A stretch of 50,346 bases of DNA from an uncultured Pelagibacteraceae bacterium. Lineage in GTDB: Bacteria > Pseudomonadota > Alphaproteobacteria > Pelagibacterales > Pelagibacteraceae. The stretch spans positions 1 to 50,346 of the forward strand of contig CACAIN010000003.1 of NCBI GenBank assembly GCA_902532595.1, written 5' to 3'. Shown one piece after another: positions 1-50,346 of the stretch. A model generated the notes under the pieces. It did not search any database. It saw only the letters and a program-made list of their open reading frames with translations, and had not been told where the DNA came from. The translations under genes and the position numbers were made by a program. Position 1 is the first letter of the stretch. Each line of letters opens with the position of its first letter.

Positions 1-1
1 T

Positions 2-991
2 GGAAAACCAAAAGGAAATAAATGGAGCTTTGATGAAGATAATCGAAAAAGACTTCCTAAAAATATTAAGATTCCAAGTATTTCCAAATTAAGTCATTCT
101 AAGCACACTAATGATTTAAAAAGGTTTGTTGATTTGAATTTTAGTGATCATCCTGGAAATACTAAAAATTTTTGGTTTCCTACTACTAGAAAAGATTCTC
201 ATAAAAAACTTGATGAATTTCTTAAAGAAAGAATAAAGCTGTTTGGTGATTACGAAGATGCTGTAAGTGAAAAATCAAACATAATGTTTCACAGTGCTTT
301 GAGCCCAATAATTAATATGGGACTTATAACACCTGAAGAACTTATCCTTAAATTAAGGAAAGTAGAAAATAAAGTTCCTATTAACTCTTTTGAGGGCTAC
401 GTCAGACAAATTATAGGATGGAGAGAATTTATGAGAGGTATTTATCAAAATTTTGATGGCAAATTAGATAAATCAAATTTTTTTAACCATAAACGAAAAA
501 TGAAAAAATCTTGGTATGATGGAACAACAGGCTTAGATCCGCTTGATTTCTCCATTAGAAATGCCGAACGTTTTGGATGGTCCCACCACATTGAGAGATT
601 AATGATACTATCCAATATAATGAATCTTTGTGAGATACATCCAAAACAAGTTTATAAATGGTTTATGGAAATGTTTGTTGACTCATCTGATTGGGTAATG
701 TCACCAAATGTTTACGGTATGGGTTTATTTAGTGATGGAGGGATTTTTGCAACAAAACCTTACATATGTGGATCTAGTTATTTTCTTAAAATGATGCATT
801 TCAAGAAAGGCACATGGTGTGATGTTATGGATGGACTGTACTGGAAATTTATTGATCGAAATAAAAGATTCTTTTTAAAAAATCCTCGACTAGCTATGAT
901 GGTTAGAGTTTCAGATAAAATGAGTAAAGATAGAAAAACAAGAATTTTTAAAGCAGCAAATAATTTTATTAAAGAAAACACTAATGGTTAA
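2..991 (+). CDS. Cryptochrome/photolyase family protein, FeS-BCP/PhrB-like, C-terminal part; 5' end truncated by window edge
   Basis: Frame is open from base 2 (GKPKGNKWSFDEDNRKRLPKN...), so the TTG start at 134 is artificial. The G-K-W-x-F-D-x-x-N-R-K motif, 'GYVRQIIGWREFMRGIY', 'ERFGWSHHIERLMILSNIMNLCEIHP' and 'WVMSPNVYGMGLFSDGG' are typical of this family. Confidence 0.9.
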   Translation, partial: GKPKGNKWSFDEDNRKRLPKNIKIPSISKLSHSKHTNDLKRFVDLNFSDHPGNTKNFWFPTTRKDSHKKLDEFLKERIKLFGDYEDAVSEKSNIMFHSALSPIINMGLITPEELILKLRKVENKVPINSFEGYVRQIIGWREFMRGIYQNFDGKLDKSNFFNHKRKMKKSWYDGTTGLDPLDFSIRNAERFGWSHHIERLMILSNIMNLCEIHPKQVYKWFMEMFVDSSDWVMSPNVYGMGLFSDGGIFATKPYICGSSYFLKMMHFKKGTWCDVMDGLYWKFIDRNKRFFLKNPRLAMMVRVSDKMSKDRKTRIFKAANNFIKENTNG

Positions 992-1334
992 AGTTTTTTT
1001 TAATAATTCTTGCAATATTTGTAGGACTGAAATTAATCATTATAAAAAGTTTTGTGATGAAGGAATAGAATGGATAGATGTGACAAGTAATCAAGAAGCC
1101 CAAAAAATAACTTCAAAGTCATATGAACAACTTTTAAGAAGGATGCATGTTATCAAAGATGGTAAATTAATTGATGGAGCAGAGTCATTTCTTATAATTT
1201 GGAAAAATATTCCAAAATATAATTTTTTATACAAAATTTTTAAATTTAAACCTTTGTTTTTTTTATTAAATATCTTTTACGAAATAGCGGCTTATTTCTT
1301 GTTTTTAAAGAATAAGCACCTTTTAAAAAAATGA
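984..1334 (+). CDS. DCC-family thiol-disulfide oxidoreductase-like protein (DUF393)
   Basis: N-terminal 'VFFNNSCNICRTEINHYKKFC' matches the DCC family start; overlaps the photolyase stop by 8 bp. Confidence 0.8.
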   Translation: MVKVFFNNSCNICRTEINHYKKFCDEGIEWIDVTSNQEAQKITSKSYEQLLRRMHVIKDGKLIDGAESFLIIWKNIPKYNFLYKIFKFKPLFFLLNIFYEIAAYFLFLKNKHLLKK

Positions 1335-1465
1335 AAAAAAATCAGCTTCCAAAAAAAATTTGCCCTATATGCAATAGATACTTTAGTTGGCGAAAGAAAT
1401 GGAAACTTAATTGGAATAAAGTTAAATATTGCTCAAAAAAATGTTCCAGATCTAATTTAATTTAA
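1331..1465 (+). CDS. DUF2256-type small zinc-ribbon-like protein (44 aa)
   Basis: Not in the supplied ORF track. Translated by hand: MKKNQLPKKICPICNRYFSWRKKWKLNWNKVKYCSKKCSRSNLI*. CPxCxRxFxWRKKW...VKYCSxxC is the DUF2256 signature. ATG overlaps the end of the DCC gene by 4 bp. Confidence 0.85.
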   Translation: MKKNQLPKKICPICNRYFSWRKKWKLNWNKVKYCSKKCSRSNLI

Positions 1466-2591
1466 AAGTAGATAGTATAATTGGGATATTTAACTTAAAG
1501 TTGAAATAACCTTTATTTGAAAATTTCCAACAAAACTCATCTTCTTTTCTAGTGATAAAATTTATCTTTAAACTATATTTTGTTTTCAAGTTATTTAAAA
1601 AAGAAAAATTTTCTCCAATTGTTGGATAGGCTACATCAAACTTATTGTATTTTTCAATAAAGCCTATAAAGCTGTTTTCATCTAATAATTCAGCTTCAAG
1701 TTTAGTGTCCTTTAACTGTGATATTAAAATCTTTTTTTTAAAATCTAATACCTTTAAGTCTAATTTTAAACTCCTAACTTTATTATCTGGTAAAATGAAA
1801 TATATTTTTTTATAATTTTTTAGCTCGAAAGACTCGATATGAGTCTCATTATCAAAAACAATTAAATGATCATTTAAATCCTCATTCTTACTAATTTGAA
1901 TAGGAGAAATTTTATAATCCCTTTTGTCTATAATTGGTAAAGCAGTTTCATTTAACTTTATATTTTTATACTTATTATTTGTAAATTTGCTTATATTCCA
2001 AGATTTTGCTAAATAATTTTTACCCTTGGTTTGAATACCTGCAACCCAACGCCAACTTAGTGTATTAGATGCTGCGTCTCCATCAAATAAATATTTCATA
2101 AAAAATTCTGCTCCTTTTTGCCAAGGCAAACCTAAAGTAAATATCCAGATGCTAGCAAACAACATTCTTGTATGATTATGCAAATAATTATAATTTTTGA
2201 GTTCTTTAACCCAGTCATTAAAACACTCTATATCTGTTTCACCTTTAATAGCTCTAAAATACTTTTCATCTTCTTTAATTGCTTTTAAATCCTCTACAAA
2301 ATCTGACCAAACTTTAGGTCTTAATTCAAGCCAACCTTTCCAATAAACTCTCCAAAATATTTCTTGAATGTATTTATCTACTTTTTGAAAAGGATGTTTT
2401 GATAATACTTTTTTTGCAGTCTCATACTCTGTAATAAGTCTATGAGTTATATATGGTGATAAGCAGGAAACATTCTTTCTATTATTTACTCCATAATCAT
2501 AACTTCTTTTTGAGTTATAGTTTAAGATATCATTTTCGATGAAATAAATAAGTTGATTTAATGCACCTTGTCTAGAAGTTTCAAAATTCAT
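1452..2591 (-). CDS. Photolyase/cryptochrome-type FAD-binding domain protein with FAD domain at the N-terminus and an alpha/beta-like C-terminal region
   Basis: 'SCLSPYITHRLIT', 'EIFWRVYWKGWLE', 'YLHNHTRMLFASIWIFTLGLPWQKGAEFFMKYLFDGDAASNTLSWRWVAGIQTKGK' match the photolyase FAD-domain core within the first ~200 aa; no N-terminal antenna domain precedes it. Confidence 0.8.
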   Translation of the reverse strand: MNFETSRQGALNQLIYFIENDILNYNSKRSYDYGVNNRKNVSCLSPYITHRLITEYETAKKVLSKHPFQKVDKYIQEIFWRVYWKGWLELRPKVWSDFVEDLKAIKEDEKYFRAIKGETDIECFNDWVKELKNYNYLHNHTRMLFASIWIFTLGLPWQKGAEFFMKYLFDGDAASNTLSWRWVAGIQTKGKNYLAKSWNISKFTNNKYKNIKLNETALPIIDKRDYKISPIQISKNEDLNDHLIVFDNETHIESFELKNYKKIYFILPDNKVRSLKLDLKVLDFKKKILISQLKDTKLEAELLDENSFIGFIEKYNKFDVAYPTIGENFSFLNNLKTKYSLKINFITRKEDEFCWKFSNKGYFNFKLNIPIILSTFKLN

Positions 2592-2842
2592 TAATCTTCG
2601 TCATCTCTCCAATCATCGATATACAATTTCCAGCAAGCAAAAGCTACGCAGGGTATACCAATACAAAATCCGAGGAGTACTCCATTTTCTTTTCCTAAAA
2701 ATAAAGATCCATAATGTGCACTTAAAATTGGAGGAATTACAAGTATACTTCCTATAATTATATAACGATATATAAACGGAGGACGTTTCAAATTGTGTTT
2801 CCTTGGTCTACAGGTAGAGACACTGCTGATGTATACCAGCAA
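2591..2842 (-). CDS. Small membrane protein, hypothetical (start uncertain; an internal TTG may be the true start)
   Basis: Hydrophobic segments 'YIIIGSILVIPPILSAHYG' and 'GVLLGFCIGIPCVAFACW'; called start overlaps the upstream gene by 55 bp, so the true start is probably downstream. Confidence 0.5.
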   Translation of the reverse strand: MLVYISSVSTCRPRKHNLKRPPFIYRYIIIGSILVIPPILSAHYGSLFLGKENGVLLGFCIGIPCVAFACWKLYIDDWRDDED

Positions 2843-3243
2843 TTTTTACAATTATCATCACTACCTTTTTTAACATGCCATTCATAGAAAAATAACTTCT
2901 TATCATCTGTTAAGATTTCAATTCTATATACATAAACGTTAGGGCTATTTGTTATAAGTTTTATCTTATGTGAAGAATGATTGATTAGATATTTATATTG
3001 CTGACCATAAATCATAATTCTAAATCTCTCATAAGGTCCGGTAATTTTTTTATTATCAGGATGAGCAAAAAGCCAAGTTTGTTTTATACCTTGATCTTTT
3101 TCATCATTATTCTTAAGTCCTATAAGCTGAATCTTAACTACATCGTATGGATCAAATTTTTTACTTGGTTTAATCAATTCCGCATTAAGTTGGCCAAAAT
3201 AAAATATGAATATACAAAAGATTATAATTTTTTTTAATTCCAT
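2788..3243 (-). CDS. Secreted hypothetical protein (signal peptide)
   Basis: N-terminal 'MELKKIIIFCIFIFYFGQLNAE' looks like a signal peptide; overlaps msrA by 10 bp. Confidence 0.6.
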   Translation of the reverse strand: MELKKIIIFCIFIFYFGQLNAELIKPSKKFDPYDVVKIQLIGLKNNDEKDQGIKQTWLFAHPDNKKITGPYERFRIMIYGQQYKYLINHSSHKIKLITNSPNVYVYRIEILTDDKKLFFYEWHVKKGSDDNCKNCWYTSAVSLPVDQGNTI

Positions 3244-3857
3244 ATTTTATTTAATACCTCTTCTCTTTGACAAGCTTTTTTATAAGTAAGATACCTTAAA
3301 AAATTTTTTTGATAATAATCTTGATGGTGATCTTCAGCTTTATAAAATTTATCAAACTTCCACAGCATTGTTACAACTTTAGAATTAAATCTTTTTTCCA
3401 CTTCAAAAACAGAGTTTTGAATAATTTTCTTTTGCTTATTATTCTTAAAAAAAATAACTGATCTATAGCTTTTTCCCTTATCACAAAATTGGCCATATTT
3501 ATCAAATGGATCAATATTTTTCCAAAAAACGTTTACTAATGATTCATAAGATACCTTGTTAGGATCATATGTAATTTCTATCGTTTCTACATGTCCTGTA
3601 TCTTTATAAATGACATCTTTGTAGGTAGGATTTTTCATTTTTCCTCCTGAGTATCCTGAAATTGATTTAATAACTCCCTCGACTTTATCAAAAGACTCCT
3701 CCATACACCAAAAACAGCCACCAGCAAAATATGCTTTTTTGTAATTATAATTCTCATTTGACTTGCCGGTAGTTACTTTCAATTCTCCTGCTATTATTTG
3801 ATCGTAATAAATTAATGGGGTTTGGAAAATTAATATAAGTAAAATAATTTTTTTCAT
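3234..3857 (-). CDS. msrA: Peptide-methionine (S)-S-oxide reductase, probably exported
   Basis: 'AYFAGGCFWCMEESFDKVEGV', 'GYSGG', 'GHVETIEITYDP', 'YRSVIFF', 'AEDHHQDYY'; hydrophobic N-terminus. Confidence 0.95.
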   Translation of the reverse strand: MKKIILLILIFQTPLIYYDQIIAGELKVTTGKSNENYNYKKAYFAGGCFWCMEESFDKVEGVIKSISGYSGGKMKNPTYKDVIYKDTGHVETIEITYDPNKVSYESLVNVFWKNIDPFDKYGQFCDKGKSYRSVIFFKNNKQKKIIQNSVFEVEKRFNSKVVTMLWKFDKFYKAEDHHQDYYQKNFLRYLTYKKACQREEVLNKIWN

Positions 3858-3908
3858 CCTCAGATTCTAAGATAGATTCAAGATATTAAAAGGTGTATCT
3901 TGTCCTAT

Positions 3909-4040
3909 ATGGAAGATTTACCAGACAATATTTGTGAAGAGTGTCAAAAAGAGGATGAAAGCGTAAATTCAAATTTTATTATTAGTGGATATAAGATTTG
4001 TGATAGTTGCAAATTATCTAAAACAATTTTTCCTGTCTAA
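3909..4040 (+). CDS. Micro-protein with two CxxC knuckles (43 aa), hypothetical
   Basis: Not in the supplied ORF track. MEDLPDNICEECQKEDESVNSNFIISGYKICDSCKLSKTIFPV*; two CxxC pairs suggest a zinc ribbon. Stop overlaps the convergent gene by 4 bp. Confidence 0.5.
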   Translation: MEDLPDNICEECQKEDESVNSNFIISGYKICDSCKLSKTIFPV

Positions 4041-4558
4041 ATTCCTTTAAAAAGAACAATAACTAAAAATAAGAAAAATGCCTGAAACAACCAGGCAACA
4101 ATTACAACTCCTAAAGCTTTCCACATGCTTTCATAATCTAAAGCAGATTTAACAGCTACAACCATACAAGCTAACATCCAAAATGCAGAACCAATAAAAG
4201 TTACGGTCATTAAGTCTGGGGTTACACCAAATACTCTGATTAAACCTGGGGCGCTGGAAAAACCAATTGTTCTTAACAACTCTCCATGATTACTTTTAGT
4301 TGTTGTTCCGCCAAATAATTTTACGCCTACAAAATAAATCACATAAGCCCATACATACCAACTTAATAATGATAAGACTGGAGCTAGTAAAAAATTAGAC
4401 ACTCCTAATTGTAAAGCTCCTACTCCAGCAGCTAAACTAGATAAAACTACTACCGCTCCTGCTTGAACAGTAGCTGACTTATCTTTTTCTACCTCTTCAT
4501 AAAGATCAACATCGATCTTGATCGCTCTAAATACCCTATCTAGAAAAATAGTAACCAT
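4037..4558 (-). CDS. Yip1-family-like integral membrane protein
   Basis: Polytopic hydrophobic protein with 'LLSWYVWAYVIYFVGVKLFGG' and 'LLRTIGFSSAPGLIRVFG', as in Yip1-domain proteins. Confidence 0.6.
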   Translation of the reverse strand: MVTIFLDRVFRAIKIDVDLYEEVEKDKSATVQAGAVVVLSSLAAGVGALQLGVSNFLLAPVLSLLSWYVWAYVIYFVGVKLFGGTTTKSNHGELLRTIGFSSAPGLIRVFGVTPDLMTVTFIGSAFWMLACMVVAVKSALDYESMWKALGVVIVAWLFQAFFLFLVIVLFKGI

Positions 4559-4607
4559 TTTTTTAATCCTTTAAAATGTATATAACTTAATTGCAGAAAA
4601 AATATAT

Positions 4608-5078
4608 ATGAAAATAAAAAAAAATTTTGAACCAATTGTATCAGGATTATCAGCAGCTATAGTTATTAGTATTCTTGCTTTTTTAACTTTAGAAACTTCT
4701 ACGGGAATATGGTTGATGTTTTCTTTTGGTGCTACTGTTTTTATAGCGTTTGTGCTTTATGACTTAGAAACTGCTCAACCAAAAAATATAATTTTTGGTC
4801 ATTTAGTATCAATACTAGTTGGAATTATATTTAACGAAACAATCGGAGTATCTTTTTATTCTTTAGGTTTATCAGTTGGGATAGCAGTAATTTTAATGGT
4901 GTACTTAAAGATAATGCATCCTCCTGCAGCCTCTAATCCTTTAGTTGCTTTATCTATGGATTTATCTTTTGATTTTGTCTTGTTCCCAGTCTTCGTTGGA
5001 ACAATTATAATAGTTTTGATGTCAATTTTGATTAATAGAATTATTTTAAAAAGAAAATACCCTAAAAGATTGTTTTAA
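4608..5078 (+). CDS. HPP family integral membrane protein
   Basis: 'MHPPAASNPLVAL' HPP motif in a polytopic membrane protein. Confidence 0.85.
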   Translation: MKIKKNFEPIVSGLSAAIVISILAFLTLETSTGIWLMFSFGATVFIAFVLYDLETAQPKNIIFGHLVSILVGIIFNETIGVSFYSLGLSVGIAVILMVYLKIMHPPAASNPLVALSMDLSFDFVLFPVFVGTIIIVLMSILINRIILKRKYPKRLF

Positions 5079-5089
5079 TTGTTAAATAA

Positions 5090-6193
5090 TTACAGAACGT
5101 AAGGTTCGGGTCTTTTTCTATTTTCTAATACTCTCTCTATAGCAAAAGCATTTAGGTCTATTGATTGATAGGATCCTGTAGTAATTAATTCAGTTAATGC
5201 TCTGCCTATTCCAGGGGCTTGCATTAAACCTCTGCCTGTAAAACCTGAAGCCATATATAAGTTCTCATACTTTGGATGTTTACCAACCACTGCGTTGTTA
5301 TCCAATTTATTACAATCATAATAACCAGCCCAAGCTCCGGTTAGTTTTAATTCTTCAAAAATAGGCACTCGTTTTGCTAAAGCTGGCCAAACTAATTCCT
5401 CAAAATGATTCCAGTCTGGCTCTAAATCTTTGGCATTAAATGATGAGATTGGTGATCCTGCTAAATATTCTTTTCCTTCAGGTCTCCAATAAACACCGGT
5501 GGTAAAATCAGAAGTTAGAGGCATGTCAGGTATATGTTTGGGGCACTTAACTCTAAAAACTGTATGCTTCTGAGGCACTACAGGTATATCTTTTAATAAG
5601 TCATTTGTTAAATAACCTACAGCAGAAATAATAATTTTTGCTTTTATTTCAGAAATATTTTTTACTTCTCCTTTAATAAACTCAGCTCCTAATTCTATTG
5701 CTTTATTTTTAAGTGCGCTATGAAACAAATGTGGATCAATCCAACCTTCCATTTTATCATCTGTGTAAGTAAAGGTTTCTATATCATCATCATTAATATA
5801 GGGAAAAATTTTTTTAAGATCTGATCCTTTTGTATTTTTTGTCCCAGCTTCACATGCTTCATGGTTCTTTAAAGCCTCATACTGTTCTTCGGCGTGTTTA
5901 GATCCGAATAAAAATAAATAACCATTTGGAACTATGCTGGCTGTAGGATTGGGATTCTTTTCTGTTTTTAGTAATTCTGGAATTTTAAAAATAAACTCTC
6001 TAGCAAATTTTCCTAATAAAATGTTTTCTTTTTGAAAAAATTGCCTTCTGAAACCACCAAGAGATAAAGGAAATGATGCAGATTTATAAGTTGGGTCTTT
6101 CTCAATAACTTTAACTTTTCTTCCTTCTTTGGATAAAAAATAAGCTGTAGAGGCTCCTATTATTCCTCCTCCGATTATAACTACATCTTCCAT
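5090..6193 (-). CDS. FAD-dependent oxidoreductase, DAO family
   Basis: N-terminal 'VVIIGGGIIGASTAYFLSKEG' dinucleotide fold; C-terminal 'YMASGFTGRGLMQAPGIGRALTELI'. Confidence 0.85.
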   Translation of the reverse strand: MEDVVIIGGGIIGASTAYFLSKEGRKVKVIEKDPTYKSASFPLSLGGFRRQFFQKENILLGKFAREFIFKIPELLKTEKNPNPTASIVPNGYLFLFGSKHAEEQYEALKNHEACEAGTKNTKGSDLKKIFPYINDDDIETFTYTDDKMEGWIDPHLFHSALKNKAIELGAEFIKGEVKNISEIKAKIIISAVGYLTNDLLKDIPVVPQKHTVFRVKCPKHIPDMPLTSDFTTGVYWRPEGKEYLAGSPISSFNAKDLEPDWNHFEELVWPALAKRVPIFEELKLTGAWAGYYDCNKLDNNAVVGKHPKYENLYMASGFTGRGLMQAPGIGRALTELITTGSYQSIDLNAFAIERVLENRKRPEPYVL

Positions 6194-6195
6194 AA

Positions 6196-6660
6196 CTAAT
6201 TCAAGTAAAAGATAGCTCCATTAAGTATTAAAGCGTAAGATGACCATAGCAAATAAGGTATCATTAGTAAAAAACTAATTCTATTAACATGGTAATAAAT
6301 TCTCATTAACCAAATTATAAAAATTAATATTATCCCCAAGTCAATTAAAGCAACAAAGATTTGATGAAAACCAAAAAATATAACACTCCACATACTGTTA
6401 AAAAATAAGTGTATAAAGTAAATCTGCAAAATCTTTTTATCAGAGGTTTGTTTCCAAGCTGACCAAGCCGCTATTGACATAAATATGTACAAGGTAGTCC
6501 AAACAGGTCCAAAAACCCAGCTTGGAGGATTAAAACTTGGTAAAAGAATTTCTGAATACCATGGTTCTTTAAAAGAAGAAGTGACAAAACTTCCAATACC
6601 AGAAGCCAAAAAAGTAATTATAAGTATTAATCCTAAAGATAAATATTTATTTTTAGTCAT
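6196..6660 (-). CDS. tspO: TspO/MBR family tryptophan-rich sensory protein
   Basis: 'WYSEILLPSFNPPSWVFGPVWTTLYIFMSIAAWSAWK' and 'LLWSSYALILNGAI'. Confidence 0.92.
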   Translation of the reverse strand: MTKNKYLSLGLILIITFLASGIGSFVTSSFKEPWYSEILLPSFNPPSWVFGPVWTTLYIFMSIAAWSAWKQTSDKKILQIYFIHLFFNSMWSVIFFGFHQIFVALIDLGIILIFIIWLMRIYYHVNRISFLLMIPYLLWSSYALILNGAIFYLN

Positions 6661-6681
6661 ATAATAAGATATAACTAATTT

Positions 6682-7434
6682 ATGGTAGAAAATCAGAAAA
6701 AAGTCTGGATCACTGGAGCTAGTAGCGGTATTGGCAGATCAACAGCAGAGAAATTTGCTAAAGAAGGATGGCAAGTCGCTATATCTGCTAGAAGAAAAGA
6801 AATGCTGGACGATATAGCAAAAAATCAAAACATAACTTCTTATCCTTTAGATGTTTTAAATGAAGATGATTGCAAAAATACATTTAAGAAAATCTTATTA
6901 GATTTTAATACAATTGACCTTTGTATTTTTTGTAGTGGTACTTACGATCCGAAAAAAGAAAAAGAGATAGATATAAAACAGAATAAATTCGTTATGAATG
7001 TAAATTATTTTGGAGTATTGCATTGTGTTAAAGCAGCAGAAAAATATTTTAAAGAAAGAAAAAACGGTCATATTTCAATAGTTTCTTCGATAGCTGGATA
7101 TCGAGGATTACCAAATTCAAGTGGTTATGGTCCTTCTAAAGCAGCTCTAAATAATTTCGCTGAAAGCATCTATTTTGATTTTAAAAAATATAATGTTAGA
7201 GTTTCAGTAATATCTCCAGGATTTATTAAAACACCTTTGACTGACAAAAATGATTTCCCTATGCCATTTTTAAGATCTGTGGAATTTGCATCAGAAAAAA
7301 TCTATACGGGGCTTACAAGGTCAAACTCTTTTGAAATTCATTTTCCAAAGCAGTTAACTTTAATTTTGAAATTTTTGAGATTATTACCTTATAAAATTTA
7401 TTTATTTTTAATATATAAATTATATAAACGTTAA
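6682..7434 (+). CDS. Short-chain dehydrogenase/reductase
   Basis: 'VWITGASSGIGRSTAEKFAKEGWQVAISARR', catalytic Ser plus 'YGPSKAALNNFAES'. Confidence 0.9.
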   Translation: MVENQKKVWITGASSGIGRSTAEKFAKEGWQVAISARRKEMLDDIAKNQNITSYPLDVLNEDDCKNTFKKILLDFNTIDLCIFCSGTYDPKKEKEIDIKQNKFVMNVNYFGVLHCVKAAEKYFKERKNGHISIVSSIAGYRGLPNSSGYGPSKAALNNFAESIYFDFKKYNVRVSVISPGFIKTPLTDKNDFPMPFLRSVEFASEKIYTGLTRSNSFEIHFPKQLTLILKFLRLLPYKIYLFLIYKLYKR

Positions 7435-7955
7435 TCTTTAACGAACATAACTGTAAGTTCAGCAACTTTAAACCCAAACTTTGACAATGTTGCTCTATTA
7501 ATAGCTACTCTTTCATCTTGTTTAAAAATCCAATCATCAAAGGTAATTTTAATTTCTTTGCCCTTTACAGGAACCAATAAAACATACTCAAATTTAAATG
7601 CAGGTCCATAAGAAAAACCTTTAGCTGTTCCAACTACATCCCCAGCTGTTCCTTCATAGTTATGTTCATCTATTTTATTAATTTTCCACTGTCTTGTTTG
7701 AACTTCGCCATCTGACCAATTAAATTTTTCATCAAGAATTAATTGTTTTCCGTCCCACTTGCCATTTAAATCTGCAGAAAATTGTCTAGTGACTTTGCCA
7801 AAACGATTTTGGAGAATTCCCCATGCTTTAACATTACCTGATAAATAATCCTCAATAATTAATCTTGGCTTTTGGTCTTTAAAATCTATTGGTTTCATAT
7901 TGCTTGAGCATCCAGTTAAAAAAAAAAATAATATTAAAACAAATACTTTTTTCAT
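7431..7955 (-). CDS. DUF3833-family lipoprotein
   Basis: Lipobox 'FFFLTGCSS'; 'KAWGILQNRFGKVTRQFSADLNGKWDG...LDEKFNWSDGEVQTRQW' is typical of DUF3833. Confidence 0.8.
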   Translation of the reverse strand: MKKVFVLILFFFLTGCSSNMKPIDFKDQKPRLIIEDYLSGNVKAWGILQNRFGKVTRQFSADLNGKWDGKQLILDEKFNWSDGEVQTRQWKINKIDEHNYEGTAGDVVGTAKGFSYGPAFKFEYVLLVPVKGKEIKITFDDWIFKQDERVAINRATLSKFGFKVAELTVMFVKD

Positions 7956-9145
7956 GCCGGTTGTCTATTAGACATAGAAAATTGAATCAAGTCTATATTT
8001 TTGGCTTTAAATCCAGCTTCACAATAACATAAATAAAATTCCCACATTCTTTTAAAATATTCATCAAAACCTAGAGGTGAAATATTATCCCATGTTTTAA
8101 AAAAATTATTTTTCCATGTTAAAAGTGTTTTCGCATAATCATCTGAATAAGAGTTAATTTTTTCTAATCCTAATTGATTTTTCTTAGCTAATTTTTTAAT
8201 ATAATTTACAGAAGGCAAAAAACCACCTGGAAAAATATACTTCTGGATAAAATCTTCTTCAACCCTGTAACGATCAAATAAATTATCACTTATTGTAATT
8301 CCTTGAATAGCTGCATGCCCATTAGATCTAAGAGAATTTTTGATTGTTCTGAAATATTGATCTAGATATTTTTCTCCTACAGCTTCTATCATTTCTATTG
8401 ATGCTATGTTGTCATATCTATCTTTTAAGTCTCTGTAATCTAAAAACATAACATTGACTTTATTATTTAAATTATTTTTAAATATTCTTTTTTTTGTATA
8501 CTCATATTGTTTTTTAGAAATTGTAATACAATCAATCATAACATCTCGTCTTTTAGCAAGATATTCTGAAAATCCACCCCAACCACATCCGATTTCTAAA
8601 ATTTTATTTCCATCTTCAATGTGAAGCAAATCAATTAACTTTTGATACTTATTTTTCTGAGCAGTTTCTAAATCATCATGATCATTTTCGTATATCGCAC
8701 TTGAATAAGTTAGAGATTTATCTAACCAATTTGAAAAAAACTCATTACCAAGATCATAATGTTTAGAAATATATTTTAAACTATTAGATTTTGTATTTGA
8801 TGCAAAAATTCTTTTTAAAACATTTTTTATTGTTTGCAATCCTACGCTTCCAGAAAATGAGTGAATAAGTTTAATATTTTTTGCTGTGAGCTCAATCAAA
8901 TTTGTTAAATTATTTGAATAAAAATCTTTATTCATATGGGCCTCTCCTAAAGCAGAACTTCCTCCTAAAATAATGTTTAGATAAAAATTAGGATTAATTA
9001 TTTTAATGTCTGCACTAAAAGATTCTTGTAGATCTCCAAAATGATAAACTTGGCCATCATAATTTACCAACTTTAGATTGCCCTTTTTAATGGATCTCAA
9101 TTTGTTGAGAACAAATTTTTCTGAAATTTTAAATAGACTCATCAA
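7952..9145 (-). CDS. cfa: Cyclopropane-fatty-acyl-phospholipid synthase family SAM-dependent methyltransferase
   Basis: 'ISKHYDLGNEFFSNWLDKSLTYSSAIYE', 'KILEIGCGWGGFSEYLAKR', 'FIQKYIFPGGFLPS'. Confidence 0.9.
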   Translation of the reverse strand: MMSLFKISEKFVLNKLRSIKKGNLKLVNYDGQVYHFGDLQESFSADIKIINPNFYLNIILGGSSALGEAHMNKDFYSNNLTNLIELTAKNIKLIHSFSGSVGLQTIKNVLKRIFASNTKSNSLKYISKHYDLGNEFFSNWLDKSLTYSSAIYENDHDDLETAQKNKYQKLIDLLHIEDGNKILEIGCGWGGFSEYLAKRRDVMIDCITISKKQYEYTKKRIFKNNLNNKVNVMFLDYRDLKDRYDNIASIEMIEAVGEKYLDQYFRTIKNSLRSNGHAAIQGITISDNLFDRYRVEEDFIQKYIFPGGFLPSVNYIKKLAKKNQLGLEKINSYSDDYAKTLLTWKNNFFKTWDNISPLGFDEYFKRMWEFYLCYCEAGFKAKNIDLIQFSMSNRQPA

Positions 9146-9896
9146 TATTTTCGTAACTTAAATTGTTTTTAATTTTTTTATCTCTATTTCTGTATATTGC
9201 TCCTTTTTTCCATAATAGTAATGCTTCAAAATGTATCGCACTTATTATCTTGATAGACATTAGTGGATATCTGAAAAAATTTATAATTAATTGCTTAAAA
9301 GTAAATTCTTTTCTAGTTCCTGTTTGAACTGCTGTTAATACGACATCTTTTTTATCAGTTTGTTTAATTGAAACAGACAATTTTTCACTGGGATTCAATA
9401 ATTTAAAATTGTAATAAGTATCCATATCCATAAATGGAGAAACATAAAATTTTTTTTTACATTTTTGTTCAATCTTATTATCTTTAACTTTAAAAATATA
9501 TGTATGCTGTTCGTTAAAAGTGTTTTTAACCTCATAAAAGATTGCTTTTAATGAATTGTCTTCATAACAATAAAAAATACTTAGCGGGTTAAAAACGTAA
9601 CCAAAAATTCTTGGATAGCAAAGTAATTTAATTTTATTAACATTTTCATTGATATTAAATTTTTTTAAACTGTCTAATACCCAATCTTTTAAAGATTTTC
9701 CATCTCTATCACCATGATCTTTATCGTAAAAACTAAAAATGTTAAATTTATTGTAAGAAAAAATGGGATTATCATTATCTAATTTTTTAATTTCATCTAA
9801 GTCTATATAAATAGAAAAAGTTTTATATTTTAAAAAATGCTTAACTGGCTTAAATCTTGTGTGTGTTACTACTCCATTGTAAATACACGAATTCAT
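9129..9896 (-). CDS. DUF1365 domain-containing protein
   Basis: 'YNGVVTHTRFKPVKHFLKYKTFSIYIDLDE', 'PRIFGYVFNPLSIFYCY', 'EVKNTFNEQHTYIF'. Confidence 0.88.
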   Translation of the reverse strand: MNSCIYNGVVTHTRFKPVKHFLKYKTFSIYIDLDEIKKLDNDNPIFSYNKFNIFSFYDKDHGDRDGKSLKDWVLDSLKKFNINENVNKIKLLCYPRIFGYVFNPLSIFYCYEDNSLKAIFYEVKNTFNEQHTYIFKVKDNKIEQKCKKKFYVSPFMDMDTYYNFKLLNPSEKLSVSIKQTDKKDVVLTAVQTGTRKEFTFKQLIINFFRYPLMSIKIISAIHFEALLLWKKGAIYRNRDKKIKNNLSYENIDESI

Positions 9897-11122
9897 TAAA
9901 TCTTAAAATTTTTTATTAAATTCATAGCTGATTTTATTCCATCTTCATGAAATCCATAACTAAAATAACTTCCACAATACCAAGTTCTTTTTTTTCCTTG
10001 AAGTGAAAATAGAGATTTTTGATATTTTAATGTTTCTGAATTAAAATAAGGATGAGTAAAATTTATATTTTTGACTATATTTTTTTTGTTTATTTCTTTA
10101 ATAGGATTCAGGGTTAAAAAAAAATTTTTATCACTTTTTAAATTTTGCAAATTATTTAACCAGTAAGTTACACATGTCTTGTTGCCATTAGATATAGAAT
10201 TCCAGCTAGACCAAGCTAATTTTTTTTTTGGCATTAAATTTTCGTCTGAATGTAAAATTGCTTCATTCGACACATATTTAAATTTACTTAAAATTCTTTG
10301 TTCTTCTTCAGTCGGTTTATCTAACATTTTTAAACTTTGATCAGCATGTGAAGCTAGAACTACGTGATCATAATCTAAATAATCTTCCCCAATTTTTATC
10401 CTCACATTATTTTCATTTCGGTAAATACTATTTACTTTATAATTCTTAAAAATTTCTCCACTTATTTTTTCTAAGACTTTTTTTACATAAGTTCTGCTTC
10501 TACCAGTAACTGTATACCATTGAGGTCTATTCTTGAGTTTAAATAAACCATGATTGATAAAAAAATTTAAAAAAAGTTCTAGAGGCATATCTCTAGCCTT
10601 AGAAAAAGGCATAGACCATATTGCCGCTACCATAGGAATAATGTGATATTCAACAAGATATTTTGAAAAATTTGATTTATCTAAATAACTACCAAGTGTT
10701 TCTCCGACTAAGCTTTTTTTAATTAAAGAAGGAGCACTTTTATAAAATGAGATAATTTCTCCTATCATTTTTAGAAAATTAAAATTAAATATATTTGATT
10801 TATTTGCAAAAAGAGCTTTAAGCCCTCGACCGCCATACTCTATATTGCTTCCTTGTATAGAAACAGAAAATGACATATCGCTTTTTTCAAAAGGAACTTC
10901 CAATTCCTTAAAAAAATTTATTAAATTAGGGTAAGTTAATTCATTAAATACAATAAAACCTAAGTCTACTGGAATAGTTTTTTTTTCTTTTTTGATATCA
11001 TAGGTGCAAGAATGACCTCCAAAATAATCTTCTTGTTCGAACAGATCTACTTTAAATTTTTTTGACAGGTAGTAAGCTGAAGATAAGCCTGAAATTCCTG
11101 ATCCAATGACTGCAATTTTCAT
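9896..11122 (-). CDS. FAD/NAD(P)-binding amine-oxidase-like oxidoreductase
   Basis: 'MKIAVIGSGISGLSSAYYLSKKFKVDLFEQEDYFGGHSCTY', 'VDLGFIVFNELTYPNL', 'YCGSYFSYGFHEDGIKSA'. Confidence 0.88.
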   Translation of the reverse strand: MKIAVIGSGISGLSSAYYLSKKFKVDLFEQEDYFGGHSCTYDIKKEKKTIPVDLGFIVFNELTYPNLINFFKELEVPFEKSDMSFSVSIQGSNIEYGGRGLKALFANKSNIFNFNFLKMIGEIISFYKSAPSLIKKSLVGETLGSYLDKSNFSKYLVEYHIIPMVAAIWSMPFSKARDMPLELFLNFFINHGLFKLKNRPQWYTVTGRSRTYVKKVLEKISGEIFKNYKVNSIYRNENNVRIKIGEDYLDYDHVVLASHADQSLKMLDKPTEEEQRILSKFKYVSNEAILHSDENLMPKKKLAWSSWNSISNGNKTCVTYWLNNLQNLKSDKNFFLTLNPIKEINKKNIVKNINFTHPYFNSETLKYQKSLFSLQGKKRTWYCGSYFSYGFHEDGIKSAMNLIKNFKI

Positions 11123-11125
11123 TAT

Positions 11126-13993
11126 TTAAGCAGCAGCATCTTTATATTCTTCCATTGAAGGACATGAACATACAAGATTTCTATCACCATAAACATTGTC
11201 CACTCTAGCAACAGGTGCCCAGTACTTATATTCTTTTAAATATTCTTTTGGAAAAGCTGCTTCTTTTCTTGAGTATGAATGTTTCCATTCATCAGCCGAT
11301 AATTCTAAATAAGTGTGTGGTGCATTTATTACAGGATTATCTTTTTTTTGAAATTTTCCAGAATCAATTTTATCTATTTCATCTTTTATACTCAATAAGG
11401 CATTACAAAATCTATCTATTTCCTCTAAATTTTCACTTTCTGTAGGTTCTATCATAATGGTCCCAGAAACAGGCCATGACATTGTAGGAGCGTGATAACC
11501 ATAATCGATTAATCTTTTTGCGATATCTTCTTCTGTTATGCCAGACTTTTCTTTAATAGGTCTTATATCAATAATACATTCGTGTGCCACGTTACCATTT
11601 TTTCCTGTGTATAAAATTTTATATTTCTCTGATAATTTTTTTGAAATATAATTAGCGTTCAAAATTGATATTCTTGAAGCAGCTTTCAAACCGTTTGATC
11701 CCATCATTTTTATATACATCCAAGATATAACTAAAATACTCGCGCTTCCCCATGGCGCAGCAGAAACAGAACCCATTCCCTTATCTGAGTTTAAATCTCC
11801 GAGATGTTGATGTGTTGGTAGAAAGTCTTCAAGATGTTTTGCGCAAGCAATTGGTCCCATACCTGGGCCTCCTCCTCCGTGAGGGATACAAAAAGTTTTG
11901 TGTAAATTAATATGGCATACATCTGGTCCAAATTTTCCTGGTTTTGCAATTCCTACCAAAGCATTTAAGTTTGCCCCATCCATATAAACCTGACCGCCAT
12001 TAGAATGGACGATTTCACAAATTTCAGTTATTTTTTCTTCAAATACTCCATGAGTTGATGGATAAGTTACCATTAAAGCTGCTAAATCTTTAGAATATTT
12101 TTCAGATTTATTTTGTAAGTCATCTAAATCAATATTTCCTTTTTCATCACAATTCACTACAACTACTTTCATACCAGACATCTGAGCGCTAGCCGGATTA
12201 GTTCCGTGAGCAGAATTAGGAATTAAACAAATATTTCTGTTAGTCTGTTTGTTGCTTTTGTGAAACGCTCTTATTGTCATTAAACCTGCATACTCTCCTT
12301 GAGCACCAGAATTAGGTTGCAAAGATACCGCATCAAATCCGGTTATCTCTTTTAAATCTTCTATCAAATCATTGAATAAAATCCTGTATCCCTTCATTTG
12401 ATCTACAGGAACAAATGGATGAGGAAGAGAAAATTCTTTCCAAGAAATAGGTATCATTTCTGCTGTAGCGTTTAACTTCATAGTACATGAGCCTAATGCT
12501 ATCATTGATCTATTTAATGCAATGTCACTATCTTCAAGTCTTTTTAAATATCTCATCATTTCAGTTTCTGAGTGATATTTGTTAAAAACTGGATGAGTTA
12601 AATATTTGGATGTTCTTAATAAATTTTTTGGCAAATTATCAAGATTAACATCAATTGTTTTTTTTACATCCTTATCTATTCCAAATATCTTAAAAAGCAA
12701 ATTCACATGATCAAGTCTTTTAGCCTCATCAAATGCTACGGATAAAGTTTTATCGTTTACTTTTCTTAAATTAACCTTTTCTGAGATAGCTTTTTTATAA
12801 ATTTCGTTAGTTTTTTTATTTGTTTTAATTGTTACAGTGTCAAAAAAGTTATTAGTATGAAGTTCGAAACCTGAATCTTTAATGTTGTCTGCAAACAGCT
12901 TAGCTAACTTGGACGTCCTATTTGCAATACCTAAAATTCCATTAGGACCATGATAAATTGCATATGCTGCCGATACTATTGCTAAAAGAGCTTGAGCTGT
13001 GCAGATGTTGCTGGTTGCTTTATCCCTTCTAATGTGTTGTTCGCGAGTTTGAAGAGACAACCTGTATGCTTTTTTTCCAAACTTATCTACTGATACTCCA
13101 ATAATTCTTCCAGGCATGGATCTTTTAAATTCTTCTTTTGTGGCAAAAAAAGCTGCATGTGGTCCACCGTATCCCATTGGGACTCCAAATCTTTGTGCAT
13201 TGCCCACTGCGATATCTGCTCCTAGTTCAGCAGGTGTCTTTAATTTTGCTAAAGAAAGAAGATCGCACACAACAATTGCTTTCCCCCCTTTTTTGCGTAT
13301 TAAACTTATGGACTCACTTGGATCTACTATTTCACCCAAAGTATCTGGATAAGCTATGACTCCACATATCAGCTCACCATTCAAATTTTTTATAAAATCT
13401 TTTTGATTGCCTACTATAAGTTCTAGACCGAAAGGTTCAATTCTAGTCTTAATTAAATCAATAACTTGAGGATTACAAGTTTCTGAAACATAAACTTTTT
13501 TTGAATTATTTTTGGAGACTCTTTGTGCAAGACCAACAGCTTCTGCAGCTGCAGTAGCCTCATCCAATAATGAAGCATTAGCAATATCCATTCCTGTAAA
13601 ATCAATTACTAATTGTTGAAAATTCATGAGCATCTCTAATCTTCCTTGAGCTACTTCGGGCTGGTAAGGAGTATAAGATGTATACCAACCTGGATTTTCT
13701 AAAATATTTCTCAAAACAACATTTGGAGTAAAACAATTGTAATACCCCATGCCAATAAAATTTCTATAAGTCTGGTTTTTTTGCGAAATAACTTTAAGTT
13801 TTTTCATAGCTTCGCTTTCTGAAAGCGAGTCACCTATTTTTAATTCATCATTAAGTAAAATATTTTTAGGTACTGTATTTTGTATAAGTTGATCAAGGGA
13901 CTTACTGCCAATATAGTTTAATATTTTTTCTTGATCTTTATTTGAAGGACCAATGTGTCTATTTATAAATTCTTTTGAAGTATCATCAATCAT
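11126..13993 (-). CDS. gcvP: Glycine dehydrogenase (decarboxylating), P-protein
   Basis: 955 aa single chain; 'RHIGPS', 'NPGWYTSYTPYQPEVAQGRLE', PLP-site region 'HINLHKTFCIPHGGGGPGMGPI'. Confidence 0.97.
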   Translation of the reverse strand: MIDDTSKEFINRHIGPSNKDQEKILNYIGSKSLDQLIQNTVPKNILLNDELKIGDSLSESEAMKKLKVISQKNQTYRNFIGMGYYNCFTPNVVLRNILENPGWYTSYTPYQPEVAQGRLEMLMNFQQLVIDFTGMDIANASLLDEATAAAEAVGLAQRVSKNNSKKVYVSETCNPQVIDLIKTRIEPFGLELIVGNQKDFIKNLNGELICGVIAYPDTLGEIVDPSESISLIRKKGGKAIVVCDLLSLAKLKTPAELGADIAVGNAQRFGVPMGYGGPHAAFFATKEEFKRSMPGRIIGVSVDKFGKKAYRLSLQTREQHIRRDKATSNICTAQALLAIVSAAYAIYHGPNGILGIANRTSKLAKLFADNIKDSGFELHTNNFFDTVTIKTNKKTNEIYKKAISEKVNLRKVNDKTLSVAFDEAKRLDHVNLLFKIFGIDKDVKKTIDVNLDNLPKNLLRTSKYLTHPVFNKYHSETEMMRYLKRLEDSDIALNRSMIALGSCTMKLNATAEMIPISWKEFSLPHPFVPVDQMKGYRILFNDLIEDLKEITGFDAVSLQPNSGAQGEYAGLMTIRAFHKSNKQTNRNICLIPNSAHGTNPASAQMSGMKVVVVNCDEKGNIDLDDLQNKSEKYSKDLAALMVTYPSTHGVFEEKITEICEIVHSNGGQVYMDGANLNALVGIAKPGKFGPDVCHINLHKTFCIPHGGGGPGMGPIACAKHLEDFLPTHQHLGDLNSDKGMGSVSAAPWGSASILVISWMYIKMMGSNGLKAASRISILNANYISKKLSEKYKILYTGKNGNVAHECIIDIRPIKEKSGITEEDIAKRLIDYGYHAPTMSWPVSGTIMIEPTESENLEEIDRFCNALLSIKDEIDKIDSGKFQKKDNPVINAPHTYLELSADEWKHSYSRKEAAFPKEYLKEYKYWAPVARVDNVYGDRNLVCSCPSMEEYKDAAA

Positions 13994-13994
13994 A

Positions 13995-14375
13995 TTAATT
14001 AGGATTATCTTTTATAAATTTATCATAATCTGATTTATTCATTAAAGAATCAAATTCTGATTTATCTTTAATTTTAATCTTAAAGAACCAACCTTCTTTT
14101 TCTGGATCAGAGTTAACACTTGAAGGATCGTCAACGATAGATTTGTTTCCTTCAGTGACATTTCCAGTCATTGGTGAATTCACATCGCTCGCTGCTTTAG
14201 TTGACTCTACAATGGCAGCTTGACCATCTTTTTCAACTGACTTTCCATTTTCTGGAACTTCAACAAAAACTATATCTCCTAACATTTCTGTAGCATGTTT
14301 AGTGATACCAACTGTTGCTGTATCGCCATTTAATTCTACCCACTCATGTTTTTTTGAATATTTTTTTTCACTCAT
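13995..14375 (-). CDS. gcvH: Glycine cleavage system H protein
   Basis: '[37 protein letters not shown]', lipoylation region '[16 protein letters not shown]'. Confidence 0.96.
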
Positions 14376-14387
14376 AATTTACCTTTC

Positions 14388-15482
14388 TTATTTTACGTAA
14401 CTTTTCTTATAAAAAGGAAGTTTAGAGATTTGTGCGTTATGTTTTTTGCCTCTAACTTCTAATTTAATATTCCTTCCAATTTCAGAAAAATTTGGATCTA
14501 TGTATCCCATTGAAACTGGAGCATTTACACTTGGGCCAAAAGTACCGCTAGTTATTGTTCCAATCTCTTTATCATTAGTAGAAAAAATTTTTGTTCCTTC
14601 TCTCGCTATTATTTTTCCCTCTGGTAATATTCCAACTCTAATTCTTGAAGTACCTTTATCAAGATTTTCTTTTATTTTCTTCCATCCATTAAAGCCTCCT
14701 GTTTCTCTTCTTGTTTTTGCTATAGCCCATTTTAAATTAGCTTCAATGGGGTTTATTTTTTCGTTGAGATCGTGTCCATATAAACATAGTCCAGCTTCTA
14801 ATCTTAATGTATCCCTTGCTCCCAGACCTACCGGTTTAACTTTGTTCTCAATTAAATATTTAATAAAGTTTTCCACTTTATTGTTTGGTACTGATATTTC
14901 AAAACCATCTTCTCCAGTATATCCAGAACGTGTTGCGTACAATTTTTCACCTTCAAATTCAAAAAAATTACCATACATAAATTTAAGATTGCTAATTCCT
15001 TTTATGTTTTTTTCTAAAATTTCTGAAGATTTTGGACCTTGCACGGCTATAAGCGAAGTTTTAGAGCATAAATAGAATTTATGATTTTTACTTAAGTTCT
15101 TGGAGATATGTTTAATATCATTATCTTTGCAAGCTGCATTTAATACAATATAAAATCCATTTTTTCGTCTAGTAATAATAAGGTCGTCTATTATTCCACC
15201 TTCTAAATTTAATAAAAAACAATATTTCGATTGATTGATATTTAAATTTTTTAAATCTGCTGGAATTATTTTTTCTAAAGCTTCGTCAATTGACGGTTCT
15301 CCCTCTATATAAAACTGTCCCATGTGCGATACATCAAAAAACCCAGCATAAGTTCTTGTCGAAATATGTTCTTTAACTATTCCATCGGAATATTGAATTG
15401 GCATTTCATAACCTGCAAAAGGGCCAAATTTAGCGCCTAGGTTTTTGTGAATTTTGTATAAAGCTGTTTTTTGCACTTCCAT
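14388..15482 (-). CDS. gcvT: Aminomethyltransferase, glycine cleavage T protein
   Basis: 'AGYEMPIQYSDGIVKEHISTRTYAGFFDVSHMGQ', 'RSGYTGEDGFEISVP', 'LGARDTLRLEAGLCLYGHDL'. Confidence 0.96.
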   Translation of the reverse strand: MEVQKTALYKIHKNLGAKFGPFAGYEMPIQYSDGIVKEHISTRTYAGFFDVSHMGQFYIEGEPSIDEALEKIIPADLKNLNINQSKYCFLLNLEGGIIDDLIITRRKNGFYIVLNAACKDNDIKHISKNLSKNHKFYLCSKTSLIAVQGPKSSEILEKNIKGISNLKFMYGNFFEFEGEKLYATRSGYTGEDGFEISVPNNKVENFIKYLIENKVKPVGLGARDTLRLEAGLCLYGHDLNEKINPIEANLKWAIAKTRRETGGFNGWKKIKENLDKGTSRIRVGILPEGKIIAREGTKIFSTNDKEIGTITSGTFGPSVNAPVSMGYIDPNFSEIGRNIKLEVRGKKHNAQISKLPFYKKSYVK

Positions 15483-15492
15483 AATAACTCTT

Positions 15493-15662
15493 AACCAACC
15501 CCTATCTGTCCATGTACCTGAGAGATTTAATCCTTCGGTGAGGCTAATGCCTACTTTCCAGAGTTATTACTGCAACGGTCCTTTTGCCTGAGAGTTTCTA
15601 GGGTAGTTGCTCCTTCGGCGCTACATTTAAGTAGTCTCTCCCGTAGCATTGAGATTCTCCTC
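15493..15662 (-). promoter_or_regulatory. Tandem glycine riboswitch in the gcvT 5' leader
   Basis: Reverse complement reads 'gggagagactac..gtagcgccgaaggagcaactaccc..aaactctcaggcaaaaggaccg' followed by 'actctggaaagtaggcat..cctcaccgaaggattaaatctctcaggtacatggacagatagggg': two copies of the gcvT aptamer core immediately 5' of gcvT. Confidence 0.93.
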
Positions 15663-15688
15663 CAAATGAAGCAAAAAGTCAAATTTAA

Positions 15689-16555
15689 TTAAGCCGCTAT
15701 TGACCTGTTTCTATCCAAACTTTTAACAATTATTGCAAAAATAATAATCATTCCTCCAATAAAAACACTTAAAGGTGGAATTTCATTTAAAAATAGCCAC
15801 ACCCAAATAGGTGCAAAAATAGTTTCTGTTAGCATTAATAAACCAACTGTTACTGAGCGAGTTGTCTTTGAACCAATTGTAATACAAATAAAACCAAAAC
15901 CCAGTTGAGGTACGCCCAATAAAAATCCCATAAAAATATCATGTTTTGTAAAGCTAAAAGACTCAACCATCACAATTGCATAAATAAAACTAAAAACAGA
16001 AGCGTACCAAATAGCTGGCACCAGATCTAAGCTAGAATGTTTTCTAATTATCATTACTAATATTGAAAAACTAATCGGTATAGTCAACGCAACAAGGTTT
16101 CCAAATAACGTACCTGAAGATATTGAGTCTCCAATCATTATTGTAATACCAGACATAGCTAAAACGATTGAAATAAAACCTATTAAAGAAACTTTTTCTT
16201 TAAGATAAAAATAACCAAATATTGCTAAAAACATTGTCTGAGTACTTATTATGAAAACAACATTAGCTACTGAGGTACTCATCATAGCAAAAACAAAAGC
16301 GATAAAACTAAAAGACATTACGAAACCACCTAATAAAGCTGGAAGTCCAGACTTTTTTATAGTTTTAACAGCATCTTTTTTATAGATTAGAAACAAGAAG
16401 GTAGAAATCCATAGGAAAAAGAAAAAAGTTCTTAGTAGTAAAATTTCCCATGCATTCGAAGTTTCAAATGATCTGACAATAAAACCTCCCCAGCTTAAAC
16501 AAAAGCCGCCTAACAATATAAGTATATAACCTGGTACTTTGTATATAAATTGCAT
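15689..16555 (-). CDS. DMT/EamA-family transporter
   Basis: Ten-helix-like hydrophobic protein with 'LLRTFFFFLWIS', 'IFGYFYLKEKVSLIGFISIVLAMSGI', 'ETIFAPIWVWLFLNEIP'. Confidence 0.85.
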   Translation of the reverse strand: MQFIYKVPGYILILLGGFCLSWGGFIVRSFETSNAWEILLLRTFFFFLWISTFLFLIYKKDAVKTIKKSGLPALLGGFVMSFSFIAFVFAMMSTSVANVVFIISTQTMFLAIFGYFYLKEKVSLIGFISIVLAMSGITIMIGDSISSGTLFGNLVALTIPISFSILVMIIRKHSSLDLVPAIWYASVFSFIYAIVMVESFSFTKHDIFMGFLLGVPQLGFGFICITIGSKTTRSVTVGLLMLTETIFAPIWVWLFLNEIPPLSVFIGGMIIIFAIIVKSLDRNRSIAA

Positions 16556-17488
16556 TTAAAAGAAATTAAGTTTTTTAATATAGTCTTTAAATGCACTTTC
16601 TGCCACACTTAGATCAGTTAGTTTGAATTTTAATTTTGATCCAGGAGTTTTTTGAACTAATTTATCATAATCAGCTGTAATTACATTGGCTATTTTTGGA
16701 TATCCACCAATTGTTGGATGATCGGATAAAAGAATTATAGGCTGTCCATCTCCAGGCACCTGGATTGACCCTTTGGTGATACCTTCAGATTTTATATTTT
16801 TGCTTTTCATATTTTCAAGTTTTTTCCCCTCTAGTCTCATGCCCATTCGATCTGTTAGTTTTGTAACTTCATATTCTTTTGAAAAAAAATCTCCTTGGCT
16901 TTTTTTTGAAAAATAATCATATTGTAGTCCTTTCATCACTCTTATCGTAGTGTCATTTTCAAAATCAAATTTAAACTTATTTATTTTTGAGTTTTGGGAA
17001 GATTTATTAAAAAATATTTTTTCATCTAATCTTAATTTCTCTCCATTATTTGAACCAATTTTTGCTCTTACAAGAGTTGAGATGCTTCCTTTTGTTTTTT
17101 CTAATTTAAAGCCTCCAAAAATTGAAAGATAACCGTAAACAGAGTCTATTGTAGAAAGAATATCTAAGCTTTCACCGCTGGATAAAATAAAACTTTCATA
17201 AGGTATTCCCTGTTTTATTTCACCATTATTATTAATAATGTTAAAATTAACTTTTCCTGATACTGCCACTAAAGCTGACTCTCCTACAAGTTCTAGTAAT
17301 GGTCCTTGATATGCAAATTCTAAAGCGCCTTCTGAAATTTCGTTTCCTACCAATTTATTTGCAAGAAAAAATAAAGATTTATCCATGCATCCGCTTGGGG
17401 CTATTCCAAGATGCTGAAGACCAAACCTTCCTGTGTCTTGAAAAGTGGAGTTAATACCTGGTCTTAATATTTTAAAATAATTCTTCAT
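16556..17488 (-). CDS. pxpC: 5-oxoprolinase subunit C / biotin-dependent carboxyltransferase family (KipA-like)
   Basis: 'ILRPGINSTFQDTGRFGLQHLGIAPSGCMD', 'ITKGSIQVPGDGQPIILLSDHPTIGGYPKIANVI'. Confidence 0.9.
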   Translation of the reverse strand: MKNYFKILRPGINSTFQDTGRFGLQHLGIAPSGCMDKSLFFLANKLVGNEISEGALEFAYQGPLLELVGESALVAVSGKVNFNIINNNGEIKQGIPYESFILSSGESLDILSTIDSVYGYLSIFGGFKLEKTKGSISTLVRAKIGSNNGEKLRLDEKIFFNKSSQNSKINKFKFDFENDTTIRVMKGLQYDYFSKKSQGDFFSKEYEVTKLTDRMGMRLEGKKLENMKSKNIKSEGITKGSIQVPGDGQPIILLSDHPTIGGYPKIANVITADYDKLVQKTPGSKLKFKLTDLSVAESAFKDYIKKLNFF

Positions 17489-18170
17489 TTTTAAAAGTTA
17501 GAAAATCTTTTTTTTTCACAGACTTAAATTTTACTGAGTCCCCTGGAGAAAGAAGGCTCGATTCCTTATTTTTAATATTAAATAAATCTAAAGGAGTTTT
17601 TCCAATAATATTCCACCCCCCGGGACTTTCGAAAGTATAGATAGTGCAAAATTTCTCTACTATGCCAACTGATCCTTTATTGATCTTTACTCGAGGTGTG
17701 TCTAATCGATCATGATATAGATTGTTCTTTAAATCTCCTAGGAAAGGCTGGCCAGGCACAAACCCAATCATATAAACAAAAAAATCTGTATTCTGATGTT
17801 CTTTTACTATTTCATTAAAATTTAATTTAGTCTTTTCTTCTAATCTCTTTATATCCAAGGCAAATTCTTCATCATAACATATTGGGATTTCTAGAATTTT
17901 ACTTTGCTCAGAAAAAATTGTTTTAGAGTAATCATTGCTTTTAATAAACTCTATTAGTTCTTTGGATTTTACTTGCTCTAAATCAAAATTGATAATCAAC
18001 TTATTGTACGATGGCGTATAGTTTAAAATACCTCTGATTTTTTTATTTTTTACAGATTCGTCTATAAAATTAAAAAGTTTAATTACTTCTTTATTAGTTT
18101 TTTTGTTAACTTCATCACCAAAATCACATGTGATGCCGCAGTCTCCGATATTGCTTATTTTTTTTAACAT
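17472..18170 (-). CDS. pxpB: 5-oxoprolinase subunit B (KipI-like)
   Basis: 'YMIGFVPGQPFLGDLKNNLYHDRLDTPRVKINKGSVGIVEKFCTIYTFESPGGWNIIGKTPL'. Confidence 0.92.
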   Translation of the reverse strand: MLKKISNIGDCGITCDFGDEVNKKTNKEVIKLFNFIDESVKNKKIRGILNYTPSYNKLIINFDLEQVKSKELIEFIKSNDYSKTIFSEQSKILEIPICYDEEFALDIKRLEEKTKLNFNEIVKEHQNTDFFVYMIGFVPGQPFLGDLKNNLYHDRLDTPRVKINKGSVGIVEKFCTIYTFESPGGWNIIGKTPLDLFNIKNKESSLLSPGDSVKFKSVKKKDFLTFKNEELF

Positions 18171-18207
18171 AAGTTGTTATAATAGATATTATATAATGGT
18201 TTAAAAT

Positions 18208-18981
18208 ATGGAAATTAATATTAATTGCGATCTTGGAGAAACTTCAAAGTTCTGCTCTACTGAAAACGACCCTTTATTGTTAGGTATAGTTAACTCAGCT
18301 AATGTTGCTTGTGGTTATCATGCAGGGGATAAGCCTACCATGAAAAAAACAGTACAAATTTCAAAAGAAAATGGAGTAAGTATTGGAGCACACCCTTCTT
18401 TCAATGATCCAGAAAACTTTGGTCGAAAGAGATTAAATTTACTCCCCAAAGATATTACTAAGTTAATTATTGATCAAATTTTTATTTTAGCAGAAATAGC
18501 AGAAAAAAATTCCATGAAAGTAACTCATGTTAAGCCACACGGTGCTTTAAACAATATGGCTTGTGAAAATTTTGAATTAGCTAATGTTATTGCCAAAGCA
18601 ATTATTCAAGCAAACAAAGACTTAATCTTTTTAGTTCCTACAGGTTCTGAAATGGAAAAAGCAGGGAAAAAGCTCGGTATGAAAGTAGCTGCTGAAATAT
18701 TTGCCGATAGAAATTATGAAGATGATGGTAATTTAGTTTCTAGATCAAAATCAAATGCATTAATTACAGATCCAGAAGTTGCAAAAAATCATGTTGTTAA
18801 AATGGTAAAAAACCAATCAATAAATTGTTTTTCTGGAAAACAAATTCCATGTGAAATTGACTCAATATGTGTTCATGGCGATGGAAAAAGTGCAGTAAGT
18901 ACTGCAAAAAAAATTAAAGATGGACTTTTAAAAACTGGAGTGAATTTAAAAACATTAGATCAATTAAAAAAATTTATTTAG
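18208..18981 (+). CDS. pxpA: 5-oxoprolinase subunit A (LamB/YcsF family)
   Basis: 'ININCDLGE', 'SANVACGYHAGD', 'VSIGAHPSFNDPENFGRK', 'VKPHGALNNMA', 'ICVHGDG'. Confidence 0.94.
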   Translation: MEININCDLGETSKFCSTENDPLLLGIVNSANVACGYHAGDKPTMKKTVQISKENGVSIGAHPSFNDPENFGRKRLNLLPKDITKLIIDQIFILAEIAEKNSMKVTHVKPHGALNNMACENFELANVIAKAIIQANKDLIFLVPTGSEMEKAGKKLGMKVAAEIFADRNYEDDGNLVSRSKSNALITDPEVAKNHVVKMVKNQSINCFSGKQIPCEIDSICVHGDGKSAVSTAKKIKDGLLKTGVNLKTLDQLKKFI

Positions 18982-20292
18982 TTAGCTCAGAGGCTGAATC
19001 ATCTTTTCTGGCAACCAAAGAGCTAATTCTGGAAAAGCAATAATGATTATTACAGCTAAAATCATTAATAAAAAAAGTGGAAACGCACTTCTTGCAATAA
19101 ATCCCATATCCTTTTTTGCCATACCTTGAAGAACAAATAAATTAAATCCAACTGGCGGTGTAATTTGAGCCATTTCTACAACTATGACCAAATAAATACC
19201 GAACCAAATCATATCAAATCCGGCTTGACGTATCATTGGTTCAATAATTGCCATAGTTAAAACTACAGCAGAAATTCCATCCAAGAACATTCCAAGAATT
19301 ATATAAAACAAAGTCAAAACCAAAAGCAACATATAGGGGGATAAATGAAGTGTATCGATAAAAACTGCTAAATTATTAGGAAGGCCTGTGAAAGCCATAG
19401 CTAAAGTTAAAAAAGAAGATCCAGCTAAAATAAAAGCAATCATACAAGATGTTTTTGTTGCTCCTAATAATGATTTTTTAAAAGACTCTTTTGTTAAACT
19501 TTTTTGAAAATAAGATAATACCAATGCTCCTAAAACTCCAAGAGAAGCTGCTTCAGTAGCAGTAGCAATACCAGCATATATAGATCCAATTACTGAGAAT
19601 ATTAAAAGAACCACTGGTAATAATTGCCCAGACTTTTTCACTTTTTCTAAAAAAGAAAAATCCTCACTTATTAATGGCATAATTTCTTTATTTTGAATGG
19701 ACCAACCAATAACATAAACCATAAATAAAATGGCTAATACAATTCCTGGAATAACGCCTGCAATAAAAAGTTTTGCTATAGATTCTTCAACAGTAACTCC
19801 ATAAATGATTAAAATAATGGATGGAGGTATTAAAAGACCTAAGGTTCCAGATCCTGCTAAAGTCCCCAAAAGAAAACTTTCGGGATAATTTCTTTTTCTA
19901 AGTTCTGGTATAGACATTTTTCCAACTGTTGCAACGGTAGCAGCTGAAGAGCCAGAAATTGCAGCAAAAATAGCGCAACCTAAAATGTTAACATGAATTA
20001 AACCTCCAGGTAATTTTGCCAACCACGGAGATAAGCCTTTAAATAAATTCTCAGATAATTTTGTTCTAAATAAAATTTCCCCCATCCAAACAAAGAGAGG
20101 TAAAGCTGTTAATGACCAAGATGAGCCCATACTCCACATTGTTGTAGCCATCGCATCTCCGACTGGTCTTGATGTAAACATCAACATCCCAATAGTTGAA
20201 ACTCCAATCATACTGATTCCAACCCAAACACCAGTTCCAAGGAATAGCAACAAGACGCTGATAAAAAATATGGTTAAATAAACTTCAATCAT
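18982..20292 (-). CDS. dctM: TRAP transporter large permease
   Basis: DctM-type polytopic protein; 'GTLAGSGTLGLLIPPSIILIIYGV', 'AQITPPVGFNLFVLQG'. Confidence 0.95.
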   Translation of the reverse strand: MIEVYLTIFFISVLLLFLGTGVWVGISMIGVSTIGMLMFTSRPVGDAMATTMWSMGSSWSLTALPLFVWMGEILFRTKLSENLFKGLSPWLAKLPGGLIHVNILGCAIFAAISGSSAATVATVGKMSIPELRKRNYPESFLLGTLAGSGTLGLLIPPSIILIIYGVTVEESIAKLFIAGVIPGIVLAILFMVYVIGWSIQNKEIMPLISEDFSFLEKVKKSGQLLPVVLLIFSVIGSIYAGIATATEAASLGVLGALVLSYFQKSLTKESFKKSLLGATKTSCMIAFILAGSSFLTLAMAFTGLPNNLAVFIDTLHLSPYMLLLVLTLFYIILGMFLDGISAVVLTMAIIEPMIRQAGFDMIWFGIYLVIVVEMAQITPPVGFNLFVLQGMAKKDMGFIARSAFPLFLLMILAVIIIIAFPELALWLPEKMIQPLS

Positions 20293-20776
20293 TATGTTTT
20301 TTAATAAATAATTTTAAAAAATTGTGCAAAATGCAGACAAAAAATATTATGGCGCCTATAGCAACTCCAGTTTGAGGAATCCAAAGTAAAATTTCATCTG
20401 CACCTTGGCTTCTCTCACCTAGCTGAATTGATACAATCCACATTTTTATGAAATAAAAAGCTAAAAAACCTGAAAAAAATGTTGAAATTGCTAAACACCA
20501 TATGGACAAAAATCTTAATACTCCACCTTCTGCTTTATCTAAAAATAAAGTTATTCTAATATGACCATTTTCATTAAATGTATAAGCAAGGGCTAAAAAA
20601 GAAGCTGTTGCTAAACTATAACCTGAATATTCTGTTAAACCACGAATATAAAATCCAAAAACCCTAGATGCTATTCCTGTAACAATAAAAACTAATATTA
20701 GAATTAAAAAAAAGGAAGCAATATATCCAGAGTACCTATAAAAAAAATTTAAAAATTTATCTATTTTATAAAACAT
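20285..20776 (-). CDS. dctQ: TRAP transporter small permease
   Basis: 163 aa four-helix-like protein; 'ASFLALAYTFNENGHIRITLFLDK'; overlaps dctM by 8 bp. Confidence 0.92.
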   Translation of the reverse strand: MFYKIDKFLNFFYRYSGYIASFFLILILVFIVTGIASRVFGFYIRGLTEYSGYSLATASFLALAYTFNENGHIRITLFLDKAEGGVLRFLSIWCLAISTFFSGFLAFYFIKMWIVSIQLGERSQGADEILLWIPQTGVAIGAIIFFVCILHNFLKLFIKKHND

Positions 20777-20805
20777 AAAAGGCCGTATCTATTATACGGC
20801 CTTTT
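20777..20805 (-). terminator. Hairpin between dctP and dctQ (attenuator/processing candidate)
   Basis: Perfect 8-bp stem ggccgtat(20781-20788)/atacggcc(20794-20801), loop ctatt; minus-strand RNA has UUUU and then the dctQ AUG directly after the stem. Confidence 0.75.
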
Positions 20806-20819
20806 TGTCTAAATAAAAT

Positions 20820-21791
20820 TTATTTATATGCTGATAAAACAGCTTGTCCTCTTGAACCCGCTCTATCTGCCCACTCTTTAGCCATAGTAGCACCAGTTTT
20901 TTCAAAATGACTTTGTAAAGCTGCATTTACTTTGCCTACTACCATACCGGCATCAGCTAAGGCTTTCTTGTCTGCAACGTTACCCATTTTAGATAATTGC
21001 CAACCTTTTCTTTCAGCTAAAGCTGCCTGTTGCATAACCATTTTCTGAGTAGCGCCATCAAGTTTATTCCAGGCCTTCTTATTTACAACAACCATGTTTT
21101 TTGGAAACCATGCTGCAATATCATAAAAATATTTAACACCGTTTTCCCAAATTTTACTATTTTTACCAGTTGTTGGTGATGTAATCATACTTTCAACCAT
21201 TCCTGTTGAAAACGCCTGACTTATCGCAACTGCTTCTAACTTAGTTGGTTTCATTCCAGTTAATTCTGCAATTCTAATTGTTGCAGAGTTATACGCTCTA
21301 AACTTAAGTCCTTTAAGATCACTTACAGAGTTAATTTCTTTTTTACTGTATAAACCTTGAGCTGGCCAAGGAACTGCATAAAGAAAAACCATTCCTTTTT
21401 CGTCAAGTCCTTTTATCAATTCTGGTTTTGAAGCTTTATAAAGTTTTTGTGCGTCTGCATAAGTTTGAGCAACAAAAGGAATAGAGTCCACTTCTAGTAA
21501 TGGATCAAGTTTTCCATGAGCAGACATAAATCTTTCTCCGATTTGTGTTTGTCCAGTTTGTACTGCCCTTAAAATCGCTCCACCTTTAAACAATGATCCG
21601 CCAGGATGGGTCTTGATTGTAAGTTTTCCACCAGACTTTTCAGTTACTGCCTTTGCAAATTCTGTCGCATTTTGCGAATGAAAATTGCCTGCTCCATATG
21701 CTAAAGCCATGTTCCATGTCTCTGCATGAACTGTTCCCGCAGTAATAAGTAAAGATGTTATTATTATACCAATCTTTTTTAATATTTTCAT
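20820..21791 (-). CDS. dctP: TRAP transporter substrate-binding protein
   Basis: Signal peptide 'MKILKKIGIIITSLLITAGTVHAE'; 'GGSLFKGGAILRAVQTGQTQIGE', 'LKGLKFRAYNSATIRIAELTGMKPTKLE'. Confidence 0.93.
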   Translation of the reverse strand: MKILKKIGIIITSLLITAGTVHAETWNMALAYGAGNFHSQNATEFAKAVTEKSGGKLTIKTHPGGSLFKGGAILRAVQTGQTQIGERFMSAHGKLDPLLEVDSIPFVAQTYADAQKLYKASKPELIKGLDEKGMVFLYAVPWPAQGLYSKKEINSVSDLKGLKFRAYNSATIRIAELTGMKPTKLEAVAISQAFSTGMVESMITSPTTGKNSKIWENGVKYFYDIAAWFPKNMVVVNKKAWNKLDGATQKMVMQQAALAERKGWQLSKMGNVADKKALADAGMVVGKVNAALQSHFEKTGATMAKEWADRAGSRGQAVLSAYK

Positions 21792-21858
21792 TTTTCCTCC
21801 TATGAAATGTATTAATTTCTTATTTGACTAGTTGATTTAGTAAAAATCAAGGGAAATT

Positions 21859-23184
21859 TTATAATTTTTTTAAAATTCTATCAAAAAAATAGTTTAAAGT
21901 AAGTGATCTAAATACCACAAATAAAAGCAATGAAAGCCATAAGCCATGATTGCCAAAATATTTTGTTAGATATATTGATATAATTATAAAAGAAGTAACA
22001 GAAATAAACATTGCATTTCTGATTTCTTTAGTTTGTGAAGCTCCGATAAATATTCCATCTAATTGATAACAAAATGATGCGAGAGGTGGAATAATGATAA
22101 TCCAGAAAGCATGTTTATAAGAAATAAATCTAAGAATCTCTATATCTGTAATAAGGTTAATAATTTGTTTAAAAAAAATTAAATAAAATATAGAAATAAT
22201 CAGGCCTGTAAAAAAACTTAATTGTATTGAATTTTTAACAGTTAATAAAAAAGATTTTCTATTTTTTCTTCCAATAGCAAAACCTACTATTCCCTCTGTA
22301 GAAAAAGCATAAGCATCGAGAAAAAAAGCTGCTAAAATTATAAATTGCATTAAGATGGTATTAATGGCCAAATAATCTTCGCCTAACTTAGAACCAAGAT
22401 AGGTAATCCAAAGAAATGAGAATGTAAGTAAAGTCGTCCTTATAAAAATATCAAAATTAATAGTGAATAATTTTAAAAGTTTAGAAGGAACTATTAATCT
22501 TGTAAATACTGGAATTACTTGAAAATTTTTTAATATAAAATTGTAAGAAAACAAAGAAAAAATAATTGCAGTTATATAGCTTGCCATCAAAGTTCCTAGA
22601 GCAACCCCAAATACATTTAAATTTAAAGACAATACAAAAAAAGAACTAAAAACTATATTTAAAACTGACAGAATAATTATTAATAGACTTGATATATTGG
22701 TTTTTTGAATACCTAAATAAAAACCAAATAAGATATAAATAGTGAATTCAGCGGGTATAGAAAATACTCTCACAAATATATAGGTATTTATTAATTCTTG
22801 GGTTTCGTTCGATGTTGAAAAAAAATTCTTAATTAGACTTACTATAATAGGTGTAAATAAAATAATAATCGTGGCTATTACAATAGCTATTAAAAAATTT
22901 CTCAATAATGTCCTAGTAATTTCTCTATAGTCACCTTTGCCAAATAATTGAGCAACAATTCCAACTGTTCCCATTCTTAAAAAAGCAAAACTCCATATGA
23001 TCATAGTCATAACTGATGTAGCTATACTTGTTGCAGCCAAAAATCTTGTTTCTCCTAGATTTCCCATTAAACCAGTATCAACAATACCCACAAAAGGAAT
23101 TGCTAAATTTCCAAAGAAAACTGGAATGGACAGTAAGAATATTTGTTTTTTTGAATTATTAGCTGAATAACTTCTTGGGTTCAT
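21859..23184 (-). CDS. MATE family efflux transporter (DinF-like)
   Basis: 'SIPVFFGNLAIPFVGIVDTGLMGNLGETRFLAATSIATSVMTMIIWSFAFLRMGTVGIVAQLFGKGD'. Confidence 0.93.
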   Translation of the reverse strand: MNPRSYSANNSKKQIFLLSIPVFFGNLAIPFVGIVDTGLMGNLGETRFLAATSIATSVMTMIIWSFAFLRMGTVGIVAQLFGKGDYREITRTLLRNFLIAIVIATIIILFTPIIVSLIKNFFSTSNETQELINTYIFVRVFSIPAEFTIYILFGFYLGIQKTNISSLLIIILSVLNIVFSSFFVLSLNLNVFGVALGTLMASYITAIIFSLFSYNFILKNFQVIPVFTRLIVPSKLLKLFTINFDIFIRTTLLTFSFLWITYLGSKLGEDYLAINTILMQFIILAAFFLDAYAFSTEGIVGFAIGRKNRKSFLLTVKNSIQLSFFTGLIISIFYLIFFKQIINLITDIEILRFISYKHAFWIIIIPPLASFCYQLDGIFIGASQTKEIRNAMFISVTSFIIISIYLTKYFGNHGLWLSLLLFVVFRSLTLNYFFDRILKKL

Positions 23185-23245
23185 AAAAAAAAAAGATTAC
23201 TCTTTTAAATACCAAACAATTAAATTATATACATGAAATAGAAAA

Positions 23246-23866
23246 ATGTTAGAGCAATTAATCATTTCAACTCAAATTATCTTAATCGATATAGTTATGG
23301 CCGCGGATAATGCGATCATTATAGGATTAATTGCTGCAAACTTTGCTCCCGATAACAGAAAAAAAATTATTGCTTGGGGGGTAGGAGCAGCTTTTATATT
23401 CAGAATAATATTTGCCTTCAGTGCAAGTTATTTATTTGAATTTCCTTGGCTTAAAATCTTAGGAGGTGTTTTGTTGCTTTGGATTATTCATAATTTGAGA
23501 CAAGATTTTTTTGGAAAAAACAAAATAAGGTCTCCTCAAATTAAATCAGATGAAAATCAGTCTTTTAGAAATGGAGTATATAAAGTTTTAGTAGCTGATT
23601 TAACATTAAGTTTTGATAACGTAATAGGTGTTGTCGGGGCCGCAAGAGACAATTATCATTTAATGATAATTGGTTTGCTTCTGTCAGTATTTCTTATAGC
23701 TACACTTGCTAGTTACTTTGCAGATTATATTAAAAAACATCAATGGTTAGGGTATGTTGGATTAGTTGCTATTTTAGTAATTGCTATTCAGTTAATTATT
23801 GGTGGATTTGTAAACTTGGATGTGCTCTCAATAAACGAAAAGTACGAATTTCTTTTTAGTATATAG
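23246..23866 (+). CDS. TerC/YjbE-family integral membrane protein
   Basis: 'ILIDIVMAADNAIIIGLIAA', 'VLVADLTLSFDNVIGVVGAARDN' TerC repeats. Confidence 0.9.
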   Translation: MLEQLIISTQIILIDIVMAADNAIIIGLIAANFAPDNRKKIIAWGVGAAFIFRIIFAFSASYLFEFPWLKILGGVLLLWIIHNLRQDFFGKNKIRSPQIKSDENQSFRNGVYKVLVADLTLSFDNVIGVVGAARDNYHLMIIGLLLSVFLIATLASYFADYIKKHQWLGYVGLVAILVIAIQLIIGGFVNLDVLSINEKYEFLFSI

Positions 23867-23867
23867 T

Positions 23868-25373
23868 TTAAAAAATTGTATTTTTATCAGGTTGTTTTTT
23901 TCGATATTTTTTTAATACTTCAATATTAAGTCCGGTAAGTTTATTGGATTTTAATTTTTTAAGATTTTGAACTAATCTTAAAAATCTTTCAGATTCTTTT
24001 TTTGAAATTACACCATCAGTAAGTATTCTAAATTTATTGATGTATTCTTTTCTGCCAAAAGGTCTTTTTCCAGCAGGATGAGCGTCTGCAACGTTTATTT
24101 CTTGGGATATTGTTGAGCCATTTTTCATTTTAATAATGACTTTGCCTCCAAAACTTTTCTTTTTAGGATCTTTATCATGATATTTTTTTGTCCACTTTTT
24201 ATTCTCCCGTGTTATTATTTTTTTCCATAGTTGAACAGTGCTTTTTTTTCTAGCTCTTTGAGGAGTATAAGATTTTACATGATGCCAAGCTCCATCTTCT
24301 AGAGCTACAGCAAATATATACATTATAGAGTGATCTAATGTTTCCCTGCTAGCATAAGGATCCATTTTCTGAGGATCGTTTGCTCCTGTGCCTATTACGT
24401 AATGCGTATGATGACTGGTTTCAATAATAATCTTTTTTATATCCGACAGATTCTTAATTTTTTTATTTAAGTTTCTAGCTAAATCTATTAAAGCTTGTGA
24501 TTGGTATTCTGCAGAGTGTTCTTTGGTATAGGTTTCTAAAATTGCTTTCTTGGGTTCGTTAATTCTAGGAAGAGGAATAGTATATTTTTTTCCTGGACCT
24601 GATAAAACATAAGCAATTACACTATCTTCTCCTTCATAAATAGGACTAGGTGCACCTTCTCCTCTCATACACCTATCTACAGACTCAACTGCTAATTTTG
24701 CTGCATGCGCAGGAGCAAATGCTTTCCAACTAGAAATTTCTCCTTTTCTAGATTGTCTTGTCGAAACAGTTACGTGAAGAGCTTGTTGAACAGATTGATA
24801 AATAGTTTCGGTTTTTAATTTTAACAAACTTCCAAGACCAGCTGCAACACTTGGACCTAAATGCGCTATATGATCAATTTTATGTTCATGTAAACAAATA
24901 CCTTTTACCAAGTTTACCTGGACTTCGTAGCCAGTAAGAATTCCTTTTATTAAATCCATTCCGCTACATCCTTTTTGCTGAGCTACAGCTATAATAGCAG
25001 GTATGTTATCTCCTGGATGGCTATAATCAGCCGCTAAGAAAGTATCGTGATAATCTAGTTCTCTAACTGCAGTTCCATTAGCCCAGGCTGCCCATTCACA
25101 ATCAACTTTTATTTTTGGATTTAAACCAAAAACATTTGCTCCATTTTTTCTTGGATGTGCTAAAGCCATTTCTCTTGCAGAAATGACTGGTTTTCTGTTG
25201 TACGACGCAATCGCAACAGAAGCATTATCTATAATTCTATTAATCACCATTTCTACAGCATTTTTATCTATCTTTGCTTTATCAGACGCTATTTCTGCAA
25301 TTTTCCAAGCTAATTGATTTTTCTTTTTTAAATTAGCTTTTGATGGATGTACTTTTACAATTATCTTTCTCAT
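23868..25373 (-). CDS. MmgE/PrpD family protein (2-methylcitrate dehydratase-like)
   Basis: '[35 protein letters not shown]', '[15 protein letters not shown]', '[21 protein letters not shown]'. Confidence 0.92.
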
Positions 25374-28045
25374 TAATTTAACATATTTCTAAGAACGTAC
25401 TGAAGAATTCCTCCATTCTTATAATATTCAACTTCATTTTGAGTATCAATTCTACAAAGTAATTTGATAGTTTTGCTTGTTCCGTTTTTATATTTTATTT
25501 CACAAGATACTTCATCCCTTGGTTTAACACCTTTATCAATGTTAACAATTGTGATTAATTCTTCTCCAGTTATGTTTAATTTCTTTCTATCAAAACCTTG
25601 TTTAAATTGAAGAGGTAGAACACCCATTCCAATCAAATTTGATCTATGAATTCTTTCAAAACTTTCAGCAATTACAGCTTTAATGCCTAAAAGTTTAGTT
25701 CCTTTAGCCGCCCAGTCTCTTGAAGATCCTGTTCCATACTCTTTTCCTGCCATAACTATTAAATCATTTCCTCTTTTTTTATATTCAACAGCAGCATCAT
25801 ATACGCTCATAACTTTTCCATCAGGTTGTAAAGTGGTAAATCCTCCTTCAGTACCAGGTGCCATTTCATTTCTTATTTTAATATTTCCAAACGTACCTCT
25901 CATCATTACTTCATGGTTTCCTCTTCTCGCTCCATAGGAATTAAAATCTTTTTGTTGCACTTGATTTTTCATGAAATAATCTCCCGTTGGGCTATCTTTT
26001 TTTATATTTCCAGCTGGAGAAATGTGGTCAGTAGTAACAGTGTCAGCTAATAAAAGTAGTAATCTTGCATCTTTAATTGGTTTAAAACCTTCTGGCTGAT
26101 CTGGGAGATTGTCGAAAAAAGGAGGTTTTTTAACGTATGTAGAGTTGTCTTCCCAATTATAGATACTACTATCAACGGTTTTGATAGCACTCCATTCTTT
26201 AGGTCCCTCTGAAACATTTAAATAACGATTAACAAACATCTCAGCATTAATTGATTTTAACATTATGTCTTCAATTTCATTATTACTTGGCCAAATATCT
26301 TTTAAAAAAACTTCTTTACCATCTTTGTCTGTGCCAAGAGAACTTTTGTAAATATCAAAATTCATATTACCTGCTAGGGCAAATGCTACAACAAGCGGTG
26401 GGGAAGCTAGATAGTTAGCTTTAACATCGGGACTTATTCTACCTTCAAAATTTCTATTCCCTGATAAAACAGAAACTGTATATAAATTCTCCTTATGTAT
26501 AGCTTCAGAGATGTTCTTGTTTAAAGGACCAGAATTTCCAATACATGTTGTGCAACCATATCCAACTAAGTTAAATCCAAGTTCATCTAAATATTTATTC
26601 AATCCAGCTTTTTCTAAATAGTCTGTAACAACTTTTGAACCAGGTGCTAAAGAAGTTTTTACCCACGGCTTAATTTTTAAACCTCTTTCTATAGCTTTTT
26701 TTGCAAGTATTCCTGCTCCAATCATTACACTTGGATTAGAGGTGTTAGTACAAGAAGTAATAGCTGCTATCACTATATCTCCATCAGTAAGTTTAAAATC
26801 TGCTCCCAAAACTTCTGCCTCAATTGGTTTATCTCTTTTCGTATTTTCTTTATAAACTTTAGCAAATTCTTTTGAGGATTCAGTTAATAAAACTTTATCT
26901 TGAGGTCTTTTAGGCCCGGAGATGCTAGGCACAACAGTGCTGATGTCCAAAGATAAAGTGTCAGTAAACTCCATATCTTCGCTTGCCCAAAGGCCTTGTT
27001 TTTTTGAATATTTTTCTACAAGTTCTATTGTTTCTTTATCTCTACCAGAAAGTTTCAAATATTTTAATGTTTCTTCGTCTACAGGAAAGAAACCACATGT
27101 TGCACCATACTCAGGAGCCATGTTCGCAATTGTTGCTCTATCTGCTAGTGTAAGGTTTTTTAAACCTTCTCCATAAAATTCCACAAATTTTCCTACAACT
27201 CCTTTTTTTCTCAACATTTCAACGATAGCTAAAACTAAGTCTGTAGCTGTTAATCCTTCTAATAATTTTCCTGTAATTTCAACACCAACAACTTCTGGGA
27301 TTAACATTGAGATTGGTTGACCTAACATGGCTGCTTCTGCTTCTATTCCACCAACACCCCATCCTAAAACTGATAATCCATTAACCATTGTCGTATGACT
27401 ATCAGTGCCTACCAAAGTATCTGGATAAGCATATAGATCATTGCCACTTTTTGATGACCAAACTACTTTAGCTAAATATTCTAGATTAACTTGATGACAA
27501 ATACCTGTTCCTGGAGGAACAACTCTGAAATTATCAAAAGCTTTTTGACCCCATTTGAGAAAAGCATATCTTTCTACGTTTCTTGAAAATTCTTTTTCAA
27601 CGTTCTGGGTAAAAGATTTCCCAGAAGCATACTCATCGACCATTACAGAATGATCTATTACCAAATCTACGGTGGACAGTGGGTTAATTTTATTTGGGTC
27701 TTTATTTTTAGACTTAACTGCATCTCGCATCGCTGCTAAATCAGCTATTGCAGGAATACCAGTATAATCTTGCAATAAAGTTCGTGCAGGCCTGTAAGCT
27801 ATTTCAGTATTAGATTTTTTGGTTTTTAACCAATCCTTAATAGCTAAGATTTGCCTCTTATCAACTGTTGCGTCATCTTCATATCTTAAAAGGTTTTCTA
27901 ATAAAACTTTAAGTGATTTAGGTAATTTAGAAATACCTTCAAGACCATTTTTTTCTGCATTCTTTAAATTGAAAATTTTATAATCTTTTCCTGAAGAAGA
28001 AATAGTATCTAGGGATTTAAAAGAATTTTTACTATTAAATTTCAT
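25373..28045 (-). CDS. acnA: Aconitate hydratase
   Basis: '[12 protein letters not shown]', '[17 protein letters not shown]', '[36 protein letters not shown]', '[14 protein letters not shown]', '[17 protein letters not shown]'. Confidence 0.97.
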
Positions 28046-28048
28046 GCG

Positions 28049-28639
28049 CTATACATAAAACATAATAACACAAAGGATAAGTAAAAAAGACATAGTATAG
28101 TTAAATTTCTTGATAAAGTTTTCATTTGTGGCAAAATTTCTCAGATATTTTCCTAATAGACACCAAGAACTGACGCTAAAAACAGCCATAAAGAAATAGA
28201 CGGTTAATACTATCAATGCGTCTCTTAAATAATTATTTTGGACATCGATAAAGGTCGAAACCGTAATCATGGCCACTATAACTCCCTTAGGGTTAATAAA
28301 TTGAAATAAAAAAGTATCGAAAAAGTTAACTGGTTTTTTTATATTTTCAGAATGAGTTGTAGAGCTAAAAGCAATTTTGTAAGCCAAGTAGATTAAAAAA
28401 ATTGATCCTAATATTTTTATTATATCCTGTAAAAAAAGATATGTTTGAAAAACAACAATTAGTCCTGATGCCATTATTGTCAACATAGATGTCCATCCAA
28501 AGATAACGCCTAACATTAAGGGTATAGTTTTTCTAAAACCAAAGTTAAATCCAGAGTATGAAGACATGATGTTATTTGGACCAGGTGTAAAAGCTGTGGC
28601 AATACCGAATAAGATTAGCGGTAAGAATTGTTCGTACAC
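28049..28639 (-). CDS. LysE family translocator
   Basis: 'FGIATAFTPGPNNIMSSYSGFNFGFRKTIPLMLGV', 'LGSIFLIYLAYKI', 'FQFINPKG'. Confidence 0.9.
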   Translation of the reverse strand: MYEQFLPLILFGIATAFTPGPNNIMSSYSGFNFGFRKTIPLMLGVIFGWTSMLTIMASGLIVVFQTYLFLQDIIKILGSIFLIYLAYKIAFSSTTHSENIKKPVNFFDTFLFQFINPKGVIVAMITVSTFIDVQNNYLRDALIVLTVYFFMAVFSVSSWCLLGKYLRNFATNENFIKKFNYTMSFLLILCVIMFYV

Positions 28640-28980
28640 TAGGCTATCTCAAGACCATTTTCAGTTTTTTGAGAAGGATGAATCAAAACAACTTTACCGT
28701 CTTTTTCAATAGCACCTAAAATTAATACTTCAGACTCAACTCCAGCAATATTTTTTTTTGGAAAATTACAAACACCTATAACCTGTTTTCCTACTAGATT
28801 ATCAGAATTATAGTAATGAGTAATTTGAGCAGATGACTGTCTAACACCAATCTCAGATCCAAAATCAACTTCTACCACCAATGAAGGTTTGCGTGCCTTT
28901 TCATTTTTAGATACCTTTAAGACCGTTCCAACTAAAATCTGGATTTTACTATAGTCATCATATGTAATTTCTTTTTTCAT
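28639..28980 (-). CDS. CsaA-like tRNA-binding-domain protein; start re-assigned
   Basis: 'ITYDDYSKIQILVGTVLKVSKNEKARKPSLVVEVDFGSEIGVRQSSAQITHYY'. The domain begins near the ATG at 28980, so the 43 extra N-terminal residues in the ORF track are probably not translated. Confidence 0.88.
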   Translation of the reverse strand: MKKEITYDDYSKIQILVGTVLKVSKNEKARKPSLVVEVDFGSEIGVRQSSAQITHYYNSDNLVGKQVIGVCNFPKKNIAGVESEVLILGAIEKDGKVVLIHPSQKTENGLEIA

Positions 28981-29162
28981 AATAAAATTCATTATCTTTA
29001 TTTTTCTATACTCGTATATACATAATTTTTCTTTATTTTTGCCAAAAAATAATGGTGTGATGCTTAGGTCTATGGGGCAAAAAAAAGAAATTTTGCCATT
29101 GAAAAACAAGTATTAAAAGTCAATACTATCGCAAATTAACAATACTAAATAAGAGGAGTAAT

Positions 29163-30344
29163 ATGAAAAAAGTATTTATTGCTGCAATCATGTCTTTGTC
29201 TATCCTGACAACAAATGTATTTGCAGAAATTAAAATGGGTATAATCTTAGGATTTACTGGTCCTATTGAATCTCTAACTCCAGCTATGGCAGCTTCTGCA
29301 GAATTAGCTTTTAAAGAAGCTTCTGACTCAGGTTCATTGCTAGGTGGAGAAAAAATTAAAGCCCTAAGAGCAGACTCAACTTGCGTAGACTCTGCTGCAG
29401 CAACAACTGCCGCAGAAGGTTTAGTTAGCCAAGGTATAGTTGCAATTATGGGAGCAGATTGTTCTGGTGTTACTGGAGCAGTTGCATCTAACGTAGCAGT
29501 TCCTAATGGAATTACTATAATATCACCTTCAGCAACATCTCCTGGTCTAACAACTTTGAAAGACAAAGGTTTGTTTTTCCGTACAGCTCCGTCGGATGCT
29601 CGAGGTGGACAAATTCTTGCTGACATTACAAAAGATAGAGGAGTTAAGAGTGTTGCTGTTACGTACACTAATAACGACTATGGTAAAGGTTTAGCTGATG
29701 TATATTCAGCAGCGGTTAAAGCTCATGGTATAAAAGTTACAACTGTAACTGCACACGAAGATGGTAAAGCCGACTACAGTGCAGAAGTTTCTACGCTAGC
29801 GTCAGCTGGTGGAGATGCAGTTGCTGTAATTGGATATCTTGACCAAGGTGGTAAAGGAATTATTCAAGGATCTTTAGATTCTGGTGCCTTTGATAAATTT
29901 ATATTATCAGATGGTATGATTGGTGATTCACTTACTGATACTTTTGGTAAAAGCTTAAACAAATCTTTTGGTTCTTTACCAGGTTCTTTAGGTAAAGGAG
30001 CAGGAGTATTCGGAAAAGTTGCTAAAGCAGCTGGAATTGATCCATCTGGTCCATATACTGGAGAATCTTACGATGCAGCAGCTTTAATCGTTCTTGCAAT
30101 GCAAGCTAGTGGTTCTGCTGATCGTGGTTCAATTGCAAAAAATGTTATGTCTGTAGCTAATGCACCTGGAACAAAAATCTATCCGGGTCAGCTTAAAAAA
30201 GGCTTAGATCTTTTAGCTAAAGGAAAAGCAATTGATTACGAAGGTGCTACTGCAGTTAAATTTACAGATGTTGGAGAACACGTTGGTAATTTCATAGAAA
30301 AAGAAATTAAGGGCGGTAAATTTAAAAACAAAAAACAAAGATAA
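29163..30344 (+). CDS. Branched-chain-amino-acid-type ABC transporter substrate-binding protein
   Basis: Signal peptide; 'KMGIILGFTGPIESLTPAMAASAELAFKEA', 'GIVAIMGADCSGVTGAVA'; SD-like 'aagaggagtaat' before the ATG. Confidence 0.92.
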   Translation: MKKVFIAAIMSLSILTTNVFAEIKMGIILGFTGPIESLTPAMAASAELAFKEASDSGSLLGGEKIKALRADSTCVDSAAATTAAEGLVSQGIVAIMGADCSGVTGAVASNVAVPNGITIISPSATSPGLTTLKDKGLFFRTAPSDARGGQILADITKDRGVKSVAVTYTNNDYGKGLADVYSAAVKAHGIKVTTVTAHEDGKADYSAEVSTLASAGGDAVAVIGYLDQGGKGIIQGSLDSGAFDKFILSDGMIGDSLTDTFGKSLNKSFGSLPGSLGKGAGVFGKVAKAAGIDPSGPYTGESYDAAALIVLAMQASGSADRGSIAKNVMSVANAPGTKIYPGQLKKGLDLLAKGKAIDYEGATAVKFTDVGEHVGNFIEKEIKGGKFKNKKQR

Positions 30345-30360
30345 AATTTAATCTTACAAA

Positions 30361-30392
30361 CCTCAGCGGTGAAAACTGCTGAGGTTTTTTTA
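30361..30392 (+). terminator. Rho-independent terminator of the SBP gene
   Basis: Hairpin cctcagcggt-gaaa-actgctgagg followed by tttttt. Confidence 0.9.
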
Positions 30393-31760
30393 TATGTGTT
30401 TTATTTTCTCAGGTAAAATTCCTTTTGGTCTATAACGCATAATTAACAGTAAACCAATTCCCATCATTAAAAATCTAAAATATGGAATGCTATCAACTAA
30501 ATGAACTCTAAAAGCATTAGTTTCTTCTAAACCGCTAGTAAAAAAATTAATCAAGAATAATGCGATAGGAGCAGCTTCTACCCATAAAAACCAAACTGCA
30601 AAACCTCCTAAAATTGCACCAAAATTATTTCCACTTCCACCGACAATAACCATTACCCAAATTAAAAATGTATACCTCATTGGTCTATAACTTCCCGGTG
30701 TAAATAATCCATCATAAGTGACCATCATAGCTCCGGCTATACCAACTATTGCTGAACCAAGAACAAAAATTAAAAGATGTTGCTTAACAACATTCTTTCC
30801 CATGGCATTAGCCGCTTCTTCATTGTCTCTGATGGCTCTCATCATTCTTCCCCAAGGAGAATAAAGTGCTTTTTGAGTTATGATTAAAAGAATTATTACC
30901 ACAACGGTAAAAAGTCCGGCAAAACATAATTTTACAAATACTGTTGAGGATTCGATGATTAGCTGTTTTAATAACTCTTGTTTTTCTGAAGCATCAGTAA
31001 TCAAATTCAAAGTGCCTTGGTTAAATTTCTCAACTAAATTGATAAACCATTCTTTGGTTTGTAGATCAACTTCATATGGAACTGGTCTTTTTAAACCAAT
31101 CACATTTTTAACACCACGAGCTAACCAATCCTCGTGCTTTATTACAGCAATAACAATTTCTGATATTAATAGTGTTGCTATCGCCAAATAGTCTGCTCTA
31201 AGCCCTAAAGCAATTTTTCCTATAATGTATGCCAAGGCGCCAGCAAAAAAAGCTCCTACTATCCAAGAAAATAATATTGGAAGACCCATTCCTCCTAGAA
31301 AGCCAGTAGTTGCTGGACTAACGGATTCGATTGACTCTATAGCTGGTGCAGATATTAATCTTAAAAGAATTAGCCCAACTATTATTATAGCCGCAATTCC
31401 ATAGCTTCTTTTTTTTGATTGATTATATTTTTTGATAATAAAACGAATGCTAAAAACCATGAAAACAATCAAAAAGGCACATAATATCATATTAAAACCT
31501 CCTACCTGCCATGCCTCTCGAACAGGAGGAACTGAAACCAAAACAGCTGCTAAACCACCAAGAGCTGTGTAACCCATTATTCCAAAATTTATCAACCCTG
31601 CATATCCCCATTGGATATTAGCTCCTATTGTCATTACCGCCGAGATCAAACAAAGACACAAAATTGATAACGCCATGCTCCAAGATTGTAAAAATCCTAC
31701 CAAAATTATGAGTCCTAACATTATTGAATATGCGCTTATTATGTCTAGATTTTTTCTCAT
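30390..31760 (-). CDS. livM: Branched-chain amino acid ABC transporter permease (LivM-type)
   Basis: 'GYAGLINFGIMGYTALGGLAAVL', 'LRADYLAIATLLISEIV', 'WGRMMRAIRDNEEAANAMGKNVVKQHLLIFVLGSAIVGIAGAM'. Confidence 0.92.
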   Translation of the reverse strand: MRKNLDIISAYSIMLGLIILVGFLQSWSMALSILCLCLISAVMTIGANIQWGYAGLINFGIMGYTALGGLAAVLVSVPPVREAWQVGGFNMILCAFLIVFMVFSIRFIIKKYNQSKKRSYGIAAIIIVGLILLRLISAPAIESIESVSPATTGFLGGMGLPILFSWIVGAFFAGALAYIIGKIALGLRADYLAIATLLISEIVIAVIKHEDWLARGVKNVIGLKRPVPYEVDLQTKEWFINLVEKFNQGTLNLITDASEKQELLKQLIIESSTVFVKLCFAGLFTVVVIILLIITQKALYSPWGRMMRAIRDNEEAANAMGKNVVKQHLLIFVLGSAIVGIAGAMMVTYDGLFTPGSYRPMRYTFLIWVMVIVGGSGNNFGAILGGFAVWFLWVEAAPIALFLINFFTSGLEETNAFRVHLVDSIPYFRFLMMGIGLLLIMRYRPKGILPEKIKHI

Positions 31761-32767
31761 AAAACTTTTCCTTTAAATATTCCTGAAGGTCTAAATAATA
31801 AAACTATTACTAGAATTGAGAAAGAAACTGCAAATTTATAATCGGTCGATAGCAATTGTAATAAGCCATCGGGCTCTAGACTTTCCGGAAGTAAATAAAC
31901 AAAGAATTTTTTGTAAGCATAAGTTAAAAGTATTTCTGAAAATGCAATAACATATCCTCCCAAAAAAGCTCCAAAAGGATTTCCAATACCTCCTACGATA
32001 GCTGCAGCAAATATTGGAAGCATATTGTTAAAGTAGGTAAATGGTTTAAAGCTTTTATCTAGACCATAAAGAGCTCCACCAATAGTAGCCAAAATTGCAG
32101 CTATTACCCAAGTAATCATAACCACTTTTTTAGGATCTATTCCAGACAAAAGTGCTAGATCTTCATTATCCGAATAAGCTCGCATGCTCTTTCCAGTTTT
32201 TGTTTTGTTTAAAAACCAAAATAAAATAGAAACAACAATAATTGTAACTAGCAAAGTAATAACTTGGGTCGATTTGATTGTTAATCCTTCATTCAAACCT
32301 GTCATTTCTTTAAATTCATTTGCCTTTAGAATAAACTTTTCTCCATCAAAAAATCTTCTATCAAATGGTCCAATAATTATTCTTACAATTGCTTGGGTAA
32401 CAAACATTGTGCCTATGCTAACCATCGCCAACATAACGGGAGGGCTTTTTTGTGTACGATAATAACTAAAAACTAATTTATCCTTAACAAGAACATATAG
32501 TATTGTAACAATTATCCCAAAAGGCATAGCAAGTAATGCTGTGGGAAGAAAACCTAAATTAATTCCAAGAGATTGAAAGTACCATGTAAATAAAATTGTA
32601 AACATAGTACCAAACGACATAAGATCACCAGCAGTAAAATATGCAAATCGCAAGATTCCATAAATTAAAGAAACAAAAATAGCTCCTAATGCTAATTGAG
32701 ATCCATAAGACAAAGCAGGTACAAATAAATAATTTAAGAGTAAAACTATTGCGTTTAAAAAATCCAT
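31757..32767 (-). CDS. livH: Branched-chain amino acid ABC transporter permease (LivH-type)
   Basis: 'GAIFVSLIYGILRFAYFTAGDLMSFG', 'TGKSMRAYSDNEDLALLSGIDPKKVV'; 4-bp overlap with livM. Confidence 0.92.
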   Translation of the reverse strand: MDFLNAIVLLLNYLFVPALSYGSQLALGAIFVSLIYGILRFAYFTAGDLMSFGTMFTILFTWYFQSLGINLGFLPTALLAMPFGIIVTILYVLVKDKLVFSYYRTQKSPPVMLAMVSIGTMFVTQAIVRIIIGPFDRRFFDGEKFILKANEFKEMTGLNEGLTIKSTQVITLLVTIIVVSILFWFLNKTKTGKSMRAYSDNEDLALLSGIDPKKVVMITWVIAAILATIGGALYGLDKSFKPFTYFNNMLPIFAAAIVGGIGNPFGAFLGGYVIAFSEILLTYAYKKFFVYLLPESLEPDGLLQLLSTDYKFAVSFSILVIVLLFRPSGIFKGKVL

Positions 32768-32768
32768 A

Positions 32769-33476
32769 TCAACCTCCTAAAAAAGAACTTCTTACTCTTG
32801 GATCGTTTAGAAGTTCCTTTCCTGTTCCGGAGTATCTATTTTCTCCAGTGACTAAGACATATCCTCTATCTGATATGCTTAGTGCTTGTTTTGCATTTTG
32901 TTCAACCATCAAAATAGCTACGTTTGTTTTTTTTACTTTAATAATATGATCAAACAACTCATCCATAACGATTGGCGAAACTCCCGCTGTAGGTTCATCA
33001 AGCATTAAGACTGATGGTTTGATCATTAATGCTCTTCCTAATGCTACTTGCTGTCTTTGCCCTCCAGATAATTCACCAACTAGCTGAGATTTTTTTTCTT
33101 TTAAAATAGGAAACAACTCATAAATTTCATCAATAATCTTTTGAAGACTTTCATCTCTTAAAAAAGCACCCATCTCTAAATTTTCTTCAACGCTTAGTCC
33201 AGCGAATACGTTTCTAGTTTGCGGAACAAATGCTATCCCTTGTTTAACTCTATCTTGCGGATTTAAATGGGAAATATCTTTACCATTTATAATAACTTTA
33301 CCTGATTTAAGATTTAATAATCCCAGCATGGCCTTCATGGCTGTAGATTTTCCCGCTCCATTTGGACCAAGTATTGAAACTATTTCACCTTGATTAACGT
33401 TTACTGAACAGGAAGAAATGATATCAGGACCATTGCCATAACCTCCTGTCATTTTTATACCTTCAAAAAAAGCCAT
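32769..33476 (-). CDS. livF: Branched-chain amino acid ABC transporter ATP-binding protein (LivF-type)
   Basis: Walker A 'GPNGAGKST', signature 'LSGGQRQQ', Walker B 'VLMLDEPTAG'. Confidence 0.94.
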   Translation of the reverse strand: MAFFEGIKMTGGYGNGPDIISSCSVNVNQGEIVSILGPNGAGKSTAMKAMLGLLNLKSGKVIINGKDISHLNPQDRVKQGIAFVPQTRNVFAGLSVEENLEMGAFLRDESLQKIIDEIYELFPILKEKKSQLVGELSGGQRQQVALGRALMIKPSVLMLDEPTAGVSPIVMDELFDHIIKVKKTNVAILMVEQNAKQALSISDRGYVLVTGENRYSGTGKELLNDPRVRSSFLGG

Positions 33477-34270
33477 TAACTTTTATCCTTTAATTTTGAT
33501 CCTCTTCCTAAATAACTTTCAATAACTTTTTCACTCTTTTTAACTTCATCAGAAGTTCCTTCAAATAAAACTGAGCCTTCAGCCATCACAATCACTGGAT
33601 TGCACAATCGACTAATAAACTCCATATCGTGCTCTATCATGCAAAATGTATATCCTTGTTCTTTATTTAACCTCAATATTGCACTTCCTATATCTTTTAA
33701 AAGTGTTCGATTAACTCCAGCACCAACCTCATCTAACAAAACCAACTTAGCATCAACCATCATAGTTCTACCAAGTTCTAATAGTTTTTTTTGACCACCA
33801 GATAAATTTCCCGCAAGTTCATTTGAAAGATGTTTAAGGTTAAGAAAATCAATTACCTCCAAAGCTTTTTCTTTAACTTTTACTTCCTCTTTTTTAACAA
33901 TACTTGAGTTAAATAAGGCGTTAACTAAATTTTCACCAGACTGATTTCCTGGAACCATCATTAAATTTTCTAGCACTGTGAGATTTGTAAATTCATGTGC
34001 AATTTGAAAAGTTCTCAAAACACCTTTTGAAAATAATTCGTAAGAAGGAATATTGGTAATATCTTCATCATTGAACAAAACTGTACCTTGGGAGGATTCT
34101 AAATTGCCAGAAATCAAATTAAATAGTGTTGTCTTGCCTGATCCATTAGGTCCAATAATGCCTGTTATGGAGCCTTTTTTAATTTTTAAAGAGCAATTGG
34201 AAACTGCTGCTAATCCTCCAAAAAATTTAGAAAGATTGTTAATCTGCAGAATATTTGAGTCTGACTGCAT
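33476..34270 (-). CDS. livG: Branched-chain amino acid ABC transporter ATP-binding protein (LivG-type)
   Basis: Walker A 'GPNGSGKTT', signature 'LSGGQKKLLELGRTMM', 'VLLDEVGAGVN'. Confidence 0.94.
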   Translation of the reverse strand: MQSDSNILQINNLSKFFGGLAAVSNCSLKIKKGSITGIIGPNGSGKTTLFNLISGNLESSQGTVLFNDEDITNIPSYELFSKGVLRTFQIAHEFTNLTVLENLMMVPGNQSGENLVNALFNSSIVKKEEVKVKEKALEVIDFLNLKHLSNELAGNLSGGQKKLLELGRTMMVDAKLVLLDEVGAGVNRTLLKDIGSAILRLNKEQGYTFCMIEHDMEFISRLCNPVIVMAEGSVLFEGTSDEVKKSEKVIESYLGRGSKLKDKS

Positions 34271-34276
34271 AGAAAA

Positions 34277-35047
34277 TTATACTTTTTTTAGTCTTTTAAG
34301 GATATTATTCAAAGATTTTTCTAAATGTCGATAGAAACCAGCTTTTCTTAATTGTTTTAAAGCTTGTTCATTTAATCCTCTGGGTGTTTGAGAATCTTTG
34401 ACTAAATATTTCAAATCTTTTTTTGAATTAATTGCAGAGTCTTCAGATAACGCTAGAAAAAGAGAAGTGATATATTTTTGAGCTTCATTTCTTTTAATCC
34501 CTCTTTTAACTAGCCAGTCAGATAATATTTTTAATAATTCATAAAAAGGAGCCATCATTCCTGAAGTCGCCCAGAAGTTTGTTGATAATCTTTCATTTTT
34601 TATTTGAACAGTTGTGCCCAATTTATTAAAGAAATTTTTTACTTGTTTGTCTGGAGGGCAAATCGGTACTGGGCCTTTTCTAATTGAAATTGGAGGAAGT
34701 GGAATAGCTCTTATAATCTTAGAATTTTTACCAATAGCTTTTTTTAGTTGAGCTAAATTAATCGTAGAAATAAAACTAATAATCTTTTGATTTTTTTTAA
34801 AATTAAGTTTTTTCAAAATTTTATTTCCAACTTTTGGGGTAACACCTAAAAACACCCAATTCGATTTATCGATTAATTGTTGATTATTTCTTGAAATAGT
34901 TACTTTTTTAAATCTTTTGTTTAATTTTTTTGCTATTATTCTGTTTCGAGGGGAGATATAAATTTTTTTGATTTTTAACTTAGATTTAAAGATACCTTCA
35001 ATAACTGAAGATGCTATTCGTCCCGTTCCTAGAAAACCTAAAATCAT
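34277..35047 (-). CDS. Pyrroline-5-carboxylate reductase-like NAD(P)-binding protein
   Basis: 'ILGFLGTGRIASSVIEGI', 'IIRAIPLPPISIRKGPVPICP'; C-terminal dimerisation region with 'SQTPRGLNEQALKQL'. Confidence 0.78.
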   Translation of the reverse strand: MILGFLGTGRIASSVIEGIFKSKLKIKKIYISPRNRIIAKKLNKRFKKVTISRNNQQLIDKSNWVFLGVTPKVGNKILKKLNFKKNQKIISFISTINLAQLKKAIGKNSKIIRAIPLPPISIRKGPVPICPPDKQVKNFFNKLGTTVQIKNERLSTNFWATSGMMAPFYELLKILSDWLVKRGIKRNEAQKYITSLFLALSEDSAINSKKDLKYLVKDSQTPRGLNEQALKQLRKAGFYRHLEKSLNNILKRLKKV

Positions 35048-35052
35048 GAATT

Positions 35053-36129
35053 ATGCAGAATAACCAAGCTATACCCTTTAATAAAGAAAATTTTAAACTA
35101 ATATTCTCCAAAGAATTTGCTTTGGTTATTATAATATCTATTCCTAGCGCAATTGTTGCAGAGTTCTTCAATATCCCGCTTGCCTGGTTTCTAGGCCCAA
35201 TGCTGATTACTTCTCTTGCTTCATTAATGGGTTTAAAAACAAAAATGCCAAAATTAGTACTTTCCTCAATATTAATTTTATTAGGTCTCTATATTGGTAA
35301 TTATATTGATAAAAGTTTATTTTCCCAAATGCATCAATGGGCTTGGACTTCTCTGATAATGCTAGTTTACATTATTGTTAGTGTATTAATAGTTTCAAGA
35401 TATCTTCAAATATTCTCTAAATACGATAAAAAAACTTCAATTTTTTCTGCTGCACCAGGAGCCCTAGGTCCTCTAATGATCTTAGCTGAAGATGAGAAGT
35501 CTGATTTAAGTCAAGTAGCAACTTCTCACCTGATCAGATTAATAATAATTATTACTGTTTTTCCGTTAATCGTTAATAGTTTTTATGACGTTGAGAATAT
35601 CAAAATCGCTGAAGAATTAATTGAAGATCAAAATATTTCTCATCTAATATTATTAATAATATCTTCGATTATATTAATTATTGTTTTTGATAAATTCAAA
35701 ATTCCAGCTGCCCTACTGTCTGGCACTTTATTTGCTAGTGGATTTTTACAAATTTCAGAGATTGCTTCTTATCAACTATCACCAAATATTATTGATTATT
35801 GTTTACTTATTCTAGGATCTTCGGTTGGATGTCGATTTGCTGATAAAACTTTTAGTGAAATAGCTCGTAATGCTTTACATAGTTTCGTCGCAACATTTTT
35901 ATTAGTTGTTTTAGGAGTAGTAGCTGCTTTTACAGCTAGTTTAATTATTGATAAAAATTTCTTTACTCTTCTTCTTTCTTACTGCCCAGGTGGTATCTAT
36001 GAAGTAGCGGTTATCGCAATATTTTTTGATCTTGATCCAGAGTTTGTTTCTTTTCATCATATTATTCGATTACTAATGATTTTATTCATTGTTCCAGTAA
36101 TTCTAAAAATAGTTTCCAAAAAAGCCTAA
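35053..36129 (+). CDS. AbrB-family (ammonia-monooxygenase-like) membrane protein
   Basis: 'IPLAWFLGPMLITSLASLMGLK', 'APGALGPLMILAEDEKSDLSQVATSHLIRL', 'YCPGGIYEVAVIA'. Confidence 0.85.
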   Translation: MQNNQAIPFNKENFKLIFSKEFALVIIISIPSAIVAEFFNIPLAWFLGPMLITSLASLMGLKTKMPKLVLSSILILLGLYIGNYIDKSLFSQMHQWAWTSLIMLVYIIVSVLIVSRYLQIFSKYDKKTSIFSAAPGALGPLMILAEDEKSDLSQVATSHLIRLIIIITVFPLIVNSFYDVENIKIAEELIEDQNISHLILLIISSIILIIVFDKFKIPAALLSGTLFASGFLQISEIASYQLSPNIIDYCLLILGSSVGCRFADKTFSEIARNALHSFVATFLLVVLGVVAAFTASLIIDKNFFTLLLSYCPGGIYEVAVIAIFFDLDPEFVSFHHIIRLLMILFIVPVILKIVSKKA

Positions 36130-36180
36130 TTTAAACCCCTCTGCTTTTGACTCATCTTGTTCTTTTGAGTACAAATTTAT

Positions 36181-36567
36181 ATGGCTAATTTAATAGACTT
36201 TATTGGAAGATTGTTCATCTCTACATTGTTTTTAATATCTGCTTATAACAAAATTTATAGTATTGATGGAACTATGAATTGGATGGAAGGATTTGGTGTG
36301 CCAGGATTCTTATTATATCCAACAATTGCTATAGAAGCTATTTTGCCATTATTTATCATCATTGGTTATCAAGCAAGAGTGTCCGCGAGTATACTTGCAG
36401 TCTTTTGTTTTTCTACTGCATTCATATTTCATTTAGATTTTAATAATCAAATGGAAACCATATCATTTTTAAAAAATATCGGATTAGCTGGAGGCTTTTT
36501 ATTTATAGTAGCAAATGGAACCAGAGATTGGGCTATAAAAAAAAATAAAAAATACGTAAGGTTATAA
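36181..36567 (+). CDS. DoxX family protein
   Basis: 'IGRLFISTLFLISAYNKI', 'ILPLFIIIGYQARVSASILAVFCFSTAFIFH'. Confidence 0.88.
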   Translation: MANLIDFIGRLFISTLFLISAYNKIYSIDGTMNWMEGFGVPGFLLYPTIAIEAILPLFIIIGYQARVSASILAVFCFSTAFIFHLDFNNQMETISFLKNIGLAGGFLFIVANGTRDWAIKKNKKYVRL

Positions 36568-36604
36568 AAAAAAACCCACGAAATTAAATTCATGGGTTTA
36601 ATTT
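36566..36604 (-). terminator. Terminator serving the outer-membrane protein gene, possibly bidirectional
   Basis: Hairpin aaacccacgaa-attaaa-ttcatgggttt. The minus-strand RNA can pair throughout (one G-U) and is followed by 9 U; the plus strand has a C-A mismatch. Confidence 0.75.
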
Positions 36605-36627
36605 TTAGATTTCTAATTGATTAATAA

Positions 36628-37272
36628 TTAAAATTTATAACCGATAGATATTTTAGCAGCGTAGTCTTCTAGATCTGCAACTACTTTGTTGCCAGCACCA
36701 GTAGCTTCATAAGTTTCAAAATTCGTATAGGATACTTCACCTTTGTAGTATAGGTTGTTTCCTAAATCTCCTTTAGTTCCTAATCCAATAGTTGCTCCGA
36801 ACAAATCTTGGTTTGGATACGTCGCACCTGAATTTAAAGACTCTAATGTAGCTAAAGTTACGTGTTGAATTCCTAAATGAACATATGTTGGATAACCAAC
36901 AATAGATCCTGCAGGAATGTCAGTGTAAAATTTAATTACGTTATCTAATTCTGCTGCAGCTTTGTATGTACCACTATCTCGGCCTGTGGCTGTTTCGCTA
37001 TCAGTTCTAGACTTGCTTCCCATATCTCTCGTTGGGATATAAGAAATACCTATAGCTAAACCGTCATCATTTATAGCTTCTATAAAAATTTCAGGAACTA
37101 CAGCTTCCTCACTGTGTGAACCTGTATTTTTTTGATTGCTGGTTCTAGTTGTCTCAGTACCATCTCCAGTAATATGATGAATTGCCCCAGATATACCTAT
37201 TCCCATTTCTGCTTTTGCAGAAACGATTGTAAGCAAAAGTAATGAACTAATTGTAGTTATAATTTTTTTCAT
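36628..37272 (-). CDS. Putative outer-membrane beta-barrel protein
   Basis: Signal peptide 'MKKIITTISSLLLLTIVSAKAE'; alternating beta-strand pattern and terminal aromatic 'YAAKISIGYKF'. Confidence 0.7.
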   Translation of the reverse strand: MKKIITTISSLLLLTIVSAKAEMGIGISGAIHHITGDGTETTRTSNQKNTGSHSEEAVVPEIFIEAINDDGLAIGISYIPTRDMGSKSRTDSETATGRDSGTYKAAAELDNVIKFYTDIPAGSIVGYPTYVHLGIQHVTLATLESLNSGATYPNQDLFGATIGLGTKGDLGNNLYYKGEVSYTNFETYEATGAGNKVVADLEDYAAKISIGYKF

Positions 37273-37413
37273 AAAAATTCCTATAATTTAAAATAATCTT
37301 AAATTAGTTCTATCATACTGTAATTGTAAATTTACCGTCAAATGAAAAATATTAAGATTAATATAGAAAATGATGAATTTCCTTACTTTTTAAGTGATAA
37401 TTTTATCACATGT

Positions 37414-38916
37414 TTACCTTCTATTTGACTTTAGACTATCGTAAATCTGCCAAATTACAATTAACAGAATCGTTATCATAATAGTTAGTGTTAGGGGTCT
37501 GTTCCAAAGAAAAGCCCAAGATCCATCGCTAATTAAAAGTGATCTTCTTAAGTTTTCCTCCATTAGACCCCCTAATACAAAAGCTAAAATTAATGGTGGC
37601 ATAGGAAAATCATAGAGCCTTAAAATTGTAGCAACAACAGCAATACCAATCATTAAAAAAATATCAAAATTATTAAATGACATTAAATAAATACCTGTTA
37701 CTGAAAAGAATAAAATCATGGGTATTAAGAAGGTTCTTGGTACCGCAAGAATTCTTGCAATATATGGAATTAAAGGAAGATTAAGTATTAGAAGAACTAC
37801 CATTCCAATATACATTGACATAATAACTGACCAAAAAATTTCTGGATTAGTTTCATAAAGTCTAGGGCCTGGTTGAATACCAAATCCAAGTAATGCTCCT
37901 AGCATAACCGCTGTTGTTCCGCTTCCTGGTATTCCTAAAGTTAATAAAGGCACAAAAGCTCCAGAGCATGCAGCGTTATTTGCTGTCTCTGGCGCTGAGA
38001 GTCCTTGGATACTACCTTTTCCAAATTTTTGTTTTTCGTCTTCATCTACAAAATTTCTTTCCATTCCATATGCTAAAAAAGATGCAATAGTAGCTCCTGC
38101 ACCCGGTAAAACTCCTACAATAAAACCTAAAACTGATGATCTTGGAATCGTTTTAAGCATTTTTTTAGTCTCACCAGCATCAAGCTTTATAGAACCTAAT
38201 TCTGTTAAAGAAATTTGTTTAGCTGCTTTTGTAGGATCTTTTCCTTTAAGAATAATTGTTAAAGCTTCACTCATAGCAAAAGTGGCCATCACAACTAAAA
38301 CGAAACTAATACCATCTGATAAATTCATAGTATTAAAAGTAAATCTTGGAATATCTGATAAAGTATCTTGACCAACAGATGCTAACATTAATCCAAAAAC
38401 ACACATCATCATGGCTTTTAAAAAATTTCCTTTGGATGAAAATGCTGCAACAGCTGTTAATCCAAGAATCATCAAACCAAAATAATCTGGAGATCTAAAA
38501 GATAAACTTACTTTAGATAAACTTGGAGCAGCAATTAGTAAAAATATTGCTGCGATAGTGCCTCCTGCAAAAGAACTATAAGCTGCTACAGCTAAAGCTT
38601 TACCAGCTTTGCCTTGTTGAGCCATAGGATAACCGTCAAATGAAGTAGCAACTGTTCCAGGAACACCAGGTGCATTAATTAAGATTGATGAAGTTGATCC
38701 ACCAAATACTGCTCCATAGTAAACTCCTGCCATTAATATTAAACCAGTAGCAGGATCAAACCCATAAGTGATTGGGATCATTAGTGCTATGGCCGTCATA
38801 GGACCTAAGCCTGGAAGCATTCCAATTATGGTTCCAGCGAAACAACCAATCATTACCATTAGTAAGTTTTGAAAAGATAAAGCAGTTTTTATTCCAATTA
38901 AAATTCCTTCTATCAT
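37414..38916 (-). CDS. tctA: Tripartite tricarboxylate transporter permease TctA
   Basis: 'GTIIGMLPGLGPMTAIALMIPITYGFDPATGLILMAGVYYGAVFGGSTSSILINAPG'. Confidence 0.96.
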   Translation of the reverse strand: MIEGILIGIKTALSFQNLLMVMIGCFAGTIIGMLPGLGPMTAIALMIPITYGFDPATGLILMAGVYYGAVFGGSTSSILINAPGVPGTVATSFDGYPMAQQGKAGKALAVAAYSSFAGGTIAAIFLLIAAPSLSKVSLSFRSPDYFGLMILGLTAVAAFSSKGNFLKAMMMCVFGLMLASVGQDTLSDIPRFTFNTMNLSDGISFVLVVMATFAMSEALTIILKGKDPTKAAKQISLTELGSIKLDAGETKKMLKTIPRSSVLGFIVGVLPGAGATIASFLAYGMERNFVDEDEKQKFGKGSIQGLSAPETANNAACSGAFVPLLTLGIPGSGTTAVMLGALLGFGIQPGPRLYETNPEIFWSVIMSMYIGMVVLLILNLPLIPYIARILAVPRTFLIPMILFFSVTGIYLMSFNNFDIFLMIGIAVVATILRLYDFPMPPLILAFVLGGLMEENLRRSLLISDGSWAFLWNRPLTLTIMITILLIVIWQIYDSLKSNRR

Positions 38917-39383
38917 CCCATAATTCCTATATATTTTAAAAATGGATCTCTAAGATAAACTTGTAATACGCCATGAAGCAAATACATAAATATTGCGACA
39001 AAAGGAAAAGAAAAAATAAAAATCAGTTTCCATCTTCTTTCACCTAAAAAATAATAAGATAAAACTAAAAATAAGGACGTAGATAAAAAGAAACCAACTT
39101 TAAGAATGGTAATTCCATAAAAAATTACAGCTAATACCAAAAGTATTGTTTTTTTAAATTCTAAATATTTAGTCTCAACTTCTATTGGATTACGATCTGG
39201 CAAAACTAATTTTAATCCAGAAAAAAACATTCCAGCATAACCTAAGTAAATAGGAAAGGTTTTGGCATTAAAAGGGGAATCTTCATCAAAAGAAAAAACT
39301 TGTATTTGATGAGCTGAATAAAGGTAAAAAGCGGATAAAACAAAGAAGAGCAGTGAGATTATTTTTACTGAATTAATTTTCAC
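38913..39383 (-). CDS. tctB: Tripartite tricarboxylate transporter TctB family protein
   Basis: Small four-helix-like protein between tctC and tctA; 'DSPFNAKTFPIYLGYAGMFFSGLKL'. Confidence 0.88.
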   Translation of the reverse strand: MKINSVKIISLLFFVLSAFYLYSAHQIQVFSFDEDSPFNAKTFPIYLGYAGMFFSGLKLVLPDRNPIEVETKYLEFKKTILLVLAVIFYGITILKVGFFLSTSLFLVLSYYFLGERRWKLIFIFSFPFVAIFMYLLHGVLQVYLRDPFLKYIGIMG

Positions 39384-39417
39384 TGCTCTCCCTATAAGTT
39401 TAAAAAACTAAAATAAA

Positions 39418-40398
39418 CTAAATTACTCCTAATTCTTTCATTAAATTTGTCATTTCTTTAGTTTGTTTTTTTAAGAAACTAACAAATTTTCTGTCTGGAT
39501 TGTAAATGTTTACCCAAGCATTTCTTTTTCTAACTGCTTCCCATTCAGGTGTTTTTTGAACATCACCTAACATTTTAGCAATTTTTTTCTTGTCTCCGCC
39601 GCTCATACCTGGAGGGCCAAAAAATCCTCTCCAGTTAACGAATTGAACATCATAACCTTGTTCCTTTAATGTAGGAACTTCAGGTGCATCTGAAACTCTT
39701 TTAGGTGCAGTGATTCCAATAATTCTTACTTGATCTCTTGCTCCCATAACTTCTCCCAAACCAGTCGAAAGAATTTGAGTTTCGCCAGATAGAAGTCCAG
39801 CTAAGGCTTTTCCTCCAGCATCATACGGAACGTAAACAACTTTATTTGCATCTGCTCCAGCTTTCTTAAATGCTAAAGCACCAATTAAATGGTCCATGCT
39901 TCCTCTTACAGAACCACCAGCCATTTTAATTGATTTAGGATTAGCATTATATGCATCCACAACATCTTTAAATGTTTTATAAGGCGAGTTTTTAGCTACA
40001 GCTATTGCACCGTAGTCACCTATTACTCCAGCAATTGGAACAACATCTTTATAAGATAGAACTCCTGAACCTTTCACATAACCTTTATGTCTTGTGATAG
40101 ATCTTAGTACTAATGGTGTTGATTGAACTAGTACTGTTCCTGCTGGTTTCGTATTGATCATGTAAGATAGAGCTTTTCCTCCACCACCACCTGACATATT
40201 TTCAAACGATGCGCTTTTTAAAAAACCAGCTTTAGTTAATGCTTCTCCAGTTCCTCTAGCAGTTCCATCCCAGCCACCACCAGCACCACCGCCAATTACA
40301 AAGTGTAATTTGTCGATAGCAAATGATGTGCTTGAAATTGATGATAAAAGAACAGTAGCAAATACTAAGCTAATTAATTTTTTGAATTTACTTAACAT
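39418..40398 (-). CDS. tctC: Tripartite tricarboxylate transporter substrate-binding protein TctC
   Basis: Signal peptide; 'LHFVIGGGAGGGWDGTARGTGEALTKAG', 'SFENMSGGGGGKALSYMI', 'EVPTLKEQGYDVQFVNWRGFFGPPG'. Confidence 0.95.
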   Translation of the reverse strand: MLSKFKKLISLVFATVLLSSISSTSFAIDKLHFVIGGGAGGGWDGTARGTGEALTKAGFLKSASFENMSGGGGGKALSYMINTKPAGTVLVQSTPLVLRSITRHKGYVKGSGVLSYKDVVPIAGVIGDYGAIAVAKNSPYKTFKDVVDAYNANPKSIKMAGGSVRGSMDHLIGALAFKKAGADANKVVYVPYDAGGKALAGLLSGETQILSTGLGEVMGARDQVRIIGITAPKRVSDAPEVPTLKEQGYDVQFVNWRGFFGPPGMSGGDKKKIAKMLGDVQKTPEWEAVRKRNAWVNIYNPDRKFVSFLKKQTKEMTNLMKELGVI

Positions 40399-40466
40399 TT
40401 GTCCTCCCTATGTTTGTTAATATTTTAATTAAAATGAATTAATTACAAAGAGTCAATAAACTTGTC

Positions 40467-41360
40467 TTAAAAAAAAGTCCCTCTAATTCTCAATAATTCT
40501 CTTGATAACCCACTATGCTCACGAAAAGGTTTTCTTCCATGAAGCCAAAAATAATTATTAGAGAAAATTGTTGATCCAACTGGTAAAGGAGAGATTATCT
40601 TTTTTTTACTTTCTTCTAGAGAGTCAGACAATTTTTGCAAAAACAAACCCTGCTTCATATTTTTGGGCTCTGGAAATTGATCGATATAAGAAATAATTGG
40701 TTTACCATCTTTATCTGTTGAAAAAACTGGATGTTCGACTTTATATTCAATATTCTTACTTTGTGGAGATCCCCAAGTAAAATTTTCTTGGCCTACTGGA
40801 TCTTTGCTAAGCTCTTCTAAATGTTCCCAGTCATCTAAATGTAAAATCACGCTTTCTCCTCCTGAAACATTTTGCTCTTCCATTTTTGTCATGATTAACC
40901 AATCAGTCTTTTCTTTTACATAAGTGCCATCAGTATGAAGGTCTAAATTCGTGTAAGCTTTTCTTAAATAAGAATCACTACTGTCTTGGTGTTTTACATA
41001 AAATCTTGCATAATATTTACCACTCATAGAATCAAAATTTGGGACTCCAACAAGATAAGCTAATCCAGTTGAAAGTTTTACGAGAAAATCTTTATCGAAT
41101 TTTTTATTATTAATCTCAGGTTCTATGATTACGGTGCCGGTATTTCTATCTTTTAATATCTCAATTAATGTTTTGCCAAGCTTATTTTCAAAAACTTCAT
41201 CTAAACTTTTCGCTAAGCTAAATCTTGAAAAAGGCTTATATTCTAAAGATGTTACTGTGTGTTTCTTAAATGGAAAAATTAATCTATCTAAGTCTTTTTC
41301 GTTTAAATTAATAATTTTGATACGATTTGAATTTTTGTGATGTTTAATGGTAAAACTCAT
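40467..41360 (-). CDS. glaH: Fe(II)/2-oxoglutarate-dependent oxygenase, CsiD/GlaH-like (glutarate 2-hydroxylase)
   Basis: Recognisable similarity from memory to E. coli CsiD: 'LEYKPFSRFSLAKSLDEV', 'NFDSMSGKYYARFYVKHQDSSDSYLRKAY', 'DLHTDGTYVKEKTDWLIMTKMEEQNVSGGESVILHLDDWEHL', 'YIDQFPEPK', 'NNYFWLHGRKPF'. HxD...H iron ligands present. Confidence 0.85.
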   Translation of the reverse strand: MSFTIKHHKNSNRIKIINLNEKDLDRLIFPFKKHTVTSLEYKPFSRFSLAKSLDEVFENKLGKTLIEILKDRNTGTVIIEPEINNKKFDKDFLVKLSTGLAYLVGVPNFDSMSGKYYARFYVKHQDSSDSYLRKAYTNLDLHTDGTYVKEKTDWLIMTKMEEQNVSGGESVILHLDDWEHLEELSKDPVGQENFTWGSPQSKNIEYKVEHPVFSTDKDGKPIISYIDQFPEPKNMKQGLFLQKLSDSLEESKKKIISPLPVGSTIFSNNYFWLHGRKPFREHSGLSRELLRIRGTFF

Positions 41361-41392
41361 ACATTAAGTTTACCTGATATTAAGCTTTCTGC

Positions 41393-41731
41393 CTAAATAT
41401 TATTTAATAAAGCTAAAAAAAATGCTGATATAATTGTTGGTATTACAAGATTTTTTTTTGATTTTATAAATATAAAGATGCAACACACCAACACTACTAA
41501 ACGATATATAAGATCTGAATCAGATAATACTCCTGCAGGAAATATTATCATTCTACCTAAAAGAGCAGCCAAAGTGGAATAAGCTACACAGTTAAACCAC
41601 TGAAATATTTTAGATTTAACACTTACTTTTTCTGATGTTAGAGCTCCCATAAAACGAGAAATAAATGTTGCTAATGAAGTTGCGATAATTGCTAAAATTA
41701 TTATTTGACTACTTTCCATTTTTTTCTCCAA
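41393..41731 (-). CDS. azlD: AzlD family branched-chain amino acid transport protein
   Basis: Small hydrophobic protein overlapping azlC; 'TSLATFISRFMGAL', 'FQWFNCVAYSTLAALLGRMI'. Confidence 0.85.
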   Translation of the reverse strand: MEKKMESSQIIILAIIATSLATFISRFMGALTSEKVSVKSKIFQWFNCVAYSTLAALLGRMIIFPAGVLSDSDLIYRLVVLVCCIFIFIKSKKNLVIPTIISAFFLALLNNI

Positions 41732-42413
41732 ATAAAAATGCTACAGTTCCTGCAATAAGACCTGCAAACAATAAAGCCCACTCACTTGAAACCGTATAAA
41801 TTACAGGGCCTAATATTGTTCCCACAACAACTGCAATAGAAATACTTAAATTTTTCATGGCGCCTATCATCATACAAAAGAAATAAACTGGATTAACAAT
41901 TGCTAATCCAATTAGCATATCTTTGTTTAAATAATCAGCTGAAAGATAGCCAGCCATTGTCATTAATATTGCAGTAGTCCAGGTTCCTATACCTATGCCT
42001 ATCCAAAAATCTATTCTATGTTTTTTATCTATTTTTTTATAACCATCTTTTGCAATCAACCATGACGTAACAGCCAAAAAATGACACGATAAATAATATT
42101 TCCATTTTGGTTGTTTATTATGCTCAAGCAATGGAAATAAAGAAACTGTCATAGGATAAAGCCGAAAATTAACTAACCAAACTGCGATAAATATATTTAC
42201 TAATGAGGCTCCTACTAGCAATGACTCTGCCATAACTAACTGCCCTGGAAGTGCGTAAGTAAAAAAACTTGATGCAGCACTTTGTTGTAAATTAAAACCA
42301 GCATCTTTTAATAATGCGCCTAACGCAATAAAACATGCTGCTAATGGGATAGCGGGACTTTTAGAGCCTTTAAGAGATTTTAAACCTTGAAAAAAGACTT
42401 TAGAGTTTATCAT
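41709..42413 (-). CDS. azlC: AzlC family ABC-independent permease/exporter subunit
   Basis: 'IPLAACFIALGALLKDAGFNLQQSAASSFFTYALPGQLVMAESLL', 'NFRLYPMTVSLFPLL'. Confidence 0.88.
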   Translation of the reverse strand: MINSKVFFQGLKSLKGSKSPAIPLAACFIALGALLKDAGFNLQQSAASSFFTYALPGQLVMAESLLVGASLVNIFIAVWLVNFRLYPMTVSLFPLLEHNKQPKWKYYLSCHFLAVTSWLIAKDGYKKIDKKHRIDFWIGIGIGTWTTAILMTMAGYLSADYLNKDMLIGLAIVNPVYFFCMMIGAMKNLSISIAVVVGTILGPVIYTVSSEWALLFAGLIAGTVAFLFGEKNGK

Positions 42414-43195
42414 CCACCGAGGAATAGTCTTCCTACATCTGGATTTTTTAATAGATCATCACCTTTGCCAGCGATTGCAGTTTGTCCTGAAACTAAAACA
42501 TACCCAATATCAGCAAACTCTAAACCTTTTTTTGCATTTTGCTCTACAAGTATAATTGTCTTTTTCTCAGCTTTTTGAAGATCATCTAAAATTTCGAAAA
42601 CCATGCTTATATATTTAGGTTCTAAACCAATAGAAGGTTCATCCACTAATAAAACTGAAGGTTTCATAACTAAAGCTCTAGAGATTTCTAATAATCTTCT
42701 TTCTCCACCAGATAAAACTTTAGCAGGCTGATTTCTTCTATTTCTTAATCTTTCATATTTTTGAAAAATTCTCTCCGCTTCTTCATAGGCTTCATCCTGT
42801 TTATCTTTAATGTACCCGCCCATTAAAAGATTTTCCTCTACTGTCATATCTGGAAACACTGAATTATCTTGTAAGATATAAGCAATACCTACTTTGCTTA
42901 ATTTTTGTGCTGGAGTTAATTTTGTAATTTCATTCCCTTCTAATTCAATTTTTCCATCAAAAATATTTGTGAAACCGTAAATAGAATGAAGTATTGTAGA
43001 TTTTCCTGCACCGTTAGGTCCTATTAAACACAACGACTGTGCCTTACTAACTGTTAAATCAAAATTGTGAAGTATCTCCATTTTTCCATAACCAGCGTTT
43101 AAACCTCTAATAGTTAGGTGAACATCGTTTGGAGATAATTTATTAATCTCCTCTAAACCGGGCGCTTTACCCAAAACATCATATTGATTTGCCAT
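42410..43195 (-). CDS. livF: Branched-chain amino acid ABC transporter ATP-binding protein (LivF-type), second system
   Basis: Walker A 'GPNGAGKST', 'LSGGERRLLEISRALVMKPSVLLVDEPSIGL'. Confidence 0.93.
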   Translation of the reverse strand: MANQYDVLGKAPGLEEINKLSPNDVHLTIRGLNAGYGKMEILHNFDLTVSKAQSLCLIGPNGAGKSTILHSIYGFTNIFDGKIELEGNEITKLTPAQKLSKVGIAYILQDNSVFPDMTVEENLLMGGYIKDKQDEAYEEAERIFQKYERLRNRRNQPAKVLSGGERRLLEISRALVMKPSVLLVDEPSIGLEPKYISMVFEILDDLQKAEKKTIILVEQNAKKGLEFADIGYVLVSGQTAIAGKGDDLLKNPDVGRLFLGG

Positions 43196-43929
43196 TACTG
43201 CGCTCCTAAATAAGCATCAACTACTCGCTTATCATTTTTAATTTGATCAGGTGAACCTTCAGCTAACATTTTTCCGTGTGCTAGACAGAAAATTTTTTGA
43301 GCTAAACTCATAATCACTCTCATATTATGTTCTATAACTAATAAAGTTATCCCGTAATCTTTATTAACTTTAATTAATCTATCAATAATTCCATTTATTA
43401 AAGTTGGATTAATTCCAGCTGTTGGTTCATCTAATAAAAGCATTTTCGGTTCGTTCATTAGAGCCATTGCTAGTTCTAATAATTTTTGTTGTCCAAATGA
43501 TAGGTCTCCTGCTCTCAAATTTCTCTTTTGATAAAGTCCTACAAAGTTTAAAATATTTTCTGCTTTCTCAGTAAGTTCAATAGGGATCTTTGCAAATATA
43601 AATCCAGAATCACTAGCCTTGTGGCTAATTAACATATTTTCAATACAATTAAGTTTTGAATAAATTCTTGTTTGTTGGAATGTTCTTAGTAAACCAAGTT
43701 TAGCTACAGCTGGAACAGGCATTTCTGAAACCTCTGTATTATCAAAAATTATTGAACCTTGATCAATTGGATGGGTCCCAACTATTGAATTAAATAAAGT
43801 TGTCTTACCAGAGCCATTGGGCCCTATTAAACCGACTATTGATCCTTGCTCTACAGAAACAGAAATGTCTACATTAGCTTGCACTCCACCAAAAGATTTA
43901 CTTACATTTTTAACTTCTAAAATACTCAT
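43195..43929 (-). CDS. livG: Branched-chain amino acid ABC transporter ATP-binding protein (LivG-type), second system
   Basis: Walker A 'GPNGSGKTT', 'LSFGQQKLLELAMALMNEPKMLLLDEPTAGINP'. Confidence 0.93.
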   Translation of the reverse strand: MSILEVKNVSKSFGGVQANVDISVSVEQGSIVGLIGPNGSGKTTLFNSIVGTHPIDQGSIIFDNTEVSEMPVPAVAKLGLLRTFQQTRIYSKLNCIENMLISHKASDSGFIFAKIPIELTEKAENILNFVGLYQKRNLRAGDLSFGQQKLLELAMALMNEPKMLLLDEPTAGINPTLINGIIDRLIKVNKDYGITLLVIEHNMRVIMSLAQKIFCLAHGKMLAEGSPDQIKNDKRVVDAYLGAQ

Positions 43930-44981
43930 TTTAATTCCACCTGTGCTTTACGATCTTTTTCATCAATTACTTCACCAAATCTTTCAGGATATTTTTCTCT
44001 TAACCAACCCATTAAACCTTCTGGAAAATAAACTACGATCACAACAATTAAAACTCCTAGCGCAACATATTGCCAGCCCAATATTAATGTCCAAAGACCT
44101 TCTTTTAAAACATGAAATAAAGATGCTCCAATTATAGGTCCCCATAAAGTTCCTTTACCACCGAGTATTGCCATAAGAACCATGAATACTCCCATCTCTC
44201 TTCCATCAAATGCAACATCAGTTGAGTCTATATATCCAATTAGTCCTCCCATAATTCCCCCAGCAAGACCACAGAAAAATGCAGAAACCATCCAGCCAAC
44301 AATTTTATATTTCATTGTTTGAATGCCCATGGCCTCTGCTTTATCCTCATTATCTCTTATCGCATTTAAAATTAATCTAAATCTAGAACCGTAAATAAAT
44401 TTAACAAAAACAAAAGTTGCAATTAACATAATGAAACTTAGAAAATAAAAAAACTTTCCTCTAGCTTCAGGATCAACAATATCTTTTGGGAAAGGCGGAG
44501 TAGTAAAGCCTTGACCTGCTCCGATAATTTCTATTCCTCCAGCAATTTCACCTGCTGCAATTCCTAAACCCAAAGTACAAATTGCAAAATAATGACCTCT
44601 TAATCCTAATATGGCGTAACCTATAAGACCTGCAACAATTGTTGGTATAATAGCAGCAACTAATAAACCAACACCTATTCCTTGAAAATATTGTGCTGTT
44701 GTGTGCACAAATGTTTTTTCACCACCACTTTCTGTCCATTCTGCTAATGGAAAGAACATACCAACTTGAACTGAGGCAGTTAGATACATTCCAAGACCAT
44801 AGAAAAGAATATTTCCAAAAGAATTATAGCCCATTTCTCCCCCTTGTAGGTTCCAAGTCATTGCCAATACTATCAAAACACAGAGAATTGTTAGCTGAAC
44901 TTTAAAAGCAGAAAATAAATAAGGTGCTGCTAAACCTAAGATAATTAAACCAGAGTATAAAATTAAATCTTTTTGTTTCAT
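43926..44981 (-). CDS. livM: Branched-chain amino acid ABC transporter permease (LivM-type), second system
   Basis: 'GEMGYNSFGNILFYGLGMYLTASVQVG', 'LRGHYFAICTLGLGIAAGE', 'RFRLILNAIRDNEDKAEAMGI'. Confidence 0.93.
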   Translation of the reverse strand: MKQKDLILYSGLIILGLAAPYLFSAFKVQLTILCVLIVLAMTWNLQGGEMGYNSFGNILFYGLGMYLTASVQVGMFFPLAEWTESGGEKTFVHTTAQYFQGIGVGLLVAAIIPTIVAGLIGYAILGLRGHYFAICTLGLGIAAGEIAGGIEIIGAGQGFTTPPFPKDIVDPEARGKFFYFLSFIMLIATFVFVKFIYGSRFRLILNAIRDNEDKAEAMGIQTMKYKIVGWMVSAFFCGLAGGIMGGLIGYIDSTDVAFDGREMGVFMVLMAILGGKGTLWGPIIGASLFHVLKEGLWTLILGWQYVALGVLIVVIVVYFPEGLMGWLREKYPERFGEVIDEKDRKAQVELK

Positions 44982-44983
44982 TT

Positions 44984-45853
44984 TTAATGTTGACCCTCTT
45001 TAAAGTTTTTATAACGGTTATAAGTGCACCAAGTTCTTTTCTTAGATACTTTTTGTAATTTTTTATGAGAATATCTATCTCTCCATTTATAATCAGGGTT
45101 AGGCGCGATACCTCTTCCAACTTCTGCGGCCATAGCACATTTTAATTCGACCGGATTAAAAGGTGTATCTGAAGCTGGTGTTAAAAAAACCAAGTCTTTC
45201 ATATCTGGGCAGGCAGGATCTCCGTGATCATATATACTACCCAATTTGTATTTATCACCACCCTCGGGTCCTCCAACGATTGTATTTCTAATATGACTAC
45301 CTCCGTAATTTCCTTTATTACACGTCCAAGCAAAACCAGCCACGTGAGCTAATTCATGCAGTGTCATAATACTTCTTTTTGCTTTATTACCAATGTATTT
45401 ACTTTTTAAAAATATGTATCCATGATGAACGGATCCTTGACCACCATCTCGATGACCAACATCAACCCATGAAAAATAAAGTTTATTTGGATCATTAAAT
45501 CCATTTTTTGTAAGAAAAGCATCTGGATAGTTCATTCCATAATTTCCTTTGTATTTTTTATCAAAACGAACAAACGAGATATCTAGTTTTCCATCTTTTC
45601 TCATATCATATCTAAATTTTTGTTTTCCCTTTGTCATTTCAAAAAATTTTTCATTAATTTCCATGAGTTCAGCTTCCATTTTTCCATTAATATCCCACTC
45701 CCTGTCTTTGCTATCTTTATTTAACAAGTATATGAAATGAACTTGTGGATCATTTGTTACATCTGGCTGATCTTTAAAAAATCTACCTGGTTTTTCATCA
45801 GCAAATGCAGATGAAACCATTAACAAAGTTAAAAATAAAATAATTTTTCTCAT
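44984..45853 (-). CDS. Secreted zincin-like protein with HExxH motif, function unknown
   Basis: Signal peptide 'MRKIILFLTLLMVSSAFADE'; 'SIMTLHELAHVAGFAWTCNKG' (HExxH at 45326-45358); four downstream Cys (WTC, PAC, LKC, TWC). Confidence 0.75.
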   Translation of the reverse strand: MRKIILFLTLLMVSSAFADEKPGRFFKDQPDVTNDPQVHFIYLLNKDSKDREWDINGKMEAELMEINEKFFEMTKGKQKFRYDMRKDGKLDISFVRFDKKYKGNYGMNYPDAFLTKNGFNDPNKLYFSWVDVGHRDGGQGSVHHGYIFLKSKYIGNKAKRSIMTLHELAHVAGFAWTCNKGNYGGSHIRNTIVGGPEGGDKYKLGSIYDHGDPACPDMKDLVFLTPASDTPFNPVELKCAMAAEVGRGIAPNPDYKWRDRYSHKKLQKVSKKRTWCTYNRYKNFKEGQH

Positions 45854-46743
45854 TTTAAATATTCTCTTTTTTTTGAAAGCTTAAATCTTCTGTAAACTAA
45901 GATAAGAACTAACAGCATAAATACTGCTCCAATTCTAAATTCTGTTCCTAAAATATAATCTGCAAATTCTTCAAATAGTCCTAATCCCATTCCTGAAATT
46001 GCTACCGCTGGTAAATTACCAAGGCCTGCTACGATTACTATCATGAAAGATCTAACTGTATAAGGAAGTCCTACATAAGGGTGAAGAGTAAGAGTGATTG
46101 AGATTAGAGCTCCAGCAATTCCACATAACGCAGCGTTTATACCAAATGTTGCGGCATAAACTTTTTCTGTATCTACACCAAGAATTTTTGCAGCTCTAGC
46201 ATTTTGCGCTGTAGCTCTTATAGCTCGTCCAAGTTTAGATTTTTTCATATAAACAACCAAAGCTATTGCGTATAAAACACTTATAAAAGCTGAGAATATT
46301 TTTGAATTTGGTAGGGTAACTGAATTATCAAATAACATTGTTGTTCCATATTCTGATTGCGCTACTACAACATCTGCACCGAATATAAAATTCATTAATT
46401 GTTGAAATACAATGGCAATACCAAAAGTTGCTAAAATCGAAATGAAAAGATCTCTATCTACTACTTTATTAATAACAAGTTTATATAATCCCCATCCAAC
46501 AAAAAACATTATAATTGGAGATACGATTACTCCCCAGGCTGGATGTATCCCTGCAAGGTACATGCTATAAGCTATGTACCCTCCCAAAATTACTAAATCT
46601 CCTTGAGCAATATTAATTATATTCATTACTCCCCACTGAAGAGCCATACCATATGCTATTAAAGCAAATAAAATTCCAAGAAGAATTCCGTCCAAAGATG
46701 CTTGAACCATTAAAATCGGTGCTTTAAAAATTAAAAAATCCAT
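45850..46743 (-). CDS. livH: Branched-chain amino acid ABC transporter permease (LivH-type), second system
   Basis: 'DGILLGILFALIAYGMALQWGVMNIINIAQGDLVILGGYIAY', 'GRAIRATAQNARAAKILGVDTEKVYAATFG'; overlaps the HExxH gene by 4 bp. Confidence 0.94.
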   Translation of the reverse strand: MDFLIFKAPILMVQASLDGILLGILFALIAYGMALQWGVMNIINIAQGDLVILGGYIAYSMYLAGIHPAWGVIVSPIIMFFVGWGLYKLVINKVVDRDLFISILATFGIAIVFQQLMNFIFGADVVVAQSEYGTTMLFDNSVTLPNSKIFSAFISVLYAIALVVYMKKSKLGRAIRATAQNARAAKILGVDTEKVYAATFGINAALCGIAGALISITLTLHPYVGLPYTVRSFMIVIVAGLGNLPAVAISGMGLGLFEEFADYILGTEFRIGAVFMLLVLILVYRRFKLSKKREYLK

Positions 46744-46753
46744 AAAAATTAAT

Positions 46754-46790
46754 CTTAAAAAAAATGCCCCCTAAAACTTAGGGGGCATTT
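46754..46790 (-). terminator. Strong hairpin with U-tract between the SBP and livH
   Basis: 13-bp stem aaatgccccctaa(46762-46774)/ttagggggcattt(46778-46790), 3-nt loop; minus-strand RNA continues into 8 U. Confidence 0.88.
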
Positions 46791-46807
46791 GAAAATACTA
46801 ATTTAGA

Positions 46808-48049
46808 TTAGCTTCTTTCAGACCACTTAGGTATTGGGTGGTAGAACTTGTCAGAAGCCCATTTAGTTGGAGCAACAACTTTATTCTCACACACATCACC
46901 TTTACATCTTACTTGGAACAAGATCATTGGTTTAGCAGTGTTTTGACCACCAGGACCAAATTTAATGTTTCCATAGAAAGTTTGCATTTCAGTAGTTTTA
47001 AGAGCATCTCTTACTTTATCTCTGTCAAAAGAATTTGCTCTTTCGAACGCATCTTTAAACACTAGTAAAGCAGCAGATGATTCAGCTGATTGGTAAGGTG
47101 GAGCATAACCAAACTCTTTTTTAAAGTCTTTGTCATACTTTTTACCAGAGCCAAAAAACTTATCTTTGTAACTTAAGTTTTTATGCCATTGAGAAGCGCA
47201 CAATGCGTATTCTGATTTCTTTCCATGTTGTTTAGAAAGTTTTGCAGCATCACAGTGTGTCATCGCTAACATAGGTACATCAACTTTCATTTCAGATATT
47301 TGTCTGATTGCAGTTAATGCGCCTTTAGTGTGACCAGATACTACTAATACATCAGGCTTAGTTGCTTTAACTTTAGCTAATGTAGCAGCCATATCATTTA
47401 ACTCTTTTGGCAATTTGTCATCAATAATGATTGTAGATCCAGTTCTCTTTGCTGCATCTAAAATACCTAGTCTCACATCTTGAGAGAAGGCATCTTGTTC
47501 AAATGCTTGAGCAATTTTCACTGGCTTACCACCATTTTTTTCAACAGCAAGATCGATTGCTACTTCAAGGTATTGGTTGGCAGGTGATAACACTGCAAAC
47601 AAATATTTGTATCCTTTAGTAAATAAAGATCTAGATGCACCATTTGCTTCAACCATAGGAATTTTATATTTCTCGGTTACTGGTGCAATGGCTTTCGTTA
47701 AACCTGAACTGTATGGTCCAAGCATATAATGAACGCCATCTTGTTTAATTAATCTTTCAGCTAACTGAGCAGCTCTTTTAGGATTTGATTCATCGTCATA
47801 ATAAATGATTTCAAATTTATAAGATTTTCCTCCAACTTTTACTCCACCCATTTTATTGATTCTTTCAACGGCCATGTTGTAACCGTTTTGAGTGTGTACT
47901 CCATTAGAAGAATATTTTCCTGTAAGAGATATTGCAGAACCTAACACGATGTATTCACCTTCAACTTTTGCAAAAGAAGAAGAGATACTTGCTAGTGTTA
48001 AAGTTATAGCTGAAATAAATATAGTAAATAGTTTTACTAGTTTATTCAT
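46808..48049 (-). CDS. Branched-chain-amino-acid-type ABC transporter substrate-binding protein, second system
   Basis: Signal peptide; 'VLGSAISLTGKYSSNGVHTQNGYNMAVERINKMGGV', 'YDDESNPKRAAQLAERLI', 'MLGPYSSGLTKAIAPVTEKYKIPMVEANG'. Confidence 0.94.
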   Translation of the reverse strand: MNKLVKLFTIFISAITLTLASISSSFAKVEGEYIVLGSAISLTGKYSSNGVHTQNGYNMAVERINKMGGVKVGGKSYKFEIIYYDDESNPKRAAQLAERLIKQDGVHYMLGPYSSGLTKAIAPVTEKYKIPMVEANGASRSLFTKGYKYLFAVLSPANQYLEVAIDLAVEKNGGKPVKIAQAFEQDAFSQDVRLGILDAAKRTGSTIIIDDKLPKELNDMAATLAKVKATKPDVLVVSGHTKGALTAIRQISEMKVDVPMLAMTHCDAAKLSKQHGKKSEYALCASQWHKNLSYKDKFFGSGKKYDKDFKKEFGYAPPYQSAESSAALLVFKDAFERANSFDRDKVRDALKTTEMQTFYGNIKFGPGGQNTAKPMILFQVRCKGDVCENKVVAPTKWASDKFYHPIPKWSERS

Positions 48050-48128
48050 TAGTTCCCCTTTGTTAATTAATTAATTAATTTGAAATATTTAAGCAAGAAA
48101 TGAGGACGAAGACAACAGTAAGAATAAA

Positions 48129-48744
48129 TTAAAAACTTTGTGTCACAGCAATATAAATTGCTATTGTAATAAGTACACACGCTGAGATTGTATTTAATAT
48201 CTTTGGATTTCCTTTTAACCAAATAGAAACTTTTTCCGCTGCCAGTCCATAAATCATTAATGTCAGAAAATCCAAAATTACGTATGTGCTCATTAAGATT
48301 AGAAACTGACCAACATAATTCATGCTGAAGTCAATAAATGAACTAAAGATAGTCCCAAAAAATATTATAGCTTTAGGGCTTAAGCCAGCAACTAAAAATC
48401 CATCCTTGTAAAAAGAAAAACGAGTTTTGGAGTCTTTAACTCCTAATTCAATTGATTTAATTTTTGTAGTATAAGTATCATAAGCTAAATAAGCTATATA
48501 AAGTACTCCTACCCACTTAAGATAATTTAAAATTTCAGGGTGATCTTTTAAAAAGGCTCCTATTACAAATACAACTAATATACCTTGGCAAATATTTGCG
48601 GAAATATCGCCAAAAGCAGTCCATACTGACCTTTTTAAATTATAGTTTAGAGTGTGAGAGACAATAAGTACTCTTGGCGCTCCCGGAGTAATAAATAAAA
48701 AAAGAATTATTTGCAAAAATATAAAAAAATCATTTGGAAACATT
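48129..48744 (-). CDS. LysE family translocator; start probably at internal Met (MFPND...)
   Basis: 'FLFITPGAPRVLIVSHTLNYNLKRSVWTAFGDISAN', 'YLKWVGVLYIAYLAYDTY', 'GLSPKAIIFFGT'. The longer ORF to 48872 would overlap a convincing gene on the other strand. Confidence 0.85.
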
Positions 48745-48768
48745 GGAAAAGAGATTATATAGAAATAA

Positions 48769-49065
48769 ATGAAGAAGAGAAGTTTAATCCCCCAAACAAA
48801 AGTAAAAAATCCTGAACCAAAAGAAAAAGACGATAACTGGGTTATTTGGGCGGCTTGGGCAGATCGTATCACATTTGAAGAAATTAGAGAAAAAACTGGA
48901 AAAAAAGAATCAGAAGTAATTAAATTAATGAGAAGATCCCTTAAACCAAGTTCGTTTAGACTTTGGAGAAAACGGGTTCATAACACAAGCATTAAGCATA
49001 GAAAAAAATTCAAACTTGGGCGAAAAAAACTCAGGGAAAAAATTAAAATTACTGATATATATTGA
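48769..49065 (+). CDS. DUF2805 / TIGR03643 family protein
   Basis: 'NWVIWAAWADRITFEEIREKTGKKESEVIKLMRRSLKPSSFRLWRKRV' is the family core. Confidence 0.85.
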   Translation: MKKRSLIPQTKVKNPEPKEKDDNWVIWAAWADRITFEEIREKTGKKESEVIKLMRRSLKPSSFRLWRKRVHNTSIKHRKKFKLGRKKLREKIKITDIY

Positions 49066-49325
49066 TTATGAAAAAAGTTACTATGTACACAGGGGATCCT
49101 TGCTCTTTTTGTGAAGCAGCAAAAGCCTTACTTAAAACTAAAAATGTTGAAATTGAAGAACTTGATGTATGGAAGGATCCTGCGAAAGCAAAAGAAATGT
49201 TGCAAAGAACAAATGGTGCTAGAACAATTCCACAAATTTTTATTGGTGATCATTACATAGGTGGAAACGATAAACTCCAAGAGGCAAATCGAACAGGAGA
49301 ATTAGATAAACTTTTGTCATCTTAA
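49062..49325 (+). CDS. grxC: Glutaredoxin 3
   Basis: 'VTMYTGDPCSFCEAAKALLKTKNVEIEELDV', 'NGARTIPQIFIGDHYIGGNDKL'. Confidence 0.93.
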   Translation: MIMKKVTMYTGDPCSFCEAAKALLKTKNVEIEELDVWKDPAKAKEMLQRTNGARTIPQIFIGDHYIGGNDKLQEANRTGELDKLLSS

Positions 49326-49780
49326 TGAGGAGAAACTTTTTAAAAGTCTTAGGATTGTCATTAGTTTTCTCTTTGCTAATACCCTTTAACTCAATCTTGG
49401 CTGCAACTAAAAAACTTTTAAATAAAGACTTAACTGATGAACAAAAGAATATTATGTTCAATGAAGGGACGGAAAGACCATTTTCTAGTGAACTAAATAA
49501 AGAAAATAGAAAAGGTTTTTATCATTGTGCAAATTGTGGCGCTAAACTTTTTGCATCTACATCTAAATTTGATAGTGGAACTGGATGGCCATCTTTTTCA
49601 GAAGCATTACCAGGAGCTTTTAAAACAAAAGTGGATCGTAAATTTGGAATGGTAAGAACTGAATACCATTGTGCAAATTGCGGTGTACACCACGGTCATG
49701 TTTTTAATGATGGACCAAGTAAAAATGGAAAAAGATTTTGTAATAACGGTCTTTGTTTAATTTTTAAACCTTCAAATTAA
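49325..49780 (+). CDS. msrB: Peptide-methionine (R)-S-oxide reductase, with exported-type N-terminus
   Basis: 'ERPFSSELNKENRKGFYHCANCGAKLFASTSKFDSGTGWPSF', 'HCANCGVHHGHVFNDGP', 'GKRFCNNGLCLIF'; hydrophobic N-terminus after MRRNF. Confidence 0.95.
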   Translation: MRRNFLKVLGLSLVFSLLIPFNSILAATKKLLNKDLTDEQKNIMFNEGTERPFSSELNKENRKGFYHCANCGAKLFASTSKFDSGTGWPSFSEALPGAFKTKVDRKFGMVRTEYHCANCGVHHGHVFNDGPSKNGKRFCNNGLCLIFKPSN

Positions 49781-50346
49781 TATCTTTAAAAGTTGGCATA
49801 GAATCACCTGCCCCTAACTTTGTAGTAGAAAATCCAGCAACTTTATTTGCTATTTCTAAACATTCTTTTATTTTTTTTCCTTTTAATAATGCAATTGAAA
49901 ATCCTCCATTAAAAGCGTCTCCTGCGCCGGTAGTGTCAACAGCTTTGTCTGGACTTGCTTTCATATAAATTTCTTCTTTGCCATCAGTGTAAAACAATCC
50001 TTTTTCACCTAAAGTTATTATTACTTTTTTAATTCCCATATCTATTAGTTTTTTTGCGCTAATTTTTGCATCATTTTCATCCTTAATTTTAACTCCAGTA
50101 TAAAACTCAGCTTCGGTTTCGTTGGGTGTAAAATAGTCAACTAACTTAAAAAAATCACTGCTAAGTTTACATGCGGGTGCAGGATTTAATATGTTTATTA
50201 AGCCATATTGTTTTGCAGCTTTTAAACAGTGCAAAGTAACTTCTATTGGAATTTCTAATTGCGTTAAAAATATTTTTGACTGTTTAATTAAGTTTGTATC
50301 AATTTCTTTTGTAGTTAAAGTTGAAGGAGCGCCTCTAACAACAGTA
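49764..50346 (-). CDS. PfkB-family carbohydrate kinase (ribokinase-like), truncated by window end
   Basis: Frame stays open to the window edge (TVVRGAPSTLTTKEIDTNLIKQSKIFLTQLEIPIEVTLHCLKAAK...); 'ILNPAPA', 'FTPNETEAEFYTG', 'DTTGAGDAFNGGFSIAL'. Confidence 0.92.
   Translation of the reverse strand, partial: TVVRGAPSTLTTKEIDTNLIKQSKIFLTQLEIPIEVTLHCLKAAKQYGLINILNPAPACKLSSDFFKLVDYFTPNETEAEFYTGVKIKDENDAKISAKKLIDMGIKKVIITLGEKGLFYTDGKEEIYMKASPDKAVDTTGAGDAFNGGFSIALLKGKKIKECLEIANKVAGFSTTKLGAGDSMPTFKDINLKV

Follow-up and report, generated by a model that had tools for sequence, protein, structure and literature searches.

Variable gene content at the livH-livM junction of SAR11 bacteria and a probable metzincin-like zinc peptidase among its occupants

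SAR11 bacteria are the most abundant bacteria in the ocean; their genomes are very small and seem to contain little spare DNA. The stretch of DNA analyzed here (50,346 nucleotides, hereafter the window) comes from a SAR11 genome (Pelagibacteraceae) that is 59% complete and comprises 0.69 Mb in 45 contigs. On its minus strand it carries an operon of a Liv-type (Liv/HAAT) ABC importer for amino-acid uptake, composed of genes for a substrate-binding protein (SBP; 46808..48049, Peripla_BP_6 according to Pfam), a livH-type permease (45850..46743; Pfam BPD_transp_2, 9e-35), a livM-type permease (43926..44981; BPD_transp_2, 2e-28), and livG- and livF-type ATPases (43195..43929 and 42410..43195, respectively, both recognized by Pfam and NCBIfam). 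They are followed on the same strand by an azlC-like (41709..42413) and an azlD-like gene (41393..41731), which were named from their sequences and are placed in the same operon by their fixed junction distances. A second Liv-type transporter set is located about 8 kb away (29163-34270), with its permeases and ATPases on the minus strand and its SBP on the plus strand, convergent to its own permeases.

Between livH and livM, again on the minus strand, lies a gene for a protein of 289 amino acids (44984..45853), which we call X. Its ATG start codon shares 4 nt with the stop codon of livH (the ATGA overlap at 45850..45853, within ...AAAATGAG...), and its stop codon is separated from the start of livM by 2 nt (44982..44983); these tight contacts, already pointed out in the initial annotation of the region, are evident from the coordinates of the open reading frames (ORFs) and form the upstream and downstream edges of the slot described below. 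The N-terminus of X (MRKIILFLTLLMVSSAFA, residues 1-18, 45800..45853, followed by DE) reads by eye as a Sec signal peptide with an AxA site, as had been proposed. The protein contains the motif HELAH (residues 166-170, 45344..45358), with two putative zinc-binding His residues and a putative catalytic Glu, and only four cysteines (C178, C215, C239 and C276), all located C-terminally to HExxH, in agreement with the earlier reading.

Sequence searches of Pfam, NCBIfam and PDB returned no meaningful match to X, and the family to which it belongs is, as far as sequence comparison with these libraries goes, unnamed and undescribed. Its relatives were found at 77 loci in one genome collection and in 29 of 101 genomes of another, including 24 members from a second family of the order (f2), which exhibit 34-39% identity to X across the matched segment; the counts derive from draft and single-cell genomes, and the two collections share some assemblies. 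A class-wide search added just one more, distant relative. The HExxHxxG motif is kept in all 129 homologous ORFs, and therefore its occurrence in X is not a matter of chance. Among 41 aligned members the invariant columns include R24, F26, D28-D31, H39, Y42, H166, E167, H170, G173, C178, H187, C215, P216, C239 and C276. Copies of the subfamily represented in the window (X1) have a median dN/dS of 0.157, which indicates purifying selection. Some homologues (L059:1311-2525, L064:5587-6792 and L092:5527-6825) possess an additional N-terminal region of ~100-130 residues with cysteines of its own.

An AlphaFold2 model of X, built from the 41-row alignment (mean pLDDT 86.6, pTM 0.87), places HExxH in a helix spanning residues 157-171. 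Comparison of this model with the PDB by Foldseek gave metzincins as the top matches, with Akkermansia glycopeptidases at E 1.6e-5, and the same was found for a model (pLDDT 86.1) of another member, L100, which is ~37% identical to the X protein of the window and matched ADAM10, ADAM17 and snake venom enzymes with E-values of 5e-6 and up. The top matches of both models comprise adamalysin/ADAM enzymes, snake venom P-I enzymes, OgpA and Amuc_1438 of Akkermansia, and archaemetzincin. For both members the probability of the metzincin matches is about 1 while the TM-scores are low (0.2-0.5), and therefore the likeness, which extends to the metzincin catalytic fold, is limited to its core; the low TM-scores, together with the lack of any meaningful hit in the above sequence searches, set X apart from the metzincins proper. 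The exported HExxH metallopeptidase envisaged in the initial annotation is supported by invariant residues of the putative zinc site, with both the His and the Glu of HExxH retained in every homologue, by a model of metzincin-like type in which the motif falls in the active-site helix and not in a non-catalytic one, and by the conserved cysteines.

Metzincins (MEROPS clan MA(M)) are characterized by the zinc-binding consensus HExxHxxGxxH/D, with a Met-turn after the third ligand. The X family shares with them HExxHxxG in the active-site helix and a third His downstream, but the position of the third ligand in the consensus is occupied by other residues, by Trp in the case of X (HELAHVAGFAW), as noticed before, and the third His is found ~13-25 residues past the Gly of HExxHxxG, whereas in metzincins it has the fixed GxxH position. 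This later His (H187 in X, 45293..45295) is present in 129 of 129 homologues and is located, with two exceptions, 8, 9 or 20 residues past the invariant Cys that follows HExxHxxGxxxx (C178, 45320..45322). According to the alignment, H187 is most likely the third zinc ligand, rather than the residue at the Trp position or H210 of the YxH motif (45224..45226). The latter, as part of IYDHGD, had been put forward as a source of another ligand; we rejected it because it is absent from 11 of the 129 homologues and thus not required. A Met within the examined stretch after the later His was found in 46 of the 129 members (24/24 of the second family and 22/105 of the others) and in none from the clade of the window. 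All 24 second-family members have DIMY there, and TIVGG is found in the window's clade, where the Met of the Met-turn has given way to Ile/Val. DIMY or DMM in some members of the family would be Met-turn-like elements, which the window's clade would have lost. The distant relative from the same class (HEMIHSLGFPASCAKNNKSSHVNDNKNDIM) keeps HExxHxxGF..C......SHV.....DIM and matches Astacin (PF01400) with E 0.003 and 17.8 bits, under the Pfam gathering score of 22.5, while X itself has no match to PF01400 in the Pfam search.

The conserved residues and the AlphaFold2 and Foldseek results make it probable that X is a divergent zinc peptidase of metzincin-like type that is secreted. Zinc would be bound by H166, H170 and H187, with E167 serving as general base, and the domain that holds them is small and has four conserved cysteines. 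Compared with the metzincin site, the family thus appears to have its third zinc ligand displaced. One could argue that the displaced third-ligand position and the loss of the Met-turn Met in the window's clade make X a non-catalytic zinc-binding protein or pseudo-protease that serves as a metal trap or a binding module, yet Glu167 would be needless in a pure metal binder and is invariant, alongside the three His residues, in 129 of 129 homologues, which renders this reading improbable.

The surroundings of X were compared in 117 congeneric genomes of one collection in which a single contig contains both livH and livM. The junction is empty (at most 17 nt) in 87 of them and harbors an insert of 260-1995 bp in the remaining 30; a gene of the X family is found there in nine. 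The inserts represent at least seven unrelated types of cargo, most of which were read directly: X1 (870-871 bp), a second X subfamily, X2, ~50% identical (862-865 bp), an alpha/beta hydrolase of 376 amino acids (1129-1132 bp), the same hydrolase in tandem with X2 (1995 bp, L152), a GH10-like protein with a weak match only (1008 bp), small membrane proteins (322 and 260 bp), a SHOCT lipoprotein (457 bp), and a malate/lactate dehydrogenase accompanied by a second alpha/beta hydrolase (1940 bp). One copy of the GH10-like gene (L156:1116-2112, genome G106) is split into two overlapping frames, and hence looks broken, as would be expected in the course of gene loss. The other core junctions of the operon are near-constant over 54 loci, with distances of 67-73 for SBP|livH, -1 for livM|livG, 2 for livG|livF, -1 or 2 for livF|azlC, and -20 or -17 for azlC|azlD. 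The acnA|prpD junction was empty, according to the coordinate tables, in each of the 76 genomes of a sample in which the two genes share a contig, and the comparison of junctions with acnA|prpD gave a Fisher p of 6e-8 with genomes treated as unrelated. Among 50 rows, the content of the slot changes at least 18-22 times, depending on whether the tree of SBP, livG+livF or livH is used. An artefact of contig ends or assembly is an unlikely cause of the variable gap, since the junctions on either side stay constant and the same picture is seen in many separate genomes. In SAR11 the livH|livM junction is an intra-operon slot, which is left empty or filled with different proteins, most of them secreted to judge by eye from their signal peptides.

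The majority of X copies are located outside the liv operon. They were found between acnA and prpD (L042 and L043), between mtnA and mtnB (L044 and L045), and downstream of a gamma-carbonic-anhydrase-like gene (named from its sequence), in tandem with other secreted proteins. In L043 the insert begins exactly at the stop codon of acnA (TTAATG), where the window has prpD. In the tree of X, livH|livM is occupied by three separate subfamilies, and the acnA|prpD pair is nested (support 97 and 98) in the clade from livH|livM. Subfamilies of X have come into the slot on more than one occasion, and there is one clade that has moved between livH|livM and acnA|prpD. The region downstream of the gamma-carbonic-anhydrase-like gene (L048-L102) is a second variable site, with one to three X paralogues, and the secreted proteins in tandem with them (clusters 11, 19 and 23) are unassigned.

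In the initial annotation X was thought to release or trap substrate for the importer, and a survey of Liv operons for the same insertion was suggested. The family does recur at livH|livM, but a component of the importer would be present as a rule, and a gene of the X family occupies nine of the 117 junctions; 87 have no insert of any kind, and the 30 filled ones, these nine included, hold one or another of several unrelated proteins. Because the slot is mostly empty, its cargos are unrelated to each other, and the X family is found in unrelated operons, the functional link to the importer is unsupported. A more specific version, in which X cleaves peptides outside the inner membrane and the SBP and the permeases take up the products, would fit the close translational linkage of X to its neighbors livH and livM, and a functional link could still follow from the fact that several other cargos at this site are secreted hydrolases as well; nonetheless we find it unlikely in view of the many congeners that have the same operon without an insert, of cargos such as a cytoplasmic-type dehydrogenase and small membrane proteins, and of the copies of X at acnA-prpD, at mtnA-mtnB and beside the gamma-carbonic-anhydrase-like gene.

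The interpretation we favor, and regard as reasonably probable, is that X belongs to an undescribed, divergent metzincin-like family, acts as a zinc endopeptidase after export by Sec, and is carried as accessory cargo in an exchangeable operon slot. It would be part of a set of accessory genes, mostly with envelope-targeted products, that SAR11 cells gain, lose and exchange at livH|livM. Judging from the gene overlaps, X would be expressed through the operon, i.e. transcribed and, via the ATGA overlap, translated together with the importer genes, yet without being part of the importer. The substrates of X may be peptides or glycopeptides, which it would cleave in the periplasm or on the cell surface to serve general nutrition or surface processing. 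High rates of homologous recombination are reported for SAR11 (PMC12374537), so the cargos would most likely spread among cells by this process, across the conserved livH and livM flanks. That livH|livM instead serves as the attachment site of some specific mobile system not described so far, a dedicated SAR11 route that docks single accessory genes precisely between stop and start codons of operons with a preference for this junction, seems rather doubtful: many unrelated cargos do share one junction with start and stop codons as edges, one of them is a tandem (L152), and X shifts between operons with equally exact edges, but inspection of the cargos by eye revealed no recombinase, repeat or common edge motif beyond the livM start, neither X nor the 376-aa hydrolase has relatives among the contigs of the viral collection, which also argues against a viral origin, and the compact SAR11 genomes offer only junctions as harmless targets, so that selection can yield exact edges. 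If such a route did exist, secreted enzymes would be swappable like cassettes, without regulatory DNA.

Gene indels in the core regions of SAR11 genomes have been described in general terms by Wilhelm et al. 2007 (PMC2217521), according to whom rearrangements are commonest at operon boundaries and the indels are two-state. The slot resembles these indels in the presence or absence of single genes in otherwise syntenic SAR11 genomes and in purifying selection, but where they have two states, it is a single intra-operon junction with at least seven alternative cargos. As in the hypervariable regions or flexible genomic islands of SAR11 (PMC2217521, PMC7318151), the location is fixed and the gene content varies between close relatives; the islands, however, are large, whereas the slot accommodates one or two genes fitted into a transporter operon without spacers. 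In the accessible text of the literature on SAR11 gene indels and recombination, with partial coverage of journals, the livH|livM site and the X family are undescribed, and equally partial coverage yielded no literature that links SAR11, HExxH and an ABC transporter. For the question of how SAR11 cells with small genomes differ in the substrates they can degrade, the slot provides a concrete and countable unit of variation, and it is a caution that, in genomes of this kind, a shared operon is no safe guide to function.

Variation also occurs at the 3' end of this operon. The azlD|TauD junction (41361-41392 in the window; L175-L214 elsewhere) measures mostly -1 to ~124 bp, and 0.9-4 kb in other cases, where some of the inserts encode a secreted alpha/beta hydrolase that is also found at livH|livM in L142.
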